A DNA stretch of 57,463 nucleotides, from the NCBI RefSeq assembly GCF_023231945.1, contig NZ_JAJLJH010000017.1, positions 1 to 57,463 of the forward strand, in the 5' to 3' direction. Source of the DNA: Scleromatobacter humisilvae. Lineage in GTDB: Bacteria; Pseudomonadota; Gammaproteobacteria; Burkholderiales; Burkholderiaceae_C. The notes under the pieces were generated by a model that saw only the letters and a list, made by a program, of their open reading frames with translations, searched no databases and was not told the DNA's origin. The translations under genes and the position numbers were made by a program. Of the stretch, positions 1-57,463 are shown piece after piece (position 1 is the stretch's first letter; each line of letters opens with the position of its first letter).

Positions 1-31
1 GCCGATCTTGGCCTTCGATGAATCTTGGCAT
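1..31 (-). CDS. IS1182-family transposase, N-terminal ten codons (partial)
   Basis: The coding frame starts with ATG at 31 on the minus strand behind AGGAG and leaves the window after ten codons (MPRFIEGQDR). IS1182-type transposases are DDE enzymes that cut and rejoin the ends of their own element; the catalytic domain is not visible. Whether the copy is intact cannot be judged. Confidence 0.5.
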   Translation of the reverse strand, partial: MPRFIEGQDR

Positions 32-109
32 ATCGATCTCCTGCTTCGATATGCCGGGGAACTCTACGCCGTCACCTCTATTCCCGGACCGGGGTTTTCA
101 CACAGCCTC
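1..109 (-). mobile_element. Left-edge fragment of an IS1182-like insertion sequence
   Basis: A minus-strand ATG at 31-29, preceded by an AGGAG ribosome-binding site about six bases upstream, opens a frame running off the window edge. The ten visible codons read MPRFIEGQDR, which I recognise as the N-terminus of IS1182-family transposases. Outside the start codon, 91-109 contains the motif ttttcacacagcctc, resembling the terminal inverted repeat of such elements, so the IS boundary is probably near 109. The rest of the element and any target-site duplication lie outside the window. The family call rests on ten residues and a remembered end motif. Confidence 0.55.
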
Positions 110-141
110 CATCGTAGGCCGACGCCACGACCGACGACGCG

Positions 142-714
142 CTAGGGTCCGGTGTAAACGAGCGGCAATACTTGCGACAGACGCGGATAGTGTCCCTGAT
201 AAAGCCGCTCGGCCTCAGGGTCGCGCTCAACCTCGCTGTGCGCGGCAATGAGTTTGTGCTGGTGAAAGTTCTGTTTGCGAGGGGCTAGTACGTTGGCGTA
301 ACCTACGGTTGCTTGGTGAAACCACCAGTCACCCGGATAGGACACCTGCCCAGTCTTCACTACGAAGCCGGTATTCCACAGGGGTGCAACACCGGTCCGC
401 CCTGCAATGGCATAAACCATCTTGTAGTACCCGGGCTCAAGCGTCGCAACTTGAGTGGCCCCGGCAGGCATGGTGTAGACAATAGCCTGTTTGGATCCAT
501 CAGAATAGTAGTGCACAAGCTTGATCTGCAGATCAGCCTCTGTATCCCCGGCATCGTCCCAATGCGGCCGAAGGAGCACGTAACCGGAGTGCGGATCGAT
601 CGAGGCCTGGTCATCGAAATTCGTGACGCCCGTGGCACATCCGACAAGAAGCATCGATAGGGTAAGCGCAAATGCCAACTTCCTCCAAATAAGACGCACC
701 GAACCCTGTCTCAC
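142..714 (-). CDS. Hypothetical lipoprotein
   Basis: This 190-residue protein has a basic N-terminus, a hydrophobic stretch (about residues 13-25) and a lipobox ending LLVGC with Cys26, so it should be lipidated in the cell envelope. The body (from Ser39) is beta-rich, with a segment around residues 80-100 (APAGATQVATLEPGYYK-like) typical of small envelope domains that display ligands or polymers. No catalytic motif is seen. The start is a GTG at 714 behind a G-rich stretch; a later TTG at 678 right after GGAGG is possible but the spacing is short. The function is unknown. It sits next to a transposon end and reads towards it. Confidence 0.7.
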   Translation of the reverse strand: MRQGSVRLIWRKLAFALTLSMLLVGCATGVTNFDDQASIDPHSGYVLLRPHWDDAGDTEADLQIKLVHYYSDGSKQAIVYTMPAGATQVATLEPGYYKMVYAIAGRTGVAPLWNTGFVVKTGQVSYPGDWWFHQATVGYANVLAPRKQNFHQHKLIAAHSEVERDPEAERLYQGHYPRLSQVLPLVYTGP

Positions 715-1113
715 CTCATCCCCCCGCGCACTCCGTGCATTTATTCTCCAGATATTGTGCCCGAAGCACAGCGTGCCCGAGACTGCAGAGGCAACATGAA
801 CCTACAGTGGCCCCCGGCCGTTAGAAGAGGCCGAGTTCAACAAGCGTCCCTTCGCGAGAGCGGTCCGACGCGAGGGGCAGCTAGTGGCCGCGTGCTGCCC
901 AAAGCGGCCAGGTCAATCGTAACGCTGCCGACCCGTTAGAGTCGTTCAGCCAGCCCGCTCAGCTGGTCGCTTCGACGCAGCATTAGCAAGGTGGCATCTC
1001 GGCAAGGGCAGTACCTTACGTCGTCGATCGCGCGTGCGCCCTCGGCCCGGGTGATGCCCACTTGAGCCACAATTCGACCGAACTTCTCCGATGCGGCCAA
1101 GCCGCGTCATGTC
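715..1113. other. Intergenic region, 399 bp, divergent
   Basis: This stretch lies between two divergently read lipoprotein genes and must hold their promoters. I see no convincing coding frame; a 61-codon minus-strand frame at 946-1131 has no ribosome-binding site and arginine-rich shadow composition. No clear hairpin, repeat or consensus promoter stands out. Confidence 0.5.
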
Positions 1114-1554
1114 ATGCAACATCCACGCCAAGTACTGAATCGTCTCCTAATCCTGGCGACCGGCCTCCTCGTTGCGGCCTGTGCTCAGGTGTATCGAAGC
1201 CCGGAAGCAATCGGTGCGGCGTCTGCATCACTCGGAGTGGTGGAACTCAAGGACGACTGGGATGGTCGGGTATTGGTGACTCAGGTGGACGGAAACGCGC
1301 GAAGCGACCGTGCGCCGAAGCGCTACGAACTGACGCCCGGCCCGCATCAATTCGGAATCAGGTACGACGTCGGACAGACGGTCCTCGCGATGACCCTGTC
1401 ATTCACCGCAGTGGCCGGCGCGACGTATGAGATCGTGCCTGGAGCGGACGCGCCGCAGGCGCGAAGCATCGAAGTTCGCCTGCATCTTCGCGACGCTTCC
1501 TCTGGGACGGAGGTTCCGGCGAAAGTTGGGTACGGAAGCTTTTCCGCAAAATAA
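1114..1554 (+). CDS. Hypothetical lipoprotein
   Basis: This 146-residue protein has a short basic start, a hydrophobic segment (residues 8-20) and a lipobox LVAAC with Cys23. The remainder looks like a small beta-sandwich: an ELTPGPHQFGIRY-like turn (about residues 71-83) resembles PEGA-type or DUF2846-type lipoprotein domains that present a hairpin at the envelope. No enzyme motif is visible. It is read away from the preceding lipoprotein gene with about 400 bp between them. The ribosome-binding site is weak, so the precise start is uncertain, but the lipobox fixes the frame. Confidence 0.65.
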   Translation: MQHPRQVLNRLLILATGLLVAACAQVYRSPEAIGAASASLGVVELKDDWDGRVLVTQVDGNARSDRAPKRYELTPGPHQFGIRYDVGQTVLAMTLSFTAVAGATYEIVPGADAPQARSIEVRLHLRDASSGTEVPAKVGYGSFSAK

Positions 1555-1757
1555 GCGCCTTGCGTCACCTGAGTCGAGGCTGCCCGGAGCATCGATAGCG
1601 CTCGGCAAACTCGGGAGTGAGCGCTGATAGCGCCTCGGGCGCCGGCTACACACATCGAACCCACAGTTCTCTGATTCCGATTGCTCAGCCCAGCGCGAAC
1701 AAAGTACCTGACGGCGGGCGTTCGTGGAAGACAGCTTGTGGTCGACAGCGGTGAAGC

Positions 1758-2072
1758 CTACCAGCCCATCGCATGCACCGGCACAAGGGCCGATGCCGCC
1801 GCGAGCAATTGGGCGACGAGAATGGTTGCACCCTGGCGGGGGTAGGCCCTCAACCAGCGGAACACAAAGAATCCGATGATGGGTAATTGGCCGAGAACGA
1901 GCAGTTGCCACAGGTGGGCCAACGCACCTTCGTCGGGCACCGGTTGTGTACCGTGCATCGCGATCTGAACTCCGACCAGCACCAGTGCTCCGATCGACAT
2001 GATCACCGGGCTCCAGGCGCTGAGCTTCTTTCCAATCTCGACTTCCATGACTTCGCTCCTGCTGAGTGACAT
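1758..2072 (-). CDS. Small three-helix membrane protein, unknown function
   Basis: The 104-residue product has three predicted membrane helices: about residues 18-38 (SPVIMSIGALVLVGVQIAM), 51-72 (LWQLLVLGQLPIIGFFVFRW) and 80-100. I set the start at the ATG at 2072, which has AAGAGGG upstream; the ATG at 2048, eight codons later, is preceded by AGGAG at seven bases and is an equally good or better start. Longer upstream extension has no hydrophobic or conserved character. I do not recognise a family. Confidence 0.6.
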   Translation of the reverse strand: MSLSRSEVMEVEIGKKLSAWSPVIMSIGALVLVGVQIAMHGTQPVPDEGALAHLWQLLVLGQLPIIGFFVFRWLRAYPRQGATILVAQLLAAASALVPVHAMGW

Positions 2073-2237
2073 CACGCCCTCTTGGCTTGAGGTTTCGAGG
2101 CGCGGCAACGCGACTGAACTATTTCCCACCATTGTCATGGACGTCTGTGTGGTGAGCGTGAAGTCTGACTGGACAGCGCACCACAAACCCGCCGTTCGCG
2201 ACGGGCAGCTCTTGTCCGAGCACGGACGCGGCGCGTG

Positions 2238-2714
2238 TCAGCCCTCGTCACATCCCTTTGGCATCGCTGGATAGACGTGCAGCTTGAGGCTTCGAGCGAT
2301 GCAGCCGGCAGGAAAAGAGATCGTCTGAAGGGTTCGGCAAGGCGGAGGGCTATCCGGAAGAATGCGTCCGTGGCTATAAATGCAGTGCGAAGGCGATTCG
2401 CCGTCCGGCGGTGGCGGCCACACCTCGACGACGGCCCGCTGCTCGATCCGCACGAGGGAGACAATATCCCACGCTCCATGTTCGCCCCGAGCCCAAGCGG
2501 TCTGGCAGCCCAGGTAGCCCATGCCGATGTCCTTTGTTCGCGGGTAGACGAACACAATTTGACGGGGGGCATCGATCTCCCCCGCGTTGCGCGGCGGTGC
2601 GGTCAAGCGGCAGTTCGCACCTTGCGGCCGTTCCGGCGCAGCTGCGCAAGCCGTGGATATCAATCCGACCGTGACGAAAGCCAGTGCGACGCAGCGCCTC
2701 GATTGCTCTTTCAC
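2238..2714 (-). CDS. Probable lipoprotein, unknown function
   Basis: From a GTG at 2714 this gives 158 residues beginning MKEQSRRCVALAFVTVGLIS followed by a lipobox ISTAC, a textbook lipoprotein signal; that is why I start here although the frame stays open upstream to 2882. The mature part has four further cysteines and proline-rich runs (EVWPPPPDG, DSPPPC), with no known catalytic motif. The ribosome-binding site for the GTG is poor, so the start is inferred from the signal peptide alone. It lies close to the preceding small membrane protein gene and reads in the same direction. Confidence 0.5.
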   Translation of the reverse strand: MKEQSRRCVALAFVTVGLISTACAAAPERPQGANCRLTAPPRNAGEIDAPRQIVFVYPRTKDIGMGYLGCQTAWARGEHGAWDIVSLVRIEQRAVVEVWPPPPDGESPSHCIYSHGRILPDSPPPCRTLQTISFPAGCIARSLKLHVYPAMPKGCDEG

Positions 2715-2922
2715 AAGGCGCTTCGTCAGGGACGGTGCTTGATCCGGAGACACGAGCGACCGAGCCGGCGGCTTGGCGGCGAACTCCAGCGCGGAATATG
2801 CCATGGGATGCCAGCCTACCTCAAAGCGGTCGTCAGCGATCGTCTTCTTCTGCCCGGCGCGCGACCTCAATGCCAAGGTCATTCGGTGACCCGCTCACGC
2901 CGTTTTGACGGCGCCCCCTGGC

Positions 2923-3222
2923 TTACAGCATGCCGAGCCGGCCCAGCAGCGCTTTGAACCTTGCCCAGGGCGACCCAGGCTTCGTGACGTTGGTAATTCC
3001 CCGCTCGACCGAGATCTCCGCCTGACCCGAGGACTGATCGACTGCGTGCGCCGGGGCTCGTCGGCGGAGGTGCTGAACCGTCACGACGATTCCATCGAAC
3101 TGAGGACACAGGTTGAACTCGAAGTAATGACCTGAAAGAGTCAGTGCACCTGTGCCGGGAATGGCGCGATTCTCGGTGGGCAGGCCGGCCGCGCGCTTCA
3201 TCGCGTCAATCAAACGGTTCAT
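2923..3222 (-). CDS. Hypothetical protein, 99 residues
   Basis: The start at ATG 3222 is chosen because GGAGGT lies seven bases upstream, a strong ribosome-binding site; the frame remains open further upstream without support. The product begins MNRLIDAMKRAAGLPTENRA, has a central hydrophobic beta-like segment (LSGHYFEFNLCPQFDGIVVT) and a basic C-terminus. There is no signal peptide or membrane helix. No family is recognised and no function is proposed. Confidence 0.55.
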   Translation of the reverse strand: MNRLIDAMKRAAGLPTENRAIPGTGALTLSGHYFEFNLCPQFDGIVVTVQHLRRRAPAHAVDQSSGQAEISVERGITNVTKPGSPWARFKALLGRLGML

Positions 3223-3469
3223 CGTGGACACCTCCACTGGGTGCCAGAAAGACGAGTTCGAGCTTCGGAAACTAGCCTGCGGGGGCGGGCCGTTCACGAT
3301 GTCAAGGCACAAAGGTGCCGTCGGACAAGCTGCGAACATGCGAAGAAGCAGTGCGAGGAGGTCGGAGTCATCCATTGATCAAGCTGCGAGCGATCTTGCG
3401 TAGGGGATGTTTGAGCCAGGCAGGCGATCGCATGGACATCGGTGAACGTCAGTTTGTGGCCGACTTGCG

Positions 3470-3760
3470 TCAGTGGCTGGGCCCCGACTCTGCCCTCGGA
3501 AAGAGGTGCCGGGACTTGATTTCGTCGTAGCACCCGGAGCACACCTCGGTGTGATTGCAGAAGGCCAGGAAGCGCGCCGTCTTGTCTTCTTCTTGTGAGT
3601 AGACATGTTCGCAAGCGAAGCACCAGCCTTGCAGATTCAAAGGATCGGAGCTGTTCTCCACGAATCCCAGCGGGCACCCACGCTGAAGGACGTGACCGCA
3701 AACAGCGGCAGCTATGGAGCGGCCGTGTCGGTCGCAATCAATCTCGAGGTTTGAATCCAT
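3470..3760 (-). CDS. Small Cys/His-rich protein, possible zinc-binding
   Basis: The 96-residue product carries eight cysteines with histidines spaced like zinc ligands: C9-x2-H12, C21-x-H23, C29, C47-x2-C50 (WCFAC), C68-x-H70 and C74-x2-C77 (CSGC). This suggests one or two zinc-stabilised knuckles, a pattern seen in small uncharacterised proteobacterial proteins. No DNA-binding or enzymatic motif is visible and the protein should be cytoplasmic. I use the ATG at 3760; a TTG two codons upstream is also possible and neither has a clear ribosome-binding site. Confidence 0.6.
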   Translation of the reverse strand: MDSNLEIDCDRHGRSIAAAVCGHVLQRGCPLGFVENSSDPLNLQGWCFACEHVYSQEEDKTARFLAFCNHTEVCSGCYDEIKSRHLFPRAESGPSH

Positions 3761-3864
3761 GGGCAACGATCATGGTGTGATCCTGCAGCCAGCTTGCCCG
3801 GTAGCAGTTGCGCGCGATTGTCTCCTGGTGGCCGACGGCTGCTTGTGAGGGCGATCCCTCTGCG

Positions 3865-5487
3865 TCAGTGCTTCACGATGAAGAGATCCTTGCTGCGATG
3901 AACGTCCTGGACATTGACTTCGTCGTAGCCACCGATGTAGGGCTTCACAAGACGCGGGACGCTATATTGCACCAGCGGAATCAGGGGATAGTCCTCCATG
4001 ACAAGCCGCGCCGCTTCTGTCATCAAGGCTTGGCGTTTGGACGGGTCCGTGGTCAGTTCGCCTTGGTGTACGAGGTCGTCCGCATGCCGGTTGCAATACT
4101 TGCTGTCGTTCGCCTCCGACCCGCAGCGCACCAGCGTGTACATGCCGGTCGGGTCAGGCGTGAACGGGATCCACCCGTCCCGTGCGATCTGGTACTGCGC
4201 ATCCTGGCGCCTGCGCACCAGGACCTTGAACTCGAGGCTGTCCATTTCCGTCTCCAATCCCAACTTCGTCTTCCACTCCGACGCCGTGAACAAGCCCACC
4301 TTCCTGTGGTATTCGCTGGCGTTGTACGTGAACTTCAGATGCGTGCCCGGCTGGACGCCGGCCTCGAGGAGCAGCTTGCGCGCCTCCGTGACGCGTCGAG
4401 CCATCGGCCACCCCGCCCAGTCGTACCTGACGACGTCAGCGCCGACGACGCCCTTGACCATCAACCCGTACGCTGGCACTTGACCGTCGGCGGTGACCTT
4501 CGTCGCCAGGATGTCGCGATCGATCACCATGGACAGTGCCTTGCGCACGCGAACGTCCTTGAGCAGCGGGTCGTTGTTGTTCAAGGCGTAATAACGCAAT
4601 CCGAACACGATGCTGTTGTGAATCTCCTTTGGGTACTGCGCCTTCAGCGCCTGAAAGCTCCCGGGCGGCAGCGTCTGCGTCATGTCGTTCTCGCCCGTCT
4701 GGTACATCTTCAGGTCGGCCGTGGCGTCCTCCACAGGGAGGTAGGTGACCCGCGTGAGAACGACGTTGGGAGCGTCCCAGTAGCGCGGATTCTTGACGAG
4801 AACAACCTTGCTGTTGACCTGCCAGTCGCGCAACAGATACGGCCCGTTGCTGACCATGTTGCCGGGCTTCGTCCAGTCCTTGCCCAGCTTCTCGATCGTT
4901 GCGCGCGGCAATGGCGCAAACTGCGGCACCGCCAGCAGTTGCGGGAGGTACGGCGTCGGCACGGCCGTCGTCACCTCCAGGGTGGCGCTGTCGACGGCGC
5001 GCACGCCCAGCGCGGTCGGCGGCTTCTTGCCGGCTACGATCTCGGCGCCATTCGATACGACCACTCCGATGGACGAGGCCAGGAAGGCAGCCATCCTGGG
5101 GTCGAGAAAACGGCGCCAGCTGTAGACGAAATCGCCCGCGGTGACCGGCGTGCCGTCGCTCCACATTGCGTTCGGCCGCAACTTGAACACCCATGTGAGG
5201 GCATCCACGCGCCGCCAGGACTCGGCCATGCCAGGCACCACCTGGTCGTGGCCGTCCAACGCAGTCAGGCTCTCGAACACGTCGCTCAGGATCGCAATCG
5301 ATCCGTCCGTCTGGGAGATCGATGGATCCAGGGAATCGGGCTCGAACCCTGTGTTTCGCACCATTTCCTGACGCGTGTCCAGAACCGTCCCTGGCGGAAT
5401 AACGGCGCACCAGGCCGCCGATACGCATCCGGCGAGGACAAGGGCAACGACCAGGTCGAGGCGGGGCTGGCATCTGCGAGCGATCAT
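3865..5487 (-). CDS. OppA/MppA-type oligopeptide-binding protein (SBP family 5)
   Basis: This 540-residue periplasmic protein matches the length of OppA/MppA (about 540). It has a signal sequence with a lipobox-like LAGC (Cys21) and a possible Sec site after WCA. The mature part carries the family-5 hallmarks: SLDPSISQTDGSIAI near the N-terminus, DVFESLT, MAESWRR, WVFKLRPNAMWSDGTPVTAGDFVYSW and the C-terminal VMEDYPLIPLVQY. Such proteins bind peptides for an ABC importer, but no permease or ATPase gene lies nearby, so it is an orphan receptor here. The start is ATG 5487 with AGAAG upstream; extension to 5775 adds only arginine-rich shadow sequence. Confidence 0.9.
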   Translation of the reverse strand: MIARRCQPRLDLVVALVLAGCVSAAWCAVIPPGTVLDTRQEMVRNTGFEPDSLDPSISQTDGSIAILSDVFESLTALDGHDQVVPGMAESWRRVDALTWVFKLRPNAMWSDGTPVTAGDFVYSWRRFLDPRMAAFLASSIGVVVSNGAEIVAGKKPPTALGVRAVDSATLEVTTAVPTPYLPQLLAVPQFAPLPRATIEKLGKDWTKPGNMVSNGPYLLRDWQVNSKVVLVKNPRYWDAPNVVLTRVTYLPVEDATADLKMYQTGENDMTQTLPPGSFQALKAQYPKEIHNSIVFGLRYYALNNNDPLLKDVRVRKALSMVIDRDILATKVTADGQVPAYGLMVKGVVGADVVRYDWAGWPMARRVTEARKLLLEAGVQPGTHLKFTYNASEYHRKVGLFTASEWKTKLGLETEMDSLEFKVLVRRRQDAQYQIARDGWIPFTPDPTGMYTLVRCGSEANDSKYCNRHADDLVHQGELTTDPSKRQALMTEAARLVMEDYPLIPLVQYSVPRLVKPYIGGYDEVNVQDVHRSKDLFIVKH

Positions 5488-5677
5488 TGGCGTTCTTCTG
5501 CTTTCGTCATCGAGAACTCCGGCTCTGGATGGCATGCAGCCTACCCGAAATCGCGCGCTTGTTTCGGGGGGCAATTCGGCAAACCCAGGCTCGGTGACCT
5601 TCCCGATGGCTGCCGTCGACGAACGCCAGTTGTTGGCCGATCGCGCGCGATCGACCAGCAAACGGTCACCCGGCCGG

Positions 5678-6217
5678 CTATGGTTGCGGTTCCATCCCGA
5701 TTTGCTTGTACACGGCGGCAATTTCGGGGTCTGACCTGTTCGCGCGATCGAGTTCGATACGCGCGCCCTGCGCATCGCCGAGGCGGCTCAATGCCACGCC
5801 CTTGCCGTAGCGCGCCCAGCCGCTGTCGGGATCGACCTTCAGCGCTTCTTCGTAGAACTGCAGTGCCGTCCGGTAGTCCCGCTTGCGACAGTATTCGAGT
5901 GCGATGTTCGCGTAGGCCGCGGCGAACGACGGCGCCAGTCGAACAACTTCCTTGTAGTCCGCGATGGCCAGGTCGTACTTTTTCAGGGCATCGAATGTGT
6001 TGCCTCTGACGTTGAGCACCAGGGCCCTCTCTGCAGCCGGGAGTCCCGGTCTGTTCAGCATGGCGGTGCAATTCCTGAGGTTGAGCTCGTCGTAGTCCTT
6101 GTCGTCGGGACTGCACTGGCCTGCATGCCGATCACGCCCGAGCGGGCTCTGTTGGGCGTGCGCCGGGAGCCCCGCCGATAGCAGCAGCAAGGCGACGGCA
6201 CGCAGCAGCGGTGTCAT
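5678..6217 (-). CDS. Exported tetratricopeptide-repeat protein
   Basis: The 179-residue product has a signal peptide (MTPLLRAVALLLLSAGLPAHA, cleavage after AHA) and then about three TPR units from residue 69 to 170, with the usual A/L/Y pattern (YDLAIADYKEVVRLAPSF, YRTALQFYEEALKVDPDS). TPRs form helical scaffolds that bind other proteins; the partner is unknown. It is probably periplasmic. It ends 190 bp upstream of the OppA-type gene and starts 81 bp after the glycosyltransferase stop on the same strand, so the three could be cotranscribed. Confidence 0.8.
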   Translation of the reverse strand: MTPLLRAVALLLLSAGLPAHAQQSPLGRDRHAGQCSPDDKDYDELNLRNCTAMLNRPGLPAAERALVLNVRGNTFDALKKYDLAIADYKEVVRLAPSFAAAYANIALEYCRKRDYRTALQFYEEALKVDPDSGWARYGKGVALSRLGDAQGARIELDRANRSDPEIAAVYKQIGMEPQP

Positions 6218-6298
6218 GGCTTATTCCGCAAGGAAGGTGGGCATGGAAGCATAGCCGGAAGCTGTCGTTGGCGACCGGCAGGTCATGGCCGACTTTCG

Positions 6299-7363
6299 TC
6301 ACGCCTGCGGCCGATGCGGGTGCCGGTCGGCGTCGCTCTCGTGGAAGACCTGCGAGAGCACCTGGCGCGGCTCGATGTCCTCGAGGCTCGGTGCGCGGAT
6401 CATGCGCAGCTTGGCGGGATTGTGCTGGAGCAACGGGCGCGGGCCGAGGATCACCCAGGTGGGCGTTCCGACGGCCGCGGCGATGTTGGCGGCGCCGGTG
6501 TCGTTGCCGATGCAGATGTCGACGAGCGTCATCGCGGCGACCGTGTCGGCGACGCTCCGATCGGTCATCGGGAGCACGCGCGAGCGCAGCGGCGGCGGCA
6601 GCGCGCCGAGGATCTCGTCGGCCATCGCGCGTTCCGCCGGACCGCCGACCAGCAGGACGCCATGGCCGCGGCCTGCCAGCAGTTCGGCCAGCGCCGCGAA
6701 GCGGGCCGTGCCCCACTGCTTGAACGACTCCGAGCTGCCGATCGCCAGCGCGCATCGCGGACCCGCCACGGTGGCCAATGCCGCGCGCATGCGATCGAGG
6801 GCGTCGTGGCGCACGTTGAGGCGCGGCACCAGGGGACCGTCGCACCAGCCGTGCGTGTTGCACAGCGCCGTCGCGTGCCAGTACGCGGCGACGCCGGGCC
6901 CGTCGTAGCGGTCGAACCGGCTCGCGCGCGAAAGAAGCCATCGCTGCGTCGGCGCGCCGAAGCCGATGCGATGCGGCACGCCGGCCCACCAGCTCGCGAA
7001 CGAGGCGGGCAGCGGACGCGGGGTGAAGATGACGACGCGTTCGTGGGCGCGATCGGCGAACTGTTGCGCCAGTTCCAGCAAGCCTCGCAGCCCGCTGTGG
7101 CGGCCGGTTCGTCGCTCGAGGTGGCGCGGCCGGCGGTCGAAGTCCACCACGTCGTGCACCCACGGCTCGTGGCCGACGAGGTCTCGCGCATGCGTCGACG
7201 GCGGCACGAACAGCGTGACGCGACTGCCCTCGCTCTGGGCGGCGATCTTCTGGAAATAGGGCGCGTGCCACACGAGGTCGCCGATGCCCACGTCGCGCAT
7301 CAGCACGGCCGTGCGCGGCGGTCGGCCATCGTCGGGTTGCCGGCGGCGCCGGAGGATGTTCAT
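6299..7363 (-). CDS. Glycosyltransferase family 9 (heptosyltransferase-like)
   Basis: The 354-residue protein has the two-domain GT9 layout of ADP-heptose:LPS heptosyltransferases: near the N-terminus a glycine-rich loop (RDVGIGDLVWHAPYFQKI), mid-protein SSESFKQW and the C-terminal nucleotide-sugar motif DICIGNDTGAANIAAAVGTP followed by WVILGP. Members add heptose or related sugars to lipopolysaccharide core at the inner membrane; the exact acceptor cannot be told. I take ATG 7363 because it puts the first beta strand about 18 residues in, as in the family; ATG 7426 and a GTG further up are alternatives and none has a good ribosome-binding site. It lies just after the giant adhesin gene. Confidence 0.82.
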   Translation of the reverse strand: MNILRRRRQPDDGRPPRTAVLMRDVGIGDLVWHAPYFQKIAAQSEGSRVTLFVPPSTHARDLVGHEPWVHDVVDFDRRPRHLERRTGRHSGLRGLLELAQQFADRAHERVVIFTPRPLPASFASWWAGVPHRIGFGAPTQRWLLSRASRFDRYDGPGVAAYWHATALCNTHGWCDGPLVPRLNVRHDALDRMRAALATVAGPRCALAIGSSESFKQWGTARFAALAELLAGRGHGVLLVGGPAERAMADEILGALPPPLRSRVLPMTDRSVADTVAAMTLVDICIGNDTGAANIAAAVGTPTWVILGPRPLLQHNPAKLRMIRAPSLEDIEPRQVLSQVFHESDADRHPHRPQA

Positions 7364-7688
7364 CGGGCCGGCTGCGAGGGCGCGCGAATCGAGTGTCGAA
7401 GGTCTGTCGGGGCTGAGGAATCGCATCCTTCGAAGATAACCACCGACGGCGCGCCTTGCCTTCACATGGCGGACACATTCAGCGAGCCATCAGCGTCCTG
7501 CAAGCGACCGAAGGCTTGCTGGCTGCGGGCGAGCGACCCGACGCCCCGGCGAACCACGAGAGTGTGACGGCCGGAAACATCCCGGCGGGAATCGCAACGA
7601 ACGCGCGCGGCCCGCGTCGTCGACCGGGCCAGCGGCATGCCGGCGGCCCGGGTTGCGAAGCGAGTCGACGGCGTCGTGCTCGCGATGC
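7364..7688. other. Intergenic region, 325 bp
   Basis: This lies between the stop of the adhesin gene (7689) and the chosen start of the glycosyltransferase. It includes possible longer N-termini of the latter. I see no T-run terminator, repeat or separate gene. Confidence 0.4.
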
Positions 7689-10600
7689 TCAGCCGAGGTG
7701 CAACTGCCCGTTGGTCAGCAACTGGTGGATGATCTGCGAGTCGGTCTGCGTGCCGGCCGACGTCAGGTCCACGCCCTTCAGGATGATCGTCTCGTTCTCG
7801 TTCGCGCTCGTGTAGCCGCTCGCGAATCCGCCCGTCGTGCTGACGTGGATGATCGTGTCGCTGCCCGAATGGTCGAAGTGCAGGAAGCTGGCGATGTTGC
7901 CCGGATCCGTGCCGTTGTGGTTCTCGCCGCCCAGCAGGTCGCGCAGGTCCAGCACGTCCTTGTTGCCCGCGGCGGAGCTGAAGTCGTTGATCGTGTCGAC
8001 GAGCGGGGTGCCGGCCGTGCCATGGTCGGCCAGTTCCCAGCGGAACGTGTCGTTGCCGCCGCCGCCCGTGAGCGTGTTGTTGCCGGCGCCGCCCTCGATG
8101 AGGTCGTTGCCGTTGCCGCCCGTGATCGTGTCGTTGCCCGCGCCGCCGATCAGGCGGTCGTCGGCGTTGTTGCCGACGAGGGTGTCGTTGCCGGTGCCCG
8201 CGACGATGTAGGCCGCCGTGGTGCCGGTGGCCGTCAGCGTCTGGGTGCCGGTCGTTCCGGCGATCAGCGAGGTGCCGTTGACCACGCTCAGGTAGGTCGA
8301 GGTGTCTTCCGACTGCCCGGTCGATGCGTTCGTGTTGATCGCGTCGAACTCGAGGTTGGCCGAGCCCGTGCCCACGTTGGTGAGCTGCAGCGAGCCCAGG
8401 GTCCAGCCCGTCACGTCGATCACCTGCGAGTTGCCTGTGCTGGTGACGGTGTGGCCGCTGCCGTCGCTGATCGTCATGCCGTTCTCGAGGCCGATGACGT
8501 GCAGGGCGGTGGCGTGCGTGTCGGTGACGGCCAGCTTGATCGCGTCGCCGTCGTTGGCCACGGCCGTGTTCTCGAAGCCGTTCTGGACGAGGTAGATCGC
8601 CTTGGTCTGGTCCGCGGTCAGCGCGTGGCTGTAGATCGCGGCGTCGTCGAGCGAGCCCTTGTAGTAGACGTCGCCGGTTGTGCCGTCCGAGTTGGTGGTC
8701 GTGCCGCCGCTGGTCGTCGACTGCCAGGCGTTGGTGTAGCCGAAGCCCGCCAGGTAGTTCGCCGGGATGCCGCCGGGGATCTGCGACTGCGCCGCCAGCG
8801 TGGCGCTGTTGCTCAGCACGCCGTCGATGTAGACCGACACCGCGCTGGTGCCGTCCGAGTTGACGGTGCGGGTGATCGTGAGCTCGTGCCAGGCGCCGTC
8901 GTTGACGGCCTGCGTCGAGTAGACGCCGGTCGGGTCGTTGCCCAGGCCCAGGCCGATCTGGCCCCTGTTGTTGATCGTGCCCCACTGGATGTCGTTCGCA
9001 TCGCCCTGGTGCTCGGAGCCGATGATGGACGGGCTCGACCAGCCGATGGTGGAGCCGACCTGCGTGGTGTTGAACCACACCGACAGCGAGCCGGTGCTGG
9101 TCAGCGGCGCGGTGTCCGCCAGCGGCACGCTGACGATGCCGCCCTTGCCGTCGAAGTTCACCGCCGTGCCGGCGGTGCCGTTGTGGCCCGTGACCCACGT
9201 CGGCGCCGTGCCGCCCGCGGCCGGCGTCAGGTCGGTGAGCGTGCCGGTGTAGTTGTTGTAGGTGTCCTTCGTCGACGTGCCGGTGCCTTCGTTGAACTGC
9301 CAGCGTCCCAGCGATTGCGCGGTGACGGTCGGATCGTCGGTGCCCGCGGTCACGCTGATCGTGACGTTGGCCGTCGACGTGCCGCCGTGTCCGTCGGAGA
9401 TCGTGTAGGTGAGCGTCGCGTTGCCGGTGTAGTTGGTCGTCGGGTTGAACGAGATAACGCCGTTGGCGTCCTCCATCACGGTGCCCCCCGTGACGACCAC
9501 CGATCCGCCCGCGGCGATCGCCGTGCCGTTGATCTGCGTGACGGTCAGCGTGTCGCCGTTGGCGTCGGTGTCGTTGGTCGTCAGCGCGTGGTTGGCCGCG
9601 CCCGCCGCGCCGTTGAGGACCAGCAGCGTGTTCTCGGCGGTGCTGTAGGTGTCGGCGTTCGCCACCGGCGGCTTCTCGGCTGCCACGGTCAGCGTGACGG
9701 TGGCCGTCGACGTGTGGCCCGAGCCGTCGGTGATCACATAGGTGAACGTGTCGGTCCCGGTGAAGCCCGCGGTGGGCGTGTAGACGAAGTTGCCCGACGT
9801 GGCGAAGTCCGACGCAGGCGTGAGCGTGCCGTGCGCCGGATTGGTCTTGACCGACCAGGCGTTGGTCTCGCCCGCGACCGGCGTGTCGTTGGTCTTGACG
9901 TTGAGCGTCGCCGAGGGCCCGTTGGCGGTGACCGTGAACGCGTCGGCGTTGGCCGTCGGGTTGATCGGATTGACCGTCAGCGTGACCGTGGCCGTGGACG
10001 TCGCGCCCGAATGATCGGTGACGACGTAGCTGAAGCTGTCGCTGCCCGAGTAGCCGGAGGTCGGCGTGTAGGTGTAGGTGCCGTCCGTGTTGACCACGAC
10101 CGTGCCGTGCGTCGGATGCGTGGCACCGAGCGTGAACGTGTTCGCATCGCCCGCGATCACGGTGGCGTCGCCTGCCAGCGTGCCCGCGATCGCGGCGTTC
10201 TCGTTGCCCGTGCCGGTGTCGGCCTTGGCGGCGATGGCCAGCGGCGTGACGGTCAGCGTGACCGTGGCGGTCGACGTCGCCCCCGAGTGATCGGTGACGA
10301 CGTAGCTGAACGAGTCGGTGCCCGTGTAGCCGGTGGTCGGCGTGTAGGTGTAGCTGCCGTCCGCGTTGACGACGACGCTGCCGTGTGTCGGATGGATCGT
10401 GCCGAGGGTGAACGTGTTGGCGTCGCCTGCGACGACGCTGGCGTCGCTCGCGACGCTGCTCGTGATCGCGCTGTTCTCGACGACGGACTTGGCGTCCGCG
10501 ACAGCGGTGATCGGCGCCGGCGTGACGGTCAGCGTGACGGTGGCCGTCGACGTCGCCCCCGAGTGGTCGGTGACGATGTAGCTGAAGCTGTCGGTTCCGG

Positions 10601-13600
10601 TATAGCCGGTGGTCGGCGTGTACGTGTAGCTGCCGTCCGCGTTGACGACGACGCTGCCATGCGTGGGATGCGTCGCGCCGAGCGAGAAGGTGTTGGCGTC
10701 GCCGGCGACGGTGGTCGCGTCGCTCGCGACCGAGCCGTTGATCGTCGTGTTCTCGACGCCCGACTTGGCATCCGCGGTCGCCGTGATGGCGGCCGGCGTG
10801 ACGGTCAGCGTGACGGTCGCGGTAGACGTGGCACCTGAATGGTCGGTGACGATGTAGCTGAAGCTGTCGGTGCCGGAGTAGCCGGTCGCCGGCGTGTACG
10901 TGTAGCTGCCGTTGGCGTTGACGACGACGGTGCCGTGCGCCGGGTGCGTGGCACCGAGCGTGAACGTGTTCGCGTCGCCGGCAATGGTCGTGGCATCGCT
11001 GGCCACGGTGCCGCTGATGGCGCTGTTCTCGGGGCCCGAGGCGGCGTCGTTCTTCGCGGTGATCGCCAGCGGTGTCACCGTGAGCGTCACGGTGGCCGTC
11101 GACGTGGCACCCGAGTGGTCGGTCACGACGTAGCTGAAGCTGTCCGTGCCGGAGTAACCCGTCGTCGGCGTGTAGGTATACGTGCCGTCCGCATTGACCA
11201 CGACAGTGCCGTGCGTCGGATGGGTCGATCCGAGCGTGAAGGTGTTGGCGTCGCCCGCCACGATCGCTGCATCGCTCGCGACCGAGCCGCTGATCGCGCC
11301 GTTCTCGGGGCCGGACGCGGCGTCGTTCTTCGCAGTGATCGCCAGCGGCGTCACCGTGAGCGTCACGGTGGCCGTCGACGTGGCACCCGAGTGGTCCGTC
11401 ACGACATAGCTGAACGTGTCGGTGCCGGTGTAGCCCGTGGTCGGCGTGTACGTGTAGCTGCCGTCCGCGTTGACCACGACGCTGCCGTGCGTCGGATGGG
11501 TGGCGCCCAGCGTGAACGTGTTGGCGTCGCCCGCGATCGTCGTCGCGTCGCTCGCCACGCTGCTCGTGATCGCGCCGTTCTCGACAACCGACTTGGCATC
11601 CGCAGTGGCGGTGATGGTCGCCGGCGTGACGGTCAGCGTGACTGTCGAAGTCGACGTTGCGCCGGAGTGATCGGTGACGATGTAGCTGAACGTGTCTGTG
11701 CCGGTGTAGCCGATCGACGGGGTGTAGGTGTAGCTGCCGTCCGCGTTGACCACGACGCTGCCGTGCGTCGGATGGGTAGCGCCGAGCGTGAACGTGTTGG
11801 CGTCGCCCGCCACCGTCGTGGCATCAGTAGCGACCGAGCCGCTGATCGTGGTGTTCTCGACGCCGGACTTGCTGTCAGCGGTCGCCGTGATGGCTGCCGG
11901 CGTGACGGTGAGCGTGACTGTCGCCGTCGACGTCGCACCGGAGTGGTCGGTGACGATATAGCTGAAGCTGTCGGTGCCGGTGTAGCCGGTGGTCGGCGTA
12001 TACGTGTAGCTGCCGTCGGCGTTAACAACGACAGTGCCATGCGTCGGGTGCGTTGCACCGAGCGTGAAGGTGTTGGCGTCGCCTGCGATGGCGCTGGCAT
12101 CGCTCGCGACGCTGCTCGTGATCGCGCTGTTCTCGACAACCGATTTGGCATCCGCAGTGGCGGTGATGGCCGCCGGCGTGACGGTCAGCGTGACCGTCGC
12201 AGTCGACGTTGCGCCGGAGTGATCGGTGACGATGTAGCTGAAGCTGTCGGTGCCGGTGTAGCCGGTGGCCGGCGTGTATGTGTAGCTGCCGTCGGCGTTG
12301 ACTACGACAGAGCCATGCGCGGGGTGCGTGCCACCGAGTGTGAACGTGTTGGCGTCGCCTGCGACGACGCTGGCATCGCTCGCCACGCTGCTGGTGATCG
12401 CGCTGTTCTCGACAACCGACTTGGCATCCGCAGTGGCAGTGATGGCCGCCGGCGTCACCGTCAGCGTGACCGTCGCGGTCGACGTCGCCCCCGAGTGGTC
12501 GGTGACGACATAGCTGAAGCTGTCGGTGCCGGTGTAGCCGGTGGTCGGCGTGTACGTGTAACTGCCGTCGGCATTGACGACGACCGAGCCGTGCGTCGGA
12601 TGGGTCGCGCCCAGCGTGAACGTGTTCGCGTCGCCCGCGATGGTGGTCGCGTCGCTAGCGAGCGATGCGCTGATCGTGCTGTTTTCGACAACCGATTTGC
12701 TGTCAGCGGCGGCGGTGATGGCCGCCGGCGTGACGGTCAGCGTGACGGTGGCCGTCGATGTCGCGCCCGATTGATCGGTGACGACATAGCTGAAGCTGTC
12801 GGTGCCGGTGTAGCCGGTTGTCGGCGTGTACGTGTAGCTGCCGTCGGCATTGACGACGACCGAGCCGTGCGTGGGATGCGTCGCGCCCAGCGTGAACGTG
12901 TTTGCGTCGCCCGCGACGGTGGTCGCGTCGCTAGCGAGCGATGCGCTGATCGTGCTGTTTTCGACAACCGATTTGCTGTCAGCGGCGGCGGTGATGGCCG
13001 CCGGCGTGACGGTCAGTGTGACGGTCGCCGTCGACGTCGCACCCGAGTGGTCGGTGACGACGTAGCTGAAGGTGTCGGTCCCGGTGTAGCCCGTGGCCGG
13101 CGTGTACGTGTAGCTGCCGTCGGCGTTGACGACGACCGAGCCGTGCGTCGGATGGGTTGCACCGAGCGTGAACGTGTTCGCGTCGCCCGCGACGCTGGTC
13201 GCGTCGCTGGCGAGCGATGCGCTGATCGTGCTGTTTTCGACAACCGATTTGCTGTCAGCGGCGGCGGTGATGGCCGCCGGCGTGACGGTGAGCGTGACTG
13301 TCGCCGTCGACGTGGCGCCGGAGTGATCGGTGACGACGTAGCTGAACGTGTCTGTGCCGGTGTAGCCGGTCGACGGGGTGTAGGTGTAGCTGCCGTCCGC
13401 GTTGACCACGACGCTGCCGTGCGTCGGATGCGTCGCGCCGAGCGTGAACGTGTTGGCGTCGCCCGCAACCGTGCTGGCATCGCTCGCGACGCTGCCCGTG
13501 ATCGCAGTGTTTTCGACACCCGATTTGCTGTCCGCGGTCGCCGTGATGGCCGCAGGCGTGACGGTGAGCGTGACCGTGGCCGTCGAGGTTGCGCCCGAGT

Positions 13601-16600
13601 GGTCGGTGACGACATAGGTGAAGCTGTCTGTGCCGGTGTAGCCGGTCGACGGCGTGTAGGTGTAGCTGCCGTCCGCGTTGACCACGACGCTGCCGTGCGT
13701 CGGGTGCGTCGCACCGAGCGTAAAGGTGTTGGCGTCGCCTGCGACGACGCTGGCATCGCTCGCCACGCTGCTGGTGATCGCGCTGTTCTCGACAACCGAC
13801 TTGGCATCCGCAGTGGCAGTGATGGCCGCCGGCGTCACCGTCAGCGTGACCGTCGCGGTCGACGTTGCGCCGGAGTGATCGGTGACGATGTAGCTGAACG
13901 TGTCTGTGCCGGTGTAGCCGGTCGACGGCGTGTAGGTGTAGCTGCCGTCCGCGTTGACCACGACGCTGCCGTGCGTCGGATGGGTGGCGCCCAGCGTGAA
14001 CGTGTTGGCGTCGCCCGCGACGATGCTGGCATCGCTCGCGACGCTGCCTGTGATCGCAGTGTTTTCGACACCCGATTTGCTGTCTGCGGTCGCCGTGATG
14101 GCCGCAGGCGTGACGTTGAGCGTGACCGTTGCCGTGGACGTCGCACCCGAGTGGTCGGTGACGATATAGCTGAAGCTGTCGGTGCCGGTGTAGCCAGTGG
14201 TCGGCGTATACGTGTAGCTGCCGTCGGCATTGACGACGACCGAACCATGTGCCGGGTGCGTTCCGCCGAGCGTGAACGTGTTGGCGTCGCCTGCGACGAC
14301 GCTGGCATCGCTCGCCACGCTGCTGGTGATCGCGCTGTTCTCGACAACCGACTTGGCATCCGCAGTGGCAGTGATGGCCGCCGGCGTTACCGTCAGCGTG
14401 ACCGTCGCGGTCGACGTCGCGCCCGAGTGATCGGTGACGATGTAGCTGAAGCTGTCGGTGCCGGTGTAGCCGGTGGTCGGCGTATACGTGTAGCTGCCGT
14501 CGGCGTTGACAACGACAGTGCCATGTGTCGGGTGCGTCGCACCGAGCGTGAAGGTGTTGGCGTCGCCTGCGATGACGCTGGCATCGCTCGCGACGCTGCC
14601 CGTGATCGCAGTGTTTTCGACACCCGATTTGCTGTCCGCGGTCGCCGTGATGGCCGCAGGCGTGACGGTGAGCGTGACCGTGGCCGTCGAGGTCGCCCCC
14701 GAGTGGTCGGTGACGATGTAGCTGAAGCTGTCGGTGCCGGTGTAGCCGGTGGTCGGCGTATACGTGTAGCTGCCGTCGGCGTTGACAACGACAGTGCCAT
14801 GCGTCGGGTGCGTTGCACCGAGCGTGAAGGTGTTGGCGTCGCCTGCGATGACGCTGGCATCGCTCGCGACGCTGCTCGTGATCGCGCTGTTCTCGACAAC
14901 CGATTTGGCATCCGCAGTGGCGGTGATGGCCGCCGGCGTGACGGTCAACGTGACCGTGGCCGTCGAGGTCGCGCCCGAGTGGTCGGTGACGACATAGCTG
15001 AAGCTGTCCGTGCCGATGTAGCCGGTCGACGGCGTGTACGTGTAGCTGCCGTCCGTGTTGACGACGACCGAGCCATGCGCCGGATGCGTTCCGCCCAGGG
15101 TGAACGTGTTGGCGTCGCCCGCAACCGTGCTGGCGTCGCTGGCCACGCTGCCCGTGATCGCGCCGTTCTCGACGACGGACTTCGCCTCCCCAGTGGCAGT
15201 GATCGGCAGCGGATTGACGGTCAGCGTCAGGGTCGCGCCCGCGACCTGGCCGGACGCATTGGTGGCGACATAGGTGAAGCTGTCGGTGCCCGAGTAGCCC
15301 GTCGTCGGCGTGTACGTGTAGCTGCCGTCGGCATTGACGACGACCGTGCCGTGCGCGGGATGTGTCGCGCCGAGGCTGAACGTGCTCGGGTCGCCCGGGA
15401 TCTGCGTGACGTCGCTGGAGAGGCTGCCGCTGATGGGGCTGTTCTCGTTGCCCGACTTCGCGTCCGGCGAAGCCGAGTAGCCCAGCGGGTTGACCGTCAG
15501 CGAGACGGTGGCGGTCGAGGTCTGGCCGGAATGGTCGGTGACGACGTACGAGAAGCTGTCGGTGCCCGAGTAGCCGGTCGTCGGCGTGTAGGTGTAGCTG
15601 CCGTCCGCGTTGACCACGACGCTGCCGTGCGCCGGATGCGTGCCGCCCAGCGTGAACGTGTTTGCGTCGCCCGCGATGGCGGTGGCGTCGCCGGCGAGCG
15701 AGCCGGCGATGGTGCCGTTCTCCTGGCCGGAGGCGCTGTCGTTCTTGGCCGTGATGGGCAGCGGCGTGACCGTCAGCGTGACCGTGGCCGTGGAGGTCGC
15801 ACCCGAGTGGTCGGTGACGATGTAGCTGAAGCTGTCCGTGCCGGTGTAGCCGTTCGACGGCGTGTACGTGTAGCTGCCGTCCGCGTTGACGACGACCGAA
15901 CCGTGTGTCGGATGGGTCGACCCGAGCGTGAAGGTGTTGGCGTCGCCGGCTACCGTGCTGGCGTCAGCAGCGAGCGAGCCGCCGATCGCGCTGTTCTCGG
16001 CGCCCGACTTGCTGTCCGCGGTCGCGGTGATCGCCAGCGGCGTGACGGTCAACGTGACCGTCGCGGTCGAGGTCGCGCCCGAGTGGTCGGTGACGATGTA
16101 GCTGAAGCTGTCGGTGCCCGAGTAGCCGGTCGTCGGCGTGTACGTGTAGCTGCCGTCGGCGTTGACGACGACGCTGCCGTGCGCCGGATGCGTGGCACCG
16201 AGCGCGAACGTGTTCGCGTCGCCCGCGACGATCGTCGCATCGCTGGAGACCGAGCCGCTGATGGCGCTGTTCTCCGCGCCGGAGGCCACGTCGTTCTTGG
16301 CCGTGATGGCCTGGGGCGTCACCGTCAACGTGACGGTCGCGGTGGAGTTCGAGCCGGAATGATCGGTGACGACGTAGCTGAACGTGTCGGTGCCGGTGTA
16401 GCCTGCGGTCGGCGTGTACGAGTAGGTGCCGTCGGTGTTGACGACGACGGTGCCGTGCGCAGGGTGCGTGGCGCCCAGCGCGAACGTGTTCGCGTCGCCG
16501 GCAACAGTGCTGGCATCGCTCGCCAGCGAGCCCGTGATCGGGGCGTTCTCGGTGCCGGACGCCGTGTCGTTCTTGGCCGTGACGGCCAGCGGCGTGACGG

Positions 16601-19600
16601 TCAGCGTGACGGTCGCGGTCGACGTGGCGCCCGAGTGATCGGTGACGACATAGCTGAAGCTGTCCGTGCCGGAGTAGCCCGTGGTCGGCGTGTAGGTGTA
16701 GCTGCCGTCCGCGTTGACGACGACGGAGCCGTGCGCCGGATGCGTCGCGCCCAGCGTGAACGTGTTGGCGTCGCCAGCGATGATGGTCGCGTCGCTGGAG
16801 ACACTGCCGCTGATCGGGCTGTTCTCGGGTCCGGAGGCCACGTCGTTCTTGGCCGTGATGGCCAGCGGCGAGACCGTCAGCGTGACCGTGGCGGTCGACG
16901 TCGCCCCCGAGTGGTCGGTGACGATGTAGCTGAAGCTGTCGGTGCCGGAGTAGCCAACCGTCGGCGTGTACGTGTACGTGCCGTCCGCATTCACGACGAC
17001 GCTGCCGTGCGCCGGGTGCGTGCTGCCGAGCGTGAACGTGTTCGCGTCGCCAGCGACCGTGCTGGCATCGCTGGCCACGCTGCCGCTGATCGCGCTGTTC
17101 TCCGGGCCGGCGGCCGTGTCGCTCGTCGCGGTGATGGCCAGCGGCGTGACCGTCAAGGTGACGGTGGCCGTCGATGTCGCGCCGGAATGGTCGGTGACGA
17201 TGTACGAGAACGAGTCGCTGCCGGAATAGCCCGTGGCCGGTGTGTAGGTGTAGGTGCCGTCCGCGTTGACCACCACGCTGCCGTGCGTCGGATGGGTCGC
17301 GCCCAGCGCGAACGTGTTCGCATCGCCCGCGATGGTGGTCGCGTCGCTGGCAACCGAGCCGCTGATCGTGCTGTTCTCGACGCCGGACTTGCTGTCAGCG
17401 GTCGCCGTGATGGCCGCCGGCGTGACGGTCAGCGTGACTGTCGCCGTCGACGTGGCGCCAGAGTGATCGGTGACGATGTAGCTGAAGCTGTCGGTGCCGG
17501 TGTAGCCAGTCGACGGCGTATAGGTGTAGCTGCCGTCCGCATTGACCACGACGCTGCCGTGCGTCGGATGGGTCGTGCCCAGCGCGAACGTGTTCGCATC
17601 GCCCGCGATGGTGGTCGCGTCGCTGGCAACCGAGCCGCTGATCGTCGTGTTCTCGACGCCGGACTTGCTGTCAGCGGTCGCCGCGATGGCCGCCGGCGTG
17701 ACGGTCAGCGTGACTGTCGCCGTCGACGTGGCGCCAGAGTGATCGGTGACGATGTAGCTGAAGCTGTCGGTGCCCGAGTAGCCGGTGATCGGCGTGTACG
17801 TGTAGCTGCCGTCGACGTTGACCACCACGCTGCCGTGCGTCGGATGGGTCGTGCCCAGCGTGAAGGTGTTGGCGTCGCCCGCGATGGTGGTCGCGTCGGT
17901 GGCGACGGAGCCGCTGATCGTGGTGTTCTCGACGCCCGACTTGGCATCCGCGGTAGCGGCGATCGGCAGCGGATTGACGGTCAGCGTCACGGTCGCGCCC
18001 GCGACCTGGCCGGACGCATTGGTGGCGACATAGGTGAAGCTGTCGGTGCCCGAGTAGCCCGTCGTCGGCGTGTACGTGTAGCTGCCGTAGGCGTTGACGA
18101 CGACGGTGCCGTGTGTCGGATGCGTCGTGCCGAGGCTGAACGTGCTCGGGTCGCCCGGGATCTGCGTGACGTCGCTGGCGAGGCTGCCGCTGATGGGGCT
18201 GTTCTCGTTGCCCGACTTCGCGTCCGGCGAAGCCGAGTAGCCCAGCGGGTTGACCGTCAGCGAGACGGTGGCGGTCGAGGTCTGGCCGGAATGGTCGGTG
18301 ACGACGTACGAGAAGCTGTCGGTGCCCGAGTAGCCGGTCGTCGGCGTGTAGGTGTAGCTGCCGTCCGCGTTGACCACGACGCTGCCGTGCGCCGGATGCG
18401 CGCCGCCCAGCGTGAACGTGTTCGCGTCGCCCGCGATGGCGGTGGCGTCACCGGCGAGCGAGCCGGTGATGGTGCCGTTTTCGTTGCCGCTGTTGGTGTC
18501 CGGCTTCGCGGTGATCGGCAACGCGACGACGCTCAGCGACACCGTGGCCGTCGACGTCGCGCCCGAGGCATCGGTGACGACGTACGAGAAGCTGTCGGTG
18601 CCGACATAGCCGTTGGTGGGCGTGTAGGTGTAGCTGCCGTCCGCGTTGACGACCACGCTGCCATGGGCCGGATGCGTGCCGCCGAGCGCGAACGTGTTCG
18701 CGTCGCCAGGCACGACGCTGGCGTCGCTGGCGACGCTGCCCGTGATGGGCGCGTTCTCGTTGCCGCTCTTGCTGTCCGGGCCGGCGCTGATGGCCAGCGG
18801 CGCGACGGTCAGCGTGACGGTGGCGGTCGACGTCGCGCCCGAATGATCGGTGACGACGTAGGAGAAGCTGTCGGTGCCGGAATAGCCGGTCGTCGGCGTG
18901 TACGTGTAGCTGCCGTCGGCATTGACGACGACGCTGCCGTGCGACGGATGCGTCGCGCCCAGCGAGAACGTGTTCGCATCGCCCGTGACCGTGCTGGCAT
19001 CGCCCGCGACGGTGCCCGTGATCGGACTGTTCTCGACACCGGACTTCGCATCCGCAGTGGCCGTGATCGGCAGCGGCGCAACCGTCAGCGTGACCGTGGC
19101 GGTCGAGGTCGCGCCCGAGGCATCGGTCACGACGTAGCTGAAGCTGTCGGTGCCCGAATAGCCGGTGGTCGGGGTGTACTTGTAGCTGCCGTCGGCATTG
19201 ACCACGACCGTGCCGTGCGACGGGTGGGTCGCGCCCAGGCTGAACGTGTTCGGATCGCCGGCGACGTTGGTCGCGTCGCTCGCGAGGGTGCCGCTGATCG
19301 GCCTGTTCTCGATACCCGTCTTCGCGTCCGCGGTGGCGGTGATCGGCAGCGGCGTCACGGTCAGCGTGACCGTTGCGGTCGAGGTCGCGCCGGAGGCGTC
19401 GGTGACGACGTACGAGAAACTGTCGGTGCCGGAGTAGCCGGTCGTCGGCGTGTAGGTGTAGCTGCCGTCAGCATTGACGACGACAGTGCCGTGCGCCGGA
19501 TGCGTCGCGCCCAGCGAGAACGTGTTCGCATCGCCCGGGATCGCGGTCGCGTCGGCGGCGACCGTGCCGGTGATCGCGCCGTTCTCGGCGCTGGAGCCGG

Positions 19601-22600
19601 TGTCGTCCTTGGCGGCGATCGGCAGGGGCGTGACGGTCAGCGTGACCGTTGCGGTGGACGTCGCGCCCGAAGCGTCGGTCACGACGTAGCTGAAGCTGTC
19701 GGTGCCCGAGTAGCCGGTCGTCGGCGTGTACGTGTAGCTGCCGTCGGCGTTGACGACGACGCTGCCGTGCGACGGATGCGTCGTACCCAGCGAGAACGTG
19801 TTCGCATCGCCCGCGACATTGCTCGCGTCACCTGCGACGGTGCCGCTGATCGGGCTGTTCTCGACACCGGACTTCGCGTCCGCAGTGGCCGTGACCGGCA
19901 GCGCATTGACGGTCAGCGTGACCGTTGCCGTCGACGTCGCGCCCGAAGCGTCGGTCACGACGTAGCTGAAGCTGTCGGTGCCCGAGTAGCCGGTCGTCGG
20001 CGTGTACGCGTAGCTGCCATCGGCGTTGACGACGACGCTGCCGTGCGACGGATGCGTCACGCCGAGCGAGAACGTGTTCGCATCGCCCGCAACCGTGCTG
20101 GCATCGCCCGCGACGGTGCCACTGATCGGGCTGTTCTCGACACCGGACTTCGCATCCGCATTGGCCGTGACCGCAAGCGGCAGCACCGTCAGCGTGACGG
20201 TGGACGTCGAGGTCTGCCCCGACGCGTCGGTGGCGACGTAGGTGAAGTGGTCGGTGCCGGAGTAGCCGGCCGCCGGCGTGTACGTGTAGCTGCCATCGGC
20301 ATTGACGACCACCGTGCCATGCGCCGGGCCCGTGCCCAGCTTGAAGGTGTTGGGATCGCCCGCCACCTGCGTGACGTCGCCGGCCACGGTGCCGCTGATC
20401 GGGCTGTTCTCGACACCGGACTTCGCGTCCGCAGTGGCCGTGACCGGCAGCGCATTGACGGTCAGCGAGACCGTTGCGGTGGACGTCGCGCCCGAAGCGT
20501 CGGTCACGACGTAGCTGAAGCTGTCGGTGCCCGAGTAGCCGGTGGTCGGCGTGTAGGTGTAGCTGCCGTCAGCATTGACGACGACAGTGCCATGCGCCGG
20601 ATGCGTCGCGCCCAGCGAGAACGTGTTCGCATCGCCCGCGACATTGCTCGCGTCACCTGCGACGGTGCCGCTGATCGGGCTGTTCTCGACACCGGACTTC
20701 GCATCCGCATTGGCCGTGACCGCAAGCGGCAGCACCGTCAGCGTGACGGTGGACGTCGAGGTCTGCCCCGACGCGTCGGTGGCGACGTAGGTGAAGTGGT
20801 CGGTGCCGGAGTAGCCGGCCGCCGGCGTGTACGTGTAGCTGCCATCGGCATTGACGACCACCGTGCCATGCGCCGGGCCCGTGCCCAGCTTGAAGGTGCT
20901 GGGATCGCCCGCCACCTGCGTGACGTCGCCGGCCACGGTGCCGCTGATCGGGCTGTTCTCGTTGCCGCTGTTGCTGTCCGGCGCGGCCGTGAAGGCCAGC
21001 GGGGTCACGCTCAGCGTCACCGTGGCGGTGGACGTCTGGCCGGAGTGGTCGGTGACGACGTAGGTGAAGCTGTCCGGGCCGCTGTAGCCGACCGCGGGGG
21101 CGTACGTGTACGTGCCGTCGGCGTTGACCGTGACCGTGCCGTGGGCCGGGCCCGTGCCGAGCTTGAAGGTGTTCGGATCGCCGGCGACCACCGTCGCGTC
21201 GCCGCCGAGGTTGCCGCTGACCGTGTCGTTCTCGTTGAGCGTGGCGTGGTCGGGCGAGGCCGTGATCGGCGTCGGATTGACCGTCAGCGTGATCGTGGCG
21301 GTGGAGCTCGCACCTGACGCATCGGTGACGACGTACGAGAACGCGTCGGTGCCGGAATAGCCCGCCGCGGGCGTGTAGGTGTAGCTGCCGTCGGCGTTGA
21401 CGACCACGCTGCCGTGCGCCGGATGCGTCGCGCCCAGGCTGAACGTGTTCGGGTCGCCCGCGACTGCGTTGGCGTCGGCCGCGACGCTGCCGCTGATCGC
21501 GCTGTTCTCGCTGCCGGCGTTGGTGTCGGCCTTCGCGCTGACCGACAGCGGCGTGACGGTCAGCGTGACGGTCGCGGTGGACGTGGCGCCCGACGCGTCG
21601 GTGACGACGTACGAGAACGTGTCGGTGCCCGAGTAGCCCGTCGTCGGCGTGTACGTGTAGCTGCCGTCGGCGTTGACGACCACCGTGCCGTGCGCCGGAT
21701 GCGTGTCGCCGAGGCCGAACGTGTTGGCATCGCCGGGGACGCTGCTCGCGTCGCCGGCGACGCTGCCGCTGACCGAGCCGTTCTCGGCGACGCTGCCGCT
21801 GCCGGCCGAGGCCGTGACCTGCGCCGGGGCGACGCTGAGCGTGACGGTGGCGGTGGACGCCTGGCCCGAGCCATCGGTGACGGCGTACGTGAAGCTGTCC
21901 GTGCCGGCGAAGCCGGGCGCCGGCGTGTACGTGTAGGTGCCGTCGGTGTTGACCACGACCGTGCCGTGGCTGGGCGCGCCGCTGAGCGTCCAGGTGTTGG
22001 CCTCGCCGGCGACCGGCGTGTCGTTGGCCGCCAGGCTGCCGCTGACCGGCGCGTTTTCGAGCGCGGCGACGACGTCGGGCGCGGCCACGGGCGTGGCCGG
22101 CGTGACGGTCAGCGTGACGGTGGCGGTGGACGTCGAGCCCGCCGCGTCGGTGATCGTGTAGGTGAACGAATCCGTGCCGTGGAAGCCGGCGGCCGGCGTG
22201 TACGTGTAGGTGCCGTCCGCGTGCACGACGACGCTGCCGTGGGCGGCGCCGGTGGCCAGCGACCAGACGCTGCTGCCGTCCGGCGAGGCGGTGTCGTTGG
22301 CCGCGAGGTTGCCCGAGGACGGCGAGTTCTCGCCGACGGTGACCGTGTCGGCCACGGCCGCCGGCACCGGCGCGATGTTCAGCGTGACGGTGGCGGTGGA
22401 GGTGGAGCCGTCGACGTCCGTGATCGTGTACGTGAACGAGTCCGGGCCGCTGTAGTGCGCGGCGGGCGCGTAGCTGAACGTGCCGTCGGCGTTGACGGTG
22501 ACGCTGCCGTGCGCGGCGCCGCTGGCCAGCGACCAGGTGTTGCCGCCGTCGGCCGACGGTGTGTCGTTGCCGGCCAGGTTGCCGGCGATGGCGTGGTCCT

Positions 22601-23483
22601 CGGTGCCGGCGAACGTGTCGGCCACGGCCACCGGCTGGTGGTCGAGCGGGGCGGCGACGTTGACGGTGACGGTCGACGTGGAGGTCGCGCCGTTGCCGCT
22701 GGCGTCGGTGTAGGTGAAAGATACCGAGCCGCTGAAGCCGTGGTTGGGCGTGAACGTGAGGCTGCCGTCGGCGTTCATCGTGACGGTGCCCTGCGGCAGC
22801 GTCACCGGCGTCGCCGGGTTGATCGCGTGGCCGGCGACGGCCGTGATGGTCAGGCCGGACGTCGACGTGTCGTTGGCGCGCGGGTCGAACGAGACCGGCG
22901 TGTTGGCGGCGGTCGACTCGGTGTCGGGATTGGCGGTCGGCGCGGTCTGCAGCGGCGCGACGGCCTGCACCTGCGGCGCGGCCGGCGGGGCGGCGGGCGC
23001 GTTGAAGTCGAGCGACGCGGGCGTCACCGACTCCGAGTCGCGCCCGACGCGCAGGCCTTCCTCGAGGCTGCCGGCGGCGCCCCCGGAGTTCGGGCCGGCG
23101 GCCGGCACGACGTCGATGTCGCCGTTGCCGACCTGCGTGATGGTGCGCTCGACATCGTCGCTCGCGCCGGCGAGCAGCGTCGTCGGATGGGCCTCGAGCT
23201 GGACGATGCCGTCCTGCGCGGTGAGGACGACCTCGCCCTTCTTCACCACGTCGCCCACGTGCAGCGGCGTCACCGTGCCGTCGAGATGGCGGATGTGGGC
23301 GTCGCCCCAGACGCCCACGACCTTGCCCGTGATCTGGCGCACCGGCACGTAGCCGCGCTCGATCAGGTGCTGTTCCCCGGGATGGACGCCGGCCGCCTTC
23401 TGCAGCGCGCCGACGCCGGACTTGGCGTCATGGCCGGCGAGGGCATCCTGGGGGCGGGGGTTCAGCGGGGACGACGACGACAT
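7689..23483 (-). CDS. Giant type I-secreted repeat adhesin (LapA/BapA-like)
   Basis: One frame codes for 5264 residues. Residues 1 to about 150 form a LapA-type retention module (RGYVPVRQITGKVVGVWGD, later LHVGDVVKKGEVV) ending in PAAG at 127-130, the di-alanine motif cut by LapG-type proteases. From about 185 to 4720 come about 49 Ig/cadherin-like repeats; 43 of them (nt 9960-21830) are about 92 residues with the signature HGSVVVNADGSYTYTP...GTDSFSYVVTD. Next are a LamG/concanavalin-like domain (about 4724-4965), RTX nonapeptides (GGAGNDTITGGNGNDLIEG type, about 5096-5150) that bind calcium, and a C-terminal type I secretion signal. I noticed no cysteine. The start is ATG 23483 behind GGAG. 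The ABC exporter and fusion protein genes lie immediately upstream on the same strand. The likely role is cell-surface attachment and biofilm formation. Confidence 0.93.
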   Translation of the reverse strand: MSSSSPLNPRPQDALAGHDAKSGVGALQKAAGVHPGEQHLIERGYVPVRQITGKVVGVWGDAHIRHLDGTVTPLHVGDVVKKGEVVLTAQDGIVQLEAHPTTLLAGASDDVERTITQVGNGDIDVVPAAGPNSGGAAGSLEEGLRVGRDSESVTPASLDFNAPAAPPAAPQVQAVAPLQTAPTANPDTESTAANTPVSFDPRANDTSTSGLTITAVAGHAINPATPVTLPQGTVTMNADGSLTFTPNHGFSGSVSFTYTDASGNGATSTSTVTVNVAAPLDHQPVAVADTFAGTEDHAIAGNLAGNDTPSADGGNTWSLASGAAHGSVTVNADGTFSYAPAAHYSGPDSFTYTITDVDGSTSTATVTLNIAPVPAAVADTVTVGENSPSSGNLAANDTASPDGSSVWSLATGAAHGSVVVHADGTYTYTPAAGFHGTDSFTYTITDAAGSTSTATVTLTVTPATPVAAPDVVAALENAPVSGSLAANDTPVAGEANTWTLSGAPSHGTVVVNTDGTYTYTPAPGFAGTDSFTYAVTDGSGQASTATVTLSVAPAQVTASAGSGSVAENGSVSGSVAGDASSVPGDANTFGLGDTHPAHGTVVVNADGSYTYTPTTGYSGTDTFSYVVTDASGATSTATVTLTVTPLSVSAKADTNAGSENSAISGSVAADANAVAGDPNTFSLGATHPAHGSVVVNADGSYTYTPAAGYSGTDAFSYVVTDASGASSTATITLTVNPTPITASPDHATLNENDTVSGNLGGDATVVAGDPNTFKLGTGPAHGTVTVNADGTYTYAPAVGYSGPDSFTYVVTDHSGQTSTATVTLSVTPLAFTAAPDSNSGNENSPISGTVAGDVTQVAGDPSTFKLGTGPAHGTVVVNADGSYTYTPAAGYSGTDHFTYVATDASGQTSTSTVTLTVLPLAVTANADAKSGVENSPISGTVAGDASNVAGDANTFSLGATHPAHGTVVVNADGSYTYTPTTGYSGTDSFSYVVTDASGATSTATVSLTVNALPVTATADAKSGVENSPISGTVAGDVTQVAGDPNTFKLGTGPAHGTVVVNADGSYTYTPAAGYSGTDHFTYVATDASGQTSTSTVTLTVLPLAVTANADAKSGVENSPISGTVAGDASTVAGDANTFSLGVTHPSHGSVVVNADGSYAYTPTTGYSGTDSFSYVVTDASGATSTATVTLTVNALPVTATADAKSGVENSPISGTVAGDASNVAGDANTFSLGTTHPSHGSVVVNADGSYTYTPTTGYSGTDSFSYVVTDASGATSTATVTLTVTPLPIAAKDDTGSSAENGAITGTVAADATAIPGDANTFSLGATHPAHGTVVVNADGSYTYTPTTGYSGTDSFSYVVTDASGATSTATVTLTVTPLPITATADAKTGIENRPISGTLASDATNVAGDPNTFSLGATHPSHGTVVVNADGSYKYTPTTGYSGTDSFSYVVTDASGATSTATVTLTVAPLPITATADAKSGVENSPITGTVAGDASTVTGDANTFSLGATHPSHGSVVVNADGSYTYTPTTGYSGTDSFSYVVTDHSGATSTATVTLTVAPLAISAGPDSKSGNENAPITGSVASDASVVPGDANTFALGGTHPAHGSVVVNADGSYTYTPTNGYVGTDSFSYVVTDASGATSTATVSLSVVALPITAKPDTNSGNENGTITGSLAGDATAIAGDANTFTLGGAHPAHGSVVVNADGSYTYTPTTGYSGTDSFSYVVTDHSGQTSTATVSLTVNPLGYSASPDAKSGNENSPISGSLASDVTQIPGDPSTFSLGTTHPTHGTVVVNAYGSYTYTPTTGYSGTDSFTYVATNASGQVAGATVTLTVNPLPIAATADAKSGVENTTISGSVATDATTIAGDANTFTLGTTHPTHGSVVVNVDGSYTYTPITGYSGTDSFSYIVTDHSGATSTATVTLTVTPAAIAATADSKSGVENTTISGSVASDATTIAGDANTFALGTTHPTHGSVVVNADGSYTYTPSTGYTGTDSFSYIVTDHSGATSTATVTLTVTPAAITATADSKSGVENSTISGSVASDATTIAGDANTFALGATHPTHGSVVVNADGTYTYTPATGYSGSDSFSYIVTDHSGATSTATVTLTVTPLAITATSDTAAGPENSAISGSVASDASTVAGDANTFTLGSTHPAHGSVVVNADGTYTYTPTVGYSGTDSFSYIVTDHSGATSTATVTLTVSPLAITAKNDVASGPENSPISGSVSSDATIIAGDANTFTLGATHPAHGSVVVNADGSYTYTPTTGYSGTDSFSYVVTDHSGATSTATVTLTVTPLAVTAKNDTASGTENAPITGSLASDASTVAGDANTFALGATHPAHGTVVVNTDGTYSYTPTAGYTGTDTFSYVVTDHSGSNSTATVTLTVTPQAITAKNDVASGAENSAISGSVSSDATIVAGDANTFALGATHPAHGSVVVNADGSYTYTPTTGYSGTDSFSYIVTDHSGATSTATVTLTVTPLAITATADSKSGAENSAIGGSLAADASTVAGDANTFTLGSTHPTHGSVVVNADGSYTYTPSNGYTGTDSFSYIVTDHSGATSTATVTLTVTPLPITAKNDSASGQENGTIAGSLAGDATAIAGDANTFTLGGTHPAHGSVVVNADGSYTYTPTTGYSGTDSFSYVVTDHSGQTSTATVSLTVNPLGYSASPDAKSGNENSPISGSLSSDVTQIPGDPSTFSLGATHPAHGTVVVNADGSYTYTPTTGYSGTDSFTYVATNASGQVAGATLTLTVNPLPITATGEAKSVVENGAITGSVASDASTVAGDANTFTLGGTHPAHGSVVVNTDGSYTYTPSTGYIGTDSFSYVVTDHSGATSTATVTLTVTPAAITATADAKSVVENSAITSSVASDASVIAGDANTFTLGATHPTHGTVVVNADGSYTYTPTTGYTGTDSFSYIVTDHSGATSTATVTLTVTPAAITATADSKSGVENTAITGSVASDASVIAGDANTFTLGATHPTHGTVVVNADGSYTYTPTTGYTGTDSFSYIVTDHSGATSTATVTLTVTPAAITATADAKSVVENSAITSSVASDASVVAGDANTFTLGGTHPAHGSVVVNADGSYTYTPTTGYTGTDSFSYIVTDHSGATSTATVTLNVTPAAITATADSKSGVENTAITGSVASDASIVAGDANTFTLGATHPTHGSVVVNADGSYTYTPSTGYTGTDTFSYIVTDHSGATSTATVTLTVTPAAITATADAKSVVENSAITSSVASDASVVAGDANTFTLGATHPTHGSVVVNADGSYTYTPSTGYTGTDSFTYVVTDHSGATSTATVTLTVTPAAITATADSKSGVENTAITGSVASDASTVAGDANTFTLGATHPTHGSVVVNADGSYTYTPSTGYTGTDTFSYVVTDHSGATSTATVTLTVTPAAITAAADSKSVVENSTISASLASDATSVAGDANTFTLGATHPTHGSVVVNADGSYTYTPATGYTGTDTFSYVVTDHSGATSTATVTLTVTPAAITAAADSKSVVENSTISASLASDATTVAGDANTFTLGATHPTHGSVVVNADGSYTYTPTTGYTGTDSFSYVVTDQSGATSTATVTLTVTPAAITAAADSKSVVENSTISASLASDATTIAGDANTFTLGATHPTHGSVVVNADGSYTYTPTTGYTGTDSFSYVVTDHSGATSTATVTLTVTPAAITATADAKSVVENSAITSSVASDASVVAGDANTFTLGGTHPAHGSVVVNADGSYTYTPATGYTGTDSFSYIVTDHSGATSTATVTLTVTPAAITATADAKSVVENSAITSSVASDASAIAGDANTFTLGATHPTHGTVVVNADGSYTYTPTTGYTGTDSFSYIVTDHSGATSTATVTLTVTPAAITATADSKSGVENTTISGSVATDATTVAGDANTFTLGATHPTHGSVVVNADGSYTYTPSIGYTGTDTFSYIVTDHSGATSTSTVTLTVTPATITATADAKSVVENGAITSSVASDATTIAGDANTFTLGATHPTHGSVVVNADGSYTYTPTTGYTGTDTFSYVVTDHSGATSTATVTLTVTPLAITAKNDAASGPENGAISGSVASDAAIVAGDANTFTLGSTHPTHGTVVVNADGTYTYTPTTGYSGTDSFSYVVTDHSGATSTATVTLTVTPLAITAKNDAASGPENSAISGTVASDATTIAGDANTFTLGATHPAHGTVVVNANGSYTYTPATGYSGTDSFSYIVTDHSGATSTATVTLTVTPAAITATADAKSGVENTTINGSVASDATTVAGDANTFSLGATHPTHGSVVVNADGSYTYTPTTGYTGTDSFSYIVTDHSGATSTATVTLTVTPAPITAVADAKSVVENSAITSSVASDASVVAGDANTFTLGTIHPTHGSVVVNADGSYTYTPTTGYTGTDSFSYVVTDHSGATSTATVTLTVTPLAIAAKADTGTGNENAAIAGTLAGDATVIAGDANTFTLGATHPTHGTVVVNTDGTYTYTPTSGYSGSDSFSYVVTDHSGATSTATVTLTVNPINPTANADAFTVTANGPSATLNVKTNDTPVAGETNAWSVKTNPAHGTLTPASDFATSGNFVYTPTAGFTGTDTFTYVITDGSGHTSTATVTLTVAAEKPPVANADTYSTAENTLLVLNGAAGAANHALTTNDTDANGDTLTVTQINGTAIAAGGSVVVTGGTVMEDANGVISFNPTTNYTGNATLTYTISDGHGGTSTANVTISVTAGTDDPTVTAQSLGRWQFNEGTGTSTKDTYNNYTGTLTDLTPAAGGTAPTWVTGHNGTAGTAVNFDGKGGIVSVPLADTAPLTSTGSLSVWFNTTQVGSTIGWSSPSIIGSEHQGDANDIQWGTINNRGQIGLGLGNDPTGVYSTQAVNDGAWHELTITRTVNSDGTSAVSVYIDGVLSNSATLAAQSQIPGGIPANYLAGFGYTNAWQSTTSGGTTTNSDGTTGDVYYKGSLDDAAIYSHALTADQTKAIYLVQNGFENTAVANDGDAIKLAVTDTHATALHVIGLENGMTISDGSGHTVTSTGNSQVIDVTGWTLGSLQLTNVGTGSANLEFDAINTNASTGQSEDTSTYLSVVNGTSLIAGTTGTQTLTATGTTAAYIVAGTGNDTLVGNNADDRLIGGAGNDTITGGNGNDLIEGGAGNNTLTGGGGNDTFRWELADHGTAGTPLVDTINDFSSAAGNKDVLDLRDLLGGENHNGTDPGNIASFLHFDHSGSDTIIHVSTTGGFASGYTSANENETIILKGVDLTSAGTQTDSQIIHQLLTNGQLHLG
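9960..21830 (-). repeat. 43 tandem 276-bp repeats inside the adhesin gene
   Basis: The coding sequence repeats every 276 bp (92 codons); a few units are 273 bp where GATHP is shortened to GTGP. Counting by the recurring ENxxI(S/T)G motif I find 43 regular units, flanked by four divergent units on the N-terminal side and two on the C-terminal side. 11,870 bp divided by 276 gives 43.0, agreeing with the count. Similarity is highest in the middle (11,400-15,000). One unit (near 18090) reads VNAYGSY instead of VNADGSY. Such arrays change copy number by recombination and are prone to mis-assembly. Confidence 0.92.
15201..15740. repeat. Two-unit block duplicated at 17961-18500
   Basis: This block of about two repeat units reappears at 17961-18500, offset by exactly 2760 bp (ten units). 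Lines starting 15421, 15481 and 15541 are identical base for base to those at 18181, 18241 and 18301, and the flanking lines differ at only one to four positions per 60. It encodes the distinctive NPLGYSASPDAKSGNENSP unit with VATNASGQVAGAT, unlike its immediate neighbours. Confidence 0.9.
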
Positions 23484-23633
23484 GCGTGGATACTCCGAGA
23501 GGGGCAGGTCACGGAAACCGGCTCGTCGTCGTTTCGGCCATTTCGCTGAAATGCTTAGCCCTCTTTTGAAGGGCGCCCGACGCGAGCCGCTTTCTGTAAC
23601 AGTTCGGAGGAATTATCCCGGCAATGCCAGATT

Positions 23634-23639
23634 CTTATA
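23634..23639 (-). promoter_or_regulatory. Candidate -10 box for the adhesin gene
   Basis: On the minus strand these six bases read TATAAG, five of six matches to the sigma-70 -10 consensus. If used, transcription would start near 23627, leaving a leader of about 144 nt before the adhesin ATG. No good -35 is found at 17 bp, which fits an activator-dependent promoter; a CRP-like dyad lies just upstream. Confidence 0.45.
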
Positions 23640-23660
23640 AGGCGCGTTTCGGGTGATTTT

Positions 23661-23676
23661 CGTGACCGCGATCACG
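23661..23676. promoter_or_regulatory. CRP/Clp-like operator upstream of the adhesin
   Basis: The sequence contains the perfect dyad GTGA-N6-TCAC (23662-23675), the core of the CRP/FNR-family consensus. Its centre at 23668.5 is 41.5 bp upstream of the start predicted from the TATAAG box, the classic class II activator position. The regulator itself is not in the window; CRP-family members include the c-di-GMP-responsive Clp of Xanthomonas, so cAMP or c-di-GMP control is conceivable. Confidence 0.5.
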
Positions 23677-23766
23677 CATTGCAGTCGAGTTGGCGGGATA
23701 GCGAGAACTCCCCACAAGCGTGAAAAAGTGACTGTTGGCGTGCATCCAGAACGCCGGGATGCCGCG

Positions 23767-23782
23767 TGCCAAATAGTTGGCA
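23767..23782. other. Short inverted repeat after the fusion-protein gene
   Basis: A perfect 6-bp inverted repeat (TGCCAA-ATAG-TTGGCA) lies five bases beyond the stop of the membrane fusion protein gene. It could stabilise the 3' end or act as a weak terminator, but no T-run follows on the minus strand. Confidence 0.35.
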
Positions 23783-23787
23783 ATATG

Positions 23788-25266
23788 TCAGCGCTCGCGC
23801 AACGCGTATGACTTGACTTTGAGCACGGGTTTCAACAAATACGACAGCACCGTTTTCTTGCCGGTCAGGATATCCACCTCGGCGGTCATGCCGGGAATGA
23901 TCGGCAGTTTCTCGTCGAAACTGGACAGGTGGGTGCGCACGCGCACGACGTAGTACGCGTTGCCCTTCTCGTCGATCACGGTGTCGGGGCTGATGTTCTC
24001 GACGTCGGCGTCCAGGCCGCCGTAGATCGAGAAGTCGTAGGCCGTGAACTTCACGTTGGCCTTCTGGCCCGGATGGATGAAGGCGATGTCGCGCGGCTGC
24101 ACGCGGGCGTCGAGCACCAGCGAGTCGTCCAGCGGCACGATCTCGACGATGTCCTTGCCCGGCTGCACGACGCCGCCCACGGTGTTGGCCAGCAGGCGCT
24201 GGACGCGGCCGCGCACCGGCGACTTCACCTGCGCCTTGTCCACCTTGTCGGCCAGGCCCGGCGCCCCCTGGTTGAGCGCGTTGAGCTTGCCGACCGCCTC
24301 GGCCAGGTCGCGCCCGGCCTCGTTGCGGAAGGCGAGCTCGGTCTCCTGGATCTTGCGGTTGGACTCCTGGATCATGGCCTGCACCTTGCCGATCTGCGCG
24401 GCGGCCTGGTCGACGTCGCCCTTGTTCTTGGTGACGTCGCGCTCCAGGCGCAGGATGTCGACCTCGGAGACCGCGCCCGTGGCCAGCAGCGGCCGCGTCT
24501 GGTTCAGTTCCTGCGTGGACAGCTCCAGTGCGCGCTGCGCCGCGGTGCGCTTGGCCTGCATCTCGGTCAGCTCCTGCTCGTGCTGCGAGAGCTGCTGCTT
24601 GACGATCGAGACCTGCGTCTGCAGCTCGGTCGCGCGCGAGTCGTAGAGCCTCTTCTCGCCTTCGAGCAGCGCGCGTTCCTGTTCGCCCGACGGTGTCGGC
24701 GGCAGGAAGGTGGTGCCCTGCGCGAGCGCGCGCAGGCGGGCGACGCGCGCCTGCAGCGCGAAGCCCTGGGCCTCGCTGTCGGCGACGGCGGAGGTCGCGC
24801 GCGTCGGGTCTATCGTCAGCAGCACCTGGCCGGCCTGCACCTGGTCGCCTTCGTGCACGAGGATCTGCTCGACGACGCCGCCGTCCAGCGACTGCAGCAC
24901 CTGCAGCTGCTTCGACGGCACCACGCGGCCGTCGCCCTTGGTCACCTCGTCGACGCGCGCGAACGCGGCCCAGACGATCAGCGCGACGATGACGAACACC
25001 GCCATGCGCGAGATGCGGCGGGCGCGCGCCGTGTGCTGGCGCGACATCACCTCGGAGGCGTCGCGCTCGAAGACGTCCATGCCGGGGATCTCGCCGTCGG
25101 CGAGCGGAGCGCCGGCCAGCCACATCCTGAAGTCGGCGCGCAGCTTCTTGAAGCGTTCGCGCAGCGGCGCCGGTGGAGGCTCGGCAATGTTGACCGTCAC
25201 GCCGTCGATCACCATCTGCGTGCCGGGCAGCGGCGCGGCCAGGTCGTCGTTCTCCGTCGCGCTCAT
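23788..25266 (-). CDS. Type I secretion membrane fusion protein (HlyD/LapC family)
   Basis: The 492-residue protein has an unusually long cytoplasmic N-terminus (about 87 residues), one membrane helix (about 88-103, MAVFVIVALIVWAAFA), a lipoyl-like half (VVEQILVHEGDQVQAGQVL), a long coiled coil (about 180-330) and the beta-barrel region ending [18 protein letters not shown], the standard HlyD-family C-terminus. It bridges the inner-membrane ABC exporter and an outer-membrane TolC-type channel in type I secretion. Its ATG overlaps the stop of the exporter gene (ATGA at 25263-25266), showing translational coupling. The cargo is almost certainly the adhesin encoded directly downstream. Confidence 0.93.
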   Translation of the reverse strand: MSATENDDLAAPLPGTQMVIDGVTVNIAEPPPAPLRERFKKLRADFRMWLAGAPLADGEIPGMDVFERDASEVMSRQHTARARRISRMAVFVIVALIVWAAFARVDEVTKGDGRVVPSKQLQVLQSLDGGVVEQILVHEGDQVQAGQVLLTIDPTRATSAVADSEAQGFALQARVARLRALAQGTTFLPPTPSGEQERALLEGEKRLYDSRATELQTQVSIVKQQLSQHEQELTEMQAKRTAAQRALELSTQELNQTRPLLATGAVSEVDILRLERDVTKNKGDVDQAAAQIGKVQAMIQESNRKIQETELAFRNEAGRDLAEAVGKLNALNQGAPGLADKVDKAQVKSPVRGRVQRLLANTVGGVVQPGKDIVEIVPLDDSLVLDARVQPRDIAFIHPGQKANVKFTAYDFSIYGGLDADVENISPDTVIDEKGNAYYVVRVRTHLSSFDEKLPIIPGMTAEVDILTGKKTVLSYLLKPVLKVKSYALRER

Positions 25267-27479
25267 GCGGCCCTCGCGATGCGGCCGCTCTGCAGCGCTT
25301 CCATGATGCGGTCGCGCGGGCCGTCGGCCACCACCTTGCCGCCGTCGATGACGATGACGCGGTCGACCAGCGTCAGCAGCGAGGTGCGGTGCGTCACCAG
25401 CACCACGGTCTTGTTGCTGGCGAAGGCCATCAGGCGTTGCGTGATCGCGGCCTCCGACGAGAAGTCCATCGCGCTGGTGGGCTCGTCGAGCAGCAGCATC
25501 GGCGCGTTGTGCAGCACCGCGCGCGCGATGCCCACGCTCTGGCGCTGGCCGCCCGACAGCGACTCGCCGCGCTCGCCCACGTTCATGTCGAAGCCGTGCG
25601 GGTGGCGATTGATGGTGTCGGCCAGCCCGGCCACCTCGGCCGCGGCCACGACCGCGCCGTCCTCGGCGTAGGGCATGCCGAAGGCGATGTTGTCGCGCAG
25701 GCTGCCGTAGAACAGCAGCACGTCCTGCGACACGTAGCCCATGTTGCGCCGCAGGTCGGCCGGGTCGACCTGGCGCAGGTCGATGCCGTCGACCAGCACG
25801 GCGCCGGCGGTCGGCTGGAACAGGCCCATGGCCAGGCGCTGGATGGTCGACTTGCCCGAGCCCACGCGCCCGATCAGCGCCACCTTCTCGCCGGGCTTGA
25901 TCTTGAAGCTCACGCCGTCGAGCGCGTTCTCCTTGCGGTTCGGGTAGTGGAAGGCGACGTTGCGGAACTCGATCGCGCCCTCGAGGTCGCGCCGCTCGAC
26001 GAACGTGGCGTCCTTCGGGCGTTCGACGTCGGTCTGCATGATCTTCTCGAGGCCGGCGAGCGCGGTGCGCGCGCCCTGGTATTGCATCAGCAGGCCCACG
26101 ATCTGGCCGGCCGGCGCCATCGCGCGGCCCGCGAGCATGTTGACGGCGATCAGCGCGCCCATCGTCAACGAACGCTCGCCGATCAGGTAGACGCCGACGA
26201 CGACCAGGACGACCGTCATCAGTTGCGAGATCGTCGACGTGACGTAGATCGAGCCCGAGGACAGGCTGCGCATCTTCACGTTGGTGGCGGCCAGGTGCAC
26301 GGCGGTGCGCTCCCAGCGCGCCTGGATCAGGCTCTCGGCGCCCTGCGACTTGATCGTCTCGATGCCGGTCAGCGCCTCCACCAGCGTGGAGTTGCGCACC
26401 GCGCTGGCGCGATACGTCGTCTCGGCCAGCGCATGCAGCTTCTTCTGCACGATCCAGCCGTAGCCCAGCACGGCGCCGAAGCACACGATGACCGGGATCA
26501 GCAGCCACGGCGAGATCCACGCGATCACGACGAGGAACAGCAGCGCGAACGGCAGGTCGATCAGCGCGGTGACGGTGCTGGAGGTGATGACGTCGCGTAC
26601 CTGCTCGAAGCCGCGCAGGTTCTGCGAGAACGAGCCGACCGACTCGGGCCGCTTCTCCAGCCGCATGCCCAGCACGCGCTCCATCAGCGTGGCCGAGATC
26701 CTGACGTCGATGCGCGCGCTGGCCTCGTCGACGAAGCGGCTGCGCAGCTTGCGCATCAGCAGGTCGGAGCCGAGGATCAGCAGCACGCCGATGGACAGCG
26801 CCCACAGCGTCTCGACGGCGTTGTTGGGCACGACGCGGTCGTAGACGTTCATCGAGAACAGCGGGAACGCCAGCGCGAACACGTTGATCAGCGCCGCGGC
26901 CCAGAGGATGTCCTTGTAGACGAAGCGCTGGCTGAGCAGCGTGCTCCAGAACCAGTGGCCCTCGACCGGCTCGGACGTCGCCTCGGTGCGCTTGTCGAAG
27001 CGGAAATGCGGCCGCACGTAGAGCACCAGGCCGGCGAAGCGCGAGGCCAGCTCGGCGTCGTCGAGCAGCACGGTGCCCTGGCCCGTCTCGGGCAGCAGCA
27101 CGCGGTTGCGGTCCTGCTCGCGGCCCAGCAGCACGCAGGCCTTGTCGCCCTTGAGCAGCAACAGCACGGGCAGGGTGGCGGCATCGATGTCGCCCAGCGC
27201 CGCGCGCTGCAGCTTCGTCGCCATGCCCGCGCGCGCGGCCGCGCGCTCGGCGAGGTTGAGGGTCAGGCGGCCGTCGACCAGCGGCAGCCCGGCCGACAGC
27301 GACGCCCGCGTGGCGTGCTGGCCGTGCAGGCGGCAGATCTCCAGCAGGCAGTCGAGCAGCGGGTCGGGATGCACCAGGTCCTGCCGCACGGCGCCGCCGG
27401 CCACCGACGCCGGGCTCGCCGTGATGGGCGCGGCAGCGGGGGTCTGGGCGGGCGGGACGGCCGAGGAGGGGACGCTCAT
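25263..27479 (-). CDS. Type I secretion ABC exporter (LapB/LssB family)
   Basis: This 738-residue protein has three parts: an N-terminal C39-like domain (about 35-160) lacking the catalytic cysteine, so a C39-like recognition domain rather than a peptidase; a six-helix membrane domain (about 180-460, starting LWAAALINVFALAFPLFSMNVYDRVVPN); and an ATPase domain with Walker A GRVGSGKST (about 535), signature LSGGQRQ (about 645) and Walker B LLLLDEPTSAMD (about 666). It uses ATP to export unfolded RTX proteins through the envelope. It is coupled to the fusion protein gene and, with the adhesin, forms the secretion locus; the outer-membrane component is missing here. Confidence 0.93.
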   Translation of the reverse strand: MSVPSSAVPPAQTPAAAPITASPASVAGGAVRQDLVHPDPLLDCLLEICRLHGQHATRASLSAGLPLVDGRLTLNLAERAAARAGMATKLQRAALGDIDAATLPVLLLLKGDKACVLLGREQDRNRVLLPETGQGTVLLDDAELASRFAGLVLYVRPHFRFDKRTEATSEPVEGHWFWSTLLSQRFVYKDILWAAALINVFALAFPLFSMNVYDRVVPNNAVETLWALSIGVLLILGSDLLMRKLRSRFVDEASARIDVRISATLMERVLGMRLEKRPESVGSFSQNLRGFEQVRDVITSSTVTALIDLPFALLFLVVIAWISPWLLIPVIVCFGAVLGYGWIVQKKLHALAETTYRASAVRNSTLVEALTGIETIKSQGAESLIQARWERTAVHLAATNVKMRSLSSGSIYVTSTISQLMTVVLVVVGVYLIGERSLTMGALIAVNMLAGRAMAPAGQIVGLLMQYQGARTALAGLEKIMQTDVERPKDATFVERRDLEGAIEFRNVAFHYPNRKENALDGVSFKIKPGEKVALIGRVGSGKSTIQRLAMGLFQPTAGAVLVDGIDLRQVDPADLRRNMGYVSQDVLLFYGSLRDNIAFGMPYAEDGAVVAAAEVAGLADTINRHPHGFDMNVGERGESLSGGQRQSVGIARAVLHNAPMLLLDEPTSAMDFSSEAAITQRLMAFASNKTVVLVTHRTSLLTLVDRVIVIDGGKVVADGPRDRIMEALQSGRIARAA

Positions 27480-27522
27480 GTCTGGTGGGTCTCGTTGCGG
27501 ACACCCATTGACGGACGTCTCG

Positions 27523-28068
27523 TCATGCGATATCGGCGCAATGCACCGGAAATTGACCTGTGCGCCGGTCGGCGAAGAAATGCTCCAGCGTGACCTTGAC
27601 GGTCTTGAACGCCAGTTCGCCCCACGGGATCTCGGACTCGTCGAACAGCCGCGCCTCGATCGTCTCGGGCCCGGGCGCCAGCGCCGCGCTGGTCATCTCC
27701 GCCCGGTAGTAGAGGTGCACCTGGCCGACGTGCGGCACGTTGAGCAGGGTGAACAGCGGGCCCAGCACGATCTTCGCGCCGGCCTCCTCGACCGTTTCGC
27801 GGATCGCGCCCTGCTCGGTGGTCTCGGCGAGTTCCATGAAGCCGGCCGGAAGTGTCCAGAATCCCTTGCGCGGCTCGATGTTGCGCAGGCACAGCAGCAC
27901 CTTGCCCTCGAACACCGGCACGGTGCCGACGACGTTGAGCGGGTTCTCGTAGTGGATCGTCTCGCAGACGGTGCAGACCGCGCGCTCGCGGTTGTCGTCG
28001 GGCGGCTCGCGGTACACGGTGGGCGCACCGCAGGCGCGGCAATGCTTGATCGAGCGGGGACTGAACAT
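27523..28068 (-). CDS. Nudix hydrolase with N-terminal zinc ribbon
   Basis: The 181-residue protein begins with a four-cysteine zinc ribbon (C10, C13, C32, C35) followed by a complete Nudix box: G76, E82, R90-E91, E94-E95, G97. Nudix enzymes hydrolyse nucleoside diphosphates linked to another moiety and need Mg2+; the zinc ribbon recalls NADH pyrophosphatases, but the NudC substrate motif is not obvious, so the substrate is open. The start at ATG 28068 places the ribbon at the N-terminus; upstream extension is shadow sequence. It ends 43 bp before the ABC exporter gene on the same strand, probably without functional link. Confidence 0.88.
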   Translation of the reverse strand: MFSPRSIKHCRACGAPTVYREPPDDNRERAVCTVCETIHYENPLNVVGTVPVFEGKVLLCLRNIEPRKGFWTLPAGFMELAETTEQGAIRETVEEAGAKIVLGPLFTLLNVPHVGQVHLYYRAEMTSAALAPGPETIEARLFDESEIPWGELAFKTVKVTLEHFFADRRTGQFPVHCADIA

Positions 28069-28201
28069 GGGCGGTCTCAGTGCGGTTCGGGCGAGTGTAT
28101 CCGGCGACCCTGCGCGACGGTGTGTCGTCCCTTCGGTGGCATAGTCGTCGCCGCTCGAACCCGGCAACTGCCGGGTCGCCCAATTGCCGAGGAAGATCGC
28201 C

Positions 28202-28906
28202 ATGACCGATGTCATCACCGTCCCCGTCGTCCCGCGCGTGCCCGTGCACGGCGGCGGCGAGTTTCCCGTCCACCGCATCTACTGCGTGGGCCGCAACTAC
28301 GCCGAGCACGCGGCCGAGATGGGCCACGACGCGCGCGAGTCGCCGTTCTTCTTCATGAAGCCGGCCGACGCCGTGCTGCCCGCGCGCGCCGGCGAGCCGG
28401 TGGCGATGGACTATCCGACCCTCACGAACGACCTGCACCACGAGATCGAGCTGGTCGTGGCCATCGGCGACGCCGCCGCCGGCAACGGCCGCGACGTGGC
28501 CGAGGAGGACGCGACGCGCCTGATCTTCGGCTACGCCGTCGGCCTCGACATGACGCGGCGCGACCTGCAGGCCGTGGCCAAGAAGGCCGGCCGGCCGTGG
28601 TCGATCGCCAAGGGCTTCGACCAGTCGGCGCCGATCGGCGCGATCCACCGCATCGAGGAGACCGGCGAGCTGACGGCCGGCGCGATCTCGCTGGACGTCG
28701 ACGGCGCGCCGCGCCAGAAGGGCGACCTCTCCGACATGATCTGGAACGTGCGCGAGACGATCTCCTGGCTCAGCCGCGCCTGGACGCTCAAGCCGGGCGA
28801 CCTGATCTTCACCGGCACGCCCGCGGGCGTGGCCGCCGTGGGCCGCGGCCAGACGCTGACGGGCCGCATCGCGGGCCTCGGCGAGCTCGTCGTCACGCTG
28901 CGCTGA
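28202..28906 (+). CDS. FAH-family hydrolase (fumarylpyruvate/fumarylacetoacetate type)
   Basis: The 234-residue protein is a single FAH catalytic domain, with RIYCVGRNYAEHAAEMG at the start, the metal ligands in HHEIELVVAIG (two Glu) and YAVGLDMTRRD (Asp), and the C-terminal LKPGDLIFTGTPAGV motif. These enzymes cleave C-C bonds in 3-oxo or pyruvyl acids at the end of aromatic ring degradation (homogentisate or gentisate). The next gene encodes a GST-zeta isomerase, so the pair would isomerise and hydrolyse a maleyl compound. Start ATG 28202 follows GAGGAAG; an ATG six codons upstream is less well placed. Length is closer to fumarylpyruvate hydrolase (about 230) than to the two-domain fumarylacetoacetase. 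Confidence 0.87.
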   Translation: MTDVITVPVVPRVPVHGGGEFPVHRIYCVGRNYAEHAAEMGHDARESPFFFMKPADAVLPARAGEPVAMDYPTLTNDLHHEIELVVAIGDAAAGNGRDVAEEDATRLIFGYAVGLDMTRRDLQAVAKKAGRPWSIAKGFDQSAPIGAIHRIEETGELTAGAISLDVDGAPRQKGDLSDMIWNVRETISWLSRAWTLKPGDLIFTGTPAGVAAVGRGQTLTGRIAGLGELVVTLR

Positions 28907-28916
28907 AGAGGCCGCC

Positions 28917-29552
28917 ATGGAGCTCTACAACTACTTCCGCTCGTCGGCCAGCTGGCGCGTGCGCATCGCGCTGGCGCTCAAGGGCCTCGACTACGACTAC
29001 CGGCCGATCCACCTGGTCAAGAAGGAGCAGAACTCGCCCGAGTATCTCGAGACCTCCGGCACCGGCCTCGTGCCGCTGCTCGTGCTCGACGACGGCACGA
29101 AGCTGCACCAGTCGATGGCCATCATCGAGTACCTCGACGAGACTTTTCCCCAGCCGCCCCTGCTGCCGCGCGACGCGCTCGGCCGCGCCCGCGTGCGGGC
29201 GCTGGCGCAGGACATCGCCTGCGAGATCCATCCGCTGAACAACACGCGCGTGCTGGGATGGCTCAAGGGCGAACTGGGCCTCAGCGAGGAGGCCCGCAAC
29301 GCGTGGATCCATCGCTGGATCGAAGGCGGGCTCGAGGTCGTCGACCGCCAGCTGGCGGCACAGCCGTCGACCTTCTGCCACGGCGAGACGCCCGGCCTGG
29401 CCGACTGCGCGCTCGTGCCGCAGATCTTCAACGCGCAGCGCTTCAACTGCCGGCTCGACCACGTGCCGCACGTCATGCGCGTGCACGCCGCGTGCATGTC
29501 GCACGAGGCGTTCTCCAGCACCCAGCCGTCGGTCTGCCCCGACGCGGAATGA
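28917..29552 (+). CDS. maiA: Maleylacetoacetate/maleylpyruvate isomerase (GST zeta class)
   Basis: This 211-residue protein has the GST fold: a thioredoxin-like N-terminal domain with the zeta-class motif SSASWRVRIALALKG (residues 9-23), then GTGLVPLL and the MAIIEYLDE helix, and an all-helical C-terminal domain. The motif has Ala where many members have Cys (SSCSWRV), which is common in bacterial homologues. It isomerises the cis double bond of maleylacetoacetate or maleylpyruvate using glutathione. The gene lies 10 bp after the FAH hydrolase gene and 1 bp before pgeF, so cotranscription is likely. Confidence 0.88.
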   Translation: MELYNYFRSSASWRVRIALALKGLDYDYRPIHLVKKEQNSPEYLETSGTGLVPLLVLDDGTKLHQSMAIIEYLDETFPQPPLLPRDALGRARVRALAQDIACEIHPLNNTRVLGWLKGELGLSEEARNAWIHRWIEGGLEVVDRQLAAQPSTFCHGETPGLADCALVPQIFNAQRFNCRLDHVPHVMRVHAACMSHEAFSSTQPSVCPDAE

Positions 29553-29553
29553 C

Positions 29554-30348
29554 ATGCCGGTCGAGATCGTCGAACCGCTCCCGCTCGAGGCGTTCTTCAG
29601 GCCGTCGGCGTGGCCGCGGGGCACCGGCGCGCTGATGACGACGCGCGCCGGCGGCGTCAGCGCGGCGCCGTTCGATTCGCTGAACCTGAAGGCGCAGACG
29701 GCCGATCCGCTCGACCAGATCGCCGTCGCCGAGAACCGGCGCCGCTTCGCGACGACGCTGGGCGCGACGCCCGTGTTCCTCGAGCAGGTGCACGGCACGC
29801 GCGTCGTGCGGCTGACTCCGGCGAGCACATCGCCCGACGCGCCGACCGAGCGCGCCGACGCCAGCATCACCACCGTGCCGGGCATCGCCTGCACGGTGAT
29901 GGTCGCCGACTGCCTGCCGGTACTGTTCGCCACGCGCGACGGCCGCGCGGTGGGCGCGGCGCACGCGGGCTGGCGCGGCCTGGCCGGCGGCGTGCTGGAG
30001 GCCACCGTCGACGCGATCCGCGCGGCGGTGCCGGTGGCCGCGGGCGACATCGTCGCGTGGCTGGGCGCGTCCATCGGCCCGACGAAGTTCGAGGTCGGCG
30101 CCGACGTGCCCGCGGCGTTCCAGGAGGGCGAGGCGCGCCACTTCGTGCCCGCGCGCGCGGTCGACGGCGTGCCCAAGTGGCTGGCCGACCTGCCGGCGCT
30201 CGCCGAGGGGCGGCTGCGCCGGCTCGGACTCACGGACGTCAGCGGCTGCGGCCTGTGCACCGTCAGCGACGCGTCACGGTTCTTCTCTTACCGGCGCGAC
30301 CGCGTCACCGGGCGGCTCGCCGCCGCCGCCTGGATCGACGTCGCGTAG
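29554..30348 (+). CDS. pgeF: Laccase-domain protein YfiH/PgeF family
   Basis: The 264-residue protein carries the conserved metal-ligand set of the YfiH (LACC1) family: H80 in EQVHGTRVV, C120 in VADCLPVL and H137 in AAHAGWRG. Members act as purine nucleoside phosphorylases/deaminases, and PgeF in E. coli removes misincorporated residues relevant to peptidoglycan; both assignments come from the literature. It starts one base after maiA. Its 3' end overlaps a convergent small gene by 75 bp. In many Burkholderiales pgeF sits just before phaC, as here. Confidence 0.88.
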   Translation: MPVEIVEPLPLEAFFRPSAWPRGTGALMTTRAGGVSAAPFDSLNLKAQTADPLDQIAVAENRRRFATTLGATPVFLEQVHGTRVVRLTPASTSPDAPTERADASITTVPGIACTVMVADCLPVLFATRDGRAVGAAHAGWRGLAGGVLEATVDAIRAAVPVAAGDIVAWLGASIGPTKFEVGADVPAAFQEGEARHFVPARAVDGVPKWLADLPALAEGRLRRLGLTDVSGCGLCTVSDASRFFSYRRDRVTGRLAAAAWIDVA

Positions 30349-30534
30349 CGAAGCCGCACGCCGCGCGCGCGCCCGCCTGCGCGCGCCGCCGACGTACAGC
30401 ACGATCGTCAACGGCAGCACGCCGTAAAGCAGCAAGGTGACGATGGCGCCCAGCACCGAGCCGCCCGGCTCGAGCGCCTCGGCAAGCGCCATCATGAGCA
30501 CGACATAGCCCCAGCCGACGGCAACGATTAGCAC
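30274..30534 (-). CDS. Small membrane protein, convergent with pgeF
   Basis: An 86-residue frame starts with GTG at 30534 behind GAAGAAG. It encodes two hydrophobic helices (about residues 2-19 and 27-48, with GAIVTLLLYGVLPLTIVLYVGG) and an arginine-rich tail (ARRRARARR). The last 75 bp overlap the end of pgeF on the other strand, so the C-terminal third has antisense composition. A comparable short membrane gene occurs between pgeF and phaC in related genomes as I recall, which favours a real gene. Confidence 0.55.
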   Translation of the reverse strand: MLIVAVGWGYVVLMMALAEALEPGGSVLGAIVTLLLYGVLPLTIVLYVGGARRRARARRAASLRDVDPGGGGEPPGDAVAPVREEP

Positions 30535-30630
30535 GGCCGTGCTTCTTCAAGAAGGGTCATCTTTCGCCGTTGGGTAAGCAATTCTGCGCAATGGTAGTTT
30601 GCCTTCATCGTGCGGTAAGCTCGGGTCGCT

Positions 30631-30642
30631 ACAACGCGTTGT
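30631..30642. promoter_or_regulatory. Perfect 12-bp palindrome upstream of phaC
   Basis: ACAACGCGTTGT is a perfect palindrome about 90 bp before the phaC start codon, in a comparatively AT-rich stretch that probably holds the operon promoter. It is a candidate operator for a dimeric regulator; I cannot name the protein. Confidence 0.35.
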
Positions 30643-30731
30643 GAAAGACCACGCCTGAACCGACACGGCTTCCGTCATCCGGATGGCGCCGCGTCCCGGG
30701 GCCGGCGGCGTGGCGAAGGAGACGACAGACG

Positions 30732-32561
30732 ATGGCCCGCAATCCTGCCACCAAGACCGCCGCCAAGACGGTCGCACGCAAGCGCGTTTCGCGCCCCAGG
30801 GCGCAGACCGTGCCCGCGGACAAGGACGGCGAAGCTGCGATCGCGAGCGCCGCCGGGAGGCCGCGCGCCGCGGCCCATCCGGCGACGCATCCGCACGGGC
30901 CCGAGGCCTTCGGCGCGGCGATCGGCGGCTTCCTGAATTCGCTCAGCGGCCTGCAGCTTCCGCAGAGCAAGCTCGCGGAGCTGCAGGAGCAGTATGTGAA
31001 CCAGGCGACGGCGCTGTGGAACGGCGCGGTCGACCAGATCTCCGTCGGCGGCGACGACAAGCCCGCCGCGCCGAAGCCGATCGGCGACCGCCGCTTCGCG
31101 GCCGAGGACTGGCTGAAGAACCCGGCCGCCGCGTTCACCGCGCAGCTGTACCTGCTCAACGCCCGCACCCTGACGCAACTGGCCGACGGCCTGCAAGGCG
31201 ACGAGAAGACCAAGGCGCGCGTGAAGTTCGCGGTGCAGCAGTTCGTCGACGCGGCCAGCCCGTCGAACTACCTCGCGCTCAACCCCGAGGCGCAGCGCAA
31301 GGCCATCGCGACGCAGGGCGAGAGCCTGACGCAGGGCCTGCAGCAGCTGTGGGGCGACGTGCAGCAGGGCCACCTGTCGCAGACCGACGAGTCGGTGTTC
31401 GAGGTCGGCCGCAACGTCGCCACCACCGAGGGCGCGGTCGTCTTCGAGAACGACTACCTGCAGCTGATCGAGTACAAGCCGCTGACACCCAAGGTGCACT
31501 CGCGGCCGATGCTGTTCGTGCCGCCGTGCATCAACAAGTACTACATCCTGGACCTGCAGCCGGAGAACTCGCTGATACGCCACACGGTGTCCGAGGGCCA
31601 CCGCACCTTCGTGATCAGCTGGCGCAATCCGGACGAGTCGATGCAGGAGCGCACCTGGGACGACTACATCGAGAACGCGGTGATCCGCGCGATCGACGTC
31701 GTGCAGGAGATCACCGGCGCGAAGACGATCAACACGCTGGGCTTCTGCGTCGGCGGTACGCTGCTGGCCACCGGCCTGGGCGTGCTCGCGGCGCGCGGCC
31801 GCCATCCGGCCGAGAGCGTCACGCTGCTGACGACCTTCCTCGACTTCTCCAACACCGGCGTGCTCGACATCTTCGTCGACGAGGCCTCGGTGCAGCTGCG
31901 CGAGATGACCATCGGCGCCGACGCGCCCAACGGCCCGAAGCTGCTCAAGGGCGGCGAGCTCGCCAGCACCTTCAGCTTCCTGCGGCCCAACGACCTGGTG
32001 TGGAACTACGTCGTCGGCAACTACCTCAAGGGCGAGAAGCCGCCGGCGTTCGACCTGCTGTACTGGAACAGCGACGCCACCAACATGCCCGGGCCGATGT
32101 ACTGCTGGTACCTGCGCAACACCTATCTCGACAACCTGCTGCGCGAACCCGGCGCGCTGACGGTGTGCGGCGAGAAGCTTGATCTGTCGCAAATCAAGGC
32201 GCCGGCGTTCATCTATGGTTCACGCGAGGACCACATCGTGCCGTGGAAGGGCGCGTGGGAATCCACCAGGATCCTCGGCGGCAGGAACCGCTTCGTGCTG
32301 GGCGCCTCGGGCCACATCGCGGGCGTCATCAACCCGCCCAGGGCCGGCAAGCGCAGCCACTGGACGAACGAGAAGCCGGCGGTGTCCGCCGACGCCTGGA
32401 TGGCCGGTGCCACCGAGCATCCGGGCAGCTGGTGGACGGGCTGGTCGAAGTGGCTGGCCGGGTTCGGCGGCGCCGAGGTGGCCGCGCCGCGCGGCGCCGG
32501 CGGCCACGGCCACAAGGCGATCGAGCCGGCGCCGGGCCGTTACGTGCAACAGAAGGCCTGA
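30732..32561 (+). CDS. phaC: Class I poly(3-hydroxyalkanoate) synthase
   Basis: This 609-residue enzyme polymerises (R)-3-hydroxyacyl-CoA into polyhydroxyalkanoate at granule surfaces. It has the lipase-like box GFCVGG with nucleophile Cys339, the Asp in SREDHIVPW and the His in GASGHIAGV completing the triad, and the class I signatures [18 protein letters not shown] and [12 protein letters not shown]. The N-terminal 50 residues are Ala/Lys/Arg-rich ([19 protein letters not shown]), longer than in Cupriavidus PhaC (589). Start ATG 30732 follows GAAGGAG. It is the first gene of phaC-phaA-phaB, 67 bp before phaA. Confidence 0.97.
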
Positions 32562-32628
32562 CAGATCCCTCGATCAGGGGAGAGGCCAACATACCCCATA
32601 CCGTATCATCCTCGACAGGAGAACCAGC

Positions 32629-33813
32629 ATGACCACAGACATCGTCATCGTCGCCGCAGCCCGCACCGCCGTCGGCAAGTTCGGCGGCTCGCTCGCCAAG
32701 GTGCCGGCCTCGGAGCTCGGCGCGACCGTGCTGAAGGCATTGCTGGAGCGCTCGAAGCTGACTGGCGAACAGATCAGCGAGGTCATCCTGGGCCAGGTGC
32801 TGCAGGCCGGCACCGGCCAGAACCCGGCGCGCCAGGCCGTCATCAAGGGCGGGCTGGGCAACGGCGTGCCGGCGATGACGATCAACAAGGTCTGCGGCTC
32901 GGGCCTGAAGGCCGTGATGCTGGCGGCGCAGGCGATCCGCGACGGCGATGCCGAGATCGTGATCGCCGGTGGCCAGGAAAGCATGAGCATGTCGCCCCAC
33001 GTGCTGCCCAACTCGCGCGACGGCCAGCGCATGGGCGACTGGAAGCTGGTCGACACGATGATCCAGGACGGCCTGTGGGACGTCTACAACCAGTTCCACA
33101 TGGGCATCACCGCCGAGAACGTCGCCAAGAAGTACGCCATCTCGCGCGAGCAGCAGGACGCGCTGGCGCTGGCCTCGCAGTCCAAGGCCGCGGCCGCGCA
33201 GGACGCCGGCTACTTCAAGGACGAGATCGTGCCGGTGGCGATCCCGCAGAAGAAGGGCGACCCGATCCTGTTTTCCGCGGACGAATTCATCAACCGCAAG
33301 TCGACCGCCGAGGCGCTGGCGGGGCTGCGTCCCGCGTTCGACAAGGCCGGTTCGGTGACGGCCGGCAACGCGTCGGGCCTCAACGACGGCGCCGCGGGCG
33401 TCGTGGTGATGAGCGCCGCCAAGGCCGACCAGCTGGGCCTGAAGCCGCTGGGCCGCATCGCGTCGTACGCCAGCGCCGGCCTCGACCCGGCCTACATGGG
33501 CATGGGCCCGGTGCCGGCCGCGCGCAAGGCGCTGGAGCGCGCCGGCTGGAAGCCCGCCGACCTCGACCTGCTCGAGATCAACGAGGCCTTCGCCGCCCAG
33601 GCCTGCGCCGTGCACCAGGAAATGGGCTGGGACACCAGCAAGGTCAACGTCAACGGCGGCGCGATCGCCATCGGGCACCCGATCGGTGCATCCGGCGCGC
33701 GCATCCTCGTCACGCTGCTGCACGAGATGCAGCGCCGCGGCGCCCGGCGCGGCATCGCCTCGCTGTGCATCGGCGGTGGCATGGGCGTTGCATTGACGAT
33801 CGAGCGTCCGTGA
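32629..33813 (+). CDS. phaA: Acetyl-CoA acetyltransferase (beta-ketothiolase)
   Basis: The 394-residue thiolase condenses two acetyl-CoA to acetoacetyl-CoA, the first step of PHB synthesis. Catalytic Cys89 lies in [11 protein letters not shown], the second active-site His in [16 protein letters not shown] and the C-terminal Cys in LCIGGGMG, all intact; EINEAFAAQ is also present. The start at ATG 32629 has AGGAG nine bases upstream; the frame is open to 32179 but that part overlaps phaC. It is followed by phaB after 104 bp. Confidence 0.97.
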
Positions 33814-33917
33814 CCATCGGGCCGCATGGGGTTCGCCCCGAGAGCGGCCACGATGTCAAAGCGCGATAGTGAATTCGCCGTCCGCGGCACCCCACCAAAA
33901 TCTCAAGGAGACATGAC

Positions 33918-34655
33918 ATGAGCCAGAAAGTTGCATACGTCACCGGGGGCATGGGCGGCATCGGCACGTCCATCTGCCAACGCCTGCACAGCGACGGATA
34001 CAAGGTCATCGCCGGCTGCGGCCCGAGCCGCGACCATGCGAAGTGGCTGGGCGAGCAGAAGGCGCTGGGCTACACGTTCTACGCCTCGGTGGGCAACGTC
34101 GCCGACTGGGACTCCACCGTCTCCGCGTTCAAGCAGGCGAAGGAAGAGCACGGCGTCATCGACATCCTCGTCAACAACGCCGGCATCACGCGCGACCGCA
34201 TGTTCCTGAAGATGTCGCGCGAGGACTGGGACGCCGTCATCAACACCAACCTGACCTCGATGTTCAACGTCACCAAGCAGGTGGTCGCGGACATGGTCGA
34301 GAAGGGCTGGGGCCGCATCATCCAGATCTCGTCGGTCAACGGCGCCAAGGGCCAGGCCGGGCAGACCAACTACTCGGCGGCCAAGGCCGGCATGCACGGC
34401 TTCTCGATGGCGCTGGCCCTCGAGATGGCCAGCAAGGGCGTCACCGTCAACACGGTCAGCCCGGGCTACATCGGCACCGACATGGTCAAGGCCATCAAGC
34501 CGGAAGTGCTCGAGAAGATCGTCGCCACGATCCCCGTCAAGCGCCTGGGCACGCCGGAGGAGATCGCCTCCATCGTCAGCTGGCTGGCCTGCGACACCTC
34601 GGGCTTCACGACCGGCGCGGAGTTCGCGGTCAACGGCGGCCTGCACATGGGCTGA
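33918..34655 (+). CDS. phaB: Acetoacetyl-CoA reductase (NADPH)
   Basis: The 245-residue short-chain dehydrogenase reduces acetoacetyl-CoA to (R)-3-hydroxybutyryl-CoA, the substrate of PhaC. The cofactor loop is TGGMGGIG (9-16), NNAG lies at 86-89, and the catalytic Ser138, Tyr152 and Lys156 (NYSAAKAG) are in place. An AAGGAG ribosome-binding site precedes ATG 33918. A rho-independent terminator 26 bp after the stop closes the operon. The phaR regulator gene that often follows phaB is absent. Confidence 0.97.
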   Translation: MSQKVAYVTGGMGGIGTSICQRLHSDGYKVIAGCGPSRDHAKWLGEQKALGYTFYASVGNVADWDSTVSAFKQAKEEHGVIDILVNNAGITRDRMFLKMSREDWDAVINTNLTSMFNVTKQVVADMVEKGWGRIIQISSVNGAKGQAGQTNYSAAKAGMHGFSMALALEMASKGVTVNTVSPGYIGTDMVKAIKPEVLEKIVATIPVKRLGTPEEIASIVSWLACDTSGFTTGAEFAVNGGLHMG

Positions 34656-34680
34656 ACGCCGCCTGCTGGTTTTCCCCGAT

Positions 34681-34713
34681 GGCCTCGATCGCGCCCGCGA
34701 TCGGGGCCTTTTT
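34681..34713 (+). terminator. Rho-independent terminator of phaCAB
   Basis: A 12-bp stem (34681-34692 with 34697-34708, one G-T pair) with loop GCCC is followed directly by TTTTT. It lies 26 bp after the phaB stop codon. Confidence 0.88.
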
Positions 34714-34769
34714 CATGGCCCGTCGAGTCGATAATGCGCGCACAACAGAGGCTCTCCAGGGAGGAGACG

Positions 34770-35201
34770 ATGGACGACCTGCGCTACAGCCCGCCCAAGG
34801 CGGTCGTGGACGACGTTGCCGCGGACGGCGGCGTCGAGATCCCGGACAAGGTGTTGAAGAAGATCCGCACCGCGTGGATCGCCTGCCTGGTCTCCGCCGC
34901 CATGACGCTGCTGATGGTCTCGATGGTGATCATCACGGGCAAGAGCAACCTCGGCCTGCAAGGGCCGATCGACCTGCTGGACGTCGTGTTCATCCTCGGC
35001 ATGGCCTTCGGCATCTCGCGCAGGAGCCGCGTGTGCGCCGTGCTGATGCTGGCCTATTTCGCGTTGTCGAAGTACCTGATCTTCCGCGCCGCCGGCCAGG
35101 TCAGCGGCGTGTGGCTGGGCCTCGTGTTCCTGTACTTCTACGTGCAGGGCGTGGTCGGCACCTTCGAGTATCACAAGCTGCACAAGGCGCGCGCCCAGTG
35201 A
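34770..35201 (+). CDS. Four-helix membrane protein, unknown function
   Basis: The 143-residue protein has a 33-residue cytoplasmic N-terminus and four predicted membrane helices (about 34-56, 64-82, 86-104, 111-130), with a short basic loop RRSR between the second and third. The start is ATG 34770, preceded by AGGGAGGAG, a very strong ribosome-binding site; the upstream in-frame ATG at 34734 is not needed. It follows the phaCAB terminator, so it must have its own promoter. No family is recognised. Confidence 0.72.
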   Translation: MDDLRYSPPKAVVDDVAADGGVEIPDKVLKKIRTAWIACLVSAAMTLLMVSMVIITGKSNLGLQGPIDLLDVVFILGMAFGISRRSRVCAVLMLAYFALSKYLIFRAAGQVSGVWLGLVFLYFYVQGVVGTFEYHKLHKARAQ

Positions 35202-35310
35202 TGCCGCAGGCTTGCTCGATCCGGGCGCGCAGCCCTGGCGCCCGGGCCCTGGGCTGGGCGGTCGCCCGTGTCGTTTCCGTGCCGCTCGAGCGGCTTGTCC
35301 CGCGCCCGAG

Positions 35311-35340
35311 CGCGTCACGCGCGATCGCGTCACGCGCGAC
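35311..35340. repeat. Two tandem 15-bp repeats
   Basis: CGCGTCACGCGCGA(T/C) occurs twice in a row upstream of the next gene, 30 bp downstream of a perfect 14-bp palindrome (GCCGCTCGAGCGGC, 35281-35294). The pair could be an operator or simply GC-rich drift; there is no T-run to make a terminator. Confidence 0.4.
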
Positions 35341-35376
35341 CGCGCGCCTGGGGCCGATGGCCCCGAGAGTTTCTGC

Positions 35377-35769
35377 ATGAACCTGAAGATCGTCATCGCG
35401 ACCGTGGTCGCACTCGGGCTGGCCGCGGTCGCCTGGTTCTATCGCGGCACCGCGCCCGTGGCGAGCGCCGTGCGCGCGGTGGGCCTGCCCGCCGAGAGCA
35501 CGACGCCCGACACGGCGGCCACGCTGAAGGCGGCCGGCGTGCACAAGTGCGTGGGCCAGGGCGGCACGCGCTACATCGACGGCGCCTGCCCGCCGGGCAC
35601 GCGCGAGGTCGCGGCCAGCGGCGGCACGATGACCGTCACGTCGTTCCCCAAGCCGACGCCCAGCGCGGCGTCGGCGGCGTTCGGCGGCCCCATCCTCAAG
35701 CCCATGGATCCCGACGAGCGCGACCGCCTTCGCGACAAGGCGATCGAGGACGCGGCGAACCGGCGATGA
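35377..35769 (+). CDS. Membrane-anchored DUF4124-like protein
   Basis: The 130-residue product starts with an uncleaved signal or anchor (MNLKIVIATVVALGLAAVAWF), followed by a short domain with HKCVGQGGTRYIDGACPPG, resembling DUF4124, in which a strand of the form YxWxD..GxxxYSDxPPPG is typical. The two cysteines in this motif may pair in the periplasm. The C-terminal tail is charged (DPDERDRLRDKAIEDAANRR). I begin at ATG 35377 because the anchor starts there; upstream sequence is arginine-rich. Function unknown. Confidence 0.65.
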   Translation: MNLKIVIATVVALGLAAVAWFYRGTAPVASAVRAVGLPAESTTPDTAATLKAAGVHKCVGQGGTRYIDGACPPGTREVAASGGTMTVTSFPKPTPSAASAAFGGPILKPMDPDERDRLRDKAIEDAANRR

Positions 35770-35803
35770 GCGCGCCGCGCGAGTCGGCGATCCGCCCGCT
35801 GCG

Positions 35804-38443
35804 CTAAGCCGCCGAGATCGCGTCCAGCAGCTCCGTCTCGACCTGGATCTGCAGCCGGTTGTTCTGCAGCGCCGCGCCGTCGACGAGGAACGTATCCTCG
35901 ACCCGCTCGCCCAGCGTCGACACCTTCGCGAGCTGCAGGTTGATGCGGTACTGCGCGAGCACGCGGGCGACCGAGTAGAGCAGGCCGGAGCGGTCGCTGG
36001 CGCTGATCGACAGCAGCCAGCGCTGCGCGCGCTCGTCGGGGCGCAGCGACACGCGCGGCACCACCGGGAACGACTTCACGCGGCGCGAGACGCGGCTCGA
36101 GCGCGGCGTGGGCAGCGGGCCGGTGGACGCGGCCGCCAGCGCGGCCTGGTGCTCCACCAGCGAGATCAGGTCGCGGTAGCCGGCCGGGCCGTCGTCCTCG
36201 TAGGCCGGGTTGACGACCTGGAAGGTGTCGAGCGCGAAGCCGGCGTTGGTGGTGTGGATCTTGGCGTCCTGGATGGAGAAGCCGGCGCCGTCGAAGTAGC
36301 CGCAGATGCGCGCGAACAGGTCGGCGCGGTCGGGCGAATAAAGCAGTACCTGCAGGCCTTCGCCGAGCGGCGACGGGCGCGCGCGCACGACGGGGATGTC
36401 GGTGGCGATGTGGCGCCACAGCGAGCGCGCGTGCCAGGCCAGTTCGTTGGGGTCATGGCGCGCGAAGTAGCTGTGGTCGAGCGTCTTCCACAGCGGCGTC
36501 TCGGTGCCGGGCAGCGCGGAGTGCAGCGCGAGGATCTGGCGCGCCTCCTTCTTGCGCGCGTCGATCTCGGCGTCGATCGCAAGCACGTCGCCGCCGAGCT
36601 TGCGCATCGTCAGGCGATAGAGATCCTCGAGCAGCTTGCCCTTCCACGCGTTCCAGACCTTGGGGCTGGTGCCGCGGATGTCGGCCACGGTCAGCAGGTA
36701 CAACGCGGTCAGGCGGCGCGGGTCGCCCACCTTGGCGGCGAAGTCGCCGATCACGCGCGGGTCGGACAAGTCTTCCTTCTGCGCGGTGTGGCTCATCGTC
36801 AGGTGGTGCCGGACCAGGAACTCGATGAAGTCGGCATCGGCCTTCTCGACGCCGTGATCCTTGCAGAAGCGGCGCACCTCGCTGCCGCCCAGCTCGGAGT
36901 GGTCGCCGCCGCGGCCCTTGGCGACGTCGTGGAACAGCGCCGCCACGTAGAGGATCCACGGCTTGTCGAAGGTCGCGGCGAGCGCGGTGCACTTGGGGTA
37001 CTCGTGCGCGTGCTCCGGGATGAAGAAGCGGCGCATGTTGCGCAGCACCATCAGGATGTGCTGGTCGACCGTGTAGACGTGGAACAGGTCATGCTGCATG
37101 CGCCCGACGATGCGGCGGAACACCCACAGGTAGCGGCCCAGCACCGAGGTCGCGTTCATCAGCCGGAACGCGTGCGTCTGGCGCTGCGGCGCCTGCAGGA
37201 TGGCCAGGAAGCGCGCGCGGTTGACCGGATCCTTGCGGAACGCGCCGTTCATCTGGTTGCGCACGTTGTACAGCGCGCGCATCGTGCGTGCCGACAGCCC
37301 GCGCAGCTGCAGCGTGGTCTGGTACAGGTGGAAGGTCTCGAGGATCGCGTGCGGGTCGCGCTTGTAGAGGTCGTCCGACGCAATCTCGAGCAGGCCGCCG
37401 CGGTCGAGGAAGCGCTCGTTGAGCGGCTGCATCGTCAGGTCTTCGGAGCCGTTGATGCGCTCCTCGAGGTTGAGCAGCAGCACGTCGTTGAGCTGCGAGA
37501 CCGCCTTGGCCGCCCAGTAGTAGCGCTGCATCAGCATCTCGGACGCGCGCATCGTGGTGTTGCCCTGGTAGCCGAAGGACTCGGCAACGGCGGTCTGCAG
37601 GTCGAACACGAGGCGATCCTCGCGCCGGCGCGCGACCAGGTGCAGGCGTGCGCGGATCAGCTTGAGCGTGCCCTCGTGGCGCTGCAGCTGCTTGACCTCG
37701 AACGGCGTCAGCAGCCCGTGCGACGCCATCTCGCTCCAGGTGCGGCCCAGGCCGGCCGCGCGCGAGATCCAGCCCAGCACCTGCAGGTCGCGCAGCCCGC
37801 CCGGGCTTTCCTTGCAGTTGGGCTCCAGCGCGTAGGGCGTGTCCTCGTACTTGACCTGGCGCTGGCGCATCTCGAAGGTCTTGGCGCGCAGGAAGGCGCG
37901 CGCGTCCATCGCCTCGCCGTTGACGCGCCGGAACGCGTTGAACATGCGGCGCGAGCCGGTCAGCATCCGGCTCTCGAGCAGCGCGGTCTGCACGGTGACG
38001 TCGGCCTTGGCCTCGGTGACGCACTCGTCGAGCGTGCGCACCGACGAGCCGATCTCCAGGCCGATGTCCCAGCAGGCCGTGATGAAGGCCTCGATCGTCG
38101 AGCGCAGCGCGTCGGAGTGGGCGTCGACGCCGCCCGCGTGCGGGTTGGGCAGCAGCACCAGCACGTCGACGTCCGAATATGGGAACAGCTCGCCGCGCCC
38201 GTAGCCGCCGACGGCCAGCAGCGCGGCGCTGGCGGGCATGCCGGCGTGCGTCCACAGGTCGGCCAGCGTCTGGTCGACGTGGCGGGCCAGCGCGCGCAGC
38301 AGGCTGGTGGCGGCCGGCGCGGTGGCGCGCGATTCGGCGAAGTGCGCCAGCAGCGCGGCCTTGCCGGCGCGGAATCGCTCGCGCAGCTCGGCCACGGAGG
38401 CGCGCGGCGCCTCGGTGCCGATGATCGAGGGCAGGGCGGACAA
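35804..38443 (-). CDS. glnD: Bifunctional PII uridylyltransferase/uridylyl-removing enzyme
   Basis: GlnD senses glutamine and adds or removes UMP on PII proteins, controlling nitrogen assimilation. The domains run in order: nucleotidyltransferase (GGYGRGELFPYSDVD, about residues 79-93), a helical region, an HD domain for UMP removal (FHDVAKGRGGDHSELG, about 502-517) and two C-terminal ACT domains (about 700-780 and 800-879). At 879 residues it matches the family (E. coli 890). No in-frame ATG exists before the nucleotidyltransferase motif; I infer a TTG start at 38443, two bases after the map stop codon. Translational coupling to map would explain the weak start. Confidence 0.93.
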   Translation of the reverse strand: MSALPSIIGTEAPRASVAELRERFRAGKAALLAHFAESRATAPAATSLLRALARHVDQTLADLWTHAGMPASAALLAVGGYGRGELFPYSDVDVLVLLPNPHAGGVDAHSDALRSTIEAFITACWDIGLEIGSSVRTLDECVTEAKADVTVQTALLESRMLTGSRRMFNAFRRVNGEAMDARAFLRAKTFEMRQRQVKYEDTPYALEPNCKESPGGLRDLQVLGWISRAAGLGRTWSEMASHGLLTPFEVKQLQRHEGTLKLIRARLHLVARRREDRLVFDLQTAVAESFGYQGNTTMRASEMLMQRYYWAAKAVSQLNDVLLLNLEERINGSEDLTMQPLNERFLDRGGLLEIASDDLYKRDPHAILETFHLYQTTLQLRGLSARTMRALYNVRNQMNGAFRKDPVNRARFLAILQAPQRQTHAFRLMNATSVLGRYLWVFRRIVGRMQHDLFHVYTVDQHILMVLRNMRRFFIPEHAHEYPKCTALAATFDKPWILYVAALFHDVAKGRGGDHSELGGSEVRRFCKDHGVEKADADFIEFLVRHHLTMSHTAQKEDLSDPRVIGDFAAKVGDPRRLTALYLLTVADIRGTSPKVWNAWKGKLLEDLYRLTMRKLGGDVLAIDAEIDARKKEARQILALHSALPGTETPLWKTLDHSYFARHDPNELAWHARSLWRHIATDIPVVRARPSPLGEGLQVLLYSPDRADLFARICGYFDGAGFSIQDAKIHTTNAGFALDTFQVVNPAYEDDGPAGYRDLISLVEHQAALAAASTGPLPTPRSSRVSRRVKSFPVVPRVSLRPDERAQRWLLSISASDRSGLLYSVARVLAQYRINLQLAKVSTLGERVEDTFLVDGAALQNNRLQIQVETELLDAISAA

Positions 38444-38445
38444 GG

Positions 38446-39300
38446 TCAGGCCGTCGTGACGCCGCTGGGGACGTCGGCGAGCAGTCGGTTGAGCACCGGG
38501 TTCTTCACGAACGCGGGCACGGGCGGGCTGCCGGCCGACACCGTCAGCACTTCGTAGCCCGTCTCGGTGACGACGATCGTGTGCTCCCACTGCGCGGACA
38601 GCGAGCGATCCTTGGTGACGATGGTCCAGCCGTCGCCGAATTCCTTGATGTCGCGTTTGCCGGCGTTGATCATCGGCTCGATCGTGAAGATCATGCCGGG
38701 CACCAGCTCCTCGAGCGTGCCCGGGCGGCCGTAGTGCAGCACCTGCGGCTCCTCGTGGAACTTCTTGCCGATGCCGTGGCCGCAGAACTCGCGCACGATC
38801 GAGAAGCCGGCGTTCTCGGCGAACACCTGGATGGCATGGCCGATGTCGCCCAGGCGCACGCCCGGCCGGACCTTCTCGATGCCCTTCCACATCGCCTCGT
38901 AGGTGATCTGGCACAGCCGGTTGGCCGCGATCGAGCCCTTGCCGACGACGAACATGCGGCTCGTGTCGCCGTGCCAGCCGTCCTTGATGACCGTGACGTC
39001 GATGTTGACGATGTCGCCGTCCTTCAGCGCGCGGTCGTTCGGGATGCCGTGGCAGACCTGCTGGTTGATCGACGTGCAGATCGACTTCGGGTACGGCGTG
39101 TAGCCCGGCGGCGCGTAGTTCAGCGGCGCGGGAATGCCGCCCTGGACGTCGAAGATGTAGTCGTGGGCGAGCTTGTCGAGCTGCTCGGTGGTGATGCCGG
39201 GCTTGACGTGCGGCGTGAGCATGTCCAGCACTTCCGAACCCAGGCGGCCGGCGATGCGCATGCCCTCGATGTCGGCAGCGGACTTGAGAGTGATCGTCAT
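38446..39300 (-). CDS. map: Type I methionine aminopeptidase
   Basis: The 284-residue enzyme removes the initiator methionine from new proteins. The five metal ligands are visible in their usual settings: Asp in DIVNIDVTVIKDGW, Asp in HGDTSRMF, His in GHGIGKKFHEEP, Glu in FTIEPMIN and Glu in WEHTIVVT. The start at ATG 39300 matches the family N-terminus (TITLKSAADIEGMRIAGRL). A GATAAT box at 39310-39315 would put the transcript start about three bases before the ATG and no Shine-Dalgarno is seen, so the mRNA may be leaderless. It is followed directly by glnD, a common pairing. Confidence 0.95.
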   Translation of the reverse strand: MTITLKSAADIEGMRIAGRLGSEVLDMLTPHVKPGITTEQLDKLAHDYIFDVQGGIPAPLNYAPPGYTPYPKSICTSINQQVCHGIPNDRALKDGDIVNIDVTVIKDGWHGDTSRMFVVGKGSIAANRLCQITYEAMWKGIEKVRPGVRLGDIGHAIQVFAENAGFSIVREFCGHGIGKKFHEEPQVLHYGRPGTLEELVPGMIFTIEPMINAGKRDIKEFGDGWTIVTKDRSLSAQWEHTIVVTETGYEVLTVSAGSPPVPAFVKNPVLNRLLADVPSGVTTA

Positions 39301-39309
39301 GGTTCGGCA

Positions 39310-39315
39310 ATTATC
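39310..39315 (-). promoter_or_regulatory. Candidate -10 box of map
   Basis: Minus-strand GATAAT (five of six to TATAAT) ends ten bases before the map ATG, predicting a leader of only a few nucleotides. No clear -35 is seen; the region upstream is the left arm of the nested inverted repeat. Confidence 0.35.
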
Positions 39316-39324
39316 CCATCGCCA

Positions 39325-39593
39325 AGGGCCTGTTCGCACTGATTGCGTGCCCGCGCCGACAGCCTGTAGGGCTTCAGGCTAGGCGGACGCGACGCGGCGG
39401 GCTGGACGCCCGCAAGGAGCGGCCAACGACGCCTGAAGCCCTACAGGCCATCGGCCCTCCGGGTGGCCGAGCAGAAAGCCCGCCTTCGGCGTTGCGAGCG
39501 CTTGGAGTGGGCCCACCACGCCTGCGCGCTCGCGCCTTGAAGGCGGGCTTTCTGCTTGGCCACGCGGGCACGCAATCAGTGCGAGCAGGCCCT
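39325..39593. repeat. 269-bp nested inverted-repeat element (three-arm palindrome)
   Basis: The outer arms, 39325-39355 and 39563-39593, are 31-bp inverted repeats with one mismatch. Between them lie two separate hairpins: arm A, 39362-39379 with 39431-39448, 18 bp perfect, with a smaller stem at its tip (39397-39402/39408-39413); and arm B, 39463-39487 with 39539-39563, 25 bp with one mismatch, continuing inward as GGC/GCC and GCGAGCGC/GCGCTCGC to a GTGGGCCCAC tip. One strand could fold into a cloverleaf-like three-way junction. It encodes no protein and fills the space between the divergent map and purL genes. It may be a small non-autonomous mobile element, a REP-like structure or a regulatory cruciform. 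Confidence 0.9.
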
Positions 39594-39598
39594 AAAAT
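39593..39598 (+). promoter_or_regulatory. Candidate -10 box of purL
   Basis: TAAAAT (five of six to TATAAT) begins on the last base of the right outer arm of the inverted-repeat element. The predicted leader to the purL ATG is about 113 nt. No good -35 is visible in the arm. Confidence 0.35.
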
Positions 39599-39717
39599 GC
39601 GGGATTCTGCTGAGTTCGAACCCGCGCCACTCCTGTAGTTATGCGCGCGGATCAAGCCCGGCGCGGCCCACGAGGCCGTCCCGCACCCCGATTCCACCCT
39701 CCGCGAGCCCACACCGC

Positions 39718-42700
39718 ATGTCCCCCACGCAAAAGCACCTTCTGCACTTCGAGGGCGGCAACGCCCTGTCCGCCTTCCGCGCCCAGGCGCTGTTGCCGAA
39801 GCTGCAGTCCGTCTCGTCGCGCATCACGGGGGTCGCCGCGCGCCATGTCCACTGGGTCTGGACCGACGAGCAGGCCCAGCCCGACGCCATCCGCAAGCTG
39901 GGCAGCCTGCTGCGCTATGGCGACGCGTACGAAGGCGCCACGTCCGCCAACGCCGACACCGCGCTCGTGGTGGTGATGCCGCGCCTGGGCACCGTCTCGC
40001 CCTGGGCCAGCAAGGCCACCGACATCGCCCACAACTGCGGCCTCGACCTGCACCGCGTCGAGCGCGTGACCGAGTTCCGCCTGACGATCAAGACGGGCCT
40101 GCTGGGCGGCATCAAGACGCTCGGCGACGACGAGCTGCAGCAGGCCGCGATGCTGCTGCACGACCGCATGACCGAGAGCGTGGCCTTCGAGCGCGAGGCC
40201 GCCGTCCACCTGTTCGACAAGCAGCCTGCCGAGCCGCTGGTGCATGTCGACCTGCTGGGCCAGGGACGCGACGCGCTGGTGCTGGCCAACTCGCAGTTTG
40301 GCCTGGCCCTGTCCGACGACGAGATCGATTACCTGGTCGACGCCTTCAAGGGCCTGGATCGCAACCCGACCGACGTCGAGCTGATGATGTTCGCGCAGGC
40401 CAACAGCGAGCACTGCCGCCACAAGATCTTCAACGCCAGCTTCGTCATCGATGGCCAGGCGCAGGACATCTCGATGTTCGGCATGATCCGCAACACCGAG
40501 AAGCTCAACTCGCAGCACTCGATCGTCGCGTACTCGGACAACGCCGCGGTGATGGAAGGCCACGCGATCGAGCGCTGGGTCGCCGAGCCGATGACGGGCC
40601 AGGGCCCCGCGCACTACGCGGGCCGCGCCGAGACCGCGCACGTGCTGATGAAGGTCGAGACGCACAACCACCCGACGGCCATCTCGCCGTTTCCGGGCGC
40701 GTCCACCGGCTCGGGCGGCGAGATCCGCGACGAAGGCGCGACCGGCCGCGGCTCCAAGCCCAAGGCGGGCCTGGCGGGCTTCTCGGTCGGCAACCTGAAC
40801 CTGCCCGGCACGAGCGAACCGTGGGAGCGCTCGCCGATCGGCAAGCCCGAGCACATCGCCAGCGCGCTGCAGATCATGATCGACGGCCCGCTGGGCGGCG
40901 CCGCCTTCAACAACGAGTTCGGCCGCCCGAACCTGGCCGGCTACTTCCGCGTGTTCGAGCAGGACGTCGCGGGCGTCACCCGCGGCTATCACAAGCCCAT
41001 CATGATCGCCGGCGGCCTGGGCGCGATCCGCGACGACCTCACGCACAAGATCGAGTTCCCGGCCGGCACGCTGCTCGTGCAGCTGGGCGGCCCGGGCATG
41101 CGCATCGGCATGGGCGGCGGCGCCGCGAGTTCGATGGCGGCCGGCACCAACACCGCGGCGCTGGACTTCGACTCCGTGCAGCGCGGCAACCCCGAGATCC
41201 AGCGCCGCGCGCAGGAAGTCATCAACCAGTGCTGGCAGCTGGGTGCGGGCAACCCGATCCTGGCGATCCACGACGTGGGCGCGGGCGGGCTGTCCAACGC
41301 GTTCCCCGAACTCGCCGAAGGCGCGGGCGTGGGCGCGACGTTCGACCTGCGCGAGGTGCCGCTCGAAGAGTCGGGCCTGGCGCCCAAGGAGATCTGGTGC
41401 AACGAGAGCCAGGAGCGCTACGTCCTGGCCATCGCGCCCGAGTCGCTGCCGATGCTGCGAGGCTTCGCCGAACGCGAGCGCTGCCCGCTGGCGGTCGTCG
41501 GCCGCGCGACCGAGCACAAGGCGCTGGTGCTGGAGGACGGCGCGGGCGGCGATCGCGCCATCGACATGCCCATGGACGTGCTGTTCGGCAAGCCGCCGAA
41601 GATGCTGCGCGACGTCGCTCGCGTCGAGCGCAGCGAGGCGGCACTGAAGCTCACCGGCGTCTCGCTGGAGCAGGCCGCGATGGACGTGCTGCGCCATCCG
41701 ACGGTGGCCTCCAAGCGTTTCCTGATCACCATCGGCGACCGCACCGTCGGCGGCCTGTCGCACCGCGACCAGATGGTCGGCCCGTGGCAGGTGCCCGTCG
41801 CCGACGTGGCCGTCACGCTGGCCGACTTCAAGGGATTCGCCGGCGAGGCGATGAGCATGGGCGAACGCACGCCGCTGGCCGCGCTGCACGCGCCGGCGTC
41901 GGGCCGCATGGCGGTCGCCGAGGCCATCACCAACCTGCTGGCCGCGCCGATCGAGCTGGCGCGCGTCAAGCTGTCCTGCAACTGGATGGCCGCGTGCGGC
42001 GAGCCGGGCGAGGACGCCGCGCTGTACGACACGGTGCGCGCCGTCGGCATGGAGCTGTGCCCGGCTCTCGGCATCAGCGTGCCCGTGGGCAAGGACAGCC
42101 TGTCGATGCGCACGAAGTGGAGCGACGGCGGCCAGACGAAGCAGGTGGTGGCGCCGGTGTCGCTGATCGTCACGGCCTTCGCCAGCCTCGCGGACGTGCG
42201 CGGCACGCGCACGCCCGAGCTCGCGCGCGAGGACTCAGCGCTGATCCTGGTCGACCTCGGCCGCGGACAGAACCGCATGGCGGGCTCGGTGTTCGCGCAG
42301 ACGCTGCAGCAGTTCGGCGACGCGGTGCCCGATCTCGACGATCCGAAGCTGCTCGTCTCGCTGGTCGACGCCGTCAACGCGCTGCGCGCGCAGGGCCTGC
42401 TGCTGGCCTACCACGACCGCAGCGACGGCGGCCTGTGGGCGGCGGCCTGCGAGATGGCCTTCGCGGGCCACACGGGCGTGAGCCTCAACGTCGACATGCT
42501 GGTGACCGAACCTGCCGGCGCCGCGGATGCCGGCGATGCGAAGAACTGGGCGACGCAGGTCTCCGCACGCCGCGAGGAACTCACGCTCAAGGCGCTGTTC
42601 AACGAGGAACTCGGCGCGCTGCTGCAGGTGCCCGCGGCGCAGCGCGACGCTGCGCTGGGCGTGCTGCGCGCGCACGGGTTGTCGGCGCACAGCCACGTTG

Positions 42701-43710
42701 TCGGCAAGCCGAACGATCGCGCCGTCGTCGAGGTCTGGCGCGACGCGAAGCCCGTCTTCGCCAAGCCGCTGGTCGAGCTGCAGCAGGCCTGGGACGAGAC
42801 GTCATGGCGTATCGCGAGGCTGCGCGACAACCCCGCCTGCGCCGACAGCGAACACGCGCTGGCGGGCCAGGCCGACGATCCGGGCCTGCACGTGTCGCTC
42901 ACGTTCGACCCGAAGGACAACGTCGCCGCGCCGTTCCTCAACCTCGCCAGGCCGAAGGTCGCGATCCTGCGGGAGCAGGGCGTCAACAGCCACGTCGAGA
43001 TGAGCTACGCGATGTCGCTGGGCGGCTTCGACACCTACGACGTCCACATGAGCGACCTGCACTCGGGCCGCGTCACGCTGGAGCAGTTCAAGGGCTTCGT
43101 CGCCTGCGGCGGCTTCAGCTACGGCGACACGCTGGGTGCCGGCGAGGGCTGGGCGCGCTCGGTGATGTTCAACCCCGTGCTGGCCGAGCAGTTCGAGGCC
43201 TTCTTCGGGAAGTCCGACACCTTCGCGCTGGGCGTGTGCAACGGCTGCCAGATGCTGGCCGCGCTGTCGCCCATCATCCCGGGCGCACAGGACTGGCCCA
43301 AGTTCACGCGCAACCGCTCGGAGCAGTTCGAGGCGCGGCTGTCGCTGGTGGAAGTGCTGGAGTCGCCGTCGATCTTCTTCCAGGGCATGGCCGGCAGCCG
43401 CCTGCCGATTGCCGTCGCACACGGCGAGGGGTATGCGGACTTCTCGCAACGCGGCGACGCCGCCAAGGTCAAGGCCGCGATGCGCTACGTCGACCACCAC
43501 GGCAAGCCGACCGAGATCTACCCGCTGAACCCGAACGGTAGCCCTGGCGGCCTGACAGCGGTGACGACGGCCGACGGCCGCTTCACGGCCATCATGCCGC
43601 ACGCCGAGCGCGTGTTCCGCAACGTGCAGATGAGCTGGAGCGGCGGCGACGCGTCGGCGCCGAGCCCGTGGGCGCGCATGTTCGGCAACGCGCGCAAGTG
43701 GGTCGGCTGA
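39718..43710 (+). CDS. purL: Phosphoribosylformylglycinamidine synthase (large single-chain)
   Basis: The 1330-residue enzyme converts FGAR to FGAM in purine synthesis using glutamine and ATP. It is the fused proteobacterial form: N-terminal PurS-like region, two AIRS-type ATP/FGAR domains ([88 protein letters not shown]) and a C-terminal class I glutamine amidotransferase with nucleophile Cys in [10 protein letters not shown] and a final HAERVFRN. Start ATG 39718 gives the conserved [13 protein letters not shown] beginning; the ribosome-binding site is weak. It ends at a strong terminator. Confidence 0.97.
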
Positions 43711-43728
43711 TCACTGCCGTGTGAAGGC

Positions 43729-43755
43729 AAGGGCCGCCCGCGAGCGGCCCTTTTC
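43729..43755. terminator. Rho-independent terminator between purL and a convergent gene
   Basis: A 9-bp stem AAGGGCCGC/GCGGCCCTT with a CCGCGA loop is followed by TT and C on the plus strand, 19 bp after the purL stop. Because the stem starts with AA, it may serve weakly for the minus-strand gene as well. Confidence 0.8.
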
Positions 43756-44245
43756 AATTCGACCCATGCCCGTAGCTGAAGGCGCGCGTGATGATCCACG
43801 CGTTGCCCTGGTGCTTCCACAGGATCGTGAACTCGGCCTGGCCCTCGCAAGGATGCGTCGTGCCGTCCGGCTTGTAGTGGCAGAAGCGGTGCTCGCCGCG
43901 CGCGAGGGCGCCGAAGTCCTTGATGGGCCAGACCTTCAGCGTGCCGGGCACCCGCTCGCGCTGGAACTTGCCGCAGACGTTCTGCTTCGTCTGCGCGATC
44001 ATGTCGTCGCGCGTCCAGCTGACGCCGCCGAGGTCGTGATAGAACTCGACGTCGGGCGCGAAGAAGCTCGCGTAGCGATCGAGCTGGCCCGGGGCCTCGC
44101 AGTGATTGAACGCGTCGAAGGCGGCGGTGTCCAGCGCGGCGATGGTGGCCGTCAGATCCGGCGTCGCGGGCGCGTCCGCGGCGTGGCTCGCGGCGGTCGC
44201 GGCCACGAGGGCCAGGGCGGGCAGGTGGTGGAGCAGGGCGGTCAT
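43754..44245 (-). CDS. Exported NTF2/SnoaL-like protein
   Basis: The 163-residue product has a signal peptide (MTALLHHLPALALVAATAASHA) and then an NTF2-like fold domain: an N-terminal helix (TIAALDTAAFDAFNHC), FFAPDVEFYHDLGGVSWTRDDMI and a C-terminal beta region ending HQGNAWIITRAFSYGH. This DUF4440/SnoaL-type domain is found in small enzymes and binding proteins; the catalytic role here is unknown. It starts at ATG 44245 to include the signal peptide. It ends at the shared terminator with purL. Confidence 0.78.
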   Translation of the reverse strand: MTALLHHLPALALVAATAASHAADAPATPDLTATIAALDTAAFDAFNHCEAPGQLDRYASFFAPDVEFYHDLGGVSWTRDDMIAQTKQNVCGKFQRERVPGTLKVWPIKDFGALARGEHRFCHYKPDGTTHPCEGQAEFTILWKHQGNAWIITRAFSYGHGSN

Positions 44246-44366
44246 CTCGCGGCCTGGTGAGGAGTGGGGATCCCGCACTGTCCTTGCCGGATGCCGATCC
44301 GGCAACGCCGTCGCGACGGCCCGCGCCGCTGCGGCGACAGGCCGTCCCGCCGGCCGACGGACCGCG

Positions 44367-45329
44367 TCAGGCGGCGTCCGGCGCGCTCGCCTGATCGAGC
44401 TGCGCCCGGTCGCTGTCGCTGAGCGCGAGTTCGGCGGCGGCCGAGAAGTCCTTCAGTTGCTCGACGCTGGTCGCGCTCGCGATCGGTGCCGTCACGCCTT
44501 CGCGCGCGATCAGCCACGCGAGCGCCACCACGCCCGGCTTGGTGCCGTGCCGCTGCGACACCTGGTCGAGCGCGCCCAGGATGCGCCGCCCGCGCGGGTT
44601 CAAGTACTTCTTGACGCCACCGCCGCGCTGGCTCTTTCCGAGATCGGCTTCGCTGCGGTACTTGCCGGTCAGGAACCCCGAGGCCAGGCTGAAGTAGGTG
44701 ATGACGCCGAGCCCCAGCTTGATCGCGAGGTCGCGCAGCGGGCCGTCGTAGGCATCGCGGTCATGCAGGTTGTATTCGGGCTGCAGCGTCTGGTACGCCG
44801 GCAGCTTGTTGATGCGGGCCGAGTCCTGCGCCTCGGCGAGCTGGCGCGCGTCGAAGTTGGAGCAGCCGAACGCGCGGATCTTGCCCGCCTTCATCAGGCG
44901 GTCGTAGGTCGCCAGCGTCTCCTCGTACGAGGTCTCGGGATCGGGCCGGTGCGACTGGTAGAGGTCGATGACGTCGGTGTTCAGGCGCCGCAGCGAGTCC
45001 TCGACCGCGCGCTCGATCCACAGCTTGCCCAGGCCCTTGTGCTCGTCGCCCATGTCGGAGCCGACCTTGGTGAACAGCAGCACCTGCCGGCGGCGCGCGG
45101 GATTGGCCTTCAGCCAGCGGCCGATCAGCGTCTCCGACTCGCCGCCCTGGTGGCCGGGCACCCAGCGCGAATAGACATCGGCGGTGTCGATCGCGTTGAA
45201 GCCGGCGTCGACGAAGGCGTCGAGCAGCTCGAAGCTGCGATTCTCGTCGGCCGTCCAGCCGAACACGTTGCCGCCGAAGACGATGGGCGCGATCTGCAGG
45301 CCGGTCTGGCCGAGGGGGCGAAGTTGCAT
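44367..45329 (-). CDS. Aldo/keto reductase
   Basis: The 320-residue protein is an AKR-family TIM barrel. The catalytic tetrad is present: Asp and Tyr in NAIDTADVYSRW, Lys in LLFTKVG and His in LYQSHRPD; the cofactor end has ITYFSLASGFLTGKYRS. Such enzymes reduce aldehydes or ketones with NADPH in the cytoplasm; the substrate cannot be told. ATG 45329 follows AGGAG. It lies upstream of the NTF2-like gene on the same strand, 121 bp away. Confidence 0.9.
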   Translation of the reverse strand: MQLRPLGQTGLQIAPIVFGGNVFGWTADENRSFELLDAFVDAGFNAIDTADVYSRWVPGHQGGESETLIGRWLKANPARRRQVLLFTKVGSDMGDEHKGLGKLWIERAVEDSLRRLNTDVIDLYQSHRPDPETSYEETLATYDRLMKAGKIRAFGCSNFDARQLAEAQDSARINKLPAYQTLQPEYNLHDRDAYDGPLRDLAIKLGLGVITYFSLASGFLTGKYRSEADLGKSQRGGGVKKYLNPRGRRILGALDQVSQRHGTKPGVVALAWLIAREGVTAPIASATSVEQLKDFSAAAELALSDSDRAQLDQASAPDAA

Positions 45330-45437
45330 GGCGGGTCTCCTGTGATCCGCCGGGGCGGCAAGTCACGCGCCCGACAGCGGCGAGAACAGGTGCCTGGTGG
45401 CAGCTCTTGCCTTTGGAAACAGGCCGCCGCGCGCTGG

Positions 45438-46106
45438 TCAGTTCTTCTTGTCCAACACCAGCGTGTCGTTGTCGCTGTGCATCTGGAAGTGCGAGAGGAA
45501 GCTGTTGCCCAGCAGCACCACCGGCATGGCCTGCGGCATCACCATGGCCTCGACGTTGTAGACGGTCACGTCGCCGATCGTCACCTGCCTCAGCGTGATC
45601 GTGCGTGTCGCGACGGCGCCGTTGGCGGTCATCGCGGCGGACTGCGTGCTGTCGGCCGGGTCGAGGCCGAGCCGGTTGGCGACGTCGGCCCCCATCGCGA
45701 TCGTGGTGGCGCCGGTGTCGACCAGGAAGGGCACGGAGTGGCCGTTGATGGCGCCCATCGCGGTGTAGTGGCCGCCGGAGCCGACCGGCAGCACGATGCG
45801 CGTGCCCTTGCCGCGGCCACCGGTGTCGCCGGCCAGCACCGCGGTGCCGCCCAGGCGCAGCGTCTGCGTCTTGCCGCCCGCCTCGACCTGTGCCTGCGTG
45901 CCGTCCAGGCGCACCAGCTTGACGCCTTCGACCGTGGCACCGACGGCCACGCCACGCGCCTGTCCGTTGATGATCAGCAAGGCCTTGTCGCCCAGCATGC
46001 CGCTGAAGGCCACCGATTGCGCCTGCGCCGCGGCGACCAACGCGCAGAGCAGGGCGCCGGCCGCGGCCAGGCGCCGGCGGCTCGACGACGTCGAGATTCG
46101 ATTCAT
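45438..46106 (-). CDS. Exported retropepsin-like aspartic protease
   Basis: The 222-residue protein has a signal peptide (RRRLAAAGALLCALVAAAQA) and a retroviral-type aspartic protease domain in its second half: VPFLVDTGATTIAMGADVANRLG (catalytic Asp), then VLLGNSFLSHFQMHSDNDTLVL, the family-typical ending. Members (TIGR02281-like) work as homodimers in the periplasm; the substrate is unknown. Start ATG 46106 has GGGGAGGG six bases upstream. The in-frame region upstream is shadow. Confidence 0.85.
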   Translation of the reverse strand: MNRISTSSSRRRLAAAGALLCALVAAAQAQSVAFSGMLGDKALLIINGQARGVAVGATVEGVKLVRLDGTQAQVEAGGKTQTLRLGGTAVLAGDTGGRGKGTRIVLPVGSGGHYTAMGAINGHSVPFLVDTGATTIAMGADVANRLGLDPADSTQSAAMTANGAVATRTITLRQVTIGDVTVYNVEAMVMPQAMPVVLLGNSFLSHFQMHSDNDTLVLDKKN

Positions 46107-46233
46107 GCGTGGCCCTCCCCGGAGCGCGTCCATCCTCTTGGGAACGGAGTCTAGTCGCTCGCTGCATGCCGGCGCGCGCGACGCGGCGAAAAGCGTGGGA
46201 GAAGTCGCGGGCGTCGCGGCCGGTTCGTCGCGT

Positions 46234-47136
46234 TCAGCCCGCGAAGAGGTTCGCCGGCACGCCCATCGCATCGGTCTCGACCGCGAACAGCGCGCCGGCC
46301 AACGGCTGCGCCGCCAACTGCGCCTCGGTCAACTCGTGGCGCGCGCTGCTGATGAACAGCGTGGTCATGTCCGGGCCGCCGAAGGCGACGTTGGTGATGT
46401 GGGCCGTCGGCAGCTCGATGCGCGCGAGTTCGGCGGCGGTCGCCGGGTCGTGGCAGGTGACGCAGGCGCCACCCCAGTGCGCGATCCAGAGGCGGCCGGC
46501 GGCGTCGGTGGTCATGCCGTCGGGGTGGCCGTCCGCGGGATCCAGCACGAGCCATTCGCGCGACGCGCCGACCGCGCCGGTCGCGGCGTCGAAGGCGTAG
46601 GCCACGACGCGGCGGCGCACCGTGTCGTTGACGAACATCGTGCGACCGTCCCGCGTCCACGCCGGGCCGTTGGTGACGATCCAGCCGAGGTCGATCGCGC
46701 GCGTCGCGTGGCCGGCGGCGTCGAAGCAGTAGAGCGCGCCGGTGCCGGCGGTGGTGGCGAAGTCCATCGTGCCGCCCCAGAAGCGGCCGCGCGCGTCGCA
46801 CTTGCCGTCGTTGAAGCGGTTGCCCTCGCGCTCGCGTTCGGGCTCGTCGAGGCGCTGCAGTGCATGCGTCGCCGGATCGAACAGCGCGAGGCCGCGGCGT
46901 AGCGTCACGGCGAGGCCGGGCTGGGTTGCGCGTTCCGCGACGGCGGAGATCGTCTCGTCGAACGACCAGGACTCGTGCGCGCCGGCGAGGCTGTCGCGAT
47001 GGAGGCGGTGCTCGAGGATGTCGACCCACCACAGCGCCTTCTCGCGCGTCGACCAGCACAGGCCTTCGCCCAGGGTGGCGCGCACATCGCCGACGACCCG
47101 CGGCGCGGAAAAGATGCGGGGTGGGGTATCGCCCAT
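46234..47136 (-). CDS. SMP-30/gluconolactonase-family sugar lactonase
   Basis: The 300-residue beta-propeller opens sugar lactones to aldonates. Family features: VRATLGEGLCWSTREKALWWVDI with the metal-ligand Glu, GNRFNDGKCDARGRFWGGTM with the Asn, WIVTNGPAW, and PDGMTTDAAGRLWIAHWGG with the Asp. Its ATG overlaps the stop of the dehydratase gene (TGATG at 47134-47138), so the two are translated together; this supports a role as pentono- or aldonolactonase feeding the dehydratase. Longer upstream frame is shadow of the dehydratase. Confidence 0.9.
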   Translation of the reverse strand: MGDTPPRIFSAPRVVGDVRATLGEGLCWSTREKALWWVDILEHRLHRDSLAGAHESWSFDETISAVAERATQPGLAVTLRRGLALFDPATHALQRLDEPEREREGNRFNDGKCDARGRFWGGTMDFATTAGTGALYCFDAAGHATRAIDLGWIVTNGPAWTRDGRTMFVNDTVRRRVVAYAFDAATGAVGASREWLVLDPADGHPDGMTTDAAGRLWIAHWGGACVTCHDPATAAELARIELPTAHITNVAFGGPDMTTLFISSARHELTEAQLAAQPLAGALFAVETDAMGVPANLFAG

Positions 47137-48857
47137 CAATGCGAGTCGCGCGGGATGCCGGCGCCGCTCGCACCGACGAGGAAGTCGAGGTCGGCGCCCA
47201 GGTGCGCCTGCTGCACGTGCTCGACGTAGAGCTTCTGCCAGCCGCGCTTGGGCGCCTCGAGCGGCTTCCACAGGGCCTTGCGGCGAGCCAGCTCCTCGTC
47301 ACTGACCTCCAGCCTCAGCGTGCGTGCGGGGACGTCGAGTTCGATCATGTCGCCATTCTGTACCAGCGCCAGCGGGCCGCCGGCCGCGGCCTCGGGCGAC
47401 GTGTGCAGCACGACGGTGCCGTAGGCGGTGCCGCTCATGCGGGCGTCGGAGATGCGGACCATGTCGGTGATGCCCTTGCGCAGCACCTTGGGCGGCAGCG
47501 GCATGTTGCCCACTTCCGCCATGCCCGGATAGCCGCGCGGGCCGCAGTTCTTCAGCACCATGATGCAGTGCTCGTCGATGTCGAGGTTCTCGTCGTCGAT
47601 CGTCGCGTGGAATTGCTCGATGGTCTCGAAGACGACCGCGCGTCCGCGATGCTTGAGCAGGTGCGCCGAGGCCGCCGACGGCTTGATCACGGCGCCGTCC
47701 GGCGCGAGGTTGCCCTTGACGACGGCGATGCCGGCGTCGGCCATGAACGGCTGGTCGAGCGGTCGGATCACCTCGCGGTTCCAGCACGGTGCGGCGGCGA
47801 TGTTCTCGCCGATGGTCTTGCCGTTGACGGTGGGCGCCTCGAGGTGCAGCAGGTGCTGGATCTCGCGCAGCACTGCGGGCAGGCCGCCGGCATAGAAGAA
47901 GTCCTCCATCAGGAACTTGCCCGAGGGCTGCAGGTCGAGCAGGCAGGGCACCTGGCGGCCCAGGTCGTCGAAGTCGCCCAGCTTCAGGTCGATGCCGATG
48001 CGCCCGGCGATCGCGAGCAGGTGGATCACCGCGTTCGTCGAGCCGCCGATCGCCGCGTTGGTGCGGATCGCGTTCTCGAAGGCCTGGCGCGTGAGGATCT
48101 TCGTCATCGTCAGGTCGTCCTTGACCATGTCGACGATGCGCCGTCCGGTGAGTTGCGCGAGCCGGTTGCGGCGCGTGTCGGCGGCGGGGATCGCGGCGTT
48201 CTCGGGCAGCGACATGCCCAGCGCCTCCACCATCGACGCCATCGTCGACGCCGTGCCCATCGTCATGCAGTTGCCCTTGGAGCGGTGCATGCAGCTCTCG
48301 GCGGCGGTGAAGTCCTCCTGCGTCATCTCGCCGGCGCGCACCATCTCGCTCATCTTCCAGACGCCGGTGCCCGAGCCGATGTCCTGGCCGCGGAACTTGC
48401 CGTTGAGCATCGGGCCTCCGGACAGCCCGATCGTCGGCAGGTTGCAGCTGGCCGCGCCCATCAGCAGCGCAGGCGTCGTCTTGTCGCAGCCCATCAGCAG
48501 CACGACGCCGTCGATCGGGTTGCCGCGGATCGACTCCTCGACGTCCATGCTCGCGAGGTTGCGGAACAGCATCGCCGTGGGCCGCAGCTGCGTCTCGCCG
48601 AGCGACATGACCGGGAACTCCAGCGGAAAGCCGCCGGCCTCGTAGACGCCGCGCTTGACGAACTCGGCGAGCTCGCGGAAGTGGCCGTTGCAGGGCGTCA
48701 GCTCGCTCCAGGTGTTGCAGATGCCGATGACGGGGCGGCCATCGAGTTCATCGTGCGGATACCCCTGGTTCTTGATCCAGCTCCGGTGGACGAACCCGTC
48801 GCGATCGTTCTTGCCGAACCAGGCCTGGCTGCGGCGGACGGGCTTCTTTGTCTCCAT
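47136..48857 (-). CDS. IlvD/EDD-family sugar-acid dehydratase (L-arabinonate type)
   Basis: The 573-residue enzyme dehydrates an aldonate to a 2-keto-3-deoxy acid. Three cysteines placed for an iron-sulfur cluster are visible: C56 (SELTPCNGH), C124 (LMGCDKTTPA) and C197 (RSKGNCMTMG), spaced as in characterised L-arabinonate dehydratase; the active-site Ser lies in RMSGTAYGTVVLH. Length and sequence style fit sugar-acid dehydratases rather than IlvD of valine synthesis (about 560-615 with other motifs), and neighbours (lactonase, sugar dehydrogenase, ChvE importer) agree. Substrate could be L-arabinonate, D-xylonate or D-fuconate. Start ATG 48857 follows AGAAGAG. It is divergent from the dehydrogenase gene. 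Confidence 0.9.
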   Translation of the reverse strand: METKKPVRRSQAWFGKNDRDGFVHRSWIKNQGYPHDELDGRPVIGICNTWSELTPCNGHFRELAEFVKRGVYEAGGFPLEFPVMSLGETQLRPTAMLFRNLASMDVEESIRGNPIDGVVLLMGCDKTTPALLMGAASCNLPTIGLSGGPMLNGKFRGQDIGSGTGVWKMSEMVRAGEMTQEDFTAAESCMHRSKGNCMTMGTASTMASMVEALGMSLPENAAIPAADTRRNRLAQLTGRRIVDMVKDDLTMTKILTRQAFENAIRTNAAIGGSTNAVIHLLAIAGRIGIDLKLGDFDDLGRQVPCLLDLQPSGKFLMEDFFYAGGLPAVLREIQHLLHLEAPTVNGKTIGENIAAAPCWNREVIRPLDQPFMADAGIAVVKGNLAPDGAVIKPSAASAHLLKHRGRAVVFETIEQFHATIDDENLDIDEHCIMVLKNCGPRGYPGMAEVGNMPLPPKVLRKGITDMVRISDARMSGTAYGTVVLHTSPEAAAGGPLALVQNGDMIELDVPARTLRLEVSDEELARRKALWKPLEAPKRGWQKLYVEHVQQAHLGADLDFLVGASGAGIPRDSH

Positions 48858-48902
48858 GTGCTTCTCTTCTCGACTTGACGGGGCGCATCGTATCGCCGCA
48901 CA

Positions 48903-48948
48903 CTGATATTGGAAAAATAACGATAAACGCATCTGACATTGCAAAAGA
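48903..48948. promoter_or_regulatory. Two 16-bp direct repeats in the divergent sugar-gene promoter
   Basis: CTGATATTGGAAAAAT (48903-48918) and CTGACATTGCAAAAGA (48933-48948) match at 12 of 16 positions and start exactly 30 bp apart, about three helix turns, in the AT-rich gap between the dehydratase and dehydrogenase starts. They could be binding sites for a regulator controlling both genes. Confidence 0.4.
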
Positions 48949-48955
48949 GATATTG

Positions 48956-49768
48956 ATGACCAACCCCTCAAGTTCTTCCGTGATGCAACATGGCTCGGGT
49001 CCGATGGACGTCGCGAGCTTTCCGAGCCTGCGCGGCCGCCGCGTGTTCGTCACCGGCGGCGGCTCGGGCATCGGTGCCGCGATGGTCGAGGCCTTCGCGG
49101 CGCAGGGCGCCCTGGTGGCCTTCGTCGACGTGGCCGCCGAGGCCAGCGCGGCGCTCGCGTCGCGCATCGAGGCCCGCGGCCAGCGCGCGCCGTGGTGGCG
49201 CGCCTGCGACGTGCGCGACGTCGGCGCGCTGCAGCAGGCGATCGCCGACGCCGCCGCGGCGCTGGGCGACTTCCACGCGCTCGTCAACAACGTGGCCAGC
49301 GACGACCGCCACACGCTGGAATCGGTGACGCCCGAGTACTACGACACGCGCATGGCCATCAACGAGCGCCCCGCTTTCTTCGCGATCCAGGCCGTGGTGC
49401 CCGGCATGAAGCGGCTGGGGCAGGGTTCCATCGTCAACCTCGGGTCGACCGGCTGGCAGACCAAGGCCAGCGAATACCCGTGCTACGCGATCGCGAAGTC
49501 CTCGGTCAACGGCCTCACGCGCGGCCTGGCGAAGAGCCTGGGCGCGCACCGCATCCGCGTCAACACCGTGTCGCCGGGCTGGGTGATGACGGAGCGCCAG
49601 GTCACGAAGTGGCTGACGCCCGCCGGCGAGGAGGACATCGCGCGCAACCAGTGCCTGCCCGACAAGCTGATGGGCGAGGACATCGCGCGGATGGTGCTGT
49701 TCCTCGCGGCCGACGACGGGCGGATGTGCACGGCGCAGGAATTCAAGGTCGACGCCGGCTGGGCCTGA
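48956..49768 (+). CDS. SDR-family aldose (xylose/arabinose) 1-dehydrogenase
   Basis: The 270-residue short-chain dehydrogenase carries the cofactor loop TGGGSGIG, NNVASDDRH where NNAG is usual, the catalytic Ser in NLGSTGWQ and YAIAK for Tyr/Lys, and ends CTAQEFKVDAGWA. The DDRH and VSPGWVMTERQ stretches resemble Caulobacter D-xylose dehydrogenase (XylB type). It would oxidise a pentose or aldose to the 1,5- or 1,4-lactone with NAD+. I start at ATG 48956 behind AAGAGA; upstream in-frame ATGs overlap the dehydratase start. It is the first enzyme of the oxidative module. Confidence 0.88.
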   Translation: MTNPSSSSVMQHGSGPMDVASFPSLRGRRVFVTGGGSGIGAAMVEAFAAQGALVAFVDVAAEASAALASRIEARGQRAPWWRACDVRDVGALQQAIADAAAALGDFHALVNNVASDDRHTLESVTPEYYDTRMAINERPAFFAIQAVVPGMKRLGQGSIVNLGSTGWQTKASEYPCYAIAKSSVNGLTRGLAKSLGAHRIRVNTVSPGWVMTERQVTKWLTPAGEEDIARNQCLPDKLMGEDIARMVLFLAADDGRMCTAQEFKVDAGWA

Positions 49769-49853
49769 ACAAGCCGTCACCAGCCTGTACGAGCGACCCC
49801 GCGTTGTCGGGGACAATCCCTCGCGTCAGCAACTGCCGCGCGAGGGCGCCTCG

Positions 49854-50579
49854 ATGGTTTTCTTTGGCAGGAAACGGGCCAGCGTCACGCTGGTGCGTGC
49901 CTGGTGTTCACCTTTCGGCGAGGATGGTCCCGCGGGCGAGCTGCTCGCGCTGGTCGACCAGGTGCTCGCGTCGACGTCGTTCGTGCCGCTCGAGGGCTCG
50001 ATCAACCACGGCTACACGCAGCAGATGTCCTCGCTGCGGCGCGCGCTGGCCAAGATGAAGCCGGCGCAGCTCGACGCGCTGTCGGTGCGCGACGAGTCCG
50101 GCGAGGTGATCTGCAGCTTCGAGGCCGAGGGCGCGTCGGTGGGCGACCGCGCGCGGGCCTTCGAGATCTTCGCGCTGCTGCCCCCGGCCTCCGACGCCGC
50201 GCAGGACAAGCTGCTGCGCCTGCTGCTGCAACACCGCATGCACTACGGCTACGCACGTGCGCTGGGACCCGACTTCAATCCGGTGTCCGAAGCGGCGATC
50301 CAGCGCGGCTTCTTCGGCAAGGAGATCGAGGTCGACGGCGGCCGTGCCGACTGGCTGGTGCCGGAGATGGACGTGCGCGCCGGCGCTGTGCGCGGCCTGT
50401 ATCCGGCCAACGTGTTCTCGGCGATCGGCCTCGCGCGCCTCGCCGGCTCGGGCCTGCGGCTGCCGGCATCGGCGCCTTCCGTCGGCGAGCAGCTGTGGCG
50501 GCCCACGGTGATCGAGCGCTCGGAGCTGCTGCGGCTGAACCCGAACTATCGCGGCTACCTGCACTTCGGCGACGCCTGA
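49854..50579 (+). CDS. Hypothetical cytoplasmic protein, 241 residues
   Basis: I do not recognise this protein. It has no signal peptide or membrane helix. It starts MVFFGRKRASVTLVRAWCSP, has a helical middle (LLRLLLQHRMHYGYARALGP) and ends ELLRLNPNYRGYLHFGDA. The composition and reading frame preference are those of a normal gene. It lies 85 bp after the sugar dehydrogenase and 66 bp before the TPR-methyltransferase, all on one strand, but nothing ties it to sugar metabolism. Confidence 0.65.
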   Translation: MVFFGRKRASVTLVRAWCSPFGEDGPAGELLALVDQVLASTSFVPLEGSINHGYTQQMSSLRRALAKMKPAQLDALSVRDESGEVICSFEAEGASVGDRARAFEIFALLPPASDAAQDKLLRLLLQHRMHYGYARALGPDFNPVSEAAIQRGFFGKEIEVDGGRADWLVPEMDVRAGAVRGLYPANVFSAIGLARLAGSGLRLPASAPSVGEQLWRPTVIERSELLRLNPNYRGYLHFGDA

Positions 50580-50645
50580 TCGCGCGCACTCGGGATGGCG
50601 CCGGACGCCGGCCGCGCGCATAGTGCGACCCAACCAGGAGCACCG

Positions 50646-52010
50646 ATGAACGCCGAGCCCGATCTGACGACCGCCGCGCGGGAAGTGACGATGACGCTGG
50701 AGGAGGCGCTGGCCTATGCCGTGCAGGGCCACCAGGCCGGCGACCTCGACCGCGCCGAGCCTATCTACGAGGCGGTGCTGCAGCGCCATCCCGAGCGCGT
50801 CGAGGTGCTCAACTACCTCGGCATCCTCAAGCACCAGCGCGGCGAGCTGGCGCAGGCCGCCGAGTTGATGCGGCGCCTGCTCGAGTTCCAGCCCGAGGCC
50901 GACGGCGTCTGGAACAACCTCGGCAACGTGTTGATGCGCCTGGATCGGATCGACGAGGCCGGCGACGCGTTCCGGCGCAGCCTCGAGCTCGTGCCGTCGG
51001 CGCACGCGTGGTCCAATCTCGCGCGCATCCTGCGCAAGCACGGCGATCTCGCGGGCAGCGAGCGCGCCTGCCGCAACGCGCTGGCGCTGGATCCGGATCA
51101 CGGCCCGGCGACGCACAACCTCGCGCTCGCAATGATCCTGGACGGCCGCGTCGAGCCCGGCACCGAAGCGGCGCTGCGCGCGATGCAGCTGCTGCCGCCG
51201 GGCCAGCAGCGGCGCCAGATCTACATGCAGCTGCTGCTCCTGAATGGCGCGACCGCGCAGGCCGTCGCCATCCTGCGCGCCTGGCTCGCGCAGGAGCCCG
51301 GCAACCCGTACGTTCAGCATCACCTGGCCGCGTGCACCGGCGAGGGCGCGCCCGAACGGGCGAGCGACGCGTACGTCGAGAAGGTCTTCGACGGCTTCGC
51401 CGCCACCTTCGACGACAAGCTCGCCAGCCTGCACTACCGCGCGCCACAGGTGGTCGCCGGCGCGGTCGCCGCGGCGCTGCCCGCACCGGCGGGCACGCTG
51501 GCCGTGGCCGACATCGGCTGCGGCACCGGCCTGTGCGGCCCGCTGCTGCGGCCGTGGGCGGCGCGCCTTGTCGGCTGCGACCTGTCCGCCGCGATGCTGG
51601 AGCGCGCGAGCGCACGCCAGGTCTACGACGAGCTGTGCAAGGCCGAGCTGACGGCATTCCTGCGCGAGCATCCGGGCGCGTTCGACCTGGTCGTCTCCGC
51701 CGACACGCTGAACTACTTCGGCGAGCTGCGCCAGGTTGCCCAAGCCGTGCACGGCGCGCTGCGCGCGGGCGGCACGCTGGTGTTCACGCTCGAGGCGCTG
51801 GCTGCGGGCGAGGGCGTGCCGTACAAGCTGCAGGATCACGGCCGCTACGCGCACGACGGTGCGCACGCGCGACGCGTGTTCGAGGCCGCGGGACTGCGCG
51901 TCGACGAACCGGTCGAGGCGGTGCTGCGCGAGGAAAACAAGCAGCCCGTGCGGGGCTGGCTGGTGGTCGCGCGTCAGCCCAGCTCGTCGATCGTCAGCGT
52001 GCTGCCGTAG
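50646..52010 (+). CDS. TPR-methyltransferase fusion protein
   Basis: The 454-residue protein joins an N-terminal TPR array (about residues 15-220, e.g. HQAGDLDRAEPIYEAVLQRHPE, DGVWNNLGNVLMRL) to a C-terminal SAM-dependent methyltransferase (about 245-440) with motif I VADIGCGTGLCGPLL, then CDLSAAMLERA and FDLVVSADTLNYFGEL. The TPRs presumably choose a protein or peptide target for methylation; the target is unknown. ATG 50646 follows AGGAG. Its 3' end overlaps the convergent LysR gene by 37 bp. Confidence 0.88.
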   Translation: MNAEPDLTTAAREVTMTLEEALAYAVQGHQAGDLDRAEPIYEAVLQRHPERVEVLNYLGILKHQRGELAQAAELMRRLLEFQPEADGVWNNLGNVLMRLDRIDEAGDAFRRSLELVPSAHAWSNLARILRKHGDLAGSERACRNALALDPDHGPATHNLALAMILDGRVEPGTEAALRAMQLLPPGQQRRQIYMQLLLLNGATAQAVAILRAWLAQEPGNPYVQHHLAACTGEGAPERASDAYVEKVFDGFAATFDDKLASLHYRAPQVVAGAVAAALPAPAGTLAVADIGCGTGLCGPLLRPWAARLVGCDLSAAMLERASARQVYDELCKAELTAFLREHPGAFDLVVSADTLNYFGELRQVAQAVHGALRAGGTLVFTLEALAAGEGVPYKLQDHGRYAHDGAHARRVFEAAGLRVDEPVEAVLREENKQPVRGWLVVARQPSSSIVSVLP

Positions 52011-52945
52011 ACGTCGTGCGCGACCGCCTTGATCGCGCGCAGCATCACCTGCGCCGCCGGCGCCAGCAGGCGGTCGGTGCGCGTGATCAGGCCGAACGCG
52101 TCCATCTTGCACGGCAGCTCCACCGGCAGGATCGCGACCAGGCCGTGCTCCTGGTAGTACAAGGCGACGTCGGACGCCACCACGCCGATGAGGTCGCTCT
52201 GCTCCAGCATCTTGGTCATGAACAGCAGCGCGGTCGTCTCGATCAGGTCGTTCGGCGCGGGCAGGCCCTCCTCCTGGAACATCAGCTCGAAGCGATGCCG
52301 CAGCACGCTGCCCGCGGGCGGCACGATCCAGCCGGCCATCGCGAGATCGGCCAGCGTCAGGCTGGTGTGCTCCATGAGCGGATGGCCGGTGCGCACGACG
52401 GCGGCGATCGGCTCCTCGACCAGCGCCTCGTAGCGCAGGTCGCTCTTGTCGTGGCGGGCGAACAGGCGGCCGATCACCATGTCCAGCTTGCCCTGGGCGA
52501 GGCGGTCGATCAGCACGTCGCTGGTCTCGACCTGCAGCCCCACGCGCAGCGACGGATGCGCCGCCTTGACCTGCGACACGGCCTCCGGCAGCAGCGTGAT
52601 CGCCGGCGCGGTGATCGTGCCGATGCTGACCGAGCCGAAGCGGCCGGCCTTGAGCGCGTCGATCTCCTCGTGCGCCTGGCTCAGGCTGGCCAGCGCCATG
52701 CGCGCGTGGCGAATCATGGTTTCCCCGTACCACGTTGGGCGGACGCCACGCGGGAGCCGGTCGAACAGCTTCACTTCAAGCATGTCCTCGAGGTCCTTCA
52801 GCAGCTTCGAGGCGGCCGGCTGCGTCATGTTGAGCACCTGCGCGGCGCCGTGGATGTTGCCTTCTTCCTCCATCGCCACGAGGAGAAGCAGCTGCCGCGT
52901 CTTCAGGCGGGCGCGGATGAACCAGTGGGTGTCGGCGGTGGACAT
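51974..52945 (-). CDS. gbpR: LysR-family regulator, GbpR-like
   Basis: The 323-residue protein has a LysR winged helix-turn-helix (about 17-75, [25 protein letters not shown]) and an effector domain of periplasmic-binding fold (about 100-310). In Agrobacterium the LysR protein GbpR controls the adjacent chvE sugar-receptor gene; here the gene is divergent from a chvE-gguA-gguB operon across 214 bp, and the protein looks alike, so I name it on context and resemblance. A TGGC-N5-GCCA dyad fitting the LysR T-N11-A rule lies between the genes. Inducers would be sugars such as L-arabinose, D-galactose or D-fucose. Confidence 0.85.
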
Positions 52946-52993
52946 GTCTGCGGATGCACGAGATCGTGCGTTGATCGATGCCCGAATGTATAT

Positions 52994-53006
52994 GGCAAGA
53001 CGCCAA
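52994..53006. promoter_or_regulatory. LysR-type T-N11-A box between gbpR and chvE
   Basis: TGGC-AAGAC-GCCA is a 4-bp dyad within a T-N11-A frame, the usual LysR recognition shape. It is 49 bp from the gbpR start and 154 bp from the chvE start, in an AT-richer stretch followed by ATCTATTAGGCAGTTAT. It could govern both genes. Confidence 0.5.
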
Positions 53007-53159
53007 AAATCTATTAGGCAGTTATCCCAGCCATTCGTACCATCGCGGCCATCGAAGGCTGTCCCTGCGCCTGTCGCGGTCTTGCGCGGACGGGACGCGG
53101 ACCGAGCCGAAGATGATCGAAAACCCGAGCCGATGACGGCCGACTATTGGAGACAAGAC

Positions 53160-54218
53160 GTGAAATTCCTCAAGACAGTGCTGGCCGCCGTGGCCCTGGG
53201 CGTCGTGACCTTCGGTGCCTCGGCGCAGGACAAGGGCACCGTGGGCATCGCGATGCCGACGAAGTCGTCCGCCCGCTGGATCGCCGACGGCGACAACATG
53301 GTCAAGGTGCTGCAGGCGCGCGGCTACAAGACCGACCTGCAGTACGCCGAGGACGACATCCCGAACCAGCTCGCGCAGATCGAGAACATGGTCACCAAGG
53401 GCGACAAGGTGCTGGTGATCGCGTCGATCGACGGCACCACGCTGTCCAACGTGCTGCAGAAGGCAGCCGACAAGGGCGTCAAGATCATCGCCTACGACCG
53501 CTTGATCAAGGGCTCGAAGAACGTCGACTACTACGCCACGTTCGACAACTTCCAGGTCGGCGTGCTGCAGGCCGATTCGATCGTCGACGCGCTCAAGCTG
53601 AAGACGGCCAAGGGCCCGTTCAACATCGAGCTGTTCGGCGGCTCGCCGGACGACAACAACGCGTTCTTCTTCTACAACGGCGCGATGTCGGTGCTCAAGC
53701 CGTACATCGATTCCGGCAAGCTGGTGGTGCGCTCCAAGCAGCTGGGCATGGACAAGGTCTCGACGCTGCGCTGGGACGGCGCCGTGGCGCAGGCCCGCAT
53801 GGACAACCTGCTGTCCGCGTACTACAACGGCGCGCACGTCGACGCGGTGCTGTCGCCGTACGACGGCCTGTCGATCGGCATCCTGTCGTCGCTCAAGGGC
53901 GTCGGCTACGGCAAGGGCGGCGTCGCGATGCCGGTGGTCACGGGCCAGGACGCGGAAGTGCCGTCGGTCAAGTCCATCCTCGCGGGCGAGCAGACCACGA
54001 CGATCTTCAAGGACACGCGCGAGCTCGCCAAGGTCACGGCCGGCATGGTCGATGCGGTGCTGGGCGGCAAGACGCCCGAGATCAACGACACCAAGACCTA
54101 CAACAACGGCATCAAGATCGTGCCGTCGTACCTGCTCAAGCCGGTGCTGGTGGACAAGTCGAACTGGCACCACGTCCTGATCGACTCGGGCTACTACAAG
54201 GAAAGCCAGATCAAGTAA
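53160..54218 (+). CDS. chvE: ChvE-type sugar-binding periplasmic protein
   Basis: This 352-residue receptor has a signal peptide ([21 protein letters not shown], cleaved before QDKG) and a family-2 periplasmic-binding fold: [63 protein letters not shown] and [15 protein letters not shown]. ChvE binds aldoses (arabinose, galactose, xylose, glucose) and hands them to GguAB. The start is a GTG at 53160 with GGAG seven bases upstream, which places the signal peptide at the N-terminus. It is followed by gguA after 19 bp. Confidence 0.95.
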
Positions 54219-54237
54219 CGCGACCCCTTCGGCCCAC

Positions 54238-55830
54238 ATGACCGAAACCCTCCAACGCGAGGAAGTCCCGGCCGCCGCTCCGCCGCCGGCCGGGACGGCC
54301 ATCCTCGAGATGCGCGGCATCCGCAAGACGTTCCCCGGCGTCGTCGCGCTCGACAACGTCGACCTGACGGTGCGCGCCGGCGAGATCCACGCGATCGTCG
54401 GCGAGAACGGCGCGGGCAAGTCGACGCTGATGAAGGTGCTCAGCGGCGTCTATCCGCACGGCAGCTACGACGGCGAGATCCGCTTCGAAGGCGCGCCGCG
54501 CCACTTCAAGGGCATCGCCGACAGCGAGGCCATCGGCATCATCATCATCCACCAGGAGCTGGCGCTGGTGCCGCTGCTGTCGATCGCCGAGAACATCTTC
54601 CTCGGCAACGAGCCGCAGCGCTTCGGGGTCATCGACTGGGCCGAGGGCACGCGCCGCACGCGCGAGCTGCTGGCCAAGGTCGGACTGAAGGAGTCGCCGG
54701 CCACGCTGATCACCAATCTCGGCGTCGGCAAGCAGCAGCTCGTGGAGATCGCGAAGGCGCTCGCCAAGCGCGTGCGGCTGCTGATCCTCGACGAGCCCAC
54801 CGCCAGCCTGAACGAGCACGACAGCCAGGCGCTGCTGGACCTGCTGCTCGAGTTCAGGGCGCAGGGCATCGCCTGCATCCTGATCTCGCACAAGTTGAAC
54901 GAGATCTCGCGCGTGGCCGATTCGATCACCGTGCTGCGCGACGGCTCGACGGTGCAGTCGCTCGATTGCAAGGCCGATGCGGTCAGCGAGGATCAGATCA
55001 TCCGCGCGATGGTCGGCCGCGAGCTGGCCGACCGCTATCCGCCACGCACGCGTCTCGCGCCCGGGGCGGGGGAGACCGTGTTCGAAGTCAAGGACTGGCA
55101 TGTCGCGCATCCGGCGCACGCCGACCGCGACGTCGTCAAGGGCGTCGACCTGAAGATCAAGCGCGGCGAGATCGTCGGCATCGCGGGGCTGATGGGCGCC
55201 GGGCGCACCGAGCTCGCGATGAGCGTGTTCGGGCGCGCCTACGGCCAGCGCATCCGCGGCGAGGTGCGCAAGCACGGCGAGCCCATCGACGTGTCGACGA
55301 TCCAGAAGGCCATCGGCCATGGCATCGCCTACGTCACCGAGGATCGCAAGAGCCTCGGGCTGCTGCTGGAGGACGACATCCGCCACAACATCAGCCTGGC
55401 CAACCTGAAGGCGGTGTCCTCGGCCGGCGTGATCGACGGCGGCGCCGAGTTCGCCGCGGCGGCCGACTACCGGCGCAAGTTGAACATCCGCTGCGCCAGC
55501 GTGATGCAGCAGACGGTCAACCTGTCGGGCGGCAACCAGCAGAAGGTGGTGCTGGGCAAGTGGCTGTTCTCCAGGCCCGAGCTGCTGATCCTGGACGAGC
55601 CGACGCGCGGCATCGACGTCGGCGCGAAGTTCGAGATCTACTCGATCATGGCGGCGCTGGCCGACGAGGGCAAATGCATCCTGATGATTTCGTCGGAGAT
55701 GCCTGAACTGCTGGGCATGTGCGACCGCATCTACGTCATGAACGAGGGCCGCTTCGTCGGCGAATTCGCGGCGGCCGAGGCGTCGCAGGAGAAGATCATG
55801 CGGGCGATCGTCAAACAAGGCTTGGCGTGA
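54238..55830 (+). CDS. gguA: Multiple-sugar ABC importer ATPase
   Basis: The 530-residue protein holds two ATP-binding domains in one chain. The first has Walker [10 protein letters not shown] (55-63), Walker [12 protein letters not shown] and a signature altered to GVGKQQLVE. The second has a degenerate Walker A ([10 protein letters not shown]) but a full LSGGNQQKV signature (about 427) and [15 protein letters not shown]. This asymmetric layout is normal for CUT2 sugar importers (RbsA, XylG, MmsA/GguA). It energises uptake of the sugar delivered by ChvE. It lies 19 bp after chvE and 81 bp before gguB. Confidence 0.96.
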
Positions 55831-55911
55831 ACGAGGCGCGCGCAGCATCATGAGCGACGCACGGCCGCCCGAAGGCGCTCGCCCCGAAGCCGCAAGGCGG
55901 AGGGACAACCT

Positions 55912-57129
55912 ATGACTGTCATGGAAGAAAAGATGATTCCCCAGACGCCCGAGGCGTCGCCGCCGGCACCCGCGCGCAGCTACGGCGGATTCCTGAAGAA
56001 CAACATCCGCGAGTACGGCATGCTGCTGTCGCTCGTGGCGATCATGGCGTTCTTCCAGTACATGACCGACGGCACGCTGCTCAAGCCGCTGAACCTGACC
56101 AACCTGATCCTGCAGAACAGCTACATCGTCATCATGGCGCTGGGCATGCTGCTGGTGATCGTGGCCGGCCACATCGACCTGTCGGTGGGCTCGGTGAGCG
56201 GCTTCATCGGCGCCCTGGCCGCGGTGCTGATGGTCAACTACAACTGGAACTTCGTCGCGGCGTCCGCGGTGTGCATGATCACGGGCGCCGTGATCGGCGG
56301 CGCGCAGGGCTGGTTCGTCGCGTATCTCAGGATCCCGTCGTTCATCGTCACGCTCGCGGGCATGCTCGTGTTCAAGGGCCTGGCGCTGGCGCTGCTGCAG
56401 GGGCAGTCGGTGGGGCCTTTCCCCGACGCCTTCCAGCTGCTCAGCTCGGGCTTCATCCCCGACTTCTTCAACGGCCAGACGCTGCGCATCAGCTCGCTGG
56501 TGCTGGGCGCGATCGTCGCGGCCGCGCTGTTCGTGCTGAAGCTGCGCGAGCGCGCGGGGCACGTCAGGCACGCGATGGAGGAGGAGCCGGCGGCGTTCTT
56601 CCTCGCCAAGAACATCGCGTTCGCGGCGGTGATCGTCTGGTTCTGCTGGATGCTGGCGTCGTACAAGGGCCTGCCCAACGTGCTGATCGTGATGTTCGCG
56701 CTGATGCTCGTGTACGACTTCGTCACGCGGCGCACCACCGTCGGCCGGCGCATCTACGCGCTCGGCGGCAACGCGAAGGCGGCGCGGCTGTCGGGCATCA
56801 AGACGGAGCGGCTCGCGTTTCTCACCTTCGTCAACATGGGCGCGCTGGCCGCGCTCGCGGGGCTGGTCTTCGCCGCGCGTCTCAATACCGCAACGCCGAA
56901 GGCAGGTGTGGGTTTCGAACTGGACGTGATTGCGGCATGCTTCATTGGCGGCGCATCGGCGTCCGGCGGTGTCGGCAAGGTTCTCGGCGCTGTCATCGGC
57001 GCGTTCGTGATGGGTGTGATGAACAACGGCATGTCCATCCTTGGCATCGGCATCGATTACCAACAGGTGATCAAGGGCATCGTCCTGCTGGCCGCCGTCT
57101 GCGTCGACGTCTACAACAAGAACAAATAA
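55912..57129 (+). CDS. gguB: Multiple-sugar ABC importer permease
   Basis: The 405-residue membrane protein is of the CUT2 permease type, with about ten helices: for example YGMLLSLVAIMAFFQYM, YIVIMALGMLLVIVAGHIDLSVGSVSGF with the family-typical DLSVGS loop, PSFIVTLAGMLVFKGLALALL and FIGGASASGGVGKVLGAVIGAFVMGVMNNG. It forms the inner-membrane channel for ChvE/GguA. ATG 55912 follows GGCGGAGGG. A terminator-like hairpin follows the stop. Confidence 0.95.
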   Translation: MTVMEEKMIPQTPEASPPAPARSYGGFLKNNIREYGMLLSLVAIMAFFQYMTDGTLLKPLNLTNLILQNSYIVIMALGMLLVIVAGHIDLSVGSVSGFIGALAAVLMVNYNWNFVAASAVCMITGAVIGGAQGWFVAYLRIPSFIVTLAGMLVFKGLALALLQGQSVGPFPDAFQLLSSGFIPDFFNGQTLRISSLVLGAIVAAALFVLKLRERAGHVRHAMEEEPAAFFLAKNIAFAAVIVWFCWMLASYKGLPNVLIVMFALMLVYDFVTRRTTVGRRIYALGGNAKAARLSGIKTERLAFLTFVNMGALAALAGLVFAARLNTATPKAGVGFELDVIAACFIGGASASGGVGKVLGAVIGAFVMGVMNNGMSILGIGIDYQQVIKGIVLLAAVCVDVYNKNK

Positions 57130-57134
57130 GGGGA

Positions 57135-57165
57135 GCGTCCGGCATCGATCGGACGCCCGCATTTT
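57135..57165 (+). terminator. Probable terminator after gguB
   Basis: A 7-bp stem GCGTCCG/CGGACGC with an 8-base loop, followed after four bases by ATTTTCT, lies 5 bp beyond the gguB stop. The T-run is short and slightly offset, so it may be leaky toward the porin gene. Confidence 0.6.
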
Positions 57166-57268
57166 CTGGTTGAGAAAGCGCTGTCCACAGCGCGCAGTTT
57201 GCGTTGGTATTTCCCGCGCAGGGCGAAGCCTTGCCTTGCGATTTCAAAAGCCGTTCAGGAGACAAACC

Positions 57269-57463
57269 ATGACCACCACACTTCGCACCCCGGCCGTCGT
57301 TCGCACGGCCATCGCCTGCGCCGCGGCGCTAGTCGGCGTCTCCGCCCACGCGGTCGACTGGACCGGCTACATGCGCGGCGGCCCCGCGGCCACCAGCGTC
57401 TCTGGCAAGTCGCGCCAGTGCTACGGCATCGGCGAGTTCAAGTACCGCCTCGGCAACGAGTGC
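57269..57463 (+). CDS. Maltoporin/LamB-like carbohydrate porin (partial, first 65 codons)
   Basis: ATG 57269 follows AGGAG. The visible part has a signal peptide (RTAIACAAALVGVSAHA) and a mature start VDWTGYMRGG, then QCYGIGEFKYRLGNEC, the paired cysteines and KYRLGNE sequence seen at the start of LamB-type porins. These 18-stranded outer-membrane trimers pass sugars; placed after chvE-gguAB it would be the outer-membrane entry for the same sugars. The gene runs off the right edge. Confidence 0.85.
   Translation, partial: MTTTLRTPAVVRTAIACAAALVGVSAHAVDWTGYMRGGPAATSVSGKSRQCYGIGEFKYRLGNEC

Follow-up and report, generated by a model that had tools for sequence, protein, structure and literature searches.

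The window analyzed here (the whole 57,463-nucleotide stretch of contig NZ_JAJLJH010000017.1 from Scleromatobacter humisilvae) contains a Peptidase_M24 gene on the minus strand (38449–39300) and an FGAR amidotransferase gene on the plus strand (39718–43707), which we read from their domains as map and purL, respectively. Inside the gap between them, which is divergent as the first-pass annotation of this DNA had it, lies a 269-bp element at positions 39325–39593.

The nested long hairpins described in that annotation are real. The outer arms (39325–39355 and 39563–39593) are paired at 30 of 31 positions, the first inner arms (39355–39379 and 39431–39455) over 25 nt at 92%, and the second inner arms (39459–39487 and 39539–39567) over 29 nt at 93%. 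The fold energy is −224.3 kcal/mol, compared with a mean of −133.4 for shuffled sequences (z = −16.7), and none of 200 shuffles was as good. In the predicted fold, the outer stem P1 (39325–39354 on the 5' side, 39564–39593 on the 3' side) encloses two long hairpin arms, P2 (39355–39455) and P4 (39463–39563), the second inverted relative to the first. Between them is a 7-nt mini-hairpin, CCTCCGG (P3, 39456–39462), which on the minus strand reads CC-GGA-GG, a GNA triloop. Because this mini-hairpin separates the two arms, the predicted junction is four-way, not three-way as that annotation proposed. The first arm carries two boxes on the plus strand, CTAGGCG (39379–39385; family consensus CWAGGCG) and GCCAACGACG (39422–39431; family consensus GCAACGCCG), and the second arm carries their mirror counterparts on the minus strand, GGCGTTGC (39488–39495) and GCGCCTTG (39532–39539).

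The reported interval, to which no strand is assigned, extends slightly into the sequence on either side. The element proper (39327–39591) sits between two decayed target-site copies, CAAG (39323–39326) and CTAA (39592–39595), each one change away from CTAG. It begins with the left terminal inverted repeat GGCCTGTTCGCACTGAT (39327–39343, plus strand; family consensus GGCCTGTTMACACTA) and ends with the right one (39575–39591, minus strand). Some mechanically called ORFs overlap the element, and the one that covers most of it (39374–39712, minus strand) has no Pfam match at E ≤ 1; at 269 bp, the element is short, multicopy and devoid of coding capacity, as is expected of a MITE. Between 39200 and 39760 there are 0 sigma-70-like and 0 terminator-like sites, and both a promoter and an intrinsic terminator were rejected on this basis. 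The −10-like boxes placed directly outside the arms are thus unsupported. A known structured RNA was likewise rejected, because no family of Rfam 15 matched the window at the gathering threshold; searching seven loci (six diverse elements and one IS) at E ≤ 1 gave a single match, far below its gathering score.

Besides the window element, the genome has five further places with related sequence. One is a full-length copy (C1:1840677, 86%), one has an internal deletion (C7:257748), one is truncated (C1:1131063), and two, on C13 (L004) and C6 (L005), are cut by contig ends. The C13 copy is also interrupted by a long poly-C run; this run and the contig ends inside the two copies are likely assembly artefacts that result from repeats or hairpins. 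Element matches at E ≤ 0.001 were found in 10 of 60 genomes (own included), among them two of the three genus-mates. When a single mismatch is allowed, the end CTAGGGCCTGTTCACACTA occurs in 99 of 399 family genomes (own included) and in 62 of 141 genera, and its control had no hits. The window copy was not found in E. coli genomes, plasmid searches with two elements returned 1 and 0 records, and exact full-length matches in viral_contigs numbered 0, leaving a phage origin unsupported.

Both ends are visible in 11 copies from the genus: 8 are flanked by CTAG at both ends and 2 at one end, while the window copy has CAAG and CTAA. Empty sites were sought by joining the flanks of 8 loci and comparing them with four genus genomes, and 8 comparisons at five loci aligned. 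Three of the eight have a single CTAG at the junction (L003 in G002, L018 in G000 and L024 in G000, the last being the cleanest), one has CTAA (L003 in G003), one TTAG (L024 in G002), and three TCAG (L039 in G000, and L049 in both G002 and G000); it should be noted that the flank adjacent to the junction aligns poorly in several of these comparisons, and that in those of L049 the left flank beside the junction is unaligned. Because empty sites at three loci show CTAG once and most filled sites have it on both sides, we conclude that CTAG is a 4-bp target duplication, and the two duplicates of the window copy have decayed to CAAG and CTAA. The presence of both a target-site duplication and empty sites is typical of MITEs, and the comparison of genomes shows that the element was mobile in the past.

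Some copies have themselves received insertions. In the genus-mate G002, three of them (L009, L031 and L037) have another transposon at the CTAG inside the first arm, with ends TGTGAAG/CTTCACA; we read it as IS481-like from one translated end. Given that this transposon sits at the first-arm CTAG, element copies may offer CTAG targets to other transposons.

The positions of 96 elements relative to genes were analyzed using rough gene calls from a crude caller, according to which 38 fall in long ORF calls. Of the intergenic ones, 27 of 58 are within 5 bp of a gene 3' end, compared with 27 of 95 other intergenic CTAG sites, and at gene 3' ends the CTAG of the element supplies the TAG stop codon.

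The first-pass annotation had also raised the possibility that the element is a cruciform sensitive to supercoiling and acts on map and purL, which would make it a domesticated local regulator. The element does stand alone in the divergent gap, as such a regulator might. However, the orthologous gap of G002 has map and purL without the element, other copies reside at other loci, where the fold is kept as well, and there are 0 promoter-like sites. We thus regard local regulation as extremely improbable. The corresponding gap of a second genus-mate (G003; L259, C108) is occupied by ~640 bp of different inverted-repeat DNA, with arms containing CGGGGGAGTCTTTTTTGT / ACAAAAAAGACTCCCCCG, and this DNA terminates in a relic of the window element's right end.

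The element ends (GGCCTGTTMACACTA) are common to IS5-family insertion sequences of ~0.8 kb, which likewise lie inside CTAG. Such IS, of 810 and 805 bp in G315 and of 828 bp in G326, have the element's ends on either side of a two-frame transposase and are flanked by CTAG. One piece of this transposase (P0001) matches DUF4096 and NF033580, and the other (P0002) matches DDE_Tnp_1 and NF033580, in the latter case below the cut-off because it is a piece. NF033580 is the NCBIfam IS5 model, and L471 and L472 contain an annotated IS5 family transposase. Thus, the partner IS encodes an IS5-family DDE transposase, and the element shares its terminal inverted repeats with an autonomous IS, as MITEs do. 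Azotobacter vinelandii carries both an element (L179) and seven strong transposase matches (73–74% identity). At three of these seven, both ends were read: the left is CTAGGGTCTGTTAACTCTA, and the right is TAGTGTTAACAGGCCCTAG at two, whereas the third has CATAG where the others have CCTAG. Plasmids of Polaromonas JS666, Variovorax SRS16 and Cupriavidus necator C39 also harbor CTAG-flanked IS with ends of this type; in a fourth record, from Paraburkholderia phymatum, only the right end was found. The IS of the NF033580/DUF4096 type (e.g., L471 on Polaromonas JS666 plasmid 1) resemble the element in their GGGCSTGTTMACACTA-like ends and in having CTAG on both sides, but differ in being ~0.8 kb long and in having a transposase. 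When six IS loci were compared with elements using blastn, the similarity was at the ends, and none of the 25 longest rows involved the IS interior.

No matching transposase was found in the S. humisilvae genome (P0001 at E ≤ 1e-15; NF033580 at E ≤ 0.001), and 33 of 40 other carrier genomes were without a match to one query piece at E ≤ 1e-8. Thus, at the thresholds used, there are many copies without a visible helper. Based on the shared ends, an IS5-family transposase probably moves the element in trans. The identification as an IS5-type MITE follows from the copies, the target duplication, the empty sites and the shared ends.

Related elements were collected by a scan of species genomes for two facing ends 222–252 bases apart, which allows lengths of 256–286 bp. 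The scan gave at least 120 stretches holding 121 elements. Judged from record titles, the hosts among the scan matches listed are mostly Beta- and Gammaproteobacteria, along with some MAGs labelled Acidobacteriaceae and one labelled Verrucomicrobia. Scan matches listed, copies from the family search, the window element and one copy from its own genome make up a set of 135 distinct elements (L113 and L114 were dropped as identical to other rows), which form 34 clusters when joined at ≥75% identity over ≥200 bp. Among the elements listed, 125 of 135 are 268–274 bp long, although 256–286 bp was allowed. The minimum-energy fold has three branches within the outer stem in 116 of the 135. A strict four-way-junction filter (an outer stem of ~32 bp, two arms of ~100 nt, and a tiny hairpin between the arms) is passed by 111 and failed by 24. 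The inner ~206 bp are more than random filler, consisting of two mirror-image ~100-nt arms plus the GNA mini-hairpin. In two elements from one Chromatiales MAG (L171:400–685 and L200:4733–5018), a longer hairpin replaces the mini-hairpin, for a total of 286 bp.

The stems covary strongly. The alignment (A1) contains 44 representatives, no two of which are ≥80% identical over ≥150 bp; it is important to note that only elements with a GNA/TNC loop and a length of 268–277 bp could enter, so it is no test of the loop. RNAalifold predicts 93 pairs for these 44 sequences, and at 71 of them one or more sequences have changed on both sides and still pair. Overall, 91.1% of cells are paired, compared with 64.3% after shuffling and 36–45% with slid partners, and the covariation score is 0.645, compared with 0.167 and 0.10–0.18, respectively. 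An element family would have been doubtful, according to the first-pass annotation, given no other copy and no covariation in the stems; both were found, the copies in the element's own genome and in two of three genus-mates. Of the natures which that annotation proposed, the small mobile palindromic element agrees with the further copies, the empty sites with one CTAG, the IS-matching ends and the covarying stems, and the cruciform acting on map and purL does not hold up; nor does the REP-like family, as discussed below.

Pairing could also be kept by mutation instead of selection, if template switching at quasi-palindromes converted each new mismatch into a pair. Copies were compared in 1060 pairs, which are nonindependent (rows containing N were left out). 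The share of double changes rises with divergence, from 0.11 (≤3%) to 0.32 (3–6%), 0.36, and 0.40–0.43 (>10%), so that single-sided changes precede double changes as copies diverge. At ≤3% divergence, there are 12 double changes where 1.2 would be expected if the two sides were independent, an excess that template switching would explain, as it would the absence of an overall strand asymmetry. However, the order of single before double changes is also compatible with selection, and template switching leaves unexplained the GNA loop on its 2–3 bp stem, the conserved arm boxes and the near-constant stem and arm lengths. For these reasons, we consider it unlikely that mutation of this kind accounts for the pattern. 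The single changes look rich in G.T, but this is expected from using the RNA fold of one partner and carries no evidential weight.

Mismatches within stems bear on the strand at which the fold is kept. Counted blind to strand (ungapped, and excluding stems that are <70% paired), G.T and A.C mismatches number 189 each, and with gapped stems 168 and 189, respectively. Because the first two counts are equal, no single strand is favored overall. By stem, the G.T/A.C counts are 80/39 in P2, 45/101 in P4 and 64/49 in P1; we read the opposite bias of P2 and P4 as a consequence of the arms mirroring each other.

The central mini-hairpin is a further constant of the family. In 126 of the 135 elements listed, a CCNNNGG core is found no more than 8 nt from the element center, and its loop is GNA on one or the other strand in 117 of those 126, compared with 765 of 5535 (14%) background CCNNNGG in the same contigs. 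In a set to which the 80% identity rule was applied, 43 of 47 have the GNA loop. Mini-hairpin loops of this type are much less stable in RNA than in DNA. As DNA, GNA loops on at least two G-C pairs form mini-hairpins that are extraordinarily stable, according to the portion of the source available (PMC4686876), and the central loop is such a triloop. The DNA energy parameters of ViennaRNA assign an identical energy to all 64 triloops and thus cannot test this argument.

The competing explanation is that the fold acts as RNA: read-through transcripts from either side would fold and be stabilized, terminated or cut by RNase III, with both strands under selection. This could be favored by the very stable predicted fold, by the frequent location next to gene 3' ends (27 of 58, as above), and by a weak link with co-directional neighbors, the GNA strand being the sense one at 17 of 24 such sites. 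However, in a larger sample there is no orientation bias: the GNA strand is unrelated to the coding strand (48 of 100) and to the local GC skew (52 of 100). Further points against it are the lack of an Rfam match, the DNA-stable triloop, the fact that the window copy has no signature of a promoter or a terminator, and the composition of the stems, in which G.U-type pairs are outnumbered by others in the alignment and there are as many G.T as A.C mismatches (although selection on both strands would also give equality). An RNA role thus appears rather improbable. The GNA loop points to folded DNA, and the combination of this loop with covariation that has no overall strand bias suggests that the inner fold is maintained as DNA. 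The pattern of change agrees with a structure kept at the DNA level, either as an extruded cruciform or as a single strand at the replication fork.

The same core occurs under other ends. Eight loci were tested for other ends: four are four-way with new ends, one has the same ends, two have other folds, and one is without an outer repeat. The four with new ends, all of them weak matches (L011, L012, L014 and L021), have the same four-way fold and a GNA loop on one strand. A core pattern that ignores the ends and asks only for the GNA hairpin plus a single arm-box pair was found in 46 of 369 class genomes, with 142 matches (summed from the table). Its control had hits in 15 genomes, one in each; 21 genomes have at least two core-pattern matches, and none has two control hits. 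In viral_contigs, the pattern has at least 120 matches, which we judge to be mostly due to chance.

Thirty core-pattern loci were folded: 15 are four-way with outer inverted repeats (266–278 bp), one has another fold (L337), and 14 are not four-way. The ends of the 15 four-way loci are of about ten kinds, some of them alike. Those of L332 and L338 are variants of the window element's ends, and L326, L327 and L340 have CTAG on both sides. Of these 15, 13 have the second arm box on both sides, compared with 0 of 11 loci that lack the fold (L324, L330, L337 and L350 were left out of this test). Matches found by the pattern are no test of the GNA loop or the first box pair, whereas fold, length and second box are independent of it. 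A subfamily with the core ..GGAACACCACAGGAGCGCCCGAAGGGTTGGCCTGTCAGCGTCCATGG.. is repeated in several genomes (L350 and L324; G658 and G561), with 10 listed places in G658; L350 and L324 have no outer inverted repeat and fold differently. In G026, 12 matches involve the first-arm core only, and the two that were read (L013 and L020) are not four-way; these may be single-arm or degenerate relatives.

Reduced forms also exist. Forms of 164–174 bp were found in two of 399 family genomes using an exact pattern, as well as at L315 and L317, and at least three of these four retain one arm. Outer hairpins of 50–56 bp with no arms but intact ends are present in four genera (G002/G003, G092, G230 and G129). 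The reduced forms look like hairpin deletions, in which arms can be lost while the ends persist. The armless forms raise the possibility that arms are not needed for an element to be present or to move.

The occurrence of one fold under different ends could suggest that a non-IS5 enzyme (e.g., a tyrosine or HUH recombinase acting on folded single strands, as is the case for attC or IS200/IS605) moves the family, with the IS5-like ends being secondary. The GNA loop, which suggests folded single-stranded DNA, would agree with this, as would the fact that most carrier genomes tested have no helper for the query used. However, CTAG flanks filled sites and is single in empty sites at three loci, as in a staggered-cut duplication, and there are IS with the same ends and the same CTAG flanks. 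Further, in the accessible part of its description, the IS5-like MITEPsy1 was trapped in vivo and duplicates either CTAG or YTAA (PMC3189936). We therefore find such an enzyme very unlikely.

Several known systems are comparable. MITEPsy1 of Pseudomonas syringae is a gene-less, IS5-like element of 100 bp with 18-nt terminal repeats like those of ISPsy2; it inserts at CTAG or YTAA with a 4-nt duplication, and its close copies are confined to P. syringae, similar sequences being present in some further species, as far as the portion of the paper at hand relates (PMC3189936). Its end GGAAGGTCTGAAAAAGCC resembles, by eye, the end GGAAGGTCTGCACG of a distant relative of the window element (L333). 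It differs from the window element in length and ends, and a four-way fold is not mentioned in that portion. Correia/NEMIS, ERIC, Nezha, Chunjie, QMITE and other bacterial MITEs are, like the element, small, palindromic, often intergenic and nonautonomous, and QMITE and Chunjie vary in size; neither a near-constant 271-bp four-way fold nor one fold under different ends is mentioned in the available part of the review (PMC10969869). The same part cites a 2008 paper on the Polaromonas JS666 genome for a MITE. We did not find the four-way fold described in the portion of the open-licence literature covered, and this older paper may mention a relative.

REP/BIME are intergenic palindromes with units of 20–40 bp tagged by GTAG or CGTC, according to the part of the source available (PMC3733652). 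The REP-like family suggested initially was rejected, because the element is 269 bp long rather than a tagged palindrome of 20–40 bp, and has transposon-type ends (CTAGGGCC/GGCCCTAG), a duplicated target and partners in the IS5 family; neither a GTAG nor a CGTC tag was seen at the element ends read. In integron attC sites, the sequence varies but the folded DNA shape is kept. The element is like them in this respect, and differs in its target duplication, which resembles that of DDE transposons.

Taken together, we consider it likely that the window element is an IS5-type MITE, probably mobilized in trans, with a fold that seems to be kept at the DNA level and a role for that fold which we infer. 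Comparison shows that the element has inserted where the target resembles CTAG, in many cases at a gene's TAG stop codon, leaving CTAG on both sides, and that small autonomous IS5-family insertion sequences have the same ends. In the mechanism that we envisage, the transposase of such an IS would supply movement in trans. The two mirror arms, the GNA mini-hairpin and the outer stem are predicted to fold together into a four-way junction. Copies that fold may be mobilized, or survive, better than others, and the fold would be kept as a result; this is the least certain step. Possible advantages of the fold include bringing the two ends together or conferring nuclease resistance. That the same shape is kept while most of the letters change suggests that the shape itself matters.

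A bolder reading, which we offer tentatively and hold to be less probable than not, is that the four-way core (mirror arms, CWAGGCGC / GCAACGCCG boxes and GNA mini-hairpin) is a portable DNA part of a superfamily of structured mobile elements, present in many proteobacterial families, that swaps terminal repeats and thereby transposase supplier while its fold stays the same, with the folded DNA, either extruded or single-stranded, as the recognized substrate. If true, this would be a DDE-type element with shape recognition like that of attC sites and IS200/IS605.

MITEs are usually regarded as leftovers in which only the ends are important. In this family, there are strong constraints on the middle as well: although most positions in the stems change, Beta- and Gammaproteobacteria share the same length, junction, mini-hairpin and arm boxes. 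If this reflects selection on DNA shape, the family would offer a natural and well-sampled system in which to study folded DNA in transposition, replication-fork survival and host tolerance. Use of the core, rather than the ends, as a search key may recover relatives that end-based searches miss, and the family may explain other odd hairpin-rich gaps in such genomes.
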